Source: Chloroflexota bacterium
Lineage (GTDB): Bacteria > Chloroflexota > Anaerolineae > J036 > Brachytrichaceae
Length of the DNA stretch: 50,066 nt
Assembly: GCA_030550095.1 (NCBI GenBank)
Contig: JAUQQA010000014.1
Coordinates: 1 to 50,066 of the forward strand
Direction: 5' to 3'
In this document: positions 1-50,066 of the stretch, piece by piece
Position numbering within the stretch: position 1 is the stretch's first letter
Layout: the number at the start of each line of letters is the position of its first letter
Program-made: the position numbers and the translations under genes
Notes under the pieces: generated by a model
What the model was told of the DNA's origin: nothing
What the model saw: the letters and a program-made list of their open reading frames with translations, nothing else
Databases searched by the model: none

Positions 1-953
1 TTCGCGCTGCGCTCGCCGCAATAGAGGCTGAGCTTGCTGCGCTAGCCTTTGACCGCAAGGCGTTCGCGCAGCTCCAGGCGCAAGTGCAGCAGCTCAAGCC
101 TTTTGAGCAACGCAAAGCAACGCTGGAGCGTGCAGCGGTCGTGCTCGAAGCCGAGCGCAGCGCACTCCAGTTGCTGGAGGCAAACATGCAGCAGCTTGAC
201 GCGCAATTCGCAGCTGCGCGCGCTGAGTTGGATCGCCTTGATGGCGACCTACAAGCGTGTCGTGCTCACCTGCAAGCTGAGCCCGCAGCCCAACAAGCGT
301 TAGAGCGCGCCCGCCAGTTGTCTTTCGCTGCACAGCGCGCCCTCGTCGAGGCAGAGCAGCGCGTGCAAGCGTGCTTGGCGCAACGTCAGCGCGCGCAAGC
401 GCTGCAACAGGAACTCGAGGCACTCGCCGCACGGCGCGCGTTGCTGGAGCAACTGCAGCTCGCGTTTAGCAAAAACGGCGTGCCCGCCATGATCATCGAG
501 AGCGCTCTGCCTGAGCTGGAAAACATGGCGAACGAGGTGCTCGGGCGCATGACGGGCGGGCGGCTTCATGTGCGCTTTGAAACGCAGCGCCAAACCCAGC
601 GCGGCGACACCAGCGAAACGCTCGAGATCCGCATTGCCGATGAGCGCGGCGAGCGCGCCTACGAAATGTTCAGCGGCGGCGAGGCGTTCCGCGTGAACTT
701 CGCCATTCGCATTGCGCTTAGCCGCCTGCTCGCCAATCGCGCGAACGCGCGCCTGCAGACGCTGTTCATAGACGAAGGCTTCGGCACGCAAGACGCGCAA
801 GGACGCGAACGCCTGATCGAGGCGATCCGCGCGATTCAGGACGACTTCGAGTGCATCGTGGTCATCACGCATATCGAGGAGCTCAAAGAGGCTTTCCCGC
901 GCAGGATTGAGGTGCGCCGCACAGAAACAGGGAGCCAGGTGCGCATCATTTAA
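1..953 (+). CDS. sbcC: Exonuclease SbcC/Rad50-like subunit, 3' part
   Basis: This is the C-terminal part of an SMC/Rad50-type ATPase. The frame is open from base 3, so the start lies outside the window. SbcC works with the SbcD nuclease to open DNA ends and cut hairpins. The first ~150 visible residues are an Ala/Gln/Leu/Arg-rich coiled coil. The ABC C-terminal lobe follows, with the signature SGGE in EMFSGGEAFRVNFAIRIALS, the Walker B and D-loop LFIDEGFGTQD, and the H-loop VVITHIEEL. The order coiled coil, signature, Walker B fits SbcC rather than a transporter. The next gene, pfkA, starts 19 bases after the stop on the same strand, so the two may share a transcript. No sbcD is visible; it would be expected upstream. 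Confidence 0.9.
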   Translation, partial: RAALAAIEAELAALAFDRKAFAQLQAQVQQLKPFEQRKATLERAAVVLEAERSALQLLEANMQQLDAQFAAARAELDRLDGDLQACRAHLQAEPAAQQALERARQLSFAAQRALVEAEQRVQACLAQRQRAQALQQELEALAARRALLEQLQLAFSKNGVPAMIIESALPELENMANEVLGRMTGGRLHVRFETQRQTQRGDTSETLEIRIADERGERAYEMFSGGEAFRVNFAIRIALSRLLANRANARLQTLFIDEGFGTQDAQGRERLIEAIRAIQDDFECIVVITHIEELKEAFPRRIEVRRTETGSQVRII

Positions 954-972
954 AACTTAGGGAGCAGAGGTG

Positions 973-1947
973 ATGAAACGAATCGCAGTTGTGACTTCTG
1001 GTGGTGATGTGCCGGGATTGAATGCCTGCATCCGCGCCGTGACGCGCACAGCGCTGCACCACGGCTGCGAGGTGATCGGCGTGCAGCGCGGCTACGAAGG
1101 ACTGATTGACGGCGATTTTGTTGAGCTGACTTCGCGCAGTGTGGCGGGCATCTTGCGCCGAGGCGGCACCATCCTCGGCACGGCGCGCAGCGAGCGCTTC
1201 ATGACCGCTGAAGGGCGCGCGCAAGCGTTGCAGCAGCTACGCGCTGCAGGCATCGAAGGCCTGGTGGTCATCGGCGGCAACGGCTCGCTCGCTGGCGCCT
1301 ACAAGCTCTACCAGTTGGGGTTTCCCCTAATCGGCGTGCCGAAAACGATCGACAACGACCAATACGGCACCGATGTGGCAATCGGCGTGGACACAGCGCT
1401 CAACACCATTGCTGATGCGGTTGGGCGCATTAAGGACACCGCCACCTCGCATCATCGCGCGTTTTTGATCGAGGTGATGGGGCGCGAGTGCGGCTATCTG
1501 GCGCTTGCAAGTGGCATTATCTGCGGCGCGGAGATGGCGCTGATCCCAGAGCAGCCCGCCACGTTGGAGCAGGTGGCGCAGACCATCGTGGAGTCGTATC
1601 GCATCGGCAAGGCGCACTGCATCATCATGGTTGCCGAGGGTTGGAAGCCGGGGCGGCGCGCGCTCATGGAGTACCTCAACAACGAAAGGCTCGACCACAA
1701 ATTCGATGTGCGCGAAGTGGTGCTCGGGCATATTCAGCGCGGCGGCACGCCGAGCGCGTTTGACCGGCTGCTTGCAACGCGCATGGGCGTGCGCGCGGTC
1801 GAGTCGTTGCTCGATGGAAGCGGCATAGGCAAGATGGTTGGGCTGCGCGGCGCCCAAACAGCGCTGGTGGATTTAGCCGAGGCGACCTCGCGCACCAAGC
1901 CCTTGCCCGAGGAGCTGCTGCGCACAGCGGCAATGCTCTGCCGCTAA
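973..1947 (+). CDS. pfkA: 6-phosphofructokinase, Asn103/Lys124 variant
   Basis: A 324-residue PfkA-family enzyme that phosphorylates fructose 6-phosphate in glycolysis. Residues align with E. coli PfkA without shifting numbers: GGD at 10-12, GGNGS at 101-105, PKTIDND at 123-129 with catalytic Asp127, MGRECG, and GHIQRGG near the C-terminus. Position 104 is Gly, as in ATP-dependent enzymes. Position 124 is Lys, common in PPi-dependent and some actinobacterial ATP enzymes. Position 103, normally the Mg-binding Asp, is Asn. Phosphoryl donor preference therefore cannot be read safely from sequence. I chose the ATG at 973 over the GTG at 970 because GGAG at 961-964 is then 8 bases away. It ends 9 bases from a convergent gene. 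Confidence 0.93.
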   Translation: MKRIAVVTSGGDVPGLNACIRAVTRTALHHGCEVIGVQRGYEGLIDGDFVELTSRSVAGILRRGGTILGTARSERFMTAEGRAQALQQLRAAGIEGLVVIGGNGSLAGAYKLYQLGFPLIGVPKTIDNDQYGTDVAIGVDTALNTIADAVGRIKDTATSHHRAFLIEVMGRECGYLALASGIICGAEMALIPEQPATLEQVAQTIVESYRIGKAHCIIMVAEGWKPGRRALMEYLNNERLDHKFDVREVVLGHIQRGGTPSAFDRLLATRMGVRAVESLLDGSGIGKMVGLRGAQTALVDLAEATSRTKPLPEELLRTAAMLCR

Positions 1948-1956
1948 CGAGGCGGC

Positions 1957-3429
1957 TCACTGCGAGGGTGGGGTTGCAGGCGTAGTCAGTGTGGGCAGTT
2001 GCCCAAGAAACGCAGCATGGCACAGGCGCGCTGCGTCGCCCAGCGCTGGCGCGGTCTCACCCCAGTCGAGCGGTGCGCTCGCGTCGTGGAGCAGCATGAC
2101 CATCAGCCATGATTGAGGGCCGGCGCGCACGAGCACGGCATCGCCGTGGTTGTTTTCGTCCCACGTGGCGCGCCCGAACATCGGTGCCCCGCCTTGAGCG
2201 AGCAAGCCGCTTGCTGAAGGACGCGCAAGCAGCGTCGTAAGCTCGGCGCAGGCTGCAGGTTCGAGTGTCTCCTCGAACAACAGGCGCAGCGGTCCACGAT
2301 CTTCGGCGCATTGCTGGATCATCTCCAGCAGCAATCCAACCTCGGCGACGGTGGATTGAGCGCGCGGATTGGGGTTCGCGGTGATGTCGCCGCGCGCGTT
2401 GGCAGGCGTGACGGCCGTGAACATCGGCGCAGCATCCTCGGGCAGCGCGGCGAGCACGGTGTTGCGCAAGCCGATCTGCGCCAACCAGCGGTTGAACGTG
2501 AGCAAGGCGCGCTGTGCGTCGCCCTCGCCGAGCGTGGTGAGCAAGGCGCGCTCGGCGTCGGCGTCGCCCTGGGTCAGCAATGCGCGTATCTGCGCGGCGG
2601 CGTCGGCAGGCAGCGGAAATGGCAGCGCCTGATAGGCGAACAGCGCGAGCGCAACGCGCAGCCACCCTTGCGCAGACACGGCAACATCAGCGTTGAGCGA
2701 AAACTCCTCGCCTGTGTGCAGGTCTTTGACGAACACGGCAGCAAGGCGAGTTTGCGTGTTCAAGAAGGCGCTCAGGCGCTGCTCCAGCGGCGACGAGAGC
2801 CACTGCGTTGGCGGCAGCGCGGCAGGCAAGACGTAGATGGGTAGGTCCACTGTGCGTTGCCGCGCAGAGGCAAACGCAGCGAGGATCCGCTGCGATGCGG
2901 CTGCTTGATCCAACGTCAAGCCATCCTCGCCAGGGCGCACCACATTGGTAGCGAGGTCAACGGTCATGGGGCGCGGCGGGCGGTCAACGCGCTCCGCGAG
3001 CGCGCGCACGAGCGCGTCTAACTGGGCGGCGTCGTACTGGTAGCGCAGCTCGAACACGGTTGGCTCTGCGTTGCGCCGCAGCATAAAGGCGGGAAAAGCA
3101 TCGAGGCGGCTGCGTCGTTCCATCAGCGCCTGCAACTGCACGCGCAGCGCCACCTCATTTGCCTGAAAACCGACAGCGGCGGGCGGGATGGTCTCGCTGC
3201 CTTCGGCAAGGCGCACGGTGATCGGCGTGCGCGTGATCTCGTCGAGGCGCAACAACGCCTCGTCCACGGTTAAGCCGCCTACGTCGAGGTCGTTGATGCG
3301 CGTCTCGGGAGGGAGACGATTGCGTGAGGTGGCGAAGGCGATCAGGTTGCCCACAAGCAGCGCCACGAGCGCAATGACGCCGACGACGGCGAGGTTTTCC
3401 AGTGCGGCGCGCAACGCATATCGCTTCAT
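1957..3429 (-). CDS. Membrane-anchored VanW-type/beta-lactamase-like protein, probably non-catalytic
   Basis: A 490-residue protein with one N-terminal membrane segment (about residues 10-33) and an extracytoplasmic body. Two regions, about 45-110 and 150-205, resemble the peptidoglycan-binding PG_binding_4 domain of VanW-like proteins (NDLDVGGLTVDEALLRL, and RPGEDGLTLDQAA). Residues from about 215 to the end resemble the serine beta-lactamase 2 fold. The place of the catalytic SxxK motif reads GWLR (255-258), and the SDN-like motif reads GDAD, so hydrolase activity is unlikely. It could be a cell-wall binding or structural protein. The start is chosen at MKRY; the open frame extends upstream but without a signal-like sequence. 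A TAGAAT box lies 13 bases before this ATG. Confidence 0.6.
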   Translation of the reverse strand: MKRYALRAALENLAVVGVIALVALLVGNLIAFATSRNRLPPETRINDLDVGGLTVDEALLRLDEITRTPITVRLAEGSETIPPAAVGFQANEVALRVQLQALMERRSRLDAFPAFMLRRNAEPTVFELRYQYDAAQLDALVRALAERVDRPPRPMTVDLATNVVRPGEDGLTLDQAAASQRILAAFASARQRTVDLPIYVLPAALPPTQWLSSPLEQRLSAFLNTQTRLAAVFVKDLHTGEEFSLNADVAVSAQGWLRVALALFAYQALPFPLPADAAAQIRALLTQGDADAERALLTTLGEGDAQRALLTFNRWLAQIGLRNTVLAALPEDAAPMFTAVTPANARGDITANPNPRAQSTVAEVGLLLEMIQQCAEDRGPLRLLFEETLEPAACAELTTLLARPSASGLLAQGGAPMFGRATWDENNHGDAVLVRAGPQSWLMVMLLHDASAPLDWGETAPALGDAARLCHAAFLGQLPTLTTPATPPSQ

Positions 3430-3442
3430 GCAGCGCCCTGGG

Positions 3443-3448
3443 ATTCTA
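3443..3448 (-). promoter_or_regulatory. Putative -10 box TAGAAT of the VanW-like gene
   Basis: TAGAAT on the minus strand ends 13 bases before the ATG at 3429. No convincing -35 or ribosome binding site is seen, so the predicted 5' leader is only a few bases. Confidence 0.4.
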
Positions 3449-3514
3449 CCGTTGCGCGCATGCAAGGTACACTCCACCGCCAAGAACGCAAGCAACAATC
3501 GTGTGAGGCACCCC

Positions 3515-4522
3515 ATGCCCATCTGTCGTCTCGGCATCATTGGCGTTGGCGCAATGGCGCGCTACCACATCGAGCGCATCCTCACCCAAACCGACACCAC
3601 GCGCATCACGGCGCTGTGCGAGCCAAACCCTGAGCACTACCGCGCTGCGCTCAAGCTGTTCGAGGCTGCGGGTCAACCTGCGCCACCAAACGAGCCTGAC
3701 TTCAAACGCTTCCTGCGCAAGTACGCTGACCAAATTGACGCCGCGTTTGTGATCACACCGCACGCGCATCACTACGCGCAGGTGAAGGCGCTGCTTGAGG
3801 CGGGCAAGGATGTGCTCGTCGAGAAGCCCATGACGGTGACCGCTGCGCAGGCGAAGAAGCTCATCGAGTTGCGCGACAGGACGGGGCGCTTGCTCGCTGT
3901 GGCGTTCAACGCGAGCATGTCGCCTGCGATGGAGCACGCGCGTCGTCTGCTGCGCGAGGGCGCGTTGGGGCGCATCTTGGGGATTCACGTCGCGGTGTGG
4001 CAAAACTGGGCGCAGTTCACGCGCGGCACGTGGCGCCAAGCGCCGAAGGTGAGCGGCGGCGGCTTCATGTTCGACACAGGCGCGCATTTGCTCAACCTCG
4101 TCGCCGACGTGCTCGGCGAGCCTGTGCATGAGGTCGCCGCGTTCATGGACAACCAGGGCTACCCCGTGGACATCCTCACCGCAGCAATTGCGCGCAGCCG
4201 GAGCGGTGTGTTGGTGACTTTGCACGGTTGCGGCGCAGCGCCAGTCACCGATTCCGACATGAAGATCTGGTGCGAGCGCGGGGTGCTGGAGATGGGCGTT
4301 TGGGGCGGTGCGCTGCATGTGCAATGGGCGGGCGAGCCTGCGCCGCGCGTCGTGGACTTGCCGCCTGATCGCGGCGTTTGGCACACCTTCTTGCGCGTGC
4401 GCAACGGCGAGATCGAAAACCCAACACCCCCTGAGGTCGGCTTGCGCATGATCGCGCTGTGGGAAGCGCTCAAGAAGAGCGCCGCGCGAGGCGGCAAGGT
4501 GGTGAAAGTGGCGACGCCGTGA
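3515..4522 (+). CDS. Gfo/Idh/MocA family NAD(P)-dependent oxidoreductase
   Basis: A 335-residue cytoplasmic dehydrogenase of the glucose-fructose oxidoreductase/inositol dehydrogenase family. These enzymes oxidise or reduce sugars, inositols and related compounds. The N-terminal Rossmann motif is [12 protein letters not shown] (7-18). The family motif EKP is at 103-105. A C-terminal substrate domain carries [15 protein letters not shown], where the Asp/His pair usually helps catalysis. The start is the ATG at 3515, with GAGG at 3505-3508. The open frame upstream to 3188 is antisense to the VanW-like gene and is not used. It is divergent from that gene and convergent, 4 bases apart, with the nitrilase-like gene. 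The substrate cannot be told from sequence; nearby carbohydrate genes suggest a sugar. Confidence 0.88.
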
Positions 4523-4526
4523 GCGC

Positions 4527-5339
4527 TCAGTATCGCCGCACCAACGCGCGGTAGCTGAGCGGCTGGCGCGTTTGGAACACTTGGGTCTCCTCGCGCAGGC
4601 GGCGCACCTCGTCGAGGCTGAGTTTGGCGAGGATATAGCCCTCGGTGCTCTCGTCTAAGTCCACGATCACCTGGCCGCGCGGACCGATGATCATGCTCTC
4701 GCCAGCGAAGGTGGTTGCTGGCTCTTCGCCGACGCGGTTGGCTGCGCACACGAAGCAAGCGTTTTCCGCAGCCCGCGCCGAGAGGAACGTGCGCCATTCT
4801 TCCGCGCGCTCGCTGGTCCACGCTGCACACACCACAATGATCTCCGCGCCCTCAAGGCACAAGCTGCGCACGCCTTCGGGGAAGAAGAGATCCCAACCGA
4901 TCTGAATCCCCACCATGCCGAAGTCGGTCTCCGCAGGTTCGAGGCGAAACCCTGGGCGGAACAGCATTTGCTCCTCGCCGCGCAAGTGGATTTTGCGGTA
5001 GTGCGTGATCACGTCGCCTTCGGGTCCAAGCAGGACTGCGGCGTTGAACAAAATGCTCTCCACGCGCTCCTTGGTGGGCAAGCCGAACACCACGTGCACG
5101 CCGTGTTCGCTGGCGCGCTGCCCGATGAGGTTCGTTGAAGGTCCGGGCACGCGCTGCGCGAGATGTGTGAAGCGCACGCCGCACTCATAGCCTGTGGTCG
5201 CCAGCTCGGGGAAGACGATCAAATCCACGTTTTGCTCGGTGCTGATGCGGCGGATAAAGTCGAGCATCTTGGCGAGGTTAGCCTCTGGCTCGGCGAGCGC
5301 TGTGTTCATCTGCACGACGGCAACCGTGACTTCGCGCAT
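4527..5339 (-). CDS. Nitrilase-superfamily protein lacking the catalytic cysteine
   Basis: A 270-residue carbon-nitrogen hydrolase fold protein. The family hydrolyses amides or nitriles with a Glu-Lys-Cys triad. Glu45 (VFPELATTGY) and Lys116 (HYRKIHLRGEE) are present. The cysteine site, normally ICxD, reads IQIGWDLFFPEG with Gly148; the codon is GGT. The second-half signatures EEWRTFLSARAAENACFV and ANRVG are intact, so the gene is not decaying. It is probably a non-hydrolytic homologue that may bind a ligand or scaffold. The start is taken at MREVTVAVVQ, the usual N-terminus of the family. It is divergent from the LacI-type regulator, sharing a 116-base intergenic region. Confidence 0.85.
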   Translation of the reverse strand: MREVTVAVVQMNTALAEPEANLAKMLDFIRRISTEQNVDLIVFPELATTGYECGVRFTHLAQRVPGPSTNLIGQRASEHGVHVVFGLPTKERVESILFNAAVLLGPEGDVITHYRKIHLRGEEQMLFRPGFRLEPAETDFGMVGIQIGWDLFFPEGVRSLCLEGAEIIVVCAAWTSERAEEWRTFLSARAAENACFVCAANRVGEEPATTFAGESMIIGPRGQVIVDLDESTEGYILAKLSLDEVRRLREETQVFQTRQPLSYRALVRRY

Positions 5340-5353
5340 GGCACGTGCGCGCG

Positions 5354-5359
5354 ATTGTA
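5354..5359 (-). promoter_or_regulatory. Putative -10 box TACAAT of the nitrilase-like gene
   Basis: TACAAT on the minus strand is 14 bases before the ATG at 5339. The expected leader is about 8 bases, with no Shine-Dalgarno sequence. Confidence 0.45.
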
Positions 5360-5406
5360 GCAGGCGCCTTTTTGACGAAGGCCCTTGCGTCCTTGGCGCA
5401 AATGAT

Positions 5407-5434
5407 TTGACAATGAACTTTGGTGAAGTACAAT
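5407..5434 (+). promoter_or_regulatory. Sigma-70-type promoter of the LacI-type regulator gene
   Basis: A consensus -35 TTGACA (5407-5412), a 16-base spacer and -10 TACAAT (5429-5434) precede the regulator gene. Transcription would start near 5441. It is the best-matched promoter in the window. Confidence 0.75.
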
Positions 5435-5455
5435 CGAAAGCAAACTTGAAGTTCA
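5414..5455 (+). promoter_or_regulatory. Overlapping inverted repeats, possible operator
   Basis: Three nested symmetries overlap the lacI-type promoter: AACTT-G-AAGTT at 5443-5453 around the expected start point, ACTT-N5-AAGT at 5417-5429 inside the spacer, and a wider TGAACTT (5414-5420) / AAGTTCA (5449-5455) pair. They lack the CG centre typical of LacI-family operators, so autoregulation is only a suggestion. Confidence 0.4.
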
Positions 5456-6505
5456 ATGAACCAGATGGGGAGTGAAGCGCAGACGCACAAGCCAACCTTG
5501 CGGGATGTCGCCAAGCGCGCGAGGGTCTCGATGGGCACTGCCTCGCAGGCGTTGAACAACCGTCCTGGCGTGCTCCCCGAGACGCGCAAGCGTGTGCTTG
5601 AGGCAGCCGAGGCGCTGGGGTATCGCCCGCTGCGCGTCCATGCGCAGGCAGCGTTGAACGTGGTCGGCATGTTGGTGAAGCATGACTACGGCTTGCCGCT
5701 CGCGTTCAACCCGTTTTTCTCGCAAGTGCAGGCGGGCGTGGAGCAAGAGTGCCGTGCGCAGCACCTCAGCCTCATGTTTGCCACCATCGAGGTGGATCGG
5801 AGCAATCGCCCGCTGGAGTGGCCTCGCATGGTGGAAGACAACAGCGTGGACGGCTTGTTACTCATCGGCACAAACATCGAATCCACTGCCGAGGCGTTGC
5901 GCCAGCGCTTGCTTAACAAGCCCATCGTGTTGGTGGATAGCTACGCGCGTGGCTTTCCTTTTGATAGCGTGCTGATTGACAACGTAGGAGGCGCAACGCA
6001 AGCCGTGCGCCACTTGCTCGAGCTTGGACACCGGCATATCGGTTTGATTGGCTCTAACCCTGAGTCGCCTCCTGACATCCTCGAGCGGCGCCAAGCCTAC
6101 ATCACTACGCTGCGCGCCCATGATGTGGAGCCTCTTTACATCGAGGACGGGCTTATGACGCGCGAAGCCGGCTACGAGGCGCTGCGCTGCCTGCTGCGCC
6201 GCGCGCCACAGGTGACGGCAGTGTTTGTGGTGAACGACGACACGGCGATCGGTGTGTTGCACGCCGCGCAAGACATGGGCCTGCGCATCCCTGAAGACCT
6301 CTCGATCGTTGGCTTTGACGACATCGCGCCCGCTAGCCAGGTGCGCCCAGCGCTCACTACAGTGCGCGTGCCGAAGATCTGGCTCGGGCGCTTAGGCGTG
6401 CGGCAACTCATCGAACGCAGTCGCCATCCTGATCAGCCTCAGGTGACCCTCACGCTGGCTACAGAGCTTGTTGTTCGTCAATCCTCCGGGCCTTGCACAC
6501 GCTGA
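5456..6505 (+). CDS. LacI-family transcriptional regulator
   Basis: A 349-residue regulator. The N-terminal helix-turn-helix (about 14-58) contains TLRDVAKRARVSMGTASQAL followed by the hinge-type ETRKRVLEAAEALGYRP. The rest is a periplasmic-binding-protein-like sensor domain (for example HRHIGLIGSNPESP and LSIVGFDDIAPASQVRP). Such proteins repress or activate sugar genes in response to a sugar ligand. It starts 22 bases after a TTGACA/TACAAT promoter and has inverted repeats at that promoter. The alternative ATG at 5465 is possible. GH130 begins 3 bases after the stop, so regulator and enzyme are almost certainly co-transcribed, which suggests control of oligosaccharide use. Confidence 0.93.
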   Translation: MNQMGSEAQTHKPTLRDVAKRARVSMGTASQALNNRPGVLPETRKRVLEAAEALGYRPLRVHAQAALNVVGMLVKHDYGLPLAFNPFFSQVQAGVEQECRAQHLSLMFATIEVDRSNRPLEWPRMVEDNSVDGLLLIGTNIESTAEALRQRLLNKPIVLVDSYARGFPFDSVLIDNVGGATQAVRHLLELGHRHIGLIGSNPESPPDILERRQAYITTLRAHDVEPLYIEDGLMTREAGYEALRCLLRRAPQVTAVFVVNDDTAIGVLHAAQDMGLRIPEDLSIVGFDDIAPASQVRPALTTVRVPKIWLGRLGVRQLIERSRHPDQPQVTLTLATELVVRQSSGPCTR

Positions 6506-6508
6506 GCC

Positions 6509-7495
6509 ATGACCCCACTTACCCTCAACACGCCACCCATCCCCAACTTGCCGTGGGAAGAACGCCCTGCTGGCAGCAGCGCTGTGATCTGGCGCTACAG
6601 CCGCAACCCCATCATCGGGCGCGACGCAACGCCCACTAGCAACAGCGTGTTCAACAGCGCTGCAGTGCCCTTCCAAGGGCGCTTTGCGGGCGTTTTTCGC
6701 GTGGACGACACGCGCCGCGTGATGAACTTACATGCTGGCTTCAGCGACGACGGCTTCCACTGGCGCATTAACCCAGAGCCGATCCGCTTCGTGTGCGAGG
6801 ACGGGGAGATCGCGCGTTTTGAGCATCGCTACGACCCGCGCGTGTGCTGGATCGAAGATCGCTACTACGTCACATGGTGCAACGGCTACCACGGCCCAAC
6901 CATCGGTGTGGGCTACACGTTCGACTTTCAGACGTTCTATCAACTCGAAAACGCCTTTTTGCCTTATAACCGCAACGGCGTGCTCTTCCCGCGCAAGATC
7001 CGCGGCAAGTACGCCATGCTCAGCCGCCCTAGCGACCGCGGGCACACGCCGTTCGGCGACATCTTCTACAGCGAAAGCCCAGACCTGATCCACTGGGGGC
7101 ATCACCGCTGGGTGCTTGGCCCGTTCGCGCCCTGGTGCAGCACTAAGATCGGTGCAGGGCCAACGCCAATCGAGACCAGCGAAGGCTGGTTGCTTATCTA
7201 CCACGGCGTGATTACTTCGTGCAACGGCTTCACGTACAGCTTCAGCGCGCTGTTGCTTGACCTCGACGAGCCTTGGCGCGTGATCGCGCGCGCAGAGCCT
7301 TATCTCCTTTCGCCGCAGATGCTTTACGAGTGCGTTGGGGACGTGCAAAACGTCGTCTTCCCCACAGCTGCGCTGGTGGACGGGGCGACAGGGCGCATGG
7401 CGATCTACTACGGCGCAGCAGATACGGTGACCGCGCTTGCGTTTGCTTACGTGCACGAGGTTGTAGATTGGGTCAAAGCAAACACAGCGAAATGA
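6509..7495 (+). CDS. GH130-family glycoside phosphorylase/hydrolase
   Basis: A 328-residue five-bladed beta-propeller enzyme of the GH130 type. Characterised members act on beta-mannosides, mostly by phosphorolysis to mannose 1-phosphate, some by hydrolysis. The conserved Asp is in HRYDPRVCW (Asp109). Other signatures are [22 protein letters not shown] with Lys213, and LLIYHGV with His232. Basic residues of this type bind phosphate, which favours a phosphorylase, but the subfamily is not certain. There is no signal peptide, so it acts in the cytoplasm on imported oligosaccharides. It sits 3 bases after the LacI-type gene and 25 bases before a secreted repeat protein. GH43/GH32-like propellers are the nearest alternatives. 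Confidence 0.82.
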
Positions 7496-7520
7496 TCCAA
7501 ACTGGGTGTAGAGGGAACTG

Positions 7521-10500
7521 ATGACCGCTAACCGCAGCGTGCGGATCCTGACAGCGATCAGCCTTGTTTTTGGAGGCTGGTCATTGCTTGCCTTTCCGCT
7601 GAGCAGTCCAAGCCGCGCAAGCGCAACCCAACACGCTAACGCCGAGGCTTTGCTCCTCACCGAGCGCGTTGGGGTCCATGCGAGCAGGATGCAACTTTTC
7701 CCCGCAGCCACACCGACGACGCCACCGCTACCGCCAGGATGCGTTCGCCCCATCTACCTGGACGCTTTGGAGCCAGGTTGGCAAAACTGGTCTTGGGGCG
7801 GCACGTACGACCTTGCCCACACAGGCACCGTCTATGAAGGCAATTTCGCCATCGAGGTCAACATGGGTCCCGGCTATGCGGGGCTTTCGTTTCGGGTTGA
7901 CCCAGGCATCCCAGGGAACGCCTATCAGAGCATTCTTTTCTGGGCACACGGCGGCGCGAGCGGCACACGCCAGTTGCAGGTTGTAGTGGAAGAAGGCGAT
8001 TCGGGTCCGCGCACGGCGGCGTTTTACGTGGATGTGCCCGCGGGGAAATGGACGCAGTTCATCGTGCCGCTCAGCGCGTTGGGCAGCCCTGCAACGATCA
8101 AGCGCGTGAACATCGAGGATCGAACGGGCGCAGGGCAACCGACGTTCTACATTGACGCGCTCTGCCTGAGCAGTCTCACCCCGCCACCACCGCCGCCTCC
8201 GCCGCCGGATTGCACCACGCCCGCGTATCTCGACGCGCTCCAGCCCAACTGGCAAAGCTGGTCGTGGGACGGCAGCTACGACTTTGCAAACAGCGCCCCG
8301 GTGTACGAGGGCAACTTCTCCATCGCCGCGACAATCACAAACGCGTACGGCGGTCTTTCGCTGCGCGTCGATCCTGGCTTGCCCAGCAGCAGTTACACCT
8401 CCATCCGCTTTTGGGTACACGGTGGCGCGAGCGGCACGCGCCAGTTGCAGGTCGTGGTGCAGCAGGCGGACGTTGGTCAAGAGACGACGCCCTTTCCCTT
8501 TGACGCGCCCGCTGGCACGTGGACGCAAGTGATCGTGCCGTTAAGCGCGTTGGGCAATCCTGCCACGATCAAGCGCATCAACATTCAAGATCGCAGCGGA
8601 GCGCCGCAGCCCACGTTTTACGTGGATGTGGTGTGTGTGAGCAATGCGCCGCTCCCACCCCCGCCACCACCGCCTCCACCGCCGCCCCCGCCGCCACCGC
8701 CAAGCCCGCCTCCCTCGCGCTCGCCAGGCATTCCTGGCTGCGCTTATACGCTCTACGATGATGCGTTGGCGGATGGCTGGGAGGATTGGTCGTGGAACAC
8801 CAACGTGGCGCGTGAGCATCCATACGCGCTGAGCGGCAAGGCGCTCGCGTTTCAATACCGCGAGGGCTACGCCGGTCTTTCGCTGCGGACGCCCGTCGCA
8901 CTCAGCCGCAGCGACTACGACGCAATTGCGTTTTGGATCAGCGGCGGCGAAGACCCTGGCGTGCGCCAGATCATGTTCTTGGTGCAGAGCGCCGACGACG
9001 GCGCCGAATCGCGCCGTTTCCACATTGACGTGCCCGCGCGCACGTGGAAACAGGTGATCATTCCGCTTGCCTTGCTCCGCAACGTCATCGCCATCAAACG
9101 GCTTAACTTTCAAGAGCGCACAGGGCAAGCGCAAGCGCCCATCTTCCTGGATAACATCTGCTTTTTGCGCGATACGGGCGGCGTGGACTTAAACGGAATG
9201 GTCTTTGTCGAGCCAGGCGATTACCTGATCTTCGACGAGACCACCGGCGAGGATGTGGAGAACTGGTCATGGGACACCGTGATCAGCTTCGCCAATGAGC
9301 AGCCTGCTATCGGCTTGCGCTCGCTTGCTGTGCAGCACCAGAAGGGCTATGCAGGGCTTTCGCTGCGCTTGAAACAAGCGCTCAACGCGGCAGATTTCGG
9401 CGGCATCGTCTTCCGCGTGCACGGTGGCGAGCAGGGACGGCGGCAGCTCGACTTCTTCATTCAGCAGGCCGACGAGGGCGCCGAAAGCCAGCGCATTTCG
9501 TTCGACGTGCCGGCAGGACAGTGGTACGAAGTCGCGATTCCGATCAGCGCGCTCGGCGATGTGCGCGCGATCAAACGCATCAACATGCAGGACGCAACCG
9601 GCAAGCCGCAGCGCTACTTCCTCGATAACCTTGTGCTTGTGCGGCGCGCGGTTTCGCTCACCTTGCCTGCGCCGCGCGTGGCTGAGCCCGCACCAGCATT
9701 AGCTGCGGGCGCGCCTACATTGCCGCAGGGCTTCGTGTACCAAGACGCGCTCGCGCCGGGCTGGGAGAACTGGTCGTGGGAGACGCAAGTGAACTTCACC
9801 AACGCGCAGCCTGCGCTCGGGCGGCGATCCATCGCCGTGCGCTACACGAAAGGCTATGCTGGGCTTTCACTGCGCGCGCCGATCACGTTGAACGCGCGCG
9901 ATTACAGCGCTGTGGTGCTTTGGGTCCACGGCGGTGAGGCTGGTGAGCGTCAGCTGCGCTTCTTTGTGCAGCAAACCGACACCGGCGGCGACTCGCGCGC
10001 GATCCCGATCGAGGCGCCCGCAGGCGTTTGGACCCCGATCACCATTCCGCTCAGCTACCTCGGCGAGCTGACCACGATTAAGCGATTGAACCTGCAAGAG
10101 TTCAGCGGCGCAGAACAGCCCGCGTTCTACGTGGACAACATCCAACTGCTGCGCGAGGCTGCCACCACCACGCTCCCACAACCCAACGTCGGTGCCACCC
10201 CCGAAGGCGGCTTCGTGGTGTATCGCAATGGCTACCTTGCTGACGGGTGGGAGAACTGGTCGTGGGATACGCGCGTGAACTTCCGCAACCGCGAGCCGGT
10301 GTTGTTCAGTTCGCGCTCCCTGGCAGTGCAGAGCAAGGCGGCTGGCGGGCTTTCGCTGCGCGCGCCGATCACGATCGAGACAAGCCGCTACGGCGGCATC
10401 CTGTTCCGCATCTTGGGCGGCGACACACGCCCGCGCCGGTTGCAGCTCTTCTTGCAAACGGCAGACGATGGCGGCGAAACGCCGAGCTTTGTCTTCGATG

Positions 10501-11096
10501 CGACACCGCGACGCTGGTTGACCTTCACCGTGCCATTTAGCGCGTTGGGCAACCCTGCTGTTCTAAAGCGCATCAACATCCAAGACCTGAGTGGCGCTTC
10601 TGAAACCACGTACTACATTGACGAGATCGCGCTGCTGCCACCGCGCGCACAGCCAAGCCCCCCGCGCTCGCCTCACGAGGTGCTCTTCGGCAACATTCTG
10701 GCGCGCGGCTGGCGCGAGACTTCACAGGGCGTGCAAGTCTCGCTGCGCGAGGAGCGCGTTGTGCGCGCGATGTATGCCATCTCGGTGCAAGCGTTGCAGC
10801 CCAACGCTGTGTTTAGGCTGGAGGCAGCGCAGCCGCTGGATGCGCGCGAGTTTGAGGCGCTCTCGTTCTGGGTAAATGGTGGCGCGCAAGGCGTGCAGGG
10901 GTTGCGGGCACGTGTGTACTCAAACCAAGGCACAACGCCCCTAGAGGTGGGCTTCGACGCTCCCGCCAATGCATGGCGCGAGGTGCGTTTGCCGCTCGAA
11001 CGACTTGACACCATACAGGCGTTTGAGATCGTGTCACCTGCGGGGGCACAGTTCTATGCGGATGACATCCGCTTGCTGCGTGCGCGACAGCCGTAG
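7521..11096 (+). CDS. Secreted seven-repeat 'WSW' protein, carbohydrate-binding-like
   Basis: A 1191-residue exported protein with a signal peptide (about 1-36). The body is seven ~140-residue repeats starting near residues 77, 233, 407, 562, 737, 897 and 1052. Each begins DALxPGWxNWSWxT, continues YAGLSLR, then FWVHGGxxGxRQLxxxxQ, then VPAGxWxxxxxPLSALGxxxxIKRxNxQ, and ends FYVDNIxLL. This is a jelly-roll-like pattern reminiscent of carbohydrate-binding domains. Repeat 7 has lost the WSW core. Proline runs (residues ~221-229 and ~379-400) separate repeats 1-2 and 2-3. No catalytic domain or wall anchor is evident. I do not recognise a named family. Position after GH130 and before an importer suggests glycan capture. 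AGAGGGA precedes the ATG. Confidence 0.8.
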   Translation: MTANRSVRILTAISLVFGGWSLLAFPLSSPSRASATQHANAEALLLTERVGVHASRMQLFPAATPTTPPLPPGCVRPIYLDALEPGWQNWSWGGTYDLAHTGTVYEGNFAIEVNMGPGYAGLSFRVDPGIPGNAYQSILFWAHGGASGTRQLQVVVEEGDSGPRTAAFYVDVPAGKWTQFIVPLSALGSPATIKRVNIEDRTGAGQPTFYIDALCLSSLTPPPPPPPPPDCTTPAYLDALQPNWQSWSWDGSYDFANSAPVYEGNFSIAATITNAYGGLSLRVDPGLPSSSYTSIRFWVHGGASGTRQLQVVVQQADVGQETTPFPFDAPAGTWTQVIVPLSALGNPATIKRINIQDRSGAPQPTFYVDVVCVSNAPLPPPPPPPPPPPPPPPPSPPPSRSPGIPGCAYTLYDDALADGWEDWSWNTNVAREHPYALSGKALAFQYREGYAGLSLRTPVALSRSDYDAIAFWISGGEDPGVRQIMFLVQSADDGAESRRFHIDVPARTWKQVIIPLALLRNVIAIKRLNFQERTGQAQAPIFLDNICFLRDTGGVDLNGMVFVEPGDYLIFDETTGEDVENWSWDTVISFANEQPAIGLRSLAVQHQKGYAGLSLRLKQALNAADFGGIVFRVHGGEQGRRQLDFFIQQADEGAESQRISFDVPAGQWYEVAIPISALGDVRAIKRINMQDATGKPQRYFLDNLVLVRRAVSLTLPAPRVAEPAPALAAGAPTLPQGFVYQDALAPGWENWSWETQVNFTNAQPALGRRSIAVRYTKGYAGLSLRAPITLNARDYSAVVLWVHGGEAGERQLRFFVQQTDTGGDSRAIPIEAPAGVWTPITIPLSYLGELTTIKRLNLQEFSGAEQPAFYVDNIQLLREAATTTLPQPNVGATPEGGFVVYRNGYLADGWENWSWDTRVNFRNREPVLFSSRSLAVQSKAAGGLSLRAPITIETSRYGGILFRILGGDTRPRRLQLFLQTADDGGETPSFVFDATPRRWLTFTVPFSALGNPAVLKRINIQDLSGASETTYYIDEIALLPPRAQPSPPRSPHEVLFGNILARGWRETSQGVQVSLREERVVRAMYAISVQALQPNAVFRLEAAQPLDAREFEALSFWVNGGAQGVQGLRARVYSNQGTTPLEVGFDAPANAWREVRLPLERLDTIQAFEIVSPAGAQFYADDIRLLRARQP
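8182..8722 (+). repeat. Two proline-codon (CCN) runs forming linkers
   Basis: Runs of CCG/CCA/CCT/CCC codons at 8182-8208 and about 8656-8722 encode the poly-proline linkers between repeats 1-2 and 2-3 of the WSW protein. The second run is long enough to vary in length between strains or to be misassembled. Confidence 0.75.
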
Positions 11097-11139
11097 GCTG
11101 TGCTTGATCCAACTCTGTGGAGACCAAGGGAGGACAGCG

Positions 11140-14100
11140 ATGCGATTCAGATACCTTGCAAGATTCGCAGTAATCGCTATTGCAGCATTTGCAGCGGCAT
11201 GGCTTGCGCGCCAAGCCTCTGCAGCCACGATCACCGTGACGCTAGACTTCGACCGTTTTGACGGGTCAGCGACCAGCGGCTGCTCGCTGCGCGAAGCGAT
11301 CCAGTCGGCAAACACGAATGCGGCGTTTGCAGGCTGCCAAGCGAGTGGCGCATTTGGCGACGACGTGATCGTGTTTGATAGCGCCGTGAGCACGGTGTCC
11401 ATCACGCGCACGGTGAGTGGTGGGAACAACGACAACGAAGACGGCGACCTCGATGTTTACGTGGGGAGCATCAGCGGCACGCTCACCATCCGTGGTCCGG
11501 TGACGGTGGAGGTGCAAGGGCTTTTTGACCGTGCCTTTGACGTGTATCCCGATGGCTCAGACCAAGGCACGTTCACGCTAGAGCAGGTCACCGTGCGCGG
11601 CGGCGACTTGCGCTTGGGGCCAACGACGGACAACACGACCGTGAGCAGCGCGCAGCTTGAATGCGTGTACGGCGGCGGCGGCGTGCGCCTAAACGCGGGA
11701 GTGAAGGGCGTGCTGGACGGCGCAGCGGTGCGCGAAAACAAAGCTGCATACGCGGGCGGCGGGATCTGTGTGCAGGCTGGGGCGTCGTTGGTGATGAGTG
11801 GGACGCGCGTGCTCTCGAACACGGTGGGCTTGGCGGGCAACCAGCAAGTGGACTATGTGCTCGGCGGCGGCGGGATTTGGAGCAGTGGCGCGTTGGTGAT
11901 CACCAACGGCGAGGTGTTGCACAACCGTGCAGTGCTCAGCGGCGGGTTCTACGGGTTTGCTGGCGGTGGCGGGATTGGCATCGTGACGGGCAGCCTGCAC
12001 ATCGTTGGCGGCGTGATCGGCGACAACACCGTGACGCAGAACGCGCCCGACCCGTACGAGGCGCAAGGCGGCGGCATCGTCGCACTGCGGTTGGACTCGA
12101 CGCCGGCAGAAGTGACGCTCGACGGCGTGCGCGTCGAAGGCAACCGCGTGCTGAGTGGGGCTTTCTCCTATGGCGGTGGTGTGGCGCTGTTGCAGGGTGT
12201 GCGCGCCGTCATCACGAACAACGCGGTGATCTCGGACAACGCGGTGAGCGCGCTGCAAAGCCTGCACGGCGGCGGCATCGCGGTGGGGCTTTTGTATCAG
12301 CCGAGCGGCTATCTTGCGCCGAGCGTCGAAATACACGGCGCAAAGGTGCACAACAATCGGGTGACCGCGACGGCGGATGCGCTCGCCGGGGTGATAACGC
12401 CCACAGCCTTCGGTGGCGGCGTGTTCCTCGGGCAAGGGGTGGTCTTCACCGTCACACAGGTGGAGATCGAGAAGAACACCGTGCTTTACGCAGGCACCAC
12501 GCCGACCAATACGAACGCTTTCGGCGGCGGGATGAGCCTCTTCGCGCATGGCGGCGGCGTTGTAAGCAGCTCCGTGCTGCGCGGCAACGTCGTGCGCGGC
12601 TTTCGCTTTGTCGGCGGCGGTGGCGTGCACATCGGCGGCAGCGGCGCACAAATTCGGGAGACGACGCTTGCCGAGAACGCGGCGGAATCCTCGAGCGACA
12701 GCGCGGCGGGCGTGCTCGGCGGTGGTGCTTATATCAACAGGGGCGAGACGCTGCTCGAGGATGTGCGCGTGCTGACCAACGTGATCACCGGCACGCAATT
12801 CGCCAGCGGCGGTGGCGTTGCCGTGGACGACACCCTGCGCGCCAAGGGATTGACAGCGCGCGGCAACCGTGCCCGTGTCGGCGGCGGGCTTTTCGTGAAT
12901 GGGAGCGGCAGCGCGTTCGTAGAAGCAAGCCGCTTTGAGGAAAATACTGCGGCGAGCGATGGTGGAGGCGTGGGTGTAGATGGCAAACTGAGCATCACTG
13001 CGACGTTGGTCACAAGCAACACTGCGCTGCAAGGCGGCGGCATGGCGGTCGGCGGCAGCGCGGAGATGCGTGCGCGCGCGCTTACCCTCACGCACAACGT
13101 GGCTGATGGCACCAGCTTTGCGCAGGGTGGCGGGTTGTTTGGCGGCGGCGACGTCTTCCTTGCAGAGAGCGTGATCGCGCACAACCACGCGCAAGCACCG
13201 AATTACGCTGCGGGCGGCGGTGTGTATCGCTACGGTGGTAACTTCCACCTCGGCGATTCCACGCTTAGCGACAACTTTGCCACCAGCGGCGGCGATGTGA
13301 AAGCCGGCGGCTGGTACGGCGCCAACAGCACAGGCTTTTTCACCAACGTGGTGATCGCGCGCAACGTCGCCTCGGCGACCAACTTCGTCTTCGGCGGCGC
13401 GATCTGGATCACGCAGACGACGCTCACGCTCTCGAACGTGGACCTGCTCACGAACACGGTGCGCTCGCAGAACCAGATCGCCAAAGGCGGTGCCATCGCG
13501 CAGGAGTTGGATGCGCGCGTTGTGCTGATCGACAGCCGTGTGGTCAACAACCAAGCGCACTCGGCAAACAACAACGCTTACTCGGGTGGCTTTGACGTTG
13601 GGAACAAAGCGACGTTGCTTATCACGGCGTCGCGCATTGTGAGCAACGCAGCAATTGGCGGCAACGACAGCGGCAGCGGCGGCATCGGCAACCAAGGCAC
13701 GGTGCGCTTGATCACCACCACGCTCAGCCGCAACGCGGTGCTCAGCGCGACGACAAGCCAACCAATCGGCGCAGGTGGTGGCATCGGCAACGGCGGCGTG
13801 CTGCACATCGAGGCGTCGAGCATTGTGAGCAACGTGGCGAGCACGGGCGCAGGGATCAACACCTACGGCAACGCCGAGACGCACATCCTGAACAGCACGC
13901 TAAGCGGCAACCAGGCGAGCAGCACGGGGATCGGCGGCGCGATCTTGACGGGCACTGCGCGCCTCACGCACACCACGGTTGCTAGCAACACAGGCGTCGG
14001 CCTTGCCCTTGGCGGGAGCGCTTTGGTCGTCCGCGCGACTGCGGTAGCGCATCACACTGGCGGCAATTGCGCTAATTGGGGCGGCAGCGTGAGCAATAGC

Positions 14101-14391
14101 GATTACAGCGTGAGCGACGATGCAACCTGTGCGAGCTTCTTCGTGGGCACAAACGCGCTGAACAACGCTGCGTTCACGCGCCTCGCACCGTTGGCGCTGC
14201 ATTTAGGCACGGGCACGTGGTATCACGCGACGCTCGTCGGCAGCGTGTTGCACGAGCGCGTGCCAGCAGGCGATTGCCCTGCGACAGACCAACTCGGGCA
14301 GCCGCGTCCAGGTGTGGCGGCTTGCGATACGGGCGCGTTCGAGTTGCAAAGCTTCTTCCGCGTCTTCGCGCCGATCGTGCGCCGACAGTGA
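11140..14391 (+). CDS. Secreted CSLREA-domain parallel beta-helix protein
   Basis: A 1083-residue exported protein. A signal peptide covers about 1-29 (FAVIAIAAFAAAWLARQASA). The CSLREA motif follows (GCSLREAIQSANTN, near residues 47-60). The rest is a right-handed parallel beta-helix with many GGG-rich coils of the form 'xxNxAxxGGGxxV', as in adhesin-like and Chlamydia Pmp-like proteins. The C-terminus ends RVFAPIVRRQ, like the hydrophobic-Pro-hydrophobic-Arg motif seen in other secreted proteins here. No catalytic pectinase residues are recognisable, so the role is probably surface binding. The ATG at 11140 has AAGGGAGG 6 bases upstream; the open frame starting at 10969 overlaps the previous gene and is rejected. 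Confidence 0.85.
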   Translation: MRFRYLARFAVIAIAAFAAAWLARQASAATITVTLDFDRFDGSATSGCSLREAIQSANTNAAFAGCQASGAFGDDVIVFDSAVSTVSITRTVSGGNNDNEDGDLDVYVGSISGTLTIRGPVTVEVQGLFDRAFDVYPDGSDQGTFTLEQVTVRGGDLRLGPTTDNTTVSSAQLECVYGGGGVRLNAGVKGVLDGAAVRENKAAYAGGGICVQAGASLVMSGTRVLSNTVGLAGNQQVDYVLGGGGIWSSGALVITNGEVLHNRAVLSGGFYGFAGGGGIGIVTGSLHIVGGVIGDNTVTQNAPDPYEAQGGGIVALRLDSTPAEVTLDGVRVEGNRVLSGAFSYGGGVALLQGVRAVITNNAVISDNAVSALQSLHGGGIAVGLLYQPSGYLAPSVEIHGAKVHNNRVTATADALAGVITPTAFGGGVFLGQGVVFTVTQVEIEKNTVLYAGTTPTNTNAFGGGMSLFAHGGGVVSSSVLRGNVVRGFRFVGGGGVHIGGSGAQIRETTLAENAAESSSDSAAGVLGGGAYINRGETLLEDVRVLTNVITGTQFASGGGVAVDDTLRAKGLTARGNRARVGGGLFVNGSGSAFVEASRFEENTAASDGGGVGVDGKLSITATLVTSNTALQGGGMAVGGSAEMRARALTLTHNVADGTSFAQGGGLFGGGDVFLAESVIAHNHAQAPNYAAGGGVYRYGGNFHLGDSTLSDNFATSGGDVKAGGWYGANSTGFFTNVVIARNVASATNFVFGGAIWITQTTLTLSNVDLLTNTVRSQNQIAKGGAIAQELDARVVLIDSRVVNNQAHSANNNAYSGGFDVGNKATLLITASRIVSNAAIGGNDSGSGGIGNQGTVRLITTTLSRNAVLSATTSQPIGAGGGIGNGGVLHIEASSIVSNVASTGAGINTYGNAETHILNSTLSGNQASSTGIGGAILTGTARLTHTTVASNTGVGLALGGSALVVRATAVAHHTGGNCANWGGSVSNSDYSVSDDATCASFFVGTNALNNAAFTRLAPLALHLGTGTWYHATLVGSVLHERVPAGDCPATDQLGQPRPGVAACDTGAFELQSFFRVFAPIVRRQ

Positions 14392-14400
14392 ATTGAGAGG

Positions 14401-14432
14401 GGGTGGGTTGGGATCGCGATCCCAACCCACCC
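14401..14432. terminator. Perfect 32-base palindrome, hairpin/terminator-like
   Basis: Each 16-base arm is GGGTGGGTTGGGATCG and its exact complement, with no spacer. It lies 9 bases after the beta-helix stop and 30 bases before the binding-protein start. No T-run follows. It could end or trim the upstream transcript, stabilise the binding-protein mRNA, or bind a protein. Confidence 0.6.
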
Positions 14433-14462
14433 ATGTCATGTGAGTGAGGAGGTTGTGAAGCC

Positions 14463-16292
14463 GTGAAAACGAAGTTCACTCGTCGTCAACTCCTGCGCGC
14501 AAGCGCGCTCGCCGGCTTGGGTGCGCTTGCGGCGGCTTGTGGTGGGGGCGCAGCGCCAGAGCCAACGCAGCCAGAGGTCGCCCCGACGGAGGCGCTCGAG
14601 CCTATTCCTGGCGCGCCTAGCGAGCGCCCACGCGCGCCGGTCAACTTAAAGGAAGTGCCGCGCAATCGCACGCTCATTGTGAATTACGGCGGTGCCGGCG
14701 GGCAATACACCAACCAAGGCATCACCAACCCATGGGCGATCGGCTTCAATCATCAAGAGGGCAACGCGCTGCTGTGGGAGCCGCTGTTCTACTACTCGGT
14801 GTTCGCCAACAAGGAGATCCCTTGGCTTGCCGAGAGCGGCGAGTACAACGAGGACTACACCGAGCTCACCATCAAAATGCGCCCTGGCGCGGAGTGGAGC
14901 GACGGCGTGCCGATCACCTCAGCCGATGTGAAGTACACGCTCGACACGCTGATCGAGAACGACGCGCTCAACTACCATGCGCAGGTCGCCGAGGCGGTCA
15001 AGGAAGTGCAGGCACCCGACGAGCGCACAGTGATCATCCGCTTCAACAAGCCCAGCCCGCGCTTCAAGTTCGAGATCCTCAGCTTGAAGTTCGACACCGG
15101 CATCCCAATCCTGCCCAAGCACGTGATGGAGCAGATGTATGACGTGGTGGCGGTGCCAGGCGATGACGACATGGTGCATAGCGGCATGTTCAACACGGTG
15201 CAGACGCCGCAGCAGAAAATTTTTGACCTGCGCGAGGACTGGTGGGGCTTCAAGACCGGCTTCCAGAAGAAGCCCGATGTGGAGCGTGTGCTGATGATCC
15301 CGATCAGCGACATGACCACCACAGCGCAGCGCGTGGTGAACAACGAAGTGGACGCCACGTTGGACATGCGCCCTTCGCTGATCCGCAGCGTGGTGGAGCA
15401 AAACCCCAAGATCATCACGCACACAGGGCGCCAGGAGCCGCTCGGCTACGTGGATTGGTGGCCTAACTCGTTGTGGGTGAACACGCAGCTCCCGCCCTAC
15501 AACAACCCTGACGTGCGCTGGGCGATCAGCTTAGCGCTGGATCGCGACACGATTGACCGTTTCGTCTTCAACGGCGTCAAGCTCACCACCATCTTCCCGT
15601 ATCCAGAGTATGAGCCGCTGAAGCCTTACCTGGATCGCGTGCGCCCACGTGGCGAGGCGTTGGGCGCGGGGCGCTTCAGCCTTGAGGAGAGCGCTGCACG
15701 GATGCAGCGCGCTGGCTTCACCAAAGACGCTGAGGGCTTCTGGGTGAAAGACGGTCAGCGCGTCAACGCCACCATCCACGGCTTCGAGGTGATTCACGCC
15801 GACATCGCGCCCATTTTGGTAGAGATGCTGCGCCGCGGCGGCTTTGAGGCCTCGGTGAACTTCGGCACCGACGCCTTCCAGCGCATGGTGGATGGACAGC
15901 CCGGGCTTTACCTTTACGGCCACGGCGGCAGCTTGATTGACCCTTACGCCACCCTGGAGCTATATCACAGCCGCTCCAGCCAGCCGACGCAGGCGGGCAT
16001 TGGCGGGAGCAACCGCTTCTCGCGCTACAACAACCCTGAGTTCGACCGCGTCGTGGACGAGATGAGCGTGATCCCGCCCGGCGACTCGCGCCTCAACGCG
16101 CTGTTTGAAAAGGCGATGGACATCTACTGGGGCGAGATGATTGACATCCCGCTCATCCAGTGGCTTCACCGCATCCCCTACAACACCACTTACTGGACCA
16201 ACTGGCCCACGCAGGAGAACCCGTATCTGAACGGCGCGTTTTGGCACTACACCTTCCCGTTGCTGGTGCTTAACTTGAAGGCGGCTGCGTAA
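14463..16292 (+). CDS. ABC importer solute-binding lipoprotein, family 5
   Basis: A 609-residue extracellular solute-binding protein of the SBP_bac_5 (DppA/OppA-like) family. The N-terminus has twin arginines (TRRQLLRA) and a lipobox LAAAC with Cys26, so it is probably a Tat-exported lipoprotein. The mature domain has family features such as WSDGVPITSADVKYTLD and DVRWAISLALDRD. Members bind peptides, nickel or, in several thermophiles, oligosaccharides; the upstream GH130 and LacI-type genes favour a sugar. The start is GTG, with GAGGAGG at 14446-14452. It leads a five-gene importer operon with both permeases and both ATPases, and follows a strong hairpin that may separate its expression from the beta-helix gene. 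Confidence 0.92.
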   Translation: MKTKFTRRQLLRASALAGLGALAAACGGGAAPEPTQPEVAPTEALEPIPGAPSERPRAPVNLKEVPRNRTLIVNYGGAGGQYTNQGITNPWAIGFNHQEGNALLWEPLFYYSVFANKEIPWLAESGEYNEDYTELTIKMRPGAEWSDGVPITSADVKYTLDTLIENDALNYHAQVAEAVKEVQAPDERTVIIRFNKPSPRFKFEILSLKFDTGIPILPKHVMEQMYDVVAVPGDDDMVHSGMFNTVQTPQQKIFDLREDWWGFKTGFQKKPDVERVLMIPISDMTTTAQRVVNNEVDATLDMRPSLIRSVVEQNPKIITHTGRQEPLGYVDWWPNSLWVNTQLPPYNNPDVRWAISLALDRDTIDRFVFNGVKLTTIFPYPEYEPLKPYLDRVRPRGEALGAGRFSLEESAARMQRAGFTKDAEGFWVKDGQRVNATIHGFEVIHADIAPILVEMLRRGGFEASVNFGTDAFQRMVDGQPGLYLYGHGGSLIDPYATLELYHSRSSQPTQAGIGGSNRFSRYNNPEFDRVVDEMSVIPPGDSRLNALFEKAMDIYWGEMIDIPLIQWLHRIPYNTTYWTNWPTQENPYLNGAFWHYTFPLLVLNLKAAA

Positions 16293-16296
16293 GACG

Positions 16297-17307
16297 ATGC
16301 CACTCGCATACCTTCTGCGGCGCGTTGCGTTCATGATCTTCGTGGTCTGGTCGGCGATCACGCTGCTGTTCTTCTTGCCGCGCCTTTCGCCGATCAACCC
16401 CGTGCGTGAACGCTTCGCGGAGTTACAGCGCTCCACAGGGTGGGCGCCGCGCGATCTCGAGCGTTTGGTGAAGGTGTACGAGGTGAAGTTCGGCTTGAAC
16501 AAGCCGCTGCATGAGCAGTACGTGGATTACATGAGCAGCTTGCTGCGCGGCGACCTCGGCTACTCGATCATGCGCTATCCGCGCACAGTGGGCGATCTCA
16601 TCGCGCAGGCGCTGCCCTGGACGATCGGCTTGCTTAGCGTGACCACGCTGCTCACGTTTGGGATCGGCACCGGCATTGGTGCGCTTGCTGCTTGGCCCCG
16701 CAGCCCGCAATGGGTGAAAGGTCTGGTCACCCCGCTGGTGGTCTTAGCAGCGATCCCGCCATATTTGCTCGGCTTGCTGCTGATTTACTTCATCGCCTTC
16801 CGCGCCAAGCTGCTGCCGATGGGCGGCGCTTACACTTTGGGGCGCTTCACCGGGCCAGAGTTGAGTTTTCCTTTCTTGCTTGACGTGGCGCGACATGCCA
16901 TCTTGCCTGCGCTCTCGCTCATCCTCTCGACGGTGGGCTTTTGGGCGCTGGGGATGCGCGGTATGGGCGTCACCGTGCAGGGCGAGGACTACGTGACGTT
17001 CGCGGAGCACAAAGGCTTAAGCTTGCGGCGTATCTTCTACGCTTACTACGTGCGCAACGCGATCTTGCCGCAGGTGACCGCGCTAGCACTCGCCTTCGGG
17101 AGCATCGTCTCCTCGGGCATTCTCGTCGAATACCTTTACGGTTTCCCTGGGCTTGGCTCGCTGCTGAACGCGGCGATCCTCGCCAACGATTTCTTCGTGA
17201 TCTACGGCATCGGCTTGATCACGATCCTCGCTGTGGCGGTTAGCATGATGGTGGTGGACTTGCTCTATCCGTTGCTCGACCCGCGCATTCGCTACACGCG
17301 CGCATGA
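16297..17307 (+). CDS. ABC importer permease, DppB/OppB-like
   Basis: A 336-residue inner-membrane permease with about six transmembrane segments. The first is at residues 8-28 (VAFMIFVVWSAITLLFFLPR). The cytoplasmic EAA-type coupling loop is EDYVTFAEHKGLSLRRIF, followed by NAILPQVTALA, typical of DppB-type subunits. It pairs with the DppC-like permease 10 bases downstream to form the pore. It starts 4 bases after the binding-protein stop, so tight co-expression is expected. Confidence 0.93.
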   Translation: MPLAYLLRRVAFMIFVVWSAITLLFFLPRLSPINPVRERFAELQRSTGWAPRDLERLVKVYEVKFGLNKPLHEQYVDYMSSLLRGDLGYSIMRYPRTVGDLIAQALPWTIGLLSVTTLLTFGIGTGIGALAAWPRSPQWVKGLVTPLVVLAAIPPYLLGLLLIYFIAFRAKLLPMGGAYTLGRFTGPELSFPFLLDVARHAILPALSLILSTVGFWALGMRGMGVTVQGEDYVTFAEHKGLSLRRIFYAYYVRNAILPQVTALALAFGSIVSSGILVEYLYGFPGLGSLLNAAILANDFFVIYGIGLITILAVAVSMMVVDLLYPLLDPRIRYTRA

Positions 17308-17317
17308 GGTAAACGCA

Positions 17318-18226
17318 ATGGCAATTGCGCTCGACCCCCAAGCGCCTCTCATCGCGCAGCCCTCGCGCTGGACGTTGGTGCTGCGTTACTTGCGCCGCAA
17401 CCCAAGCTTGCCGCTGGGGCTTGTGCTGCTGATCTTCCTCGTCGGCTTTGGCGTGATCGGCTCGTTGCTGATTGATACGAGCACACGCGCGTATCCGCTG
17501 GCGGCGCCGCCCGTGCAGCCGCCGAGCGCCGAATATCCACTCGGCACCGACCGCGACGGGCGCGACTTGCTCGCAGTGATGGTGCGCGGCGTGTTGCTCA
17601 CCGGAGCTGTAGGCTTGATGGCGGGCACGGTCGGGATCGTAGTCGGCACAACAGTGGGCTTTGTGGCGGGCTACTTCGGTGGCTGGGTGGATGCTGTGAT
17701 CCGCTGGCTCACCGAAGTGTTGATGACCATTCCGCCTTTGGTGTTGCAGGTGATCATCGCCAGCACCATTGTGGACAAGAACAAAGTCACCATCTTCACC
17801 ATGGCGGGCGTTGCCTCGGTGCTCGCCTGGATGGGCACGGCGCGCATGGTGCGCGCGCAAGTGCTGAGTTTGCGTGAGCGCGCGTTCGTCAACATGGCGC
17901 GTCTCTCGGGGATGAGCAACCTTGAGATCATCTTCCGCGAGCTGATGCCAAACATGCTGCCGTATCTCGCGGCGAGTTTCGTCGGCGCGGTGATGGGCGC
18001 GATCGGCGCCTCGTTTGGCTTGGAAGCGCTCGGCTTGGGGCCCGTGCGCGAGCCCACCATCGGCATGACTATCCGCTGGGCGGTGTACCACTCCGCGATC
18101 TTCAACCAGTGGTGGTGGTGGGTGCTTTGGCCGGTGCTGGCGTTGATCCTCATTTTCGCTTCGCTTGCGCTGATCAACCGCGGATTGGACGAGCTGGCGA
18201 ACCCGCGTGTGCGGAGGACGGAATGA
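17318..18226 (+). CDS. ABC importer permease, DppC/OppC-like
   Basis: A 302-residue permease with an N-terminal OppC_N segment (RYLRRNPSLPLGLVLLIFLV), the conserved GTDRDGRDLLAVMVRGVL stretch and a coupling loop (RERAFVNMARLSGMSNLEII) before ELMPNMLPYL. The loop has RLSG where AxGAS-type sequence is usual. It forms the pore with the preceding permease. AGG within the upstream stop region is the likely ribosome binding site. The stop overlaps the next ATPase start by 4 bases (ATGA). Confidence 0.92.
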   Translation: MAIALDPQAPLIAQPSRWTLVLRYLRRNPSLPLGLVLLIFLVGFGVIGSLLIDTSTRAYPLAAPPVQPPSAEYPLGTDRDGRDLLAVMVRGVLLTGAVGLMAGTVGIVVGTTVGFVAGYFGGWVDAVIRWLTEVLMTIPPLVLQVIIASTIVDKNKVTIFTMAGVASVLAWMGTARMVRAQVLSLRERAFVNMARLSGMSNLEIIFRELMPNMLPYLAASFVGAVMGAIGASFGLEALGLGPVREPTIGMTIRWAVYHSAIFNQWWWWVLWPVLALILIFASLALINRGLDELANPRVRRTE

Positions 18227-19263
18227 CGCTGCAAGAATCCCCCGTGTTGCGCGTGCGCGACCTGCGCGTGACGTATTACACAGACGCCGGGCGCGTGACG
18301 GCAGTGAACGGCGTGAGCTTTGACCTCGCGGCTGGCGAGCGGTTGGGCTTGGTGGGCGAATCGGGGTGTGGCAAATCCACGCTCGCGCTCGCGCTGATGC
18401 GCATGATCAAGCCGCCCGGGCGCATCGAGTCGGGCAGTGCAGTGGTGCGCACCGAACACGGCGAGATGGACCTCCTCGCGCTCGACGAGGAATCCATGCG
18501 CAAGGCGCGCCTAAGCGTGATCAGCTACATCCCGCAGGGCGCGATGAACGCATTGAACCCCGTGTTGCGCGTAGGACAGCAGATGCTGGACGCATTGCAA
18601 GCGCACGCGCCTCATCTTTCGCGTGCAGAGATGCGCGCGCGCGCCGAAGCAGCGTTGGCGTCGGTCGAATTGCCCAAAGACGTGTTCGACCGTTATCCTC
18701 ACGAGCTGAGCGGCGGCATGAAACAGCGCGTGTGCATCGCGATCGGCATTCTGCTCAGCCCACGCGTGATCATCGCCGACGAGCCGACGAGCGCGCTCGA
18801 TGTCGTCGTGCAGCGCCAAGTGATGGAGACGTTGCAGCGCGTGCAAGAGCAGCTCGGCGCGGCGCTGATTCTGATCGGGCATGACATGGGCTTAATGGCG
18901 CAGGTGACCCACCGCGTCGCGGTGATGTATGCCGGGCAATTTGTCGAGGTCAGCCCTGTGCAAGCGATGTTCACGCAGCCGCTGCACCCCTACACCCAAG
19001 CGTTGATCCAAAGCCTGCCGCGGCTAGATAACCGCGGCGTGTTCCGCAGTTTGCCCGGCGTCGCGCCCTCGCTGTTGCGCTTGCCAAGCGGCTGTGTGTT
19101 TCACCCGCGCTGCGCTCAAGTGATGGAGGTGTGTCGTCGCGAGCCTCCGCCTGCGGTGCATACCGCTGATGCGCGTTTCGTGCTGTGTCATCTTTACGGA
19201 GACGACGAGAACGTTGCGCCGCGCGCGACGCTGACGACATCGCCGCAGGAGGTGCGACGGTGA
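18223..19263 (+). CDS. ABC importer ATPase, DppD/OppD-like
   Basis: A 346-residue ATP-binding subunit. Walker A is GESGCGKST, the signature is ELSGGMKQRV, and Walker B is VIIADEPTSALD. The C-terminal oligopeptide/dipeptide extension has the cysteine-bearing GCVFHPRCAQVMEVC stretch, which in some homologues binds an iron-sulfur cluster. The ATG at 18223 overlaps the permease stop and has GCGGAGGA upstream. It works as a heterodimer with the next ATPase. Confidence 0.93.
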   Translation: MTLQESPVLRVRDLRVTYYTDAGRVTAVNGVSFDLAAGERLGLVGESGCGKSTLALALMRMIKPPGRIESGSAVVRTEHGEMDLLALDEESMRKARLSVISYIPQGAMNALNPVLRVGQQMLDALQAHAPHLSRAEMRARAEAALASVELPKDVFDRYPHELSGGMKQRVCIAIGILLSPRVIIADEPTSALDVVVQRQVMETLQRVQEQLGAALILIGHDMGLMAQVTHRVAVMYAGQFVEVSPVQAMFTQPLHPYTQALIQSLPRLDNRGVFRSLPGVAPSLLRLPSGCVFHPRCAQVMEVCRREPPPAVHTADARFVLCHLYGDDENVAPRATLTTSPQEVRR

Positions 19264-20261
19264 CGCCACTGCTTGAGCTGCGCAACGTGAGCAAGGCCTA
19301 CATGCGCGGCGTGTTTGGGCGCGAGCGTTTCGTCGCGCTGCAAGGTGTGGACCTCGCCCTCGATGAAGCACGCCCGACCATCATCGCCATCGCTGGTGAG
19401 AGCGGCAGCGGCAAAAGCACGCTCGGCCTGCTCGTGCTTGGCTTGCTCCAACCCACCGAAGGCGTGGTGTTGTACCGCGGCAAGGCCGTGAGCACACTGC
19501 GTGGCGCTGATTACCAACGCTTTCGGCGCGAAGTGCAAGCGGTGTTCCAAGACCCGTTCGCAGTGTTCAACCCGTTCTACAAGGTGGATCACCTGCTTCA
19601 GGTGCCGATTGAGAAGTTCAAGCTTGCGCGTTCGCGCCACGAGGCACGGCGCATGATGGAAGACGCGCTCCAGGCAGTAGGTCTGCGCCCTGAAGAAGTG
19701 CTTGGTCGGTATCCACATCAGCTCTCGGGTGGACAACGCCAACGCATTGCAGTGGCGCGCGCGCTCGTGCTTAAGCCGCGCTTGCTGGTTGCTGACGAAC
19801 CCGTCTCGATGGTGGATGCCTCATTGCGCGCAGCGATCCTGGAGAGCTTGCGGCGCATGCGCGATGAGCACGGCATCTCCATCCTTTACATCACCCACGA
19901 TTTGACAACGGCGTATCACGTCGCGGATTCGATCCTCGTGCTTTACGCAGGGCGCGTGGTTGAAGCAGGCGAAGTGGAGCGCGTGATCCGTGCGCCGAAA
20001 CATCCCTACACCCAGCTTCTGATTGATTCCATCCCTTGGCCTGATGTGACACAGCCTTGGGGGAGCAAACCGCTGGCGAAGCGCGAGGGCGAACGTGCTT
20101 CAGTGGGATCGGGCTGTCGCTTTGCGCCGCGCTGTCCGTCGGCGATGCCTCATTGTTGGCAGCGTGTGCCGCCGCTGTATCGCCTCGCCCCTGAGCACGT
20201 CGTCGCTTGTTACCTCTACGAGTCGGAACAGGCAGCGCAGGCCGACATCGCTCGCGCTTAA
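19260..20261 (+). CDS. ABC importer ATPase, DppF/OppF-like
   Basis: A 333-residue ATP-binding subunit with Walker A GESGSGKST, signature QLSGGQRQRI and Walker B LLVADEPVSMVDASLR. This Walker B/D-loop form resembles, from memory, family-5 importers of thermophiles that carry oligosaccharides, unlike the DEPVSALD of E. coli OppF; this is suggestive only. The C-terminal GCRFAPRCPSAMPHC is the usual oligopeptide-type extension. GTG start at 19260 overlaps the previous stop by 4 bases and has AGGAGG 6 bases upstream. Last gene of the importer operon. Confidence 0.92.
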   Translation: MTPLLELRNVSKAYMRGVFGRERFVALQGVDLALDEARPTIIAIAGESGSGKSTLGLLVLGLLQPTEGVVLYRGKAVSTLRGADYQRFRREVQAVFQDPFAVFNPFYKVDHLLQVPIEKFKLARSRHEARRMMEDALQAVGLRPEEVLGRYPHQLSGGQRQRIAVARALVLKPRLLVADEPVSMVDASLRAAILESLRRMRDEHGISILYITHDLTTAYHVADSILVLYAGRVVEAGEVERVIRAPKHPYTQLLIDSIPWPDVTQPWGSKPLAKREGERASVGSGCRFAPRCPSAMPHCWQRVPPLYRLAPEHVVACYLYESEQAAQADIARA

Positions 20262-20291
20262 GCCGAGAGGCTGCGTGCTGCTGAAATCCGT

Positions 20292-20297
20292 TATAAT
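20292..20297 (+). promoter_or_regulatory. -10 box TATAAT of tRNA-Ala
   Basis: A perfect TATAAT lies 12 bases before the first base of the tRNA. The -35 region is poor. No second promoter is evident before the leuS T-box, so this may drive both. Confidence 0.65.
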
Positions 20298-20309
20298 TCG
20301 TTTAGCTAA

Positions 20310-20382
20310 GGGCCAGTGGCGCAGTTGGGAGCGCGTCTCAATGGCATTGAGAAGGTCAGGGGTTCGAGTCCCCTCTGGTCCA
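20310..20382 (+). tRNA. tRNA-Ala(GGC)
   Basis: A complete 73-base cloverleaf. The acceptor stem pairs GGGCCAG with CTGGTCC and contains the G3-U70 wobble that identifies alanine tRNAs. The D stem is GCGC/GCGC, the anticodon stem TCTCA/TGAGA with loop ATGGCAT and anticodon GGC at 20343-20345, and the T arm AGGGG-TTCGAGT-CCCCT. CCA is not encoded. A T-box leader follows within about 20 bases. Confidence 0.97.
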
Positions 20383-20399
20383 CTGTAACCGAACAGCGC

Positions 20400-20628
20400 A
20401 AACGCGACGACCGGGAGTAGTAAGCCATCCCCACAGCGAGTCAGGAAGACGGTGTGAGCCTGGCAGTGCGCCCTTGGGGAGCGCGTGAGGCTGAACTCGC
20501 CCGCGAGCGTGAACAACACGGGTGCGCCCGTTATCGCGCTTCAAGGCTGCTGACGCCTGAAGGCGACGCAGCGAATCAGGGTGGTACCACGGGGCCCACT
20601 CGTCCCTGAGCGGATGGGTGGGCTTTTT
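20400..20628 (+). promoter_or_regulatory. T-box riboswitch, leucine, upstream of leuS
   Basis: The leader senses uncharged tRNA-Leu and controls leuS by antitermination. The T-box AGGGTGGTACCACGG is at 20578-20592. Stem I has base pairs ACGC (20402-20405) with GCGT (20507-20510) and CGGG (20412-20415) with CCCG (20500-20503), a loop-E AGTA at 20416-20419 opposite GAA at 20493-20495, and specifier CTC (20496-20498), a leucine codon. The distal stem I region carries GAGTCAGG and GGTGTGAGCCTGGC. A terminator follows. Confidence 0.92.
20594..20628 (+). terminator. T-box-controlled intrinsic terminator
   Basis: GCCCACTCGTCC pairs with GGATGGGTGGGC (12 pairs, two G-U) around the loop CTGAGC, followed by TTTTT. 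Its 5' arm adjoins the T-box, as expected for a switch between antiterminator and terminator. Confidence 0.92.
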
Positions 20629-20651
20629 GATTGGACAGGTGATCGCAGCGT

Positions 20652-23333
20652 ATGGATCGCTACAACCCGCAAGAGATCGAACCGAAGTGGCAGGCGCGCT
20701 GGGAGGCAGACCAGCTTTACCGCACTGCGCCCGCGTGCGACAAGCCCAAGTATTACGTGCTTGACTTCTATCCTTACCCCTCTGGCGAAGGCATGTCGGT
20801 GGGACACGCGCGCAACTACGTGCCCACGGACGTGGTGGCGCGCTACTACCGCATGAAGGGCTACAACGTCCTTCACCCAATGGGCTTTGACGCCTTCGGT
20901 TTGCCCACCGAGAACGCCGCCATCAAGCTCAAGGTGGACCCGCACGAGTTGAACGAGCGCTATTCCGCCAACTACGTGCGCCAGTTCAAGATGATGGGCT
21001 TGAGCTACGATTGGTCGCGGCTGATCAACAGCGCCCATCCCGAATACTACAAGTGGACGCAGTGGATCTTCTTGCAGCTTTTCAACTCATGGTACGACCC
21101 GCGCAAAGATAAAGCATGCCCCATCGCTGAATTGGAAGCCGAGTTGGCAGAGCGCGGGTCTAAAGACATCTTCGACTACATTGACGAGCACCCCGAGCAT
21201 GTCGGCGTCGTCACCAAAGGCACGCCGGTGATCACCGCGGAACAATGGCGCGCGATGAGCCGCCGCGAGCAAAACGATTACCTCAACAACTTCCGCCTCG
21301 CCTTCCAAGCCGAGAGCGTGGTGAACTGGGACCCAGTGGACAAGGTGGTGGTCGCTGACGAAGAGGTGATCGACGGGCGCGCTTGGCGCAGCGGCGCGTT
21401 GGTGATCAAGCGCACGCTCAAGCAGTGGTTCTTCCGCATCACGGCATACGCTGAGCGCCTGATCAACGACCTCGACACGGTGGATTGGCCCGAGCGCATC
21501 GTCACCATGCAGCGCAACTGGATCGGCAAGTCGGAAGGCGCCGAGGTGATCTTCCGCGTCGCCGATACGGGGCAGCCTATCCCAATCTTCACCACGCGCC
21601 CCGACACGCTGTGGGGGGCGACCTTCATGGTGCTCTCGCCCGAGCACCCGCTCGTGCCCGAGATCACCACGCCTGAGCAGCGCGACGCTGTGGAGCGCTA
21701 CATCGCCTTCGCCAAAGGCGAGACGGAAGAACAGCGCACCGCCGAGAGCAAGGAGAAAACCGGCGTCTTCACCGGCGCTTACGCCATCAACCCCGTGAAT
21801 GGCGAACGCATCCCGATCTGGATTGCCGACTACGTGCTGATGAGCTACGGCACGGGCGCGATCATGGCGGTGCCCGCCCATGACCAGCGCGATTTTGAGT
21901 TCGCGCGCAAGTTCGGCTTGCCTATTCGCGTCGTGATCCAACCGCCCGACCGCACGCTTGAGCCTGAGACGATGGACCGCGCGTATGAGGACAAGGCTGG
22001 CACGATGGTGAACAGTGGCCCGCTCACCGGCACAAGCAGCGGCGAGGATGGCAAAGCGGCGATCCGCGCCGCGATCGCCTACTGCCAACAACACGGCATC
22101 GGCAAGCGTCGCGTGAACTACAAGATTCGCCCATGGCTGATCAGCCGGCAACGCTACTGGGGCACGCCCATCCCCATCGTGCACACCGAGGACGGCCCAG
22201 TGCCGCTGCGCGAGGACGAGCTACCGCTGCTGCTGCCGCGCGTCTCGTCCTACGAGCCAGGGCCGAACGGCGAATCGCCGCTGGAGAGCATCCCTGAGTT
22301 CGTCAACGCACCAAACGGGCGCCGAGAGACCGACACCATGGCGACCTGGGCGTGCTCCTCGTGGTACTACATCCGCTTTGCCGATCCGCACAACGACAAG
22401 GCCATCGGCGACCCGAAAGAGATTGACTACTGGCTTCCTGTGGACCTCTACGTGGGTGGCGCGGAGCACGCTGTGTTGCACTTGCTGTACTCGCGCATGT
22501 GGACCAAGGTGCTCTACGACCTTGGCGTGGTGAAGTTCAACGAGCCGTTCAAAGCGCTGCGCAATCAAGGCTTGATCTTGGCGCCCGAGAAGAAAGTGGA
22601 TCCGCGCACGGGGCGCGAATACTACGAGAAGATGAGCAAGTCCAAAGGCAACGTGATCACCCCCGACGAAGTGATCGCGGAGCACGGCGCCGATGCGCTG
22701 CGCGGCTATGAGCTGTTCATCAGTGACTTCGAGCAGACGGTGCCCTGGAACACGCAAGGCGTGCCGGGCGTGCGCCGTTGGCTCGACCGCATCTGGCGCA
22801 TCGTGCTTTACCCCGAGGTGGACAAGGGCGCACCGACGCAAATGACAGCGCGCGAGCTGCGCCGCATTGCGCACCAAACCATTTTGCGCTACGAGCGCGA
22901 CCTGCACGCCTTCTCGTTCAACACCATCGTCGCAGCGATGATGGAGTTCACCAACGCGCTCTACAAGGCGCGCGACGCTGGTTTGCACGGCACGCCAGAG
23001 TGGGACGAGGCAATTGACATCCTGCTGCGCTTGCTTGCGCCCATCGCGCCGCACATCGCCGAAGAGCTGTGGCACCGCCTCGGCAAGCCATATAGCGTCA
23101 CGCTACAACCGTGGCCTCAAGCCGATCTCGAGGCAGCAAAGGAAGAGGCGATCACCATCGTGGTGCAGGTGAACGGCAAAGTGCGCGACCGCCTGGTCGT
23201 GCCTGCGGATGCGGACGAGGCGACGATCAAGGCGCGCGCGTTAGAGTCGCCGACTGTGCGAAAGTTCCTCAACGGCGGGCAGCCCAAGCAAGTGCACTAC
23301 GTGAAAGGGCGCCTGATCAACTTCGTGGTCTGA
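20652..23333 (+). CDS. leuS: Leucyl-tRNA synthetase
   Basis: An 893-residue class Ia aminoacyl-tRNA synthetase that charges tRNA-Leu. The HIGH-type motif is in YPYPSGEGMSVGHARNYV (about 37-54). The editing CP1 domain is present, with the TRPDTLWGATFMVLSPEHP stretch that recognises misacylated tRNA. The KMSKS loop is EKMSKSKGNVITPDE. The anticodon-binding domain and a C-terminal domain (VVQVNGKVRDRLVV) complete it. Length is close to other bacterial enzymes (~860). The ATG lies 24 bases after the T-box terminator; ribosome binding is weak (GGACAGGTG). A short inverted repeat follows the stop. Confidence 0.97.
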   Translation: MDRYNPQEIEPKWQARWEADQLYRTAPACDKPKYYVLDFYPYPSGEGMSVGHARNYVPTDVVARYYRMKGYNVLHPMGFDAFGLPTENAAIKLKVDPHELNERYSANYVRQFKMMGLSYDWSRLINSAHPEYYKWTQWIFLQLFNSWYDPRKDKACPIAELEAELAERGSKDIFDYIDEHPEHVGVVTKGTPVITAEQWRAMSRREQNDYLNNFRLAFQAESVVNWDPVDKVVVADEEVIDGRAWRSGALVIKRTLKQWFFRITAYAERLINDLDTVDWPERIVTMQRNWIGKSEGAEVIFRVADTGQPIPIFTTRPDTLWGATFMVLSPEHPLVPEITTPEQRDAVERYIAFAKGETEEQRTAESKEKTGVFTGAYAINPVNGERIPIWIADYVLMSYGTGAIMAVPAHDQRDFEFARKFGLPIRVVIQPPDRTLEPETMDRAYEDKAGTMVNSGPLTGTSSGEDGKAAIRAAIAYCQQHGIGKRRVNYKIRPWLISRQRYWGTPIPIVHTEDGPVPLREDELPLLLPRVSSYEPGPNGESPLESIPEFVNAPNGRRETDTMATWACSSWYYIRFADPHNDKAIGDPKEIDYWLPVDLYVGGAEHAVLHLLYSRMWTKVLYDLGVVKFNEPFKALRNQGLILAPEKKVDPRTGREYYEKMSKSKGNVITPDEVIAEHGADALRGYELFISDFEQTVPWNTQGVPGVRRWLDRIWRIVLYPEVDKGAPTQMTARELRRIAHQTILRYERDLHAFSFNTIVAAMMEFTNALYKARDAGLHGTPEWDEAIDILLRLLAPIAPHIAEELWHRLGKPYSVTLQPWPQADLEAAKEEAITIVVQVNGKVRDRLVVPADADEATIKARALESPTVRKFLNGGQPKQVHYVKGRLINFVV

Positions 23334-23339
23334 ACGTTT

Positions 23340-23373
23340 GGGGCAGGGTGAGCAGCCCTGCCCCGAATCGTTT
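23340..23373. terminator. Bidirectional hairpin between leuS and the SdhB-like gene
   Basis: GGGGCAGGG (23340-23348) pairs perfectly with CCCTGCCCC (23356-23364). A short TTTT run at 23371-23374 follows on the plus strand. It serves both convergent genes, whose stops are 39 bases apart. Confidence 0.75.
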
Positions 23374-24059
23374 TAGGGCTGTTGCAGCAGGCGCGCGCGT
23401 AGGCGGATGATGCCGCCTGCCGGATCCACGCCCATTGGGCACACGGCGGTGCATTCGTACGACGAGCGGCATCCCCAAATGCCATCAGGTGCATCCACCA
23501 ACGCGCGCACCGCATCGAGGTTTGCGCCGCGCGGCTCTTCCATGAGGCGTTCGGCAGCGGCAAGCGCTGCAGGGCCGAGGAACTTGCCGTTGCGCATGGC
23601 AGGACACGCCGAGACGCACAACCCGCACTCAATGCAGTTCTCAAAGCGCAACAACGGCATGGGCACACCTTGGGGCCGCGTCTCGTCTTCGCGGATGAGC
23701 GGCATGCCCACCGCTTGCATGCGCTCGTAGAGCGGCGTGAAGTCCACTACCAAGTCGCCGATGCGCGGTAGATGGTCAAGCGGCTCGAGCGTGATCGGCC
23801 GGCTGAGGTCGAACTCGCTCAGTGGCGTGATGCATGGCAGACGCTCGCGCCCGTTGATGCGCAAACCACAGGTGCCGCACGAGGCATGATGACATGCATG
23901 GCGCCAGATCAACCACGAGTCAGGTTGGGCGAAGACCCGCTCGATGGCGTCAATCACGTAGCTCCCTTCGGGCACGGAGACGGTGTGCGTCGTGAATCCG
24001 CCCGCGCTGCGGCTGATGCGCAGCGTGACGGTGATCATCGGGTCGCCGGAGTGCGTCAT
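23373..24059 (-). CDS. SdhB/FrdB-like iron-sulfur protein, orphan
   Basis: A 228-residue homologue of the succinate dehydrogenase/fumarate reductase iron-sulfur subunit. Cys56, 61, 64 and 76 form the plant-type [2Fe-2S] site (HACHHASCGTCGLRINGR). C-terminal cysteines CIECGLC (142-148), Cys152, Cys197, Cys203 and Cys207 fit the two further clusters of the family. No flavoprotein or membrane-anchor gene is next to it. It is the last gene of a minus-strand group after a DegV protein. The start may be the ATG at 24059, which has TACAAT 9 bases upstream, or the ATG at 24038. It could serve a complex encoded elsewhere. Confidence 0.85.
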   Translation of the reverse strand: MTHSGDPMITVTLRISRSAGGFTTHTVSVPEGSYVIDAIERVFAQPDSWLIWRHACHHASCGTCGLRINGRERLPCITPLSEFDLSRPITLEPLDHLPRIGDLVVDFTPLYERMQAVGMPLIREDETRPQGVPMPLLRFENCIECGLCVSACPAMRNGKFLGPAALAAAERLMEEPRGANLDAVRALVDAPDGIWGCRSSYECTAVCPMGVDPAGGIIRLRARLLQQP

Positions 24060-24068
24060 ACACGAGAG

Positions 24069-24074
24069 ATTGTA
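24069..24074 (-). promoter_or_regulatory. Putative -10 box TACAAT of the SdhB-like gene
   Basis: TACAAT on the minus strand, 9 bases before the ATG at 24059 and after the DegV gene's coding end region. It would give the iron-sulfur gene its own transcript. Confidence 0.35.
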
Positions 24075-24096
24075 GGCAAAGCTGCGTTTTGTGCGT

Positions 24097-24936
24097 TTAA
24101 GCCTCAAGCAGCAGCGCTGCGCCCAAGCCGCGCGGTCCTAGGTGCGCGCCGATGGTTGGGGTGACGAGCTGCACCCACTGTGCAGCGGTGGGCACTTGCG
24201 CGTGCCATTCCGCTTGGAGTAATGCTAAGTCTGCATCCGAGCGCGGACCCGTGTAAAGCACGGCAAGGCGCCTGACGCGCGGGTGTTGTTTCACCAACGC
24301 CACAAGGTGCTCTACCCCGCGCGAGCGCAAGCGCACGCGCTCCAGTAGGCGCACCTCGCCATCTTCGACCGCGATGAGCGGTTTGATCTGGAGCATCTCA
24401 CCAATGCTAGCGGTGAGCGCGCTGACGCGCCCGCTTTTCTGCAAGTACTTCAGCGTGTCGAGCAAGGCATACACGCGCACGCGCGGGCGCAGTTGCTCGA
24501 GCCGCGCGAGGATCGCATCTGCGCTTGCGCCCTGCGCTGCCATTTCTGCTGCCTCGACGACCAGCCAGCCCGTGCCCATCGAGATGGTTTGCGAATCGAA
24601 GACGTGCACGCGCACCGCGTCGCGCACCATCTCGGCTGCGATGCGCGCGCTGCTGTACATCGCGCTCAGCCGCTGAGAGAGGTGGATCGAGATCACCTCC
24701 GGCGCGCCCGCGTTGCGGTAGAGCGCGGCGAAGGCCTCGGGCGAGGCGGCGGCGGTTTTCGGGAACGTGCGAAAGCGCGGCAGGTCTTCGTAAAACTGTG
24801 TGCGGTTGAGCGTCGCACCGTCGAGAAACGTTTGCCCGTCCACCTCGATGATCGCAGGCGCGATGCCAATGCCGTATTGCTGCACGACTTCGCTTGGCAC
24901 GTCGCAGGTGGAGTCGGAAACGATAGCGCAGCGCAT
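24097..24936 (-). CDS. DegV family fatty-acid-binding protein
   Basis: A 279-residue DegV protein. Characterised homologues (FakB) bind fatty acids for phosphorylation by FakA. The N-terminal signature is IVSDSTCDVP, followed by FPKTAAASPEAF and IHLSQRLSAMYSSA, which line the ligand pocket. No FakA-like kinase gene is in the window. The start is the ATG giving MRCAIVSDST; the open frame extends 14 codons further to the PfkB stop, but without family similarity. It is 42 bases after the PfkB-type gene on the same strand. Confidence 0.88.
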   Translation of the reverse strand: MRCAIVSDSTCDVPSEVVQQYGIGIAPAIIEVDGQTFLDGATLNRTQFYEDLPRFRTFPKTAAASPEAFAALYRNAGAPEVISIHLSQRLSAMYSSARIAAEMVRDAVRVHVFDSQTISMGTGWLVVEAAEMAAQGASADAILARLEQLRPRVRVYALLDTLKYLQKSGRVSALTASIGEMLQIKPLIAVEDGEVRLLERVRLRSRGVEHLVALVKQHPRVRRLAVLYTGPRSDADLALLQAEWHAQVPTAAQWVQLVTPTIGAHLGPRGLGAALLLEA

Positions 24937-24978
24937 GGCGAAGACGAATATCAACGTCGCACCAAGAGCATAGCGCAA

Positions 24979-26001
24979 TCAGCGCACAATGCGGCAACGT
25001 GCCATCAGCGCGCGCAGGCGTTGCTGCTTTTCGCGTTCGTCGGCACGCAAGATCGCCAGCGGGCCGTAGCCCTCTACGGCAAACGAGGCGGAAACGGCAC
25101 CGCGCAGCGCGGCATGGAGCGCATCGTCGGTTTGGGCGAGCGCAGCAGCGAACCCGCCGCAGAAGGCATCGCCGGCGCCGGTCACATCCACCACGCGCGC
25201 TGGTGCAGGCGGCAAGTGCCAAGCGTGACCGCGCCGATGGTCATACACGAGCACGCCTTCGCTGCCAAGCTTGATCGCCACGAAACGGGGACCGCGTGTT
25301 GCAAACCAACGCGCACATTCCAGCGCATCACCTGGGGGCGCATCGGCGAAGAACGTGCGGACCTCTTGCCAGCTCGGCAGAAACGCATCTACAAGGCTCA
25401 GCACTGCTTCGATGAAGGGTTGCAGCGCGGGGCGCATGGCGCGCTCGCCGGGATCAACGCAGATGAGCGGCACACCAGCCGCGCGCGCGGCCTCGGGGAG
25501 GTAGCGCTGCGTGCGGATGCTGATCGGCGCGATGTGCAGCACGCGCGGTGGGGCGTTGCTCAGCGCTAAGTAGCGCTGCAGATCGTCTGGCTGCACAGCT
25601 AGCGGCTCGTAGGCGTGGGGGTCGTCTTGCCCGGGGGTGGAGTGCACGTAGTCGCGCAAGGCGTCGGGCAAGGGGAGTCCCCACCGCGCGAAATGGGCAG
25701 CTGGGTTAGTGTCGTCGCGCGTGTCCTCATCGAGGTAGGCGTAAAACGTGCGATGATCGCATGCGAAGGGCAGTGGGCGCACGCCGCGCATGTCGAAGCC
25801 CTGCATGCTGAGGGTCTCTAGCCAATCGCGCGGATAGTTGGCGCCAGCGCGCGCGAGCACGCCCACCGAAGATGACCAAAGCCTTGCACCACAAGCGGCG
25901 TAAAGGGCGTTGCCGCCCATCTCACCGAGATGCGGCTCGCCGTGCGCGGTGATCAGGTAATCCACGCGCAAGCCGCCGCAACACAACACCTCAGCTGCCA
26001 C
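24979..26001 (-). CDS. PfkB-family carbohydrate kinase
   Basis: A 340-residue ribokinase-fold kinase that probably phosphorylates a sugar or nucleoside with ATP. The second signature DVTGAGDAFCGGF contains the catalytic Asp. The N-terminal GEMGGNALYAACGARLWS stretch is the GG substrate motif. The middle has an unusual HSTPGQDDPHAYEPL insertion. The start is a GTG at 26001; an internal GTG soon after is an alternative. It begins 15 bases after the BtpA-type gene, so the two are probably one operon. Substrate is unknown. Confidence 0.87.
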   Translation of the reverse strand: MAAEVLCCGGLRVDYLITAHGEPHLGEMGGNALYAACGARLWSSSVGVLARAGANYPRDWLETLSMQGFDMRGVRPLPFACDHRTFYAYLDEDTRDDTNPAAHFARWGLPLPDALRDYVHSTPGQDDPHAYEPLAVQPDDLQRYLALSNAPPRVLHIAPISIRTQRYLPEAARAAGVPLICVDPGERAMRPALQPFIEAVLSLVDAFLPSWQEVRTFFADAPPGDALECARWFATRGPRFVAIKLGSEGVLVYDHRRGHAWHLPPAPARVVDVTGAGDAFCGGFAAALAQTDDALHAALRGAVSASFAVEGYGPLAILRADEREKQQRLRALMARCRIVR

Positions 26002-26016
26002 AGCTACGCTGCTGCG

Positions 26017-26817
26017 CTAACCTGCAAGGGCGACGATCTCGCGCACGCGCTCCACATCCCACTCCACAGGCAAGCCGTTGCGCGGCGGCAGCCCATGTCG
26101 TACGAACGCAGCGTGGACGATGAAGTGGTCAGCGCGGTTGGCGAAGTACTTCAGCATCTGCACTGAGACTCCGCCGCCGAGGATGAGCGGCACAGGCAAC
26201 TTCAGCGGGCGCACCTCGTCGAACATGCGCATGGATTGCTCTGGCGTGCGGCCTGTAAGCACCAGCGCGTCGGCGCGCCCAAACTCCACCGCTTGGCGGC
26301 ACATCTCCGCGAGGGGAATGTTGCCGAGCGGGCTGCCGAGGCGATCGTACACGTCCGCGAGGATTCTGATGTGCTCAGCGTTGAGCTGATAACGCGTGCG
26401 AATGGTCTCGTAAGCGACGCCTTGAACAATGCCTTCGGCTTTCACCATCGCGCCGACGTACACCTTGATGCGCACAAACTGCGCGTCAATGGCGTGCGCG
26501 ATCTCCATCGTTGCTTTGCCATCGTTCTGCATGGGGCAGACGCCGAGCACCACGTCGGGGAAAGCGCGCCGCAGCTCACGCCCTACGGCGATCAAACGCG
26601 CACGGGTGCTTTCGAGCATAGAGGGCGCGACGGGGGTGTCGTGCACGTCCTGGAAGTAAAAAGCGCGCACGCCACCGTCATACGCGATCTGCGCGTGGAT
26701 CAACGCATGCTCGATGATCTTGCTTAGCGGTTGCGCGTCTGGGCGGAACGAATCCTCCGAGGGCAAAAGGTGAATCGCAGCGATCACGCGCGGAAGCTTG
26801 AATGCACCTAGGGTCAT
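26017..26817 (-). CDS. BtpA/SgcQ-family TIM-barrel protein
   Basis: A 266-residue protein of the BtpA family. The cyanobacterial founder affects photosystem I assembly; SgcQ of E. coli lies in a putative sugar operon, and the fold suggests an aldolase- or phosphosugar-binding enzyme. Family features are IAAIHLLPSEDS, the GGVRAFYFQDVHDTPVAP stretch, GVCPMQNDGKATMEIAHA, FVRIKVYVGAMV, ILADVYDRLGSPL and LILGGGVSVQML. GAAGAGG precedes the chosen ATG. The PfkB-type kinase directly downstream favours a sugar-phosphate role here. A TACAAT box at 26861-26866 (minus) is 43 bases upstream. Confidence 0.82.
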   Translation of the reverse strand: MTLGAFKLPRVIAAIHLLPSEDSFRPDAQPLSKIIEHALIHAQIAYDGGVRAFYFQDVHDTPVAPSMLESTRARLIAVGRELRRAFPDVVLGVCPMQNDGKATMEIAHAIDAQFVRIKVYVGAMVKAEGIVQGVAYETIRTRYQLNAEHIRILADVYDRLGSPLGNIPLAEMCRQAVEFGRADALVLTGRTPEQSMRMFDEVRPLKLPVPLILGGGVSVQMLKYFANRADHFIVHAAFVRHGLPPRNGLPVEWDVERVREIVALAG

Positions 26818-26889
26818 GGACGCCTCTTCGTCGAGTCTGGATGAGCCACGTACACACAAGATTGTAGCGCGCGGTTAAAATGAAAGCCC

Positions 26890-27771
26890 ATGCCCGACGC
26901 AGCGCCACCCTTGATGGTGCTCCCCGAGCAGGCTGCACCGAGCACGCGCCCTCTCACAGAGGAAGCGGAAGCCCTCACGCCTGAGGAGCTTGCCGAATTC
27001 GCGCGTCGCATGGAAACCCTCATCACTGAGGATGATGCCCCCGTGGACAACCTGTTCTCCGCCAAGCAACAACGATTGCTCATAGATTCACTCTACGCCT
27101 CGTGGCAGCATCCCACATTCGGCAAGCGCTTCCTCGCTGAAGCTAACGTCGCGGTGTACTTCCGAATAGAGAACGGCGCGTGCGTGGTGCCCGATTGTTT
27201 CGTGAGCGCAGGCGTGACGCCGATTGCAAATCTCTGGAGCAAGCCGGGGCGCTCGTACATGGTCTGGATGTACGGCAAGCCGCCCGATGTGGTGGTGGAG
27301 ATCGTCTCTAACCGTGAGGGCGGCGAGCTAAGCGAGAAGCTGGAGACTTACGATTGGATCCGCGTGCGCTACTACGTGGTGTATGACCCGCAGCGCTTGC
27401 TGAGCGAGACAGCGCTGCACGTGTTCGAGAACACCGCCAGTGGTTGGCAACGCCTTGAAGAGGGGTGGATGAACACGCTTGGGTTGGGCGTGACGCTGTG
27501 GGAAGGCGAATACGAAGGCGTGAAGACGACATGGCTGCGCTGGCGCGACGCCGAAGGCAACCTGCTGCTGACCGGTGAGGAGCAGGCTGCGCTTGAGCGC
27601 CAACGCGCCGAAGCCGAGCGCCAACGTGCCGAAGCTGAGCGCCAACGCGCCGAAGCTGAGCGCCAACGCGCTGAAGCCGCGGAGCAAGCGCTGGCTGTGG
27701 AACGCCAACGCGCTGAGCAGCTTGCCGCTCGGTTGCGCGCTCTGGGCATTGACCCTGAGGCGCTTGCATGA
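26890..27771 (+). CDS. Uma2 family (DUF820) protein with repeat coiled-coil tail
   Basis: A 293-residue protein of the Uma2 putative restriction-endonuclease-like family, common in multiple copies in Cyanobacteria and Chloroflexota; its role is unknown. The PD-(D/E)xK-like core is CVVPDCFVSAG, then DVVVEIVS, then SEKLETYDWIRVRYYVVYDP. The C-terminal ~60 residues form a charged helix with four ERQRAEA units. The N-terminal 40 residues are variable and acidic. The ATG follows TAAAAT (26876-26881) by 8 bases, with no Shine-Dalgarno sequence. It is divergent from the BtpA-type gene. Confidence 0.85.
   Translation: MPDAAPPLMVLPEQAAPSTRPLTEEAEALTPEELAEFARRMETLITEDDAPVDNLFSAKQQRLLIDSLYASWQHPTFGKRFLAEANVAVYFRIENGACVVPDCFVSAGVTPIANLWSKPGRSYMVWMYGKPPDVVVEIVSNREGGELSEKLETYDWIRVRYYVVYDPQRLLSETALHVFENTASGWQRLEEGWMNTLGLGVTLWEGEYEGVKTTWLRWRDAEGNLLLTGEEQAALERQRAEAERQRAEAERQRAEAERQRAEAAEQALAVERQRAEQLAARLRALGIDPEALA
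27595..27678 (+). repeat. Four tandem 21-base repeats inside the Uma2 gene
   Basis: Units at 27595-27615, 27616-27636, 27637-27657 and 27658-27678 are nearly identical (unit begins GAGCGCCAACG) and encode ERQRAEA heptads. Differences are silent C/T changes. Copy number is likely to vary between strains. Confidence 0.95.
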
Positions 27772-27792
27772 GCGGTGCCGCGTGTTCACCGC

Positions 27793-27798
27793 TATACT
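27793..27798 (+). promoter_or_regulatory. Putative -10 box TATACT of the biotin carrier gene
   Basis: TATACT is 12 bases before the ATG at 27811. It lies between the Uma2 stop and the carrier gene, so the carrier-recJ pair may have its own promoter. Confidence 0.45.
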
Positions 27799-27810
27799 CC
27801 AGAGACGCTC

Positions 27811-28311
27811 ATGAAGTACCTCACCACCGTTGGCGACAGAACGTTTGTCATTGACATCAACCGCGATGATGAGGCGCTGATTGATGGCGTGCTCCATCGC
27901 CTGGACTTGCGCGCCATTGACGACGAGGGGTCATACTCGCTGCTGCTCAACAATCGCTCCTACGACGTGTTGGTGGAGCGCGCAGGCGAAGGCGAATATC
28001 GCGTGTTGATCAATGGCGTGCTTTACACCGTGCAGGTGGTGGACGAGCGCGCAAAGCGGCTCGCCGAGGCAGCAGGTGCCTTCTTGCCCACCAGCGGTGA
28101 GTTTGTGCTCAAATCGCCAATGCCCGGGTTGGTGATCGCGGTGCCAGTCAGCGAAGGGGAGAGCGTGAAGAAGGGACAGGTGCTTGTGATCCTCGAATCC
28201 ATGAAGATGCAAAACGAGCTGAAGTCGCCGCGCGAGGGCACGGTGAGCGCGGTGAAGGTAAAAGCTGGGCAAAGCGTGGAACAAAACCAAGTGTTGGTCG
28301 TCGTCTCCTGA
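27811..28311 (+). CDS. Biotin carboxyl carrier protein
   Basis: A 166-residue biotinyl carrier. The C-terminal half is the biotinyl domain with ESMKMQNEL; Lys132 would carry biotin. It moves CO2 between a biotin carboxylase and an acyl-CoA carboxyltransferase in fatty acid or propionate metabolism. The N-terminal half (1-90) is a small beta-rich domain like those of acyl-CoA carboxylase carriers. No carboxylase gene is nearby, so partners are elsewhere. The recJ start is 3 bases after the stop, so the two are co-transcribed for no obvious functional reason. Confidence 0.88.
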   Translation: MKYLTTVGDRTFVIDINRDDEALIDGVLHRLDLRAIDDEGSYSLLLNNRSYDVLVERAGEGEYRVLINGVLYTVQVVDERAKRLAEAAGAFLPTSGEFVLKSPMPGLVIAVPVSEGESVKKGQVLVILESMKMQNELKSPREGTVSAVKVKAGQSVEQNQVLVVVS

Positions 28312-28314
28312 GCC

Positions 28315-30603
28315 GTGGTCTTAGGCAATGCGCCCGTGAGCGCGCGGGCGCATTCACCCCACATCACACCTGAGGCGCTAGCGGAGGCGCTCGGCGTGCA
28401 TCCGCTGGTCGCCGCGATCCTCATCGCGCGCGGTTACGACACACCTGCTCGTGCGCGCGCTTTTCTCGATCCCGATCATTACCCCCCGACAAGCCCGTTC
28501 GCATTGCCCGACATGGAGCGCGCCGTCGCTGTGCTGCGCGAGGCAATCGCGCAGAAGGCACCGATCTGCGTGTGGGGTGATTTCGACGTAGATGGTCAGA
28601 CCGCGACAAGCGTCTTGTTGCTCAGCTTGCGCGCATTGGGCGCTGAGGCGTTCTTCTACATCCCGAGCCGACAAGAGCACGGCCATGGCTTGCACGAAGC
28701 TGGCTTGCGCGCGGTGCACGCACAGGGCGCGCGGGTGGTGCTCACATGTGATTGCGGGGTGAGCGACTTCGAGGCCGTGCAATTTGCCAACCAGCTTGGG
28801 CTGCGCGTTGTCATTACCGATCATCACGACCCCGTGCGCGAGGGTGATGCGCTGCGCTTGCCCGAAGCCGAGGCGGTGGTGAACCCCAAACGTCTTGAGG
28901 CGGATCATCCGCTTGTGCATTTGCCTGGCGTTGGGGTGGCGTATAAGCTCGCAGAAGCGCTGCTGGGCGCTGAGGACGCTGCGCCGCTGCTCGACCTCGT
29001 GGCGTTGGGCATCGTTGCTGACGTCGCATGGCAACAAGGCGAGACGCGCTATTTGCTCCAACGTGGATTGGCGCAACTCCGCCGCTCGCAGCGTGTGGGG
29101 TTGCAGGCGCTCGCGCGCAGCGCAGGCGTTGCGCTCAGCAGCGCAAACGAAGACACCATCGGCTTCCAACTTGGTCCGCGCTTGAACGCAGCCGGGCGGC
29201 TGAGCACCGCCGACCGCGCAGTGGTGCTGCTCACGACGCGCGATGAGGTTGAAGCTGAAGCCATCGCCAGCGAGCTGGAGCAGCTTAACTTGCAGCGGCG
29301 CCAGCTCCAAAGCGCCATCGAGCAGGAAGCGCTGGCAATGATGCAGCGCGATCCAGCGCTCGCGCAAGCGCCTGTGGTCGTGCTGGACGCGCCGCACTGG
29401 CACGTCGGCTTGATTGGCACAGCGGCGTCTGCGCTCGTGGCGCGCTTGGGCAAACCCGTGATTTTGATCAGCGCGCCGCCGGGACAAGTGGCGCGCGCCT
29501 CGGCGCGCAGCATCGAAGGCGTGGACATCCACGCCGCAATTGCCGCACAGGCGCACCTGCTAGAAGAGTGCGGCGGGCATCCCATGGCGGCAGGGTTCAC
29601 CATCCGCAGCGAACGCATCCCTGCCTTCCGCGAGGCAGTGGCTGCGCACGTGGCAGAGCAACTGCGTGCGCGCCCGTCAGCAGCGCAAGAGACCTTCCCC
29701 GTCGCGTGGCGCGATGTGGGTTTGGCTTTGGCAGAGCAGCTCGAGCAACTAGCGCCCTTCGGCGCTGGCAACCCACGACCGCTGCTGCGCACCGAGGGGC
29801 TGCAAATGGTGCGCGCCGAGCCGCTCGGCGCGGAGGGACGGCATCGCGCCCTGTTCCTGAGGGACGCTGCTGGCGCGATCAATCGCGCGCTGTGGTGGCG
29901 CAGCGCTGACGCGCCATTGCCCGATCCAAAAGACGCGATCACGCTCGTGTTCACGCTGCGCCGCGAGGTGTTCAACGCGCGCGCTCAGGCGCAGATCGTG
30001 GTGCACGCGCTGATTTTCGATGGTCAGCAGAGCTTGGGCGAGCCAGCGCCTGCGCTCAATGCGCAGTTCCTCATCAGCGACTTGCGCAAGGTGCCCGATC
30101 GCTACGCAGCGCTGCGCCGCTTGCTTGAGGCACACGGCGCGCACGCTGTGCAAGTGTGTAGCGTTGCTGAGCGTCCTGCCGATCTCCCGCCGGCGCTTGC
30201 TTGGCGCACGCGCGCTCAGCTCCAACCGTGCGCGCTGCTTGTGGTGTGGGATGCGCCGCCCGGCCCGCGCGAATTCGCCGCGATGGTGCGCCGTGCTGAG
30301 CCGCAGCACGTGGTTTTGCTCTGTGCTGAGGACAATGTGGATGAGCCCCAATCGGTGATCGCGCACGTGCTCGGCATGATCAAGGTGGCTACACGCCGTG
30401 GCGATGCGCTGGATGATCCCGAAGTGATCGCGCGCATGGCAGCGCGCATCAACCAGCGCGAGGACACCGTGCGCGCTGTGATCCGGTGGCACCAAGGCGA
30501 GGCGAGACAGCGCGAGGTGTTGCGCTACCTGCTTGCGGAAACGCGCGCCTATCGCCGGTACGTGTGTGAAGCGCCTGCGGAAGAAGTGCTGCGCTTGCCG
30601 TAA
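28315..30603 (+). CDS. recJ: Single-stranded-DNA-specific exonuclease RecJ
   Basis: A 762-residue DHH-family nuclease that degrades single-stranded DNA 5' to 3' in recombination and repair. The motifs are GDFDVDG (about residue 88), TDHHDP (about 168), LPGVGVAYKLAE, GPRLNAAGRL (about 289) and the DHHA1 motif GGHPMAAG (about 420). An OB-fold domain follows. The ~200-residue C-terminal extension beyond the E. coli protein (577) resembles long Firmicute-type RecJ proteins. Start GTG at 28315; the GTG at 28336 is a possible alternative. It ends 6 bases from topA, convergent. Confidence 0.94.
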   Translation: MVLGNAPVSARAHSPHITPEALAEALGVHPLVAAILIARGYDTPARARAFLDPDHYPPTSPFALPDMERAVAVLREAIAQKAPICVWGDFDVDGQTATSVLLLSLRALGAEAFFYIPSRQEHGHGLHEAGLRAVHAQGARVVLTCDCGVSDFEAVQFANQLGLRVVITDHHDPVREGDALRLPEAEAVVNPKRLEADHPLVHLPGVGVAYKLAEALLGAEDAAPLLDLVALGIVADVAWQQGETRYLLQRGLAQLRRSQRVGLQALARSAGVALSSANEDTIGFQLGPRLNAAGRLSTADRAVVLLTTRDEVEAEAIASELEQLNLQRRQLQSAIEQEALAMMQRDPALAQAPVVVLDAPHWHVGLIGTAASALVARLGKPVILISAPPGQVARASARSIEGVDIHAAIAAQAHLLEECGGHPMAAGFTIRSERIPAFREAVAAHVAEQLRARPSAAQETFPVAWRDVGLALAEQLEQLAPFGAGNPRPLLRTEGLQMVRAEPLGAEGRHRALFLRDAAGAINRALWWRSADAPLPDPKDAITLVFTLRREVFNARAQAQIVVHALIFDGQQSLGEPAPALNAQFLISDLRKVPDRYAALRRLLEAHGAHAVQVCSVAERPADLPPALAWRTRAQLQPCALLVVWDAPPGPREFAAMVRRAEPQHVVLLCAEDNVDEPQSVIAHVLGMIKVATRRGDALDDPEVIARMAARINQREDTVRAVIRWHQGEARQREVLRYLLAETRAYRRYVCEAPAEEVLRLP

Positions 30604-30609
30604 GCGGCG

Positions 30610-33039
30610 TTAGGCGTTTTCCTCGTCGGCGCTGGGCAGCTCGAACACCAAGCCGCTCTCTAGGCATTTGGCTTTGCCCTTGCCCGCTTCCACCACCAGC
30701 CCGCCTGAACCATCAGGGCAGGGGATCGGCAGCGGCTTGTCCCACGTGGTGAAGTCGCACTGCGGGTAATTGGCGCAGCCGTAGAACACGCGCCCTTTGC
30801 CCTTGCGCGTTCGGCGCTCCACCAGCGCGCCGCCACACTTGGGGCACTTCACGCCCGGCAGCGGCACAGGCGAGACGTAGCGGCAGCTTGGGAAGTTGGT
30901 GCAGCCGATGAACGTGCCGTAGCGCCCGCGCTTGTAGGCGAGCGGTGCGCCACAACGCGGACACAGCTCGCCCGTGAGTTCCACTTTGCGCTCGGCTTTG
31001 GCAATGGCGTGTGTCGCATGCTCGACGGCATGGCGGAACGGCTCGTAAAACGCGCGCAACACAGGGCGCCAATCGCGCGCGCCGCTTTCGATCTCGTCCA
31101 GTTCCTCCTCCATCTTGGCGGTGAAGCCCACATCCACATACTCGGGGAAGTACTGCACAAGCAGATCGTTGGCGAGGAAGCCCAGCTCGGTGGGCACTAG
31201 CTGCTTGCCCTCGCGGCGCACGTAGTTGCGCGCCTGGATGGTGGTCATGATCGTGGCGTAGGTGCTGGGGCGACCAATGCCGTACTCCTCGAGCGCCTTG
31301 ACGAGGCTGGCTTCTGTGTAGCGTGGCGGCGGCTGCGTGAAGTGTTGCTCGGGCAGGAACTGCACCAACGTCAATGGCTCGCGCTCGACGAGCGGTGGCA
31401 GCCGACGCCCTTCGCCTTCGTCTTCGGTGGGTTCACCCTCATCGCGCCCCTCCTCGTACACGCGCAGGAAGCCAGCGAACTTGAGCACCGAGCCGCTCGC
31501 GCGGAACCAGTAGCCGGGGATCAACGGCGGCTCACCTTCGCTTGAGAGCACCGGCGCTTGAGACGGGTCGGCAAGCACTGCCTCGATGTCCACCGTCACT
31601 GTGTCGAACACGGCGTTTGCCATTTGCGAGGCCACGAAGCGCTTCCAGATCAAGTCGTAGAGGCGATACTGGTCGCGGTCGAGATACGCCTTGATGGATT
31701 CAGGCGTGCGGAAGACGGACGTGGGGCGGATCGCCTCGTGGGCTTCTTGCGCGTTTTTGGCGCGCGTGGTGTATTGCGGCGGCGCAGGGGGCAGAAAGGC
31801 GGCGCCGAAGCGCTGCTCGATGAACGCGCGTGCTTCTTGCTGAGCGCTCGCTGCGACGTTCACGCTGTCGGTGCGCATGTAGGTGATCAAGCCGACGTTG
31901 CCCTCGCCCACGTCAATGCCTTCGTAGAGCTGCTGCGCCACCGCCATTGTGCGGCGCGTGTTGAAGCCGAGCTTGCGGCTGGCTTCTTGCTGCATAGTGC
32001 TGGTGGTGAAGGGTGGCGCAGGGCGACGACTTCGATCTTTGCGCTCCACGCGCACCACGACGAACTGCGCGCCGTCCAGCGCGTCCATCACGCGCTGCGC
32101 GTCTGCTTGAGTCTTCAGCGCTGGGTCTTGCCCGCCGATCTTGTGCAGACGCGCGCGGAACACACGTGGCTCGCCGGCAAACCCTTCTTGCTTGGCGAGG
32201 TCAACCTCGAGCGTCCAGTACTCCTCGGGCACGAAGGATTGGATCGCGCGCTCGCGCTCGACGACCAAGCGCAGCGCGACGGATTGCACGCGCCCCGCGC
32301 TCAAGCCGCGCAAGCTGAGCTTGTCGCTGAGCAACGGGCTGAGCTTGTAACCCACAAGCCGGTCGAGGATGCGTCTTGCCTGCTGCGCATTCACGGCGCG
32401 CAGGTCAATGCCGCGCGGGTGGGCGAAGGCGTGCTCGATGGCTTGTTGGGTGATCTCGTGAAACTCCACGCGATGCACTGGCTTGCCCTCGATCTCTGGC
32501 TTGAGCACGTGAGTCAGGTGCCACGAGATCGCCTCGCCCTCGCGGTCGGGGTCAGTGGCGAGCCAAATTGAGGGCGCTTGGCGCGCCAACTGCTTGAGCG
32601 TCTTCACCGTCTCCTTCTTTTCCGTTGGGATGACGTAGTGCGGCTCGAAGTCGTGCTCGACGTCCACGCCAAGGCGGTTTTTGGGCAGGTCGCGGATATG
32701 CCCAATGGACGCCTGGACGCGAAAGCGGCTCCCGAGGAACTTGCCGATGGTCTTGGCTTTGGTGGGTGATTCAACAATCACAAGCGGCTTGCCGTCGGCT
32801 GAGGGCGGCGCCTCCTTCGCGGCGTTGCCGTTGCCGGCGGCTTTGGTGCGCGCCGCGCGCGCGGGAACTTCCGGCTGCGGCAGCGCGTCGTGTTCGGGCG
32901 TGCGACCGATTTTGTACACCTTGTCGTAGCCGCAGTTCGAGCACGTCCCCTGCACGGCTGGCGTCCCGTTTGCCAAGAAGACCGGTTTCGGATCAAGCAG
33001 CGTGTGTTTCCCTCGACACTTAATGCAATAAGCTTCCAT
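30610..33039 (-). CDS. topA: DNA topoisomerase I with N-terminal zinc ribbon fusion
   Basis: An 809-residue type IA topoisomerase that relaxes negative supercoils. Residues 1-46 form a CxxC...CxxC ribbon like the stand-alone DUF5679 family (YCIKCRG, GTCSNCGY), fused by a linker. Toprim starts near 84 (LVIVESPTKAKTI) with DPDREGEA at 163-170. Catalytic Tyr387 is in LITYMRTDSV. Three C-terminal zinc-type modules follow: CPRCGAPLAYKRGRYGTFIG, CPKCGGALVERR, and a third, CPDGSGG, with reduced cysteines. It is 21 bases after a glycosyltransferase gene on the same strand. No ribosome binding site is obvious. Confidence 0.95.
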   Translation of the reverse strand: MEAYCIKCRGKHTLLDPKPVFLANGTPAVQGTCSNCGYDKVYKIGRTPEHDALPQPEVPARAARTKAAGNGNAAKEAPPSADGKPLVIVESPTKAKTIGKFLGSRFRVQASIGHIRDLPKNRLGVDVEHDFEPHYVIPTEKKETVKTLKQLARQAPSIWLATDPDREGEAISWHLTHVLKPEIEGKPVHRVEFHEITQQAIEHAFAHPRGIDLRAVNAQQARRILDRLVGYKLSPLLSDKLSLRGLSAGRVQSVALRLVVERERAIQSFVPEEYWTLEVDLAKQEGFAGEPRVFRARLHKIGGQDPALKTQADAQRVMDALDGAQFVVVRVERKDRSRRPAPPFTTSTMQQEASRKLGFNTRRTMAVAQQLYEGIDVGEGNVGLITYMRTDSVNVAASAQQEARAFIEQRFGAAFLPPAPPQYTTRAKNAQEAHEAIRPTSVFRTPESIKAYLDRDQYRLYDLIWKRFVASQMANAVFDTVTVDIEAVLADPSQAPVLSSEGEPPLIPGYWFRASGSVLKFAGFLRVYEEGRDEGEPTEDEGEGRRLPPLVEREPLTLVQFLPEQHFTQPPPRYTEASLVKALEEYGIGRPSTYATIMTTIQARNYVRREGKQLVPTELGFLANDLLVQYFPEYVDVGFTAKMEEELDEIESGARDWRPVLRAFYEPFRHAVEHATHAIAKAERKVELTGELCPRCGAPLAYKRGRYGTFIGCTNFPSCRYVSPVPLPGVKCPKCGGALVERRTRKGKGRVFYGCANYPQCDFTTWDKPLPIPCPDGSGGLVVEAGKGKAKCLESGLVFELPSADEENA

Positions 33040-33060
33040 AGGTTACTTGTGAGTGCGCCG

Positions 33061-34161
33061 TTAAGACATCGCTTCGAGCACAGACTTCAACGCCTCGGCA
33101 AAGCGCGCCGGGCTGAACTGCTCTGCGTGTGCGCGAATCGCAACGGGGTCGAATCTTACGCGATCGGCGTGCAACACTGCCTCGGCGAGCGACTCTGGCG
33201 TTGGCTGCGCGAACAGCACGCCGCTGAGCCCCTCGATCACGGTGTCCAACGCGCCACCAGCGGCATAAGCGATCACAGGCTTGCCATACGCCATCGCGCG
33301 CACAGGTGCGATCCCGAAGTCCTCTTCGCCGGGGAAGATGAAGGCGCGGCACGTGCGCAGCAGCCGATGCAGCTCCTCGTCGCTCACGCGCCCCACAAAA
33401 CGCACCCATTCGGCAGCGTGGCGCGCAGCGAGCTGCTCCAGGCGCGCGCGGTCGCGTCCATCGCCAGCGATCACCAGCGGGCGTTGCAGGCGCCCAAACG
33501 CCAACACGGCAAGATCAATGCGCTTATACGGGAGCAGCCGCGACGCGATAAGGTAAAAGCCCTCATCGCTGCTTTCCTGAGGAGACCACGGCGGCATTTC
33601 GACTGGCGGGTAGATCACCACGGAATCGCGGTGGTAAAAGCGCGCAATGCGCGCTTGCACCGCGCGCGAGATGGCGATCAACCGCGTGACGCGCTGCGCG
33701 GCGCGCGTCTCCCAACGCCGCAGGTAGGCATTGAGCGCGCCGAGAATGACGCTGCTCCCTGGCGGCAGGCGCTCACGCCGCGCATAGCTCTCGAAGGTGT
33801 AGGTGAAGCGCGTGGGCGTTAGGCAATAGCACACGTGGCGCGCTTGCGGGTTGCGGCTGCGCACGCCGATGCAGAACGCGCTCTTGTTGCTGAGGATGAG
33901 ATCGTGCTCAGCGGGCAGCCAATAGTGCGCCCACACCCACGCGAAAAGCGGCATGTAAGGCTGATGATGGCGATGAATGCCCGGCAGTCGGTCGAGCCAT
34001 GTTGAGCGAATGTCCCACGTTCGCCATTCTGCGGGCATGCGCGCGCGGTCGTAGATGCTGGTGAAGATCGGCGCGCTTGGGAAAAGTTGCTTGAGCGCGC
34101 GCAACACGTCTTCGGCGCCGCCGAGTTGGTTCAGCCAATCGTGCACGAGGGCGAGGGACAC
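33061..34161 (-). CDS. GT4-family glycosyltransferase with altered EX7E motif
   Basis: A 366-residue GT-B fold transferase that probably adds a sugar to a cell-envelope or extracellular polysaccharide. The N-terminal ALVHDWLNQLGGAEDVL stretch is typical of WbaZ-like enzymes, and IASRLLPYKRIDLAV is the nucleotide-sugar donor region. The EX7E motif reads EEDFGIAPVR: first Glu280 is kept, but the second Glu is Arg288 (codon CGC). GGALDTV follows where GGALETV is usual. Start GTG at 34161; a TAGAAT box is 9 bases before it. It is divergent from hypA with 50 bases between, and upstream of topA. Confidence 0.85.
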   Translation of the reverse strand: MSLALVHDWLNQLGGAEDVLRALKQLFPSAPIFTSIYDRARMPAEWRTWDIRSTWLDRLPGIHRHHQPYMPLFAWVWAHYWLPAEHDLILSNKSAFCIGVRSRNPQARHVCYCLTPTRFTYTFESYARRERLPPGSSVILGALNAYLRRWETRAAQRVTRLIAISRAVQARIARFYHRDSVVIYPPVEMPPWSPQESSDEGFYLIASRLLPYKRIDLAVLAFGRLQRPLVIAGDGRDRARLEQLAARHAAEWVRFVGRVSDEELHRLLRTCRAFIFPGEEDFGIAPVRAMAYGKPVIAYAAGGALDTVIEGLSGVLFAQPTPESLAEAVLHADRVRFDPVAIRAHAEQFSPARFAEALKSVLEAMS

Positions 34162-34170
34162 GTCGCTGTG

Positions 34171-34176
34171 ATTCTA
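34171..34176 (-). promoter_or_regulatory. Putative -10 box TAGAAT of the glycosyltransferase gene
   Basis: TAGAAT on the minus strand is 9 bases from the GTG at 34161. The predicted transcript would start at or within a few bases of the start codon. Confidence 0.45.
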
Positions 34177-34196
34177 CCGAGCGGCGCACTTTTGCA

Positions 34197-34202
34197 TATA
34201 CT
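34197..34202 (+). promoter_or_regulatory. Putative -10 box TATACT of the hypA operon
   Basis: TATACT is 9 bases before the GTG of hypA. It is back-to-back with the glycosyltransferase box 20 bases away, so the two promoters may compete for polymerase. Confidence 0.5.
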
Positions 34203-34211
34203 TTCCTCGTC

Positions 34212-34595
34212 GTGCATGAGCTTTCGATCGCGCAAAGCCTCGTCGAGGCGGTGAGCGAGGCCGCCTTGCGGGCAGGTGCGCAGCGCGTGACGGCGGTGCA
34301 TTTGCGGCTGGGTGTGCTCGCTGGCGTGGTGAAGGAAGCGCTGTTGTTCAGTTACGACGTTGCCACCCAAGGCACGTTGCTGGAAGGCTCGACGCTGCAC
34401 ATCGAGGAAGTGCCGCTTGTGATCGTGTGTGATGCCTGCGGCGCGCGCAGCACCATCCCGATCAACCGCGGCTTTGCCTGCCCTAGCTGTGGCGCGCTGC
34501 ACACGCGTATTGTGCAAGGGAAGGAGTTGGAGATCGCTTCGGTCGAGATCGAAGTGCCTGAGGAGGTGAGCGATGTTGAGAACACGCTTGCTTGA
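34212..34595 (+). CDS. hypA: Hydrogenase nickel insertion protein HypA
   Basis: A 127-residue metallochaperone that passes nickel to the NiFe-hydrogenase large subunit. The GTG start gives MHELSIAQSL, in which the free N-terminus, His2 and Glu3 bind nickel; this fixes the start despite GTG. The zinc site is CDAC...CPSC (CDACGARSTIPINRGF then ACPSCG). It overlaps the hypB start by 23 bases. No hydrogenase structural gene is in the window. Confidence 0.95.
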   Translation: MHELSIAQSLVEAVSEAALRAGAQRVTAVHLRLGVLAGVVKEALLFSYDVATQGTLLEGSTLHIEEVPLVIVCDACGARSTIPINRGFACPSCGALHTRIVQGKELEIASVEIEVPEEVSDVENTLA

Positions 34596-35256
34596 GTTGC
34601 GACAAGGTGTGCTCTCTAAGAACGACCAGATCGCCGAGCGCCTGCGCGAACGTTTCAACAGCGAGGGCGTGCTCACGCTAAACTTTGTCTCCGCGCCAGG
34701 CAGCGGCAAAACGATGCTGCTGGAGCGTGTGCTGGAGATGCTCATCCGCGCAGGACATCGCGTCGCGGTGCTCGCGGGCGATCTGGAAACCGACAACGAT
34801 GCACAACGCCTCGCGCGCACAGGCGCGTTGGTGCGCCAAATCCAAACACATGGCGCTTGTCACCTCGAAGCCGAATGGGTGCAGCAACACCTCAACGAAG
34901 CGCGATGGGACCTGAGCGACATCGAGTTCCTCTTCATCGAAAACGTCGGCAACTTGGTGTGCCCTTCGTCCTACGACTTGGGCGAGGCGCTGCGCGTGGT
35001 GCTGCTTTCGGTCACGGAAGGTGAGGATAAGCCGCTTAAGTATCCCGTGCTGTTCAACTCCGCCGATGTCGCCGTGATCACCAAGATTGACCTCGCCGAA
35101 GCAGTTGAATGCGACCTCGCGCTCATGAAGCGCAACATCCACGCCGTGCGCCCTGAGATGCGCATCTTCGAGACCTCTGCCAAACGCAACATCGGCATTC
35201 AACCGTTTGTGGCGTTCCTGATCGAGGAGCGCAAGCAGCGCTTCACGTTCTGCTGA
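34573..35256 (+). CDS. hypB: Hydrogenase nickel incorporation GTPase HypB
   Basis: A 227-residue GTPase that drives nickel delivery with HypA. Walker A is APGSGKT (41-47). The metal site at the G domain is Cys96-His97 (GACHLEA) and Cys130 (NLVCPSS). The base-recognition motif is TKIDL instead of NKxD. It has no His-rich stretch and no N-terminal CxxCGC high-affinity nickel motif, so it depends on HypA or another store. It starts inside hypA, implying translational coupling. Confidence 0.95.
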   Translation: MLRTRLLELRQGVLSKNDQIAERLRERFNSEGVLTLNFVSAPGSGKTMLLERVLEMLIRAGHRVAVLAGDLETDNDAQRLARTGALVRQIQTHGACHLEAEWVQQHLNEARWDLSDIEFLFIENVGNLVCPSSYDLGEALRVVLLSVTEGEDKPLKYPVLFNSADVAVITKIDLAEAVECDLALMKRNIHAVRPEMRIFETSAKRNIGIQPFVAFLIEERKQRFTFC

Positions 35257-35265
35257 GGGCATGCC

Positions 35266-35580
35266 ATGTGCTTGGGGATCCCGGGGCGCGTGATCAGCAT
35301 CTATGATGCCGACGGCGTGCGCATGGGCAAGGTGGACTTCGACGGCATCGTGAAAGAGGTGTGCTTGGAGTACGTGCCAGAGGTGCAAGTGGGCGATTAC
35401 ACCATCGTGCATGTTGGCTTCGCCATCACGCGTGTGGATGAAGCCTCAGCGCAAGAGACGCTCCGCCTCTTCCGCGAAATGGCGATGCTCGAAGAGGAGC
35501 TCAACCCCGAAGAACACGCGGAGACGCGCGTGCCCCCAACATGCCCTTTGCCCCCCAGCGCCCATCATGAAGTACCTTGA
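35266..35580 (+). CDS. hypC: Hydrogenase assembly chaperone HypC
   Basis: A 104-residue HypC/HybG chaperone. It binds HypD through its N-terminal Cys2 ([10 protein letters not shown]) and carries the Fe(CN)2CO precursor to the large subunit. The C-terminal ~20 residues (EETRVPP-type tail) are longer than usual and overlap hypD by 14 bases. It starts 9 bases after hypB. Confidence 0.94.
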
Positions 35581-36718
35581 CGAGTTCCGCGATGGCGCGC
35601 TCGCGCAGCGCCTCGCAGCCGAGATTCACCAGCTCACCACGCGCCCGTGGCGCATCATGGAGGTGTGCGGTGGGCAGACGCATTCGATCATCCGCAACGG
35701 CATTGACCAATTGCTGCCGCCGACGATCGAGCTGATCCACGGACCGGGCTGCCCGGTGTGCGTCACGCCGCTGGAGACGATCGACACCGCGCTCGCCATC
35801 GCGGCGTTGCCGAACGTGACGTTCTGCTCGTTCGGCGACATGTTGCGCGTGCCCGGCAGCCAGCGCGATTTGTTCTCCGTGCGCAGCCAAGGCGGCGACG
35901 TGCGCATCGTGTACTCGCCGATGGACGCCGTGCGCATCGCGCGCGAGAACCCACAGCGCGAAGTCGTGTTCTTCGCCATTGGCTTTGAGACCACCGCGCC
36001 CGCAACGGCGATGGCGGTGCTTACGGCGAAGCGGCTTGGGTTGCGCAACTTCTCCATGCTTGTTGCACACGTGCTCGTGCCGCCAGCCATCGAGGCGATC
36101 TTGAACGCGCCAGGCAACCGCGTGCAGGCGTTCCTCGCGGCGGGGCACGTGTGCAGCGTGATGGGCTACTGGCAATATGTGCCGATCGCAGAGCGCTACG
36201 GCGTGCCCATCGTCGTCACCGGCTTCGAGCCGCTCGACATCCTCGAGGGCATCCGCCGCGCGGTGCGCCTGCTCGAGGCGGGCGAAGCACGCGTTGAGAA
36301 CGCCTATGCGCGTGCCGTTACCTTCGAGGGCAACCGCGCCGCGCAACAAGTGCTCGCGGAGGTGTTCGAGCCGTGCGACCGCGCCTGGCGCGGCTTGGGC
36401 GTGATCCCGCAGAGCGGCTGGCGCCTGCGCGCGCCATATCGCGATTTCGACGCCCAGCATCGTTTCGCCATCGGCGAGTTACACGTGCAGGAATCGCCGA
36501 TCTGTCGCAGTGGCGAGGTGTTGCAGGGCAAGATCAAGCCAAACCAATGTCCCGCCTTCGGCACGCTGTGCACGCCGCGCACCCCGCTCGGCGCGACGAT
36601 GGTCAGCAGCGAAGGCGCCTGCGCCGCTTACTACAACTACGGGCGAATGGCGCTGCCCGAGACCGCAGCCGTTCCCTCACGCGATGAGCGCGGGGATGAC
36701 CACGCTCGCCTCGCCTAA
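35567..36718 (+). CDS. hypD: Hydrogenase maturation protein HypD
   Basis: A 383-residue iron-sulfur protein that builds the Fe(CN)2CO group with HypC, HypE and HypF. Key motifs are [33 protein letters not shown] and [11 protein letters not shown]-terminal cluster cysteines lie in CPAFGTLC and [10 protein letters not shown]. The start is the ATG at 35567 (MKYLDEF), matching the family N-terminus; the longer frame from 35411 is out of register with known proteins. Its last 42 bases overlap the convergent miaA gene. hypE and hypF are absent from the window. Confidence 0.94.
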
Positions 36719-37636
36719 GCGCTGCGCATCGCGCCGGAACCAAACATCTTGCGCGCGGATGAAGCGCCGCGTGGCGCGTTGGATCGCCGCGCGCGCCTCA
36801 TTGAGCGTCCACTCTCCGAGCACCACGCGCGCCATCTCGCGGTAGCCAAGCGCTGACATCGAAGGCAGGTGCAACGCCGCCTCGCCGTCGAATCCGTGCG
36901 CCGCAAGGCGCGCCAACAGCGCGCGCACCTCATCAAGCCAGCCTTGCGCGATCATCTGCTCAATGCGCGCGTCTGCCTTGGCGTAAAGCGCCTCGCGCGG
37001 TGGGTTCAGGTAGATCAGCCGCAGCGGGAACGAGGGCGGCGTGCGCCGTTGCTGCGCGCTCCACGGTTCGCCTGTGATTTCGATCACCTCAAGCGCGCGC
37101 ACCACGCGCCGCACGTTACGCGGGTCAATGGATTGCGCCGCAGCAGGATCGCGACGCGCCAGCTCGGCGAACAACGCTGCTGCGCCGTGTTCGCGCGCGA
37201 ATGTCTCCCAGCGCGCGCGCACTTCGGGGTGTGGGGCGACGGGCGGCGTTTGCCAGCCCTCGAGCAGCGCACGCACATATTGCCCCGTGCCGCCGACCAC
37301 CAGCGGCAGCTTGCCGCGCGCGCGCACGTCGGCAATAGCCTGACGCGCGAGCTGCAAATACATGCCGAGCGAAAACGGCTCGTGCGGCTCGCGGATGTCA
37401 ATCAGATGATGCGGCACGCGCGCGCGCTCCTCGCGCGTTGGCTTGTTGGTGCCGACGTCCATGTGGCGGTACACGTGGCGCGAGTCCGCCGAGATGATCT
37501 CCACGGCGCGCAACTCCGCCAGCGCCAACGCTAACGCCGACTTCCCCGCGGCAGTGGGACCGACGATGAACACCACCGCGTCCTGCGGCAGTGCGTCCGC
37601 GAGTCGTGTTGCGAACGCGCGCGCGTCTTGGGTCAT
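36677..37636 (-). CDS. miaA: tRNA dimethylallyltransferase MiaA
   Basis: A 319-residue enzyme that adds dimethylallyl to A37 of tRNAs reading UNN codons. P-loop [11 protein letters not shown] is near residues 26-36. The substrate motif is [19 protein letters not shown], where the usual Gln of DSxQVY is His. Later motifs are [13 protein letters not shown] and RRVVRALEV. It follows dcd by 8 bases on the same strand. Its 3' end overlaps hypD by 42 bases, so RNA from one would be antisense to the other. Confidence 0.94.
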
Positions 37637-37644
37637 TGCGGAGG

Positions 37645-38205
37645 TTACTGCTCGATGCGCGGCAACGTCACGCCGGTCTGCCCTTGATACTTGCCGCGCT
37701 TATCGCGGTAGCTCTGCTCGCACACTTCATCTGCTGAGAGGAACACCAACTGCGCGATGCCCTCGTTGGCGTACACCTTCGCCGGCAGCGGCGTGGTGTT
37801 GCTGATCTCGAGCGTGAGATAGCCTTCCCACTCTGGCTCCAACGGCGTGACGTTCACGATTAAGCCGCAGCGGGCATACGTGCTCTTGCCCAGGCAGATC
37901 ACCAGCACGTCGCGCGGGATGCGGAAATACTCCACGGTGCGGCTGAGCACAAACGAGTTCGGCGGGATGATGCACACGTCGCCTTTGAAGTCCACGAACG
38001 ATTGCGGCACGAAGTTCTTCGGGTCCACAATGGCGGAGTTGACGTTGGTGAAGATTTTGAACTCGTCGCTCACGCGGATGTCGTAGCCGTAGGACGAAAG
38101 CCCATAGCTCACAACGCCCTGGCGCACCGAGGACTCCACGAACGGCTCGATCATCTTGTGCTCCAGCGCCATGCGGCGGATCCAGTGATCGGGTTTGATG
38201 CCCAT
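37645..38205 (-). CDS. dcd: dCTP deaminase
   Basis: A 186-residue trimeric enzyme that makes dUTP (or dUMP in bifunctional forms) from dCTP for thymidylate synthesis. Motifs are [32 protein letters not shown] and the catalytic-Glu region [12 protein letters not shown]; the tail ends [13 protein letters not shown]. The start is [13 protein letters not shown], the normal N-terminus; the longer open frame is unlikely. Whether it is mono- or bifunctional is not clear. It is divergent from the AlbA/HATPase gene, with 62 bases between. Confidence 0.93.
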
Positions 38206-38248
38206 GCCAAAGATTCTCGCATGAGCGCGCAACACGGCGAAGTGCGGT

Positions 38249-38254
38249 TACGAT
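38249..38254 (+). promoter_or_regulatory. Possible -10 box TACGAT of the AlbA/HATPase gene
   Basis: TACGAT is 13 bases before the ATG at 38268. It fits the TANNNT pattern but is weak on its own. Confidence 0.3.
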
Positions 38255-38267
38255 CGGCGACAAAGCC

Positions 38268-39617
38268 ATGCTCACCGCAGCGGAGCTTCAAGCCCTCCTC
38301 CAAGAAGGCGAAGGCGAACGCCTTATCCTCATGCCCGCAAACAAGGCGACGCTCGAGGCATTGGCGCTGGCGCTGGCGGCGCTCGCCAACGCGCGCGGCG
38401 GCGTGCTGGTGATCACGCCGAAGGGCGGCGTGTCGCTCGCGGAAGCGCTGCGCGCGCGCGTCTTGCAAGCGATGCTCCGCACGGAGCCGCCGTTGGTCGC
38501 GCCGCTGCCGTATTTCGTGCATGCCGAAACTGGCACGCCGTTGGCGCTGGTTGCCGAGGTGCCCGATGGCTTGCCGCGCGTGTACGGCGTGGAGGGGCGC
38601 TACGTAGCGCGCCAAGGAACGCGCATTGTGCCGCTTAGTGCTGAAGCGCTGCACCAGCTCATGCTGCAACGGGGGGAAAGCACGTGGGAAAGCCTCTGCC
38701 CACCTGAGGCCACGCTCGACGACCTCGACCTGGGAAAAGTGCGCGCCTACGCCGACGCGCTCGGCGAGCCTGATGCGCTTGGGTTGCTGGTGCGTCGGCG
38801 CTGCGTGATGCGCCGCGGCGCGAACTTTCAGCCCACGCACGCAGGCTTGTTGCTCTTCGGGCGCGAGCCGCAGCGCTGGGTGAGCGGCGCGGAGATCCTC
38901 TGCGCGCGCTTTCAAGGCACGACGATGGGCGACGCCTTCGAGCGCCAAACCATCGGCGGTACGCTGCCCGAGCAAATCCGCCGCGCCGAGGCGTTTCTCA
39001 ACGAACACCTGCCGCGCTACGCGCAGCTGCGCGCCTGGCAGCGCACCGAGGTTGCGCCCTATCCGCCCGGCGTGTTGCGCGAGGCGGTGGTGAACGCCGT
39101 CGCGCACCGCGACTATCGCCTCAGCGGCGACCAGATTCGCGTGCTGATCTTCGCCGACCGCGTCGAGGTGCGCAGCCCAGGGCGGCTGCCAGGGCACGTC
39201 ACGCTGCAAAACTTGCTGCGCGAGCGCTACTCGCGCAACGAGGCAATCGTGCAGGTGCTTGCCGACATGGGCTTCATCGAACGGCTCGGCTATGGCATTG
39301 ACCGCATGGTGCGCGCGATGCGCGAGGCGGGGCAGCCCGAGCCGGTCTTCGAGGAGAGCGAGGCGAGCTTCAGCGTCACGCTCTACGCCAAAGGCGAGCC
39401 GATCACCGACGCGCTGCCGCTCTCGCCGCAACAGCAGCGCATCCAAAAGATGCTTGCGTTCCTCCAGCAGCACGGGCGCATCACCAACCGCGACTACCAA
39501 GAGCTATGCCCGGGCGTGAACCCCGAGACGCTGCGCCGCGACTTCGCCGAGATGGTCGAGCGCGGCGTGATCTTGCGCGTGGGCGACAAGCGCGGCACGT
39601 ATTACATCCTGAAGTGA
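38268..39617 (+). CDS. AlbA_2/HATPase_c_4 winged-helix protein (RecG-like COG2865)
   Basis: A 449-residue putative transcriptional regulator. Residues 1-60 resemble the Schlafen AlbA_2 domain (ALANARGGVLVI), but the ExE.K motif is degenerate (EGEGERLIL). Residues about 265-375 are HATPase_c_4-like (REAVVNAVAHRDYRLSGDQI, RSPGRLPGHV, GYGIDRMVRAM). The C-terminus is a winged helix (ITNRDYQELCPGVNPETLRRD). Databases often call these 'ATP-binding protein' or 'RecG-like', with no proven function. A GC-rich hairpin follows the stop. It is upstream of rpoC on the same strand but with a 387-base gap. Confidence 0.78.
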   Translation: MLTAAELQALLQEGEGERLILMPANKATLEALALALAALANARGGVLVITPKGGVSLAEALRARVLQAMLRTEPPLVAPLPYFVHAETGTPLALVAEVPDGLPRVYGVEGRYVARQGTRIVPLSAEALHQLMLQRGESTWESLCPPEATLDDLDLGKVRAYADALGEPDALGLLVRRRCVMRRGANFQPTHAGLLLFGREPQRWVSGAEILCARFQGTTMGDAFERQTIGGTLPEQIRRAEAFLNEHLPRYAQLRAWQRTEVAPYPPGVLREAVVNAVAHRDYRLSGDQIRVLIFADRVEVRSPGRLPGHVTLQNLLRERYSRNEAIVQVLADMGFIERLGYGIDRMVRAMREAGQPEPVFEESEASFSVTLYAKGEPITDALPLSPQQQRIQKMLAFLQQHGRITNRDYQELCPGVNPETLRRDFAEMVERGVILRVGDKRGTYYILK

Positions 39618-39641
39618 CCAGGCGCGCTCCTGCGCACGCGC

Positions 39642-39662
39642 TGCAGCCGTACCGCGGCTGCA
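39642..39662 (+). terminator. Hairpin after the AlbA/HATPase gene
   Basis: TGCAGCCG pairs with CGGCTGCA around the loop TACCG. It is 24 bases after the stop. No T-run follows. Confidence 0.55.
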
Positions 39663-39717
39663 AGGAAGCGAGCGTTGCGTGAACCTTCGTCGGTGCAAAT
39701 TTCAGTTGAGCAAAGTT

Positions 39718-39808
39718 GTTCACTCCCTTCTCTCAACTTCTGGTTCGGCTGGGGGCAGCCAGAAGAGGAGCACGTAAGCGGGAGTGGGTAAGTTCTCTTG
39801 TGGTGAAC
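39718..39808 (+). ncRNA. Candidate structured RNA element upstream of rpoC
   Basis: An outer stem CACTCCC (39721-39727) with GGGAGTG (39780-39786) encloses an inner stem CTTCTGG (39737-39743) with CCAGAAG (39759-39765), which can also fold locally as GGCTG/CAGCC. GTTCAC (39718-39723) can instead pair with GTGAAC (39803-39808), so two folds compete. Stems of seven pairs can occur by chance, so this is a candidate only. Confidence 0.35.
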
Positions 39809-39841
39809 CTGTACGATTGTCTCATCACGTTGCAACTGTGC

Positions 39842-39847
39842 TACAAT
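39842..39847 (+). promoter_or_regulatory. Putative -10 box TACAAT of rpoC
   Basis: TACAAT with a possible TTGTCT -35 at 39817-39822 (19-base spacer). A transcript from here would have about 150 bases of 5' leader. Confidence 0.5.
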
Positions 39848-39892
39848 GATGAATATCCCACACTTCATCTCTCGCTGCGCACGTAACGCCAG

Positions 39893-39930
39893 GCACGGGC
39901 AAAGGCGTCGCTCGTGCGCTTTTGTCGTTT
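39893..39930 (+). terminator. Attenuator-like hairpin in the rpoC leader
   Basis: GCACGGGC (39893-39900) pairs with GCTCGTGC (39910-39917), eight pairs with one G-U, around the loop AAAGGCGTC. GCTTTTGTCGTTT follows. It lies downstream of the putative -10 box and 75 bases before the rpoC ATG. Confidence 0.5.
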
Positions 39931-40004
39931 AACTAGAGCGATTTTCCACTAGTGCTGATTCATGTGATTCTCATCATGGCTAATGGGGCAAGGATGGTGA
40001 GCCG

Positions 40005-43000
40005 ATGGAGCTAAAGGACTTCAAAGCCCTGCGCATCAGTTTGGCGTCGCCCGAGCAGATTCTCTCGTGGTCGTACGGCGAGGTGACCAAGCCCGAGACG
40101 ATCAACTACCGCCGCCTGCGTCCAGAGAAGGACGGGCTTTTCGACGAGGCGATTTTCGGTCCGACGCGCAACTACCAATGCGCCTGCGGCAAGTACAAGA
40201 GCATCCGCTACAAAGGCATCATTTGCGAGAAGTGCGGCGTTGAGGTGACCAAGTCCAGCGTGCGCCGCGAGCGCATGGGACACATCAAGCTCGCTGCGCC
40301 GGTTGCGCACATCTGGTACACGCGGCGCGTGCCCAGCTTCCTCGGCACGCTGCTGGACATCTCGCGCCGCAACCTCGACCGCGTGCTGTACTTCGCGCAA
40401 TATGTGGTCACCTACGTGGACGAGGAGGCGCGCCAAAAGGTGCTCAAGCGCCTTGAGGAAGAGCATGCCAAGCGCATCGCCGATCTCGAGGCGAAGGCGC
40501 GTGCTCAAGAGGACACCGCCAGCGGGCGCCTGCTCAAGCAGATCATCCAGCTACAACAGGAGCTGGATCGCATCAACCAAGCTTTCGATGAGCGCCTGCA
40601 AGACGAAACCGATGCGCTCATGCGCGCTGCGCAGCGCACCCAGCGCGAGATCGAGGCGAAGACCAACAAGACCATCCGCGCGCCCATCATCTTTGAGCCA
40701 ACCGGTGCCGTGATCGCCGAGGCGGGCGAGACGGTGGGGCGCGTGCATCTCTCCGCGCTCTCGCGCGTGGTGAAGGAGCAGATCAACCTCATCGAAAGCA
40801 AAATCAAAGAGGAGCGCGACGCCGCCACCAGCAAGATCCGCGGCGAGATCGAGCTGCTGCAAAGCAAGGTGGACGAAGACGCGCGCCAACTCAGCGCTCG
40901 CCTCGCCGAGGAGATTCAGCAGCTCAACGCGCGCTACGCCGCCGACAAAGAGGACCTCGAGAACTTAGCCGTCTGCCAATTCATGCCCGAGAGCCGCGTG
41001 CGCGAGCTGCGCGCGCGCTTCGGCAACGTGTTCAGGGCGGACATGGGCGCTGAGGCGTTCTACGAGATCTTGCGCCGCATGGACCTTGACCAGCTCGCTA
41101 AAGAGCTGTGGCGCGAGATCCGCCACTCGGTGAGCAAAGTCAAGAAGAAGAAGGCGATCAAGCGCCTGCGCATCGTCGAGGCGCTGCGCAAGAGCGGCAA
41201 CCGCCCCGAGTGGATGATCCTCACCGTGCTGCCCGTGATCCCGCCCGAACTCCGCCCCATGGTGCAGCTTGACGGCGGTCGCTTTGCGACCTCGGACCTC
41301 AACGACTTGTATCGCCGCGTGATCAACCGCAACAACCGCCTCAAGCGCCTGCTCGAGTTGGGCGCGCCCGATGTGATCGTGCGCAACGAAAAGCGCATGT
41401 TGCAAGAGGCAGTGGACGCGCTGATCGACAACAGCCAGCGCGGCAAGGCGCTCAGCCGACGCGGTCGCCGCGAGCTGAAGTCGCTCAGCGACATGCTCAA
41501 GGGCAAGAAGGGGCGCTTCCGCCGCAACTTGCTCGGCAAGCGCGTGGACTACAGCGGGCGCTCGGTGATCGTCGTCGGGCCAACGCTCAAACTGCACCAG
41601 TGCGGCTTGCCGAAAACCATGGCGCTGGAGCTGTTCAAGCCCTTCGTGCTCCAGAAGCTGATGGAGTACAACTACGCCAGCAACATCCGCGGCGCGCGGC
41701 GCATCGTGGAGCGCGAGCGCCCCGAGGTGTGGGAGGTGCTCGAGGAGGTGATCAAGACCCGTCCCGTGTTGCTCAACCGCGCGCCCACGCTCCACCGCCT
41801 CGGCATTCAAGCCTTTGAGCCTGTGTTGATCGAGGGCAAGGCGATCCAGCTCCACCCGCTGGTGTGCCAGGCGTTCAACGCTGACTTCGACGGCGACCAA
41901 ATGGCGGTGCACGTGCCGCTCAGCCGCAAGGCAGTTGAGGAGGCGCGCAAGCTGATGATCAGCACCAGCAACTTGCTCAAGCCCGCCGACGGCGAGCCGA
42001 TCGTCGGTCCAACCAAAGACATGGTGCTGGGCGTGTACTACCTCACGCTCTTCGACCCGCGCCCGCTGCCCGGCGACGGCAAGGCGTTCTACAGCATTGA
42101 CGAGGTGGAAATGGCATACGCGCTCGGGCACGTGCACATCCACGCCAAGATCAAGCTCTGGGTAGATACCTACTTTGACGAGAACCACAACCGCTACCCC
42201 GACGAACGCCCGCGCCGCAAGCTGCTCGAGACCACCGTCGGGCGTGCGCTGTTCAACCGCATCGTCCCTAAGGAGATGCAGTTCGTCAACCGCGTGCTCG
42301 ACAAAGGCGCGCTGCAAAAGCTGGTGAACCAGGCGTATCTTGTGCTCGGCGAGGACCGCCGCCAAGAAGTCGTCGCCTTCGTGGACGACATCAAGGACAT
42401 CGGCTTCAAGTACGCCACGCGCTCTGGCGTCAGCATCGCCATCAGCGACATCATCGTGCCGCAGGAGAAATACACCTTGCTGGCACAGGCGGAGTCGAAG
42501 GTGCAAGAGGTGGAGCGCCAATACCGCCGCGGCTTGATGACCGAAGACGAGCGCGACGCGCGCATGATCGCCATCTGGCAAGAGAGCCGCGAGCAGGTCG
42601 CCGAGGCAGTGAAGAAGGTGATGGACCCGCTTGGCAACCTCAGCCTGATGGCAAACAGCGGCGCAACCAAAGGCGGCTTCGGGCCAATTGCGCAGCTTGC
42701 AGGCATGCGCGGCATGATGGCAGACCCCTCCGGGCGCATCATCGCGCTGCCGATCCGCTCTAGCTTCCGCGAAGGACTGGACTCGCTGGAGTTCTTCATC
42801 TCCACCCACGGGCAGCGCAAGGGCTTGGCAGATACCGCAATGCGCACGGCGGACGCTGGCTATCTCACGCGCCGATTGGTGGACGTGGTGCAAGATGTGA
42901 TCATCAACGCGCACGACTGCGGCACGCACCAAGGCATCTGGATCCGCGCCAGCGACGACGTCGGCGGGCAGAAGATGCGCGAGCGCGCCGTGGGGCGCAT

Positions 43001-44354
43001 GGCCGCAGCAGACATCAAGCACCCCAAGACCGGCGAGGTGATCGTCGCGCGCAACGAGATGATTGATGAGCACAAGATGGACCTGATCGAGCAAGCCGGC
43101 ATCACCGAGGTGTACGTGCGCTCGCCGCTCACCTGCGAACTAGAGCACGGTATCTGCCAGATGTGCTACGGGCGTGACCTCGGGCGTGGCAAGCTTGTGG
43201 CGATCGGCGCTGCTGTGGGCATTATCGCGGCGCAGTCCATCGGCGAGCCGGGCACCCAGCTCACCTTGCGCACGTTCCACACCGGTGGTGTGGCGGCAGG
43301 CACCGACATCACCCAAGGGTTGCCGCGCGTCGAAGAGCTGCTGGAGGCGCGTAAGAAGCCCAAGGCAGAGGCAATCATGGCGGACATCGCTGGGCGCGTC
43401 CACATCGAGCGCCTCGAGGGCAGCATCCGCCGTGTCACCATCACCAACACCCGCGTGCAACGCGATGTGTACCACGTCCCTGGCAACTGGTCCATCAAGG
43501 TGCAAGATGGCGACGTGATCAAGGACAAAGCGGTGATCGCCACGCGCGGCGATCAGGAGATGGTTGCGGAGCACGGCGGGCGTGTGGTGCGCGATGGGTT
43601 GACGATCACCATCGTGTACGAGAAGAAGGACGAGGTCTCCTACGACGTGCCCCCAGCCGCGCGCCTGCTCGTCACCGAAGGGCAAGAAGTGAAAGCCGGC
43701 GATCCCATCACTGAGGGCACGAAGAACCCACACTTGCTGCTCAAGGTGCTCGGCCGCGAGGCGTGCCAGATGTACTTGCTGAGCGAGGTGCAAAAGGTAT
43801 ATCGCTCGCAGGGTGTCAACATCAACGACAAGCACTTCGAGATCGTGATCCGCAAGATGATGTTGCGCGTGCAGATCACCTCGCCGGGCGACTCGGACTA
43901 CTTGCCGGGCGATCTCGTCAACCGCATCACGCTGACCAAAGTCAACGAGAAGCTCATCAGCGAGGGGAAGAAGCCTGCGGTGGGCGTGCCTGTGCTGCTC
44001 GGCATCTCAAAGGCGGCGCTCTCCACGGAGTCGTTCCTCTCGGCTGCTTCGTTCCAACACACCCTGCGCGTGCTTGCTGAGGCTGCGATTGAGGGACGCC
44101 GCGACGACCTTCTCGGCTTGAAGGAGAACGTGATCCTTGGCAAGCTCATCCCCGCGGGCACGGGTTTCCGCGGTGAGGGCGTGACCGAGTACGAAGGCGT
44201 CTCGTTGCTGCCAGAGCCATCGGAGCAGAAGCCCTCGTTGGAAGACTTGAAGGCGCGCTTGCTCGGCGAAGCTGAGGGCGAGCTGCTCGATGCCTCCACG
44301 CGCGCATTCGAGGAGCTACTCTTCAGGCAGTCGTCGGAGGAAGAAGAAGGCTGA
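40005..44354 (+). CDS. rpoC: RNA polymerase beta' subunit
   Basis: A 1449-residue beta' subunit. The N-terminal zinc ribbon has Cys59, 61, 74 and 77. The active-site motif NADFDGD is at residues 625-631. The second zinc site includes the cysteines of LTCELEHGICQMCYGRD and NAHDCGTH. A strongly charged coiled-coil insertion occupies about residues 143-320, in the region where Thermus beta' also has a lineage insertion. rpoB, usually directly upstream, is not present; the gene has its own long leader. AAGGA and GGTGA precede the ATG. The stop is followed by a 13-pair hairpin, and ettA converges. Confidence 0.97.
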   Translation: MELKDFKALRISLASPEQILSWSYGEVTKPETINYRRLRPEKDGLFDEAIFGPTRNYQCACGKYKSIRYKGIICEKCGVEVTKSSVRRERMGHIKLAAPVAHIWYTRRVPSFLGTLLDISRRNLDRVLYFAQYVVTYVDEEARQKVLKRLEEEHAKRIADLEAKARAQEDTASGRLLKQIIQLQQELDRINQAFDERLQDETDALMRAAQRTQREIEAKTNKTIRAPIIFEPTGAVIAEAGETVGRVHLSALSRVVKEQINLIESKIKEERDAATSKIRGEIELLQSKVDEDARQLSARLAEEIQQLNARYAADKEDLENLAVCQFMPESRVRELRARFGNVFRADMGAEAFYEILRRMDLDQLAKELWREIRHSVSKVKKKKAIKRLRIVEALRKSGNRPEWMILTVLPVIPPELRPMVQLDGGRFATSDLNDLYRRVINRNNRLKRLLELGAPDVIVRNEKRMLQEAVDALIDNSQRGKALSRRGRRELKSLSDMLKGKKGRFRRNLLGKRVDYSGRSVIVVGPTLKLHQCGLPKTMALELFKPFVLQKLMEYNYASNIRGARRIVERERPEVWEVLEEVIKTRPVLLNRAPTLHRLGIQAFEPVLIEGKAIQLHPLVCQAFNADFDGDQMAVHVPLSRKAVEEARKLMISTSNLLKPADGEPIVGPTKDMVLGVYYLTLFDPRPLPGDGKAFYSIDEVEMAYALGHVHIHAKIKLWVDTYFDENHNRYPDERPRRKLLETTVGRALFNRIVPKEMQFVNRVLDKGALQKLVNQAYLVLGEDRRQEVVAFVDDIKDIGFKYATRSGVSIAISDIIVPQEKYTLLAQAESKVQEVERQYRRGLMTEDERDARMIAIWQESREQVAEAVKKVMDPLGNLSLMANSGATKGGFGPIAQLAGMRGMMADPSGRIIALPIRSSFREGLDSLEFFISTHGQRKGLADTAMRTADAGYLTRRLVDVVQDVIINAHDCGTHQGIWIRASDDVGGQKMRERAVGRMAAADIKHPKTGEVIVARNEMIDEHKMDLIEQAGITEVYVRSPLTCELEHGICQMCYGRDLGRGKLVAIGAAVGIIAAQSIGEPGTQLTLRTFHTGGVAAGTDITQGLPRVEELLEARKKPKAEAIMADIAGRVHIERLEGSIRRVTITNTRVQRDVYHVPGNWSIKVQDGDVIKDKAVIATRGDQEMVAEHGGRVVRDGLTITIVYEKKDEVSYDVPPAARLLVTEGQEVKAGDPITEGTKNPHLLLKVLGREACQMYLLSEVQKVYRSQGVNINDKHFEIVIRKMMLRVQITSPGDSDYLPGDLVNRITLTKVNEKLISEGKKPAVGVPVLLGISKAALSTESFLSAASFQHTLRVLAEAAIEGRRDDLLGLKENVILGKLIPAGTGFRGEGVTEYEGVSLLPEPSEQKPSLEDLKARLLGEAEGELLDASTRAFEELLFRQSSEEEEG

Positions 44355-44380
44355 GCTTGACCCGCGCAGGAAACAAGCAA

Positions 44381-44412
44381 GAGGAAGGGGTGAGCCATGG
44401 CGCTCACCCCTT
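44381..44412. terminator. Bidirectional hairpin between rpoC and ettA
   Basis: GGAAGGGGTGAGC (44381-44393) pairs with GCTCACCCCTTCT (44400-44412), 13 pairs with one G-U, around CATGGC. It is 26 bases after rpoC and 12 bases from the ettA stop. The T-run is weak on the plus strand (CCTTTG). Confidence 0.8.
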
Positions 44413-44424
44413 CTCCTTTGCAGA

Positions 44425-46074
44425 TTAGCGCTGGAGTTTGCGCGGCTTGCGTCGCTCGGGGCGTGGATAGGCAGCTTCGTACTCGCTCACGTTGCCCACG
44501 AACCAGCGCACCTCGCCGTCGTCCTCAATGGCGAGGATGTGCGTCGCCACGCGGTCGAGGAACCAACGGTCGTGGCTAATGATCAGGGCGCTGCCGGCGA
44601 AATTCTCGAGCGCGTCTTCCAGCGCGCGCAACGTGTTCACGTCGAGGTCGTTGGTTGGCTCGTCGAGCAGCAACACGTTGGCGCCTTCTTTCAACGTCTT
44701 AGCGAGATGCACGCGATTGCGTTCGCCGCCAGAGAGCGCGCTGACCTTCTTCTGCTGGTCGCTGCCGAGGAAGTTGAAGCTCGCCACATAAGCGCGGCTG
44801 GGCACTTTGCGCGGACCGAGCTGCAAGTACTCTTCGCCGCCGCTGATCTCCTCCCAGACGGTCTTCTCCCCATCTAGCGGGCGCATTTGGTCCGCATAGC
44901 CGATCTTCACCGTCTCGCCAATGCGGATAGTGCCGCTGTCGGGTTTCTCCTGACCGACGATCATGCGGAAGAGCGTGGTCTTGCCCACGCCGTTCGGACC
45001 GATGATGCCGACAATGGCACCGGGCGGCACTTTGAAGCTTAGGTTCTCGTAGAGCACGCGGTCGCCGTAGCGCTTGGAGACGTTCTCGAATTCGATCACC
45101 ACGTCGCCGAGGCGCGGTCCAGGCGGGATGTAGATCTCGAGTTCCTCGCGGCGCTTCTCGGTCTCCTGCGAAAGCAGCTTCTCGTAGGCAGCAATGCGCG
45201 CTTTGCTTTTGGCTTGGCGCGCTTTGGGCGTCATGCGGATCCATTCCAGCTCGCGCTCGAGCGTCTTTCGACGGCGCTGGTCTGCCTTTTCTTCATCGGC
45301 GAGGCGCTTGGCTTTCTGCTCCAACCATGAAGAGTAATTGCCCTTCCAAGGGATGCCGTAACCGCGGTCAAGTTCCAAGATCCACTCCGCGACGTTGTCA
45401 AGGAAGTAGCGGTCATGTGTGACGGCAATGACGGTGCCTTTGTATTCGCGCAGATGTTTCTCCAGCCAGCTCACCGACTCCGCGTCGAGGTGGTTGGTTG
45501 GCTCATCGAGGAGCAAGATGTCTGGTTCGGTGAGCAGCAAGCGGCACAGCGCCACGCGCCGGCGCTCACCGCCGCTGAGCACGCGGATGGGCGTATCGGG
45601 GGGCGGGCAGCGCAGGGCGTCCATGGCCACCTCGAGCCGCTGATCGAGCGTCCACGCATCGTGGCGATCGAGTTCTTCTTGCAAGCGCGCCTGCTCGGCG
45701 ATCAGCGCGTCGTAGTCGGCGTTTGGCTCGCTGAACTTCTCATTGATGGCTTCGTACTGGCGCAGCAGGTCCACGATGGGCTGCACGGCTTCCTCCACGA
45801 CTTCGCGCACGGTTTTGTTGGGGTCGAGCTGCGGCTCTTGTTCGAGGTAGCCGCGCGTGTAGCCCGGCGAGAGGTATGTCTCGCCAATGTAGTCTTGGTC
45901 CACGCCCGCCATGATGCGCAGCAACGTGCTCTTGCCGGAGCCGTTCAAGCCGATCACGCCGATCTTCGCGCCATAGTAGAAGCCGAGCGAGATGTCGCGC
46001 AGCACTTGCTTGTTCGGCGGGTAGATGCGCCCCACGCGCACCATTGAGTAGATGACCTTGTTGGTTTCTGCCAT
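44425..46074 (-). CDS. ettA: ABC-F translational factor EttA
   Basis: A 549-residue soluble protein with two ABC domains that binds the ribosomal E site and gates translation with cellular ATP. First domain: Walker A GLNGSGKST, signature LSGGERRRV, Walker B LLLDEPTNHLDAES. A charged linker (PtIM) of about residues 250-325 includes RRKTLERELEWIRM. Second domain: GPNGVGKTT, LSGGERNRV, LLLDEPTNDLDV. The start MAETNKVIYSM matches family N-termini; TACAAT is 15 bases upstream. It is divergent from the secreted glycosidase gene. Confidence 0.95.
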   Translation of the reverse strand: MAETNKVIYSMVRVGRIYPPNKQVLRDISLGFYYGAKIGVIGLNGSGKSTLLRIMAGVDQDYIGETYLSPGYTRGYLEQEPQLDPNKTVREVVEEAVQPIVDLLRQYEAINEKFSEPNADYDALIAEQARLQEELDRHDAWTLDQRLEVAMDALRCPPPDTPIRVLSGGERRRVALCRLLLTEPDILLLDEPTNHLDAESVSWLEKHLREYKGTVIAVTHDRYFLDNVAEWILELDRGYGIPWKGNYSSWLEQKAKRLADEEKADQRRRKTLERELEWIRMTPKARQAKSKARIAAYEKLLSQETEKRREELEIYIPPGPRLGDVVIEFENVSKRYGDRVLYENLSFKVPPGAIVGIIGPNGVGKTTLFRMIVGQEKPDSGTIRIGETVKIGYADQMRPLDGEKTVWEEISGGEEYLQLGPRKVPSRAYVASFNFLGSDQQKKVSALSGGERNRVHLAKTLKEGANVLLLDEPTNDLDVNTLRALEDALENFAGSALIISHDRWFLDRVATHILAIEDDGEVRWFVGNVSEYEAAYPRPERRKPRKLQR

Positions 46075-46089
46075 AGCGTCGCGCGCGGG

Positions 46090-46095
46090 ATTGTA
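46090..46095 (-). promoter_or_regulatory. Putative -10 box TACAAT of ettA
   Basis: TACAAT on the minus strand, 15 bases before the ATG at 46074, with no ribosome binding site. Confidence 0.45.
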
Positions 46096-46171
46096 AAGGA
46101 AAGCTTCAAGACCACGTCCGCTCGCTTGCCAGAGGCAAAGCGCGCCACGAAATGCTATTCCCGTAGTAGTG

Positions 46172-46177
46172 TAGAAT
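46172..46177 (+). promoter_or_regulatory. Putative -10 box TAGAAT of the secreted glycosidase pair
   Basis: TAGAAT 46 bases before the ATG at 46224; unlike many genes here the transcript would have a normal leader with GGGGAG before the start. Confidence 0.4.
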
Positions 46178-46223
46178 AGTGAGGGTATATCTATTGCGCC
46201 ACATTGCTTTGGGGAGATGTTCG

Positions 46224-47774
46224 ATGAGAGCTGCATTCAGGTTTTTGCAGATCGGCATTGCTAGCGTAGTGCTTGCCGCTACTTTGATGCCTACAAGTGC
46301 TCAGCCTAGTTTCGCAGGCAGTAACTCAACAAGACAGATTGCTCTGCCGCTACAACAAAGCACAATCCAGGTTTATTTGCCTCTTGTCATGAAGAGGTAT
46401 CCTTGGGTTTTGCCTTTTGGTGTTGAGTCGAACTTGACCATCACGACAACCTCCGTTCTCTACACGCGCACGCTCGAACTCCAGCCAGGCTGGATTCGCT
46501 TGAATGATCGCATTTCGTGGAGAAGGCTTCAGGCTTCAGAAAACAGCCCGATTGACTGGTCCCAGCTACAGGGCTTTGAGAACGAATTGCGCCTGCTGCG
46601 CCAAATGGGCATTCGCCCGATAGTCGTTGTGGATGATCATCCACTGTGGGCTACGCGCGGGCGCTTAGGCTCGGATGGTCAGCCATCCCATTGCGATGCG
46701 ATACGAGAGGATAAGTTTCAAGCGTTTGCCAATTTTGTCGCACAACTTGTGCGCCGCTATAAAGCGGCAGAGTTTAATGTGCGCGACTGGGAGCTTGGTA
46801 ACGAGCCAGACGTCGATCCGAGTCTAGTTCCAAGTAATTCAGCTTTCGGATGCTGGGGTGACATCTCAGACCCGTACTATGGAGGCGAAGGGTATGGGCG
46901 CATGCTTCGAGCTGTAGCTCCTGCTATTCGGCGCGAGGACCCTGGCGCGCGCATTTGGATTGGTGGGCTGTTGCTTAGCTCGCCAGGTATTGACGAAGGA
47001 CCAAGCCGCGGATCACCAGGAAAGTTCCTTGAGGGTGTTTTGAGGGCCGGTGCGGCTGATTCGTTCGACGTCGTTGCCTTTCACGCCTACTTACCCTATG
47101 CAGAGCGGGATGGTCAGCCAATTCTTCTGGACTATGACTATGCTTTTGGTACGGCGCCGAGCGTCTCTTGGTCCAGCTTGAATGCGGAGAGCTTCGTTGC
47201 TGCCAAAGCCAAATATCTCCGCGAGGTGATGAGCAGGTATGGCGTGAGCAAGCCATTGTCCTTGAATGAGATTGCTCTCATGTGCCCGAACGACTCATTC
47301 CAAAGCCGAGAGTACTGCATCAACCCGACCAATAATTTCTTTGATATGAAGGCAAGTGCGCTTGTTCACTTTGCTGTTCGCTCGCTTGCCTCGGGTGTAG
47401 AAAGCTTTATCTGGTACACAATTAATGGTCCTGGCTGGCGCAATGCAGGGCTGTTGGACGGCACTCAGAGTCCAAGACCTGCTTTTTTAGCCTACAAGAC
47501 GCTTAGTGCCCACCTTTACGATTCTGAGTTCGTCAGCAAAGAGACTCGTTCAGATTCACTGCAACGGTATATCTTTAGGGGTAGGCACAACCTCCTTGTT
47601 GATGTTGCCTGGTCGATCAGCGGGACTATCACAAGTACTTTAGCAATTTCATCCAGCAAATTCATCACAGCTACTCAGCGTGATGGGTTGCCACTTGCGC
47701 CCATGAGAGAGGATGGCGTAAACAAGTACTTCGATGTGGGTCTCTCACCTGTATACATTGTTAGAAGACCATGA
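46224..47774 (+). CDS. Secreted clan GH-A glycoside hydrolase (GH39/GH5-like)
   Basis: A 516-residue exported protein with a signal peptide to about residue 26 and a short VYLPLVMKR motif (50-58) near the mature N-terminus. The TIM-barrel domain has the acid/base Glu194 in WELGNEPD and a likely nucleophile Glu349 in SLNEIAL, spaced as in clan GH-A. The substrate is not clear; xylosides, iduronides and rhamnose-containing glycans are known targets of relatives. GGGGAG is 8 bases before the ATG. The stop overlaps the next gene by 4 bases. Base composition is visibly lower in GC than genes upstream. Confidence 0.78.
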   Translation: MRAAFRFLQIGIASVVLAATLMPTSAQPSFAGSNSTRQIALPLQQSTIQVYLPLVMKRYPWVLPFGVESNLTITTTSVLYTRTLELQPGWIRLNDRISWRRLQASENSPIDWSQLQGFENELRLLRQMGIRPIVVVDDHPLWATRGRLGSDGQPSHCDAIREDKFQAFANFVAQLVRRYKAAEFNVRDWELGNEPDVDPSLVPSNSAFGCWGDISDPYYGGEGYGRMLRAVAPAIRREDPGARIWIGGLLLSSPGIDEGPSRGSPGKFLEGVLRAGAADSFDVVAFHAYLPYAERDGQPILLDYDYAFGTAPSVSWSSLNAESFVAAKAKYLREVMSRYGVSKPLSLNEIALMCPNDSFQSREYCINPTNNFFDMKASALVHFAVRSLASGVESFIWYTINGPGWRNAGLLDGTQSPRPAFLAYKTLSAHLYDSEFVSKETRSDSLQRYIFRGRHNLLVDVAWSISGTITSTLAISSSKFITATQRDGLPLAPMREDGVNKYFDVGLSPVYIVRRP

Positions 47775-50066
47775 GCCTAGGAGCCTGCAAGTTTCTTCGG
47801 CTCTTCTTTGCTCTAGGAGTGCTGCTCACGGACACATCCCTATGGACGGGCTCCTACGCTCACCAGTCTCAAGAAAGTGAGTCTTCACCTAGCAGCAAGT
47901 TCTCTTGTGAGCTTTCCCAAGCACAGCCTATATGGGTGAGAGGTAGCAATCCTGCGCAACTAGAAGTTGGACTGTTCCGAAAGCGTTTTTACCTAAGCAG
48001 AGACTCAAGCGTTAGGGTTCGCATCTTTGCCGATACGCGCTACGAAATCTGGATAGATGGGAACTGGGTAGGCAGGGGACCAGCGAGATTTTCGAGGGCT
48101 TATCGTGAATTCGACGTACACGAGCTGCCGCAAGTGCCGGCAGGTATTCATCAGGTTGCCGTGCTTGTTCAATGGGCACCAAACACGAGACGTTCAGAGT
48201 CGATACTTCCCTATTTGATAGGGACCATAGAAGCTGAAGAAGTCTGTATTAAAACAGACTCTAGCTGGAAGGCGAATCTTTCACAAGCTTGGCGAAGAGA
48301 TTCAGCTCTGGTGCACGCCTGGCACTTAATCGGACCGACAGAGCTGCTAGATTTTTCTCAACTTCCTGGTGATTGGATTGATTTAACATTTGACGACAGT
48401 AGTTGGGCTAATGCCGAAGTTAAGACTCTTTCAGCACCTATCACCTATGCACCACGTTCGATACCCTTGCTTGCCGAAACTAAAATTCTGCCACGCTTTG
48501 TAGAGGGTGGATTCCTTGCAAAAGGAAAAGATGCTTTATTCGTAAGCGGCACTTCCCAGATTATGCTTTACATTGGGTCCTCCAAGAGTATAACCATAGA
48601 AACTCTGAAGCTAGGTGGGCATTGGCCTACAAATACGCTCTATCTGAACGGCGTGGCGCTTGAGTGGCATCCTGTAGGAGAGACCCGAGTCGATGCACTA
48701 TACTCCCAGCTTAACCTGAGACAAGGTGTTCATTACCTTCAATTCGTTGACGCGCCTGCTGGTACGCCGCTCCTCTTCTCAGAGAGGGTCACACTCTTGA
48801 GCTTTGACGATCTCAGGAATCCTTGGAATCCTCATGCAGGCATGAGGAATTTATTGCCAGACTTAACGCCTGCCCAAGATATTCCGGAAGTCAGTGCTTC
48901 GCCTCAAGGCTTGACGCTCACGTTTCGTCAAGCGCCAGCTTACGCAATATTGGACCTGGGTCGGGTTGTGCATGGTCGTGTAGTTGCTGAGGTTGCAGGT
49001 CCTCCTGGGGCCGTTGTTGACATTGGATGGGATGAGCGACTATGGCATAATAGACCATTGCCTTTCCCTGGCTCTCTTCATCCAGAAATGAATCAGGTGG
49101 ATTCCTGGAGGCTGGATGGTTCCCAGCGCATAATGAGCACAATTGATGCACGTGCGGGACGGTTTCTGTGGGTCAGCGTCTGGAGTGCCAATCAACCAGT
49201 CACTCTGAGAAATCTTCGAGTGTTGGAGGAGCATTACCCGTTCTCCACAAGAGGCTCTTTCAGCAGTAATGACCTGATGCTCGATAAAATTTGGCGCGTT
49301 GGTGTCGACTCATTAATCCCTAACATGACGGATGCGTACACAGACACCCCTTGGCGGGAGAGAGGACTATGGTGGGGAGACGCCTACGTGATGTTTAAAA
49401 TTAACCAAGTTGCTTTCGGAGATCTTGCTCTCTTCAAGCGTTCCATAAAGTTGATGGGGGATGGCATTGACACCAATGGTAAGCCTTCTGCATTTGTCCC
49501 AGGCGGATCTTCGGTGATGATCCTAGACTTCGGAATGCTGTGGGTACAGGGTTTGCGAGAGTACTACCAAATTAGCAGAGACCTGGACTTGCTCAGAACT
49601 TATTATCCTGCATTACAGCGCTTGATGAGCTATATCGGTAACTATAGGAATCCCAACACCGGGATGTTGGATATCCCGGTGCAGCACTGGTCCCAAAGCG
49701 CTCTTATAGACTGGTCAAATCCCTATGCGCGCTACGGTCAATCTGCTGCACTGAACAGCATGTATTTCAAAACTTTGCAGGATGCAGCTTTTATTGCCCA
49801 CGTAATTGGTCGTGCCTCAGATGCGATTGGCTACTCCCAATCTGCTGATAGGGTATTGCAGGGCCTTTCCACTCTTCTATTCCAGCCATCTCTTGGGCTA
49901 TACGTGGAGACAATTCTAGGAGGTCAAACACTTCCTCCTTCCCTTCATGCTCAAGCATGGCCTTTAAGTAACGATGCGGTTCTGCCACAGCATAGAAAGC
50001 GCGTGGCTCATGGATTGATAGGTTTGATTTCGCTCCAACCGCAGGATAGGTTGAGTGTGCCTTCTT
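47771..50066 (+). CDS. Secreted GH78-like alpha-L-rhamnosidase, 3' end outside the window
   Basis: An open frame of 765 codons without stop to the window end; it has no stop here and so is easily missed. It starts at an ATG overlapping the previous stop (ATGA). The N-terminus is signal-like (FLRLFFALGVLL, cleavage near residue 30). Beta-sandwich regions precede an (alpha/alpha)6 barrel with TDTPWRERGLWWGDAY. Asp525, Glu530 and Asp537 keep the spacing of Asp567, Glu572 and Asp579 of Bacillus RhaB, where Glu572 is the acid. The general base would lie beyond the window. It is likely to release rhamnose or act on related debranching, together with the upstream glycosidase. GC is again low. Confidence 0.8.
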   Translation, partial: MSLGACKFLRLFFALGVLLTDTSLWTGSYAHQSQESESSPSSKFSCELSQAQPIWVRGSNPAQLEVGLFRKRFYLSRDSSVRVRIFADTRYEIWIDGNWVGRGPARFSRAYREFDVHELPQVPAGIHQVAVLVQWAPNTRRSESILPYLIGTIEAEEVCIKTDSSWKANLSQAWRRDSALVHAWHLIGPTELLDFSQLPGDWIDLTFDDSSWANAEVKTLSAPITYAPRSIPLLAETKILPRFVEGGFLAKGKDALFVSGTSQIMLYIGSSKSITIETLKLGGHWPTNTLYLNGVALEWHPVGETRVDALYSQLNLRQGVHYLQFVDAPAGTPLLFSERVTLLSFDDLRNPWNPHAGMRNLLPDLTPAQDIPEVSASPQGLTLTFRQAPAYAILDLGRVVHGRVVAEVAGPPGAVVDIGWDERLWHNRPLPFPGSLHPEMNQVDSWRLDGSQRIMSTIDARAGRFLWVSVWSANQPVTLRNLRVLEEHYPFSTRGSFSSNDLMLDKIWRVGVDSLIPNMTDAYTDTPWRERGLWWGDAYVMFKINQVAFGDLALFKRSIKLMGDGIDTNGKPSAFVPGGSSVMILDFGMLWVQGLREYYQISRDLDLLRTYYPALQRLMSYIGNYRNPNTGMLDIPVQHWSQSALIDWSNPYARYGQSAALNSMYFKTLQDAAFIAHVIGRASDAIGYSQSADRVLQGLSTLLFQPSLGLYVETILGGQTLPPSLHAQAWPLSNDAVLPQHRKRVAHGLIGLISLQPQDRLSVPS

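Follow-up and report, generated by a model that had tools for sequence, protein, structure and literature searches.

The window analysed here, that is, the whole 50,066-nt stretch of contig JAUQQA010000014.1 from a Chloroflexota bacterium of the Brachytrichaceae, carries a set of genes on the forward strand in the order LacI, GH130, CBM8 array, CSLREA/choice-of-anchor Q protein, SBP_bac_5 lipoprotein, two permeases and two ATPases. The array gene is embedded in this sugar-uptake operon, whose genes are spaced some 3-71 bases apart. The features of the operon are as follows:

5407-5434 (+), promoter-like TTGACA-16-TACAAT ahead of the operon, just before LacI, matching 11/12 consensus positions in a region where such sites are not more numerous than in shuffled sequence
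5456-6505 (+), LacI-family regulator
6509-7495 (+), GH130, nearest to the beta-1,4-mannoside phosphorylases UhgbMP, RaMP2 and TM1225
7521-11096 (+), CBM8 array protein of 1191 aa with seven modules in tandem, ATG start
11140-14391 (+), secreted CSLREA/choice-of-anchor Q protein, probably a beta-helix
14463-16292 (+), SBP_bac_5 lipoprotein (lipobox by eye), whose nearest PDB relative is a mannoside-binding protein (4pfu/4pfw/5hm4)
16297-17307 (+), ABC permease 1
17318-18226 (+), ABC permease 2
18109-19263 (+), ABC ATPase 1, whose actual start probably lies further in
19185-20261 (+), ABC ATPase 2

Near its far end, the window also holds a 531-aa open reading frame (46179-47774) with no Pfam or NCBIfam match and, at 47771-50066, the first part of a rhamnosidase-like (PF17389) protein that runs past the window end.

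The array protein is built from seven repeats of ~140 residues with pairwise identities of 24-64%, namely R1 (residues 76-217), R2 (233-376), R3 (409-552), R4 (566-712), R5 (737-878), R6 (898-1043), and R7 (1051-1188). A profile made from R1-R6 only retrieved R7 with 50 bits and an E-value of 1.2e-17 (calculated for this single protein); because R7 had been left out of that profile, its kinship with the other repeats is not due to chance. An earlier note, made by reading the DNA alone, had rightly counted seven repeats and recognized that the last one lacks the WSW core, which is replaced by TSQ. The opening DALxPGWxNWSWxT and the ending YVDNI that it attributed to six of the repeats held only in part: WSW is indeed present in R1-R6, but its surroundings vary in R1-R4 and R6, the repeats end, from R1 to R7, in YIDAL, YVDVV, FLDNI, FLDNL, YVDNI, YIDEI, and YADDI, and both exact strings occur jointly in R5 alone. 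A Pfam scan found neither a catalytic nor a known anchor domain in the protein, which is organized as follows:

7521-7625 (+), putative signal peptide, residues 1-35, ending in SRASA before TQ, by eye from the translation
7746-8171 (+), CBM8 module R1, site W W Y E
8172-8216 (+), poly-proline linker
8217-8648 (+), CBM8 module R2, site W W Y Q
8649-8744 (+), long poly-proline linker
8745-9176 (+), CBM8 module R3, site W W Y Q
9216-9656 (+), CBM8 module R4, site W W Y Q
9729-10154 (+), CBM8 module R5, site W751 W753 Y779 Q859, structure predicted
10212-10649 (+), CBM8 module R6, site W W A Q, without the third aromatic
10671-11084 (+), terminal CBM8-fold module R7, T Q N V, without binding site

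The repeats belong to the known CBM8 family. Scanning PDB sequences with a profile of R1-R7 retrieved 7T7Y, the crystal structure of Dictyostelium CBM8 (E 4.4e-13), which also came first (E 3.3e-14) with a 66-module profile of the repeats and their relatives; the second match of the latter was the CBM29-like insert of MtGlu5 (E 3.5e-6). The AlphaFold2 model of R5, computed from 66 aligned modules, is a confident beta-sandwich (pLDDT 96.9, pTM 0.91). Its best Foldseek match in the whole PDB was again 7T7Y (TM 0.85, E 2.3e-9), and VIA-align aligned 138 positions of the two with a Z-score of 21.2 and an rmsd of 1.7 Å, followed by CBM29-2 (Z 16.5). The R7 model (pLDDT 85.8) keeps the beta-sandwich and also resembles 7T7Y best (Z 17.2, rmsd 2.1 Å, 134 aligned), with CBM29 close behind (16.1). 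These structural matches back the suggestion in the earlier note of a tandem jelly-roll (beta-sandwich) carbohydrate-binding module. Its statement that no family could be recognized does not stand, since repeat profile, Foldseek, and VIA-align all lead to 7T7Y; a strong match to an existing module family, which the note itself had named as the result that would overturn it, is thus what CBM8 provides. This family is easily overlooked here, because Pfam gives only weak superfamily matches (CIA30, CBM_11, MAM) and NCBIfam none for the array protein; no CBM8 entry is among the Pfam matches of the full protein or of single modules. Another beta-sandwich family (CBM11, CIA30, or CBM29) in place of CBM8 is highly improbable. 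CIA30 and CBM_11 do match the full protein with ~41 bits, over one stretch each, and CBM29 shares a W-W-Y platform, but single modules reach only E ~1e-3 or weaker against CBM_11/CIA30, and CBM8 is clearly ahead in both PDB profile and fold comparisons. The 66-module profile reached the CBM29 entry 1wcu with an E-value of 0.18. Of the other candidates considered, a novel family was ruled out by the same profile (7T7Y), Foldseek, and VIA-align results, and CBM11, CIA30, MAM, and CBM4_9 were discarded for the weakness of their single-module matches.

CBM8 is a barely studied family, with one solved member that is said not to fit the type A/B classes (PMC9079177). In this protein, DdCBM8, the planar binding site comprises W572, W574, and Y600 together with Q686; the W572A and Y600A mutations abolish binding, Q686A lowers it, and of the soluble ligands measured, glucomannan binds best (PMC9079177). 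Aligned to DdCBM8, the site residues read WWYE, WWYQ, WWYQ, WWYQ, WWYQ, WWAQ, and TQNV from R1 to R7. Hence, all four are kept in R2-R5, R1 has Glu for Gln, R6 is devoid of the Tyr, and R7 lacks the whole set. With these deviations in R1 and R6, the first six repeats combine sequence similarity to the characterized member, the beta-sandwich fold (from the R5 model), and the W-W-Y platform plus Gln, whereas R7 displays the fold in its model but not the W-W-Y-Q site. The WSW tryptophans also align with W249 and W251 of MtGlu5, whose double mutation reduces activity by ~80% (PMC9063844). Since the core tryptophans coincide with these residues of DdCBM8 and MtGlu5, homology makes a role in ligand contact very probable, as the earlier note had anticipated.

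Besides several partial sequences, the same bacterial family contains six full-length orthologues of 1320-1369 aa, which have eight modules and are 61-71% identical; public records list the relatives as Thermoflexales, Candidatus Roseilinea, or uncultured Anaerolineae. The W-W-Y-Q residues are retained in nearly all their non-terminal modules. By contrast, all six are without the tyrosine in the penultimate module and without the site in the last one, where the first site position holds A or T in every orthologue. As the last two modules are impaired alike in every full-length orthologue, the arrangement is a conserved design. In a tree of 55 modules, positions 4, 5, 6, 7, and 8 each form one clade, while positions 1-3 are mixed, which points to old duplications on the C-terminal side and to turnover towards the N-terminus, the region in which the array of the window is short of one module. 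The old duplication proposed in the earlier note is therefore upheld for positions 4-8 but not for positions 1-3. Among the 201 Chloroflexota genomes sampled, arrays were confined to the two representatives of this family, all remaining matches being single modules. Among 78 loci from a pattern-limited search of an 84,980-species collection, with the best 80 kept, the largest array outside this group has three modules. Otherwise, CBM8 stands alone or is attached to enzymes, as in other phyla, where it occurs with GH26 mannanase and the mannan-binding CBM27 (L061, L082) or with GH9 cellulase (L114). We found no paper describing tandem CBM8 arrays in the literature; three papers mention CBM8 together with Chloroflexi, in passing. 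The modules are thus known, and what is new is the architecture: many CBM8 modules in a row without an enzyme, specific to this bacterial family and ending in conserved modules that lack the site.

The genes around the array suggest what it may bind. The GH130 is very similar to the solved structures 4udg (E 2e-152) and TM1225 (E 6e-135), the latter a beta-1,4-mannooligosaccharide phosphorylase (PMC8950772), and the SBP matches the mannoside-binding 4pfu/5hm4 with an E-value of 1.9e-32. In L040 (G012), a GH5 endoglucanase comes after the genes for the array, the beta-helix protein, and the SBP; an 86% identical GH5 lies on another contig of the genome of the window and is nearest to the endoglucanase structure group 3amc/3mmu, named TmCel5A (PMC9063844). 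A GH1 adjoins the array in L038. From these lines, which converge with the fusions to GH26 plus CBM27 and to GH9 mentioned above, we infer a beta-1,4-mannan or beta-1,4-glucan ligand. Mannan would not be the sole one, since several array-bearing relatives are devoid of GH130 (no convincing copy in G009, G016, or G026, nor in G006 apart from a fragment), and the ligand of the array may be broader or species-dependent. The same absences, together with arrays that do not always lie beside a transporter (beta-helix and SBP neighbours are not next to the array in L038, L041, and L044), are compatible with an adhesin that fixes filaments to cellulose-like mat exopolysaccharide or plant litter for attachment instead of feeding. 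The lack of a catalytic domain fits this role, as do the close relatives named Candidatus Roseilinea and Thermoflexales, Roseilinea-like Chloroflexota MAGs having come from plant-litter biofilms in hot springs (PMC11071339). Yet the window gene lies within a tightly spaced sugar-uptake operon and no known anchor domain was found in its product, so we regard attachment as a tentative reading with rather low odds.

The best explanation, to which we assign a probability of roughly 0.65, is a secreted, enzyme-free, multivalent protein for capture of (gluco)mannan/beta-1,4-glucan that feeds ABC uptake. R1-R5 would each present a flat W-W-Y platform and R6 the two tryptophans only, complemented by Gln (R2-R6) or Glu (R1), to stack against chains of beta-1,4-linked glucan or glucomannan. 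Individually weak, such sites would gain avidity from their number, with proline-rich linkers carrying some of them, and the array could either fasten polymer or plant-wall/mat fibres near the cell or co-localize secreted enzymes with the fibres. Secreted glycanases, for example the TmCel5A-like GH5 of the same genome, would then release oligosaccharides that bind to the mannoside-type SBP lipoprotein, enter through the ABC transporter, and serve GH130 as substrate, with LacI controlling the pathway. Counting against this scheme are the array-bearing relatives without GH130, the loci where the beta-helix and SBP genes are not beside the array, and the searches that recognized no surface anchor in the protein and no GH26 in the genome of the window. 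Repeats, CBM8 membership, predicted fold, site conservation, operon order, and the relatives fused to mannanase and cellulase are computed results within this scheme; ligand, avidity, surface location, and the role of the terminal modules we infer, with a surface tether as conjecture and docking or anchoring by the last two modules as a guess in keeping with their conservation. The last module, site-less in every orthologue seen, retains conserved residues of its own (27 invariant columns, mean column identity 68%), as would be expected if the terminal site-less modules bound a partner protein, such as the beta-helix neighbour or secreted glycanases, in a small non-cellulosomal complex on the polymer. 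Indeed, the CSLREA/choice-of-anchor Q gene adjoins the array in L037, L039, L040, and L045 (44-66% identical), and its product at 11140-14391 is maybe a partner of the array or a lyase-like beta-helix. However, the beta-helix gene is not adjacent in three other relatives and neither dockerin nor cohesin was found in the operon proteins scanned, which makes such a scaffold unlikely. Similarly doubtful is a family-specific, enzyme-free fibre for glycan capture that would hold the polymer at up to seven CBM8 sites and use the conserved site-less C-terminal module for docking or surface anchoring, in a SusD-like capture step followed by ABC import.

Four known systems come closest. DdCBM8 of Dictyostelium discoideum CelA (7T7Y/7T7Z) shares fold, sequence profile, and the W572/W574/Y600/Q686 site aligned with R2-R5, but it is a single module on a GH9 endoglucanase, whereas here seven modules follow in tandem with no enzyme and the last one site-less. 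CBM29-1 and CBM29-2 of Piromyces equi Non-Catalytic Protein 1 (1WCU, 1GWM) likewise combine a beta-sandwich with a W-W-Y platform, although they are fewer in number and fall short of significant sequence similarity. The Piromyces protein, too, is non-catalytic and has its modules in tandem. The CBM29-like domain of MtGlu5 from Meiothermus taiwanensis (7VT4, 7VT8) has the WSW motif, with W249/W251 required for activity, and aligns with the R5 model over 117 residues (VIA-align Z 16.2), but is one insertion within a GH5 catalytic domain. Among the closest solved relatives of the window GH130 and SBP are products of the mannan uptake genes of Thermotoga maritima (TM1225 GH130; SBP 4PFU/5HM4). That locus is not known to include a tandem CBM8 protein, and its regulator is a different one; our literature search found no paper on TM1223/TM1226.

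As a naturally occurring CBM8 array whose sites are lost by degrees, the protein is useful for avidity tests and, coming from a lineage with hot-spring members, a possible glucomannan/cellulose probe; it also points to glycan capture in Chloroflexota independent of an attached enzyme. Other CBM8 proteins were met during the searches. Widespread among them are proteins of ~700 aa in which a single CBM8 at the N-terminus precedes a C-terminal part of ~500 aa that matches no Pfam entry, exemplified by L047:5826-7937 (contig C17 of the same genome as the window), L095:7929-10028, and many similar loci. They show weak similarity to GH51 arabinofuranosidases at 331-445, and their C-terminal part is possibly an uncharacterized glycoside hydrolase family. 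A protein of 2613 aa (L050:6964-14802) has a dockerin-like stretch besides its kelch and TIG repeats and carries a CBM8 at the C-terminus, and an expansin-like (DPBB_1) protein with a C-terminal CBM8 (L071:9935-11194) is encoded near two further CBM8 proteins.
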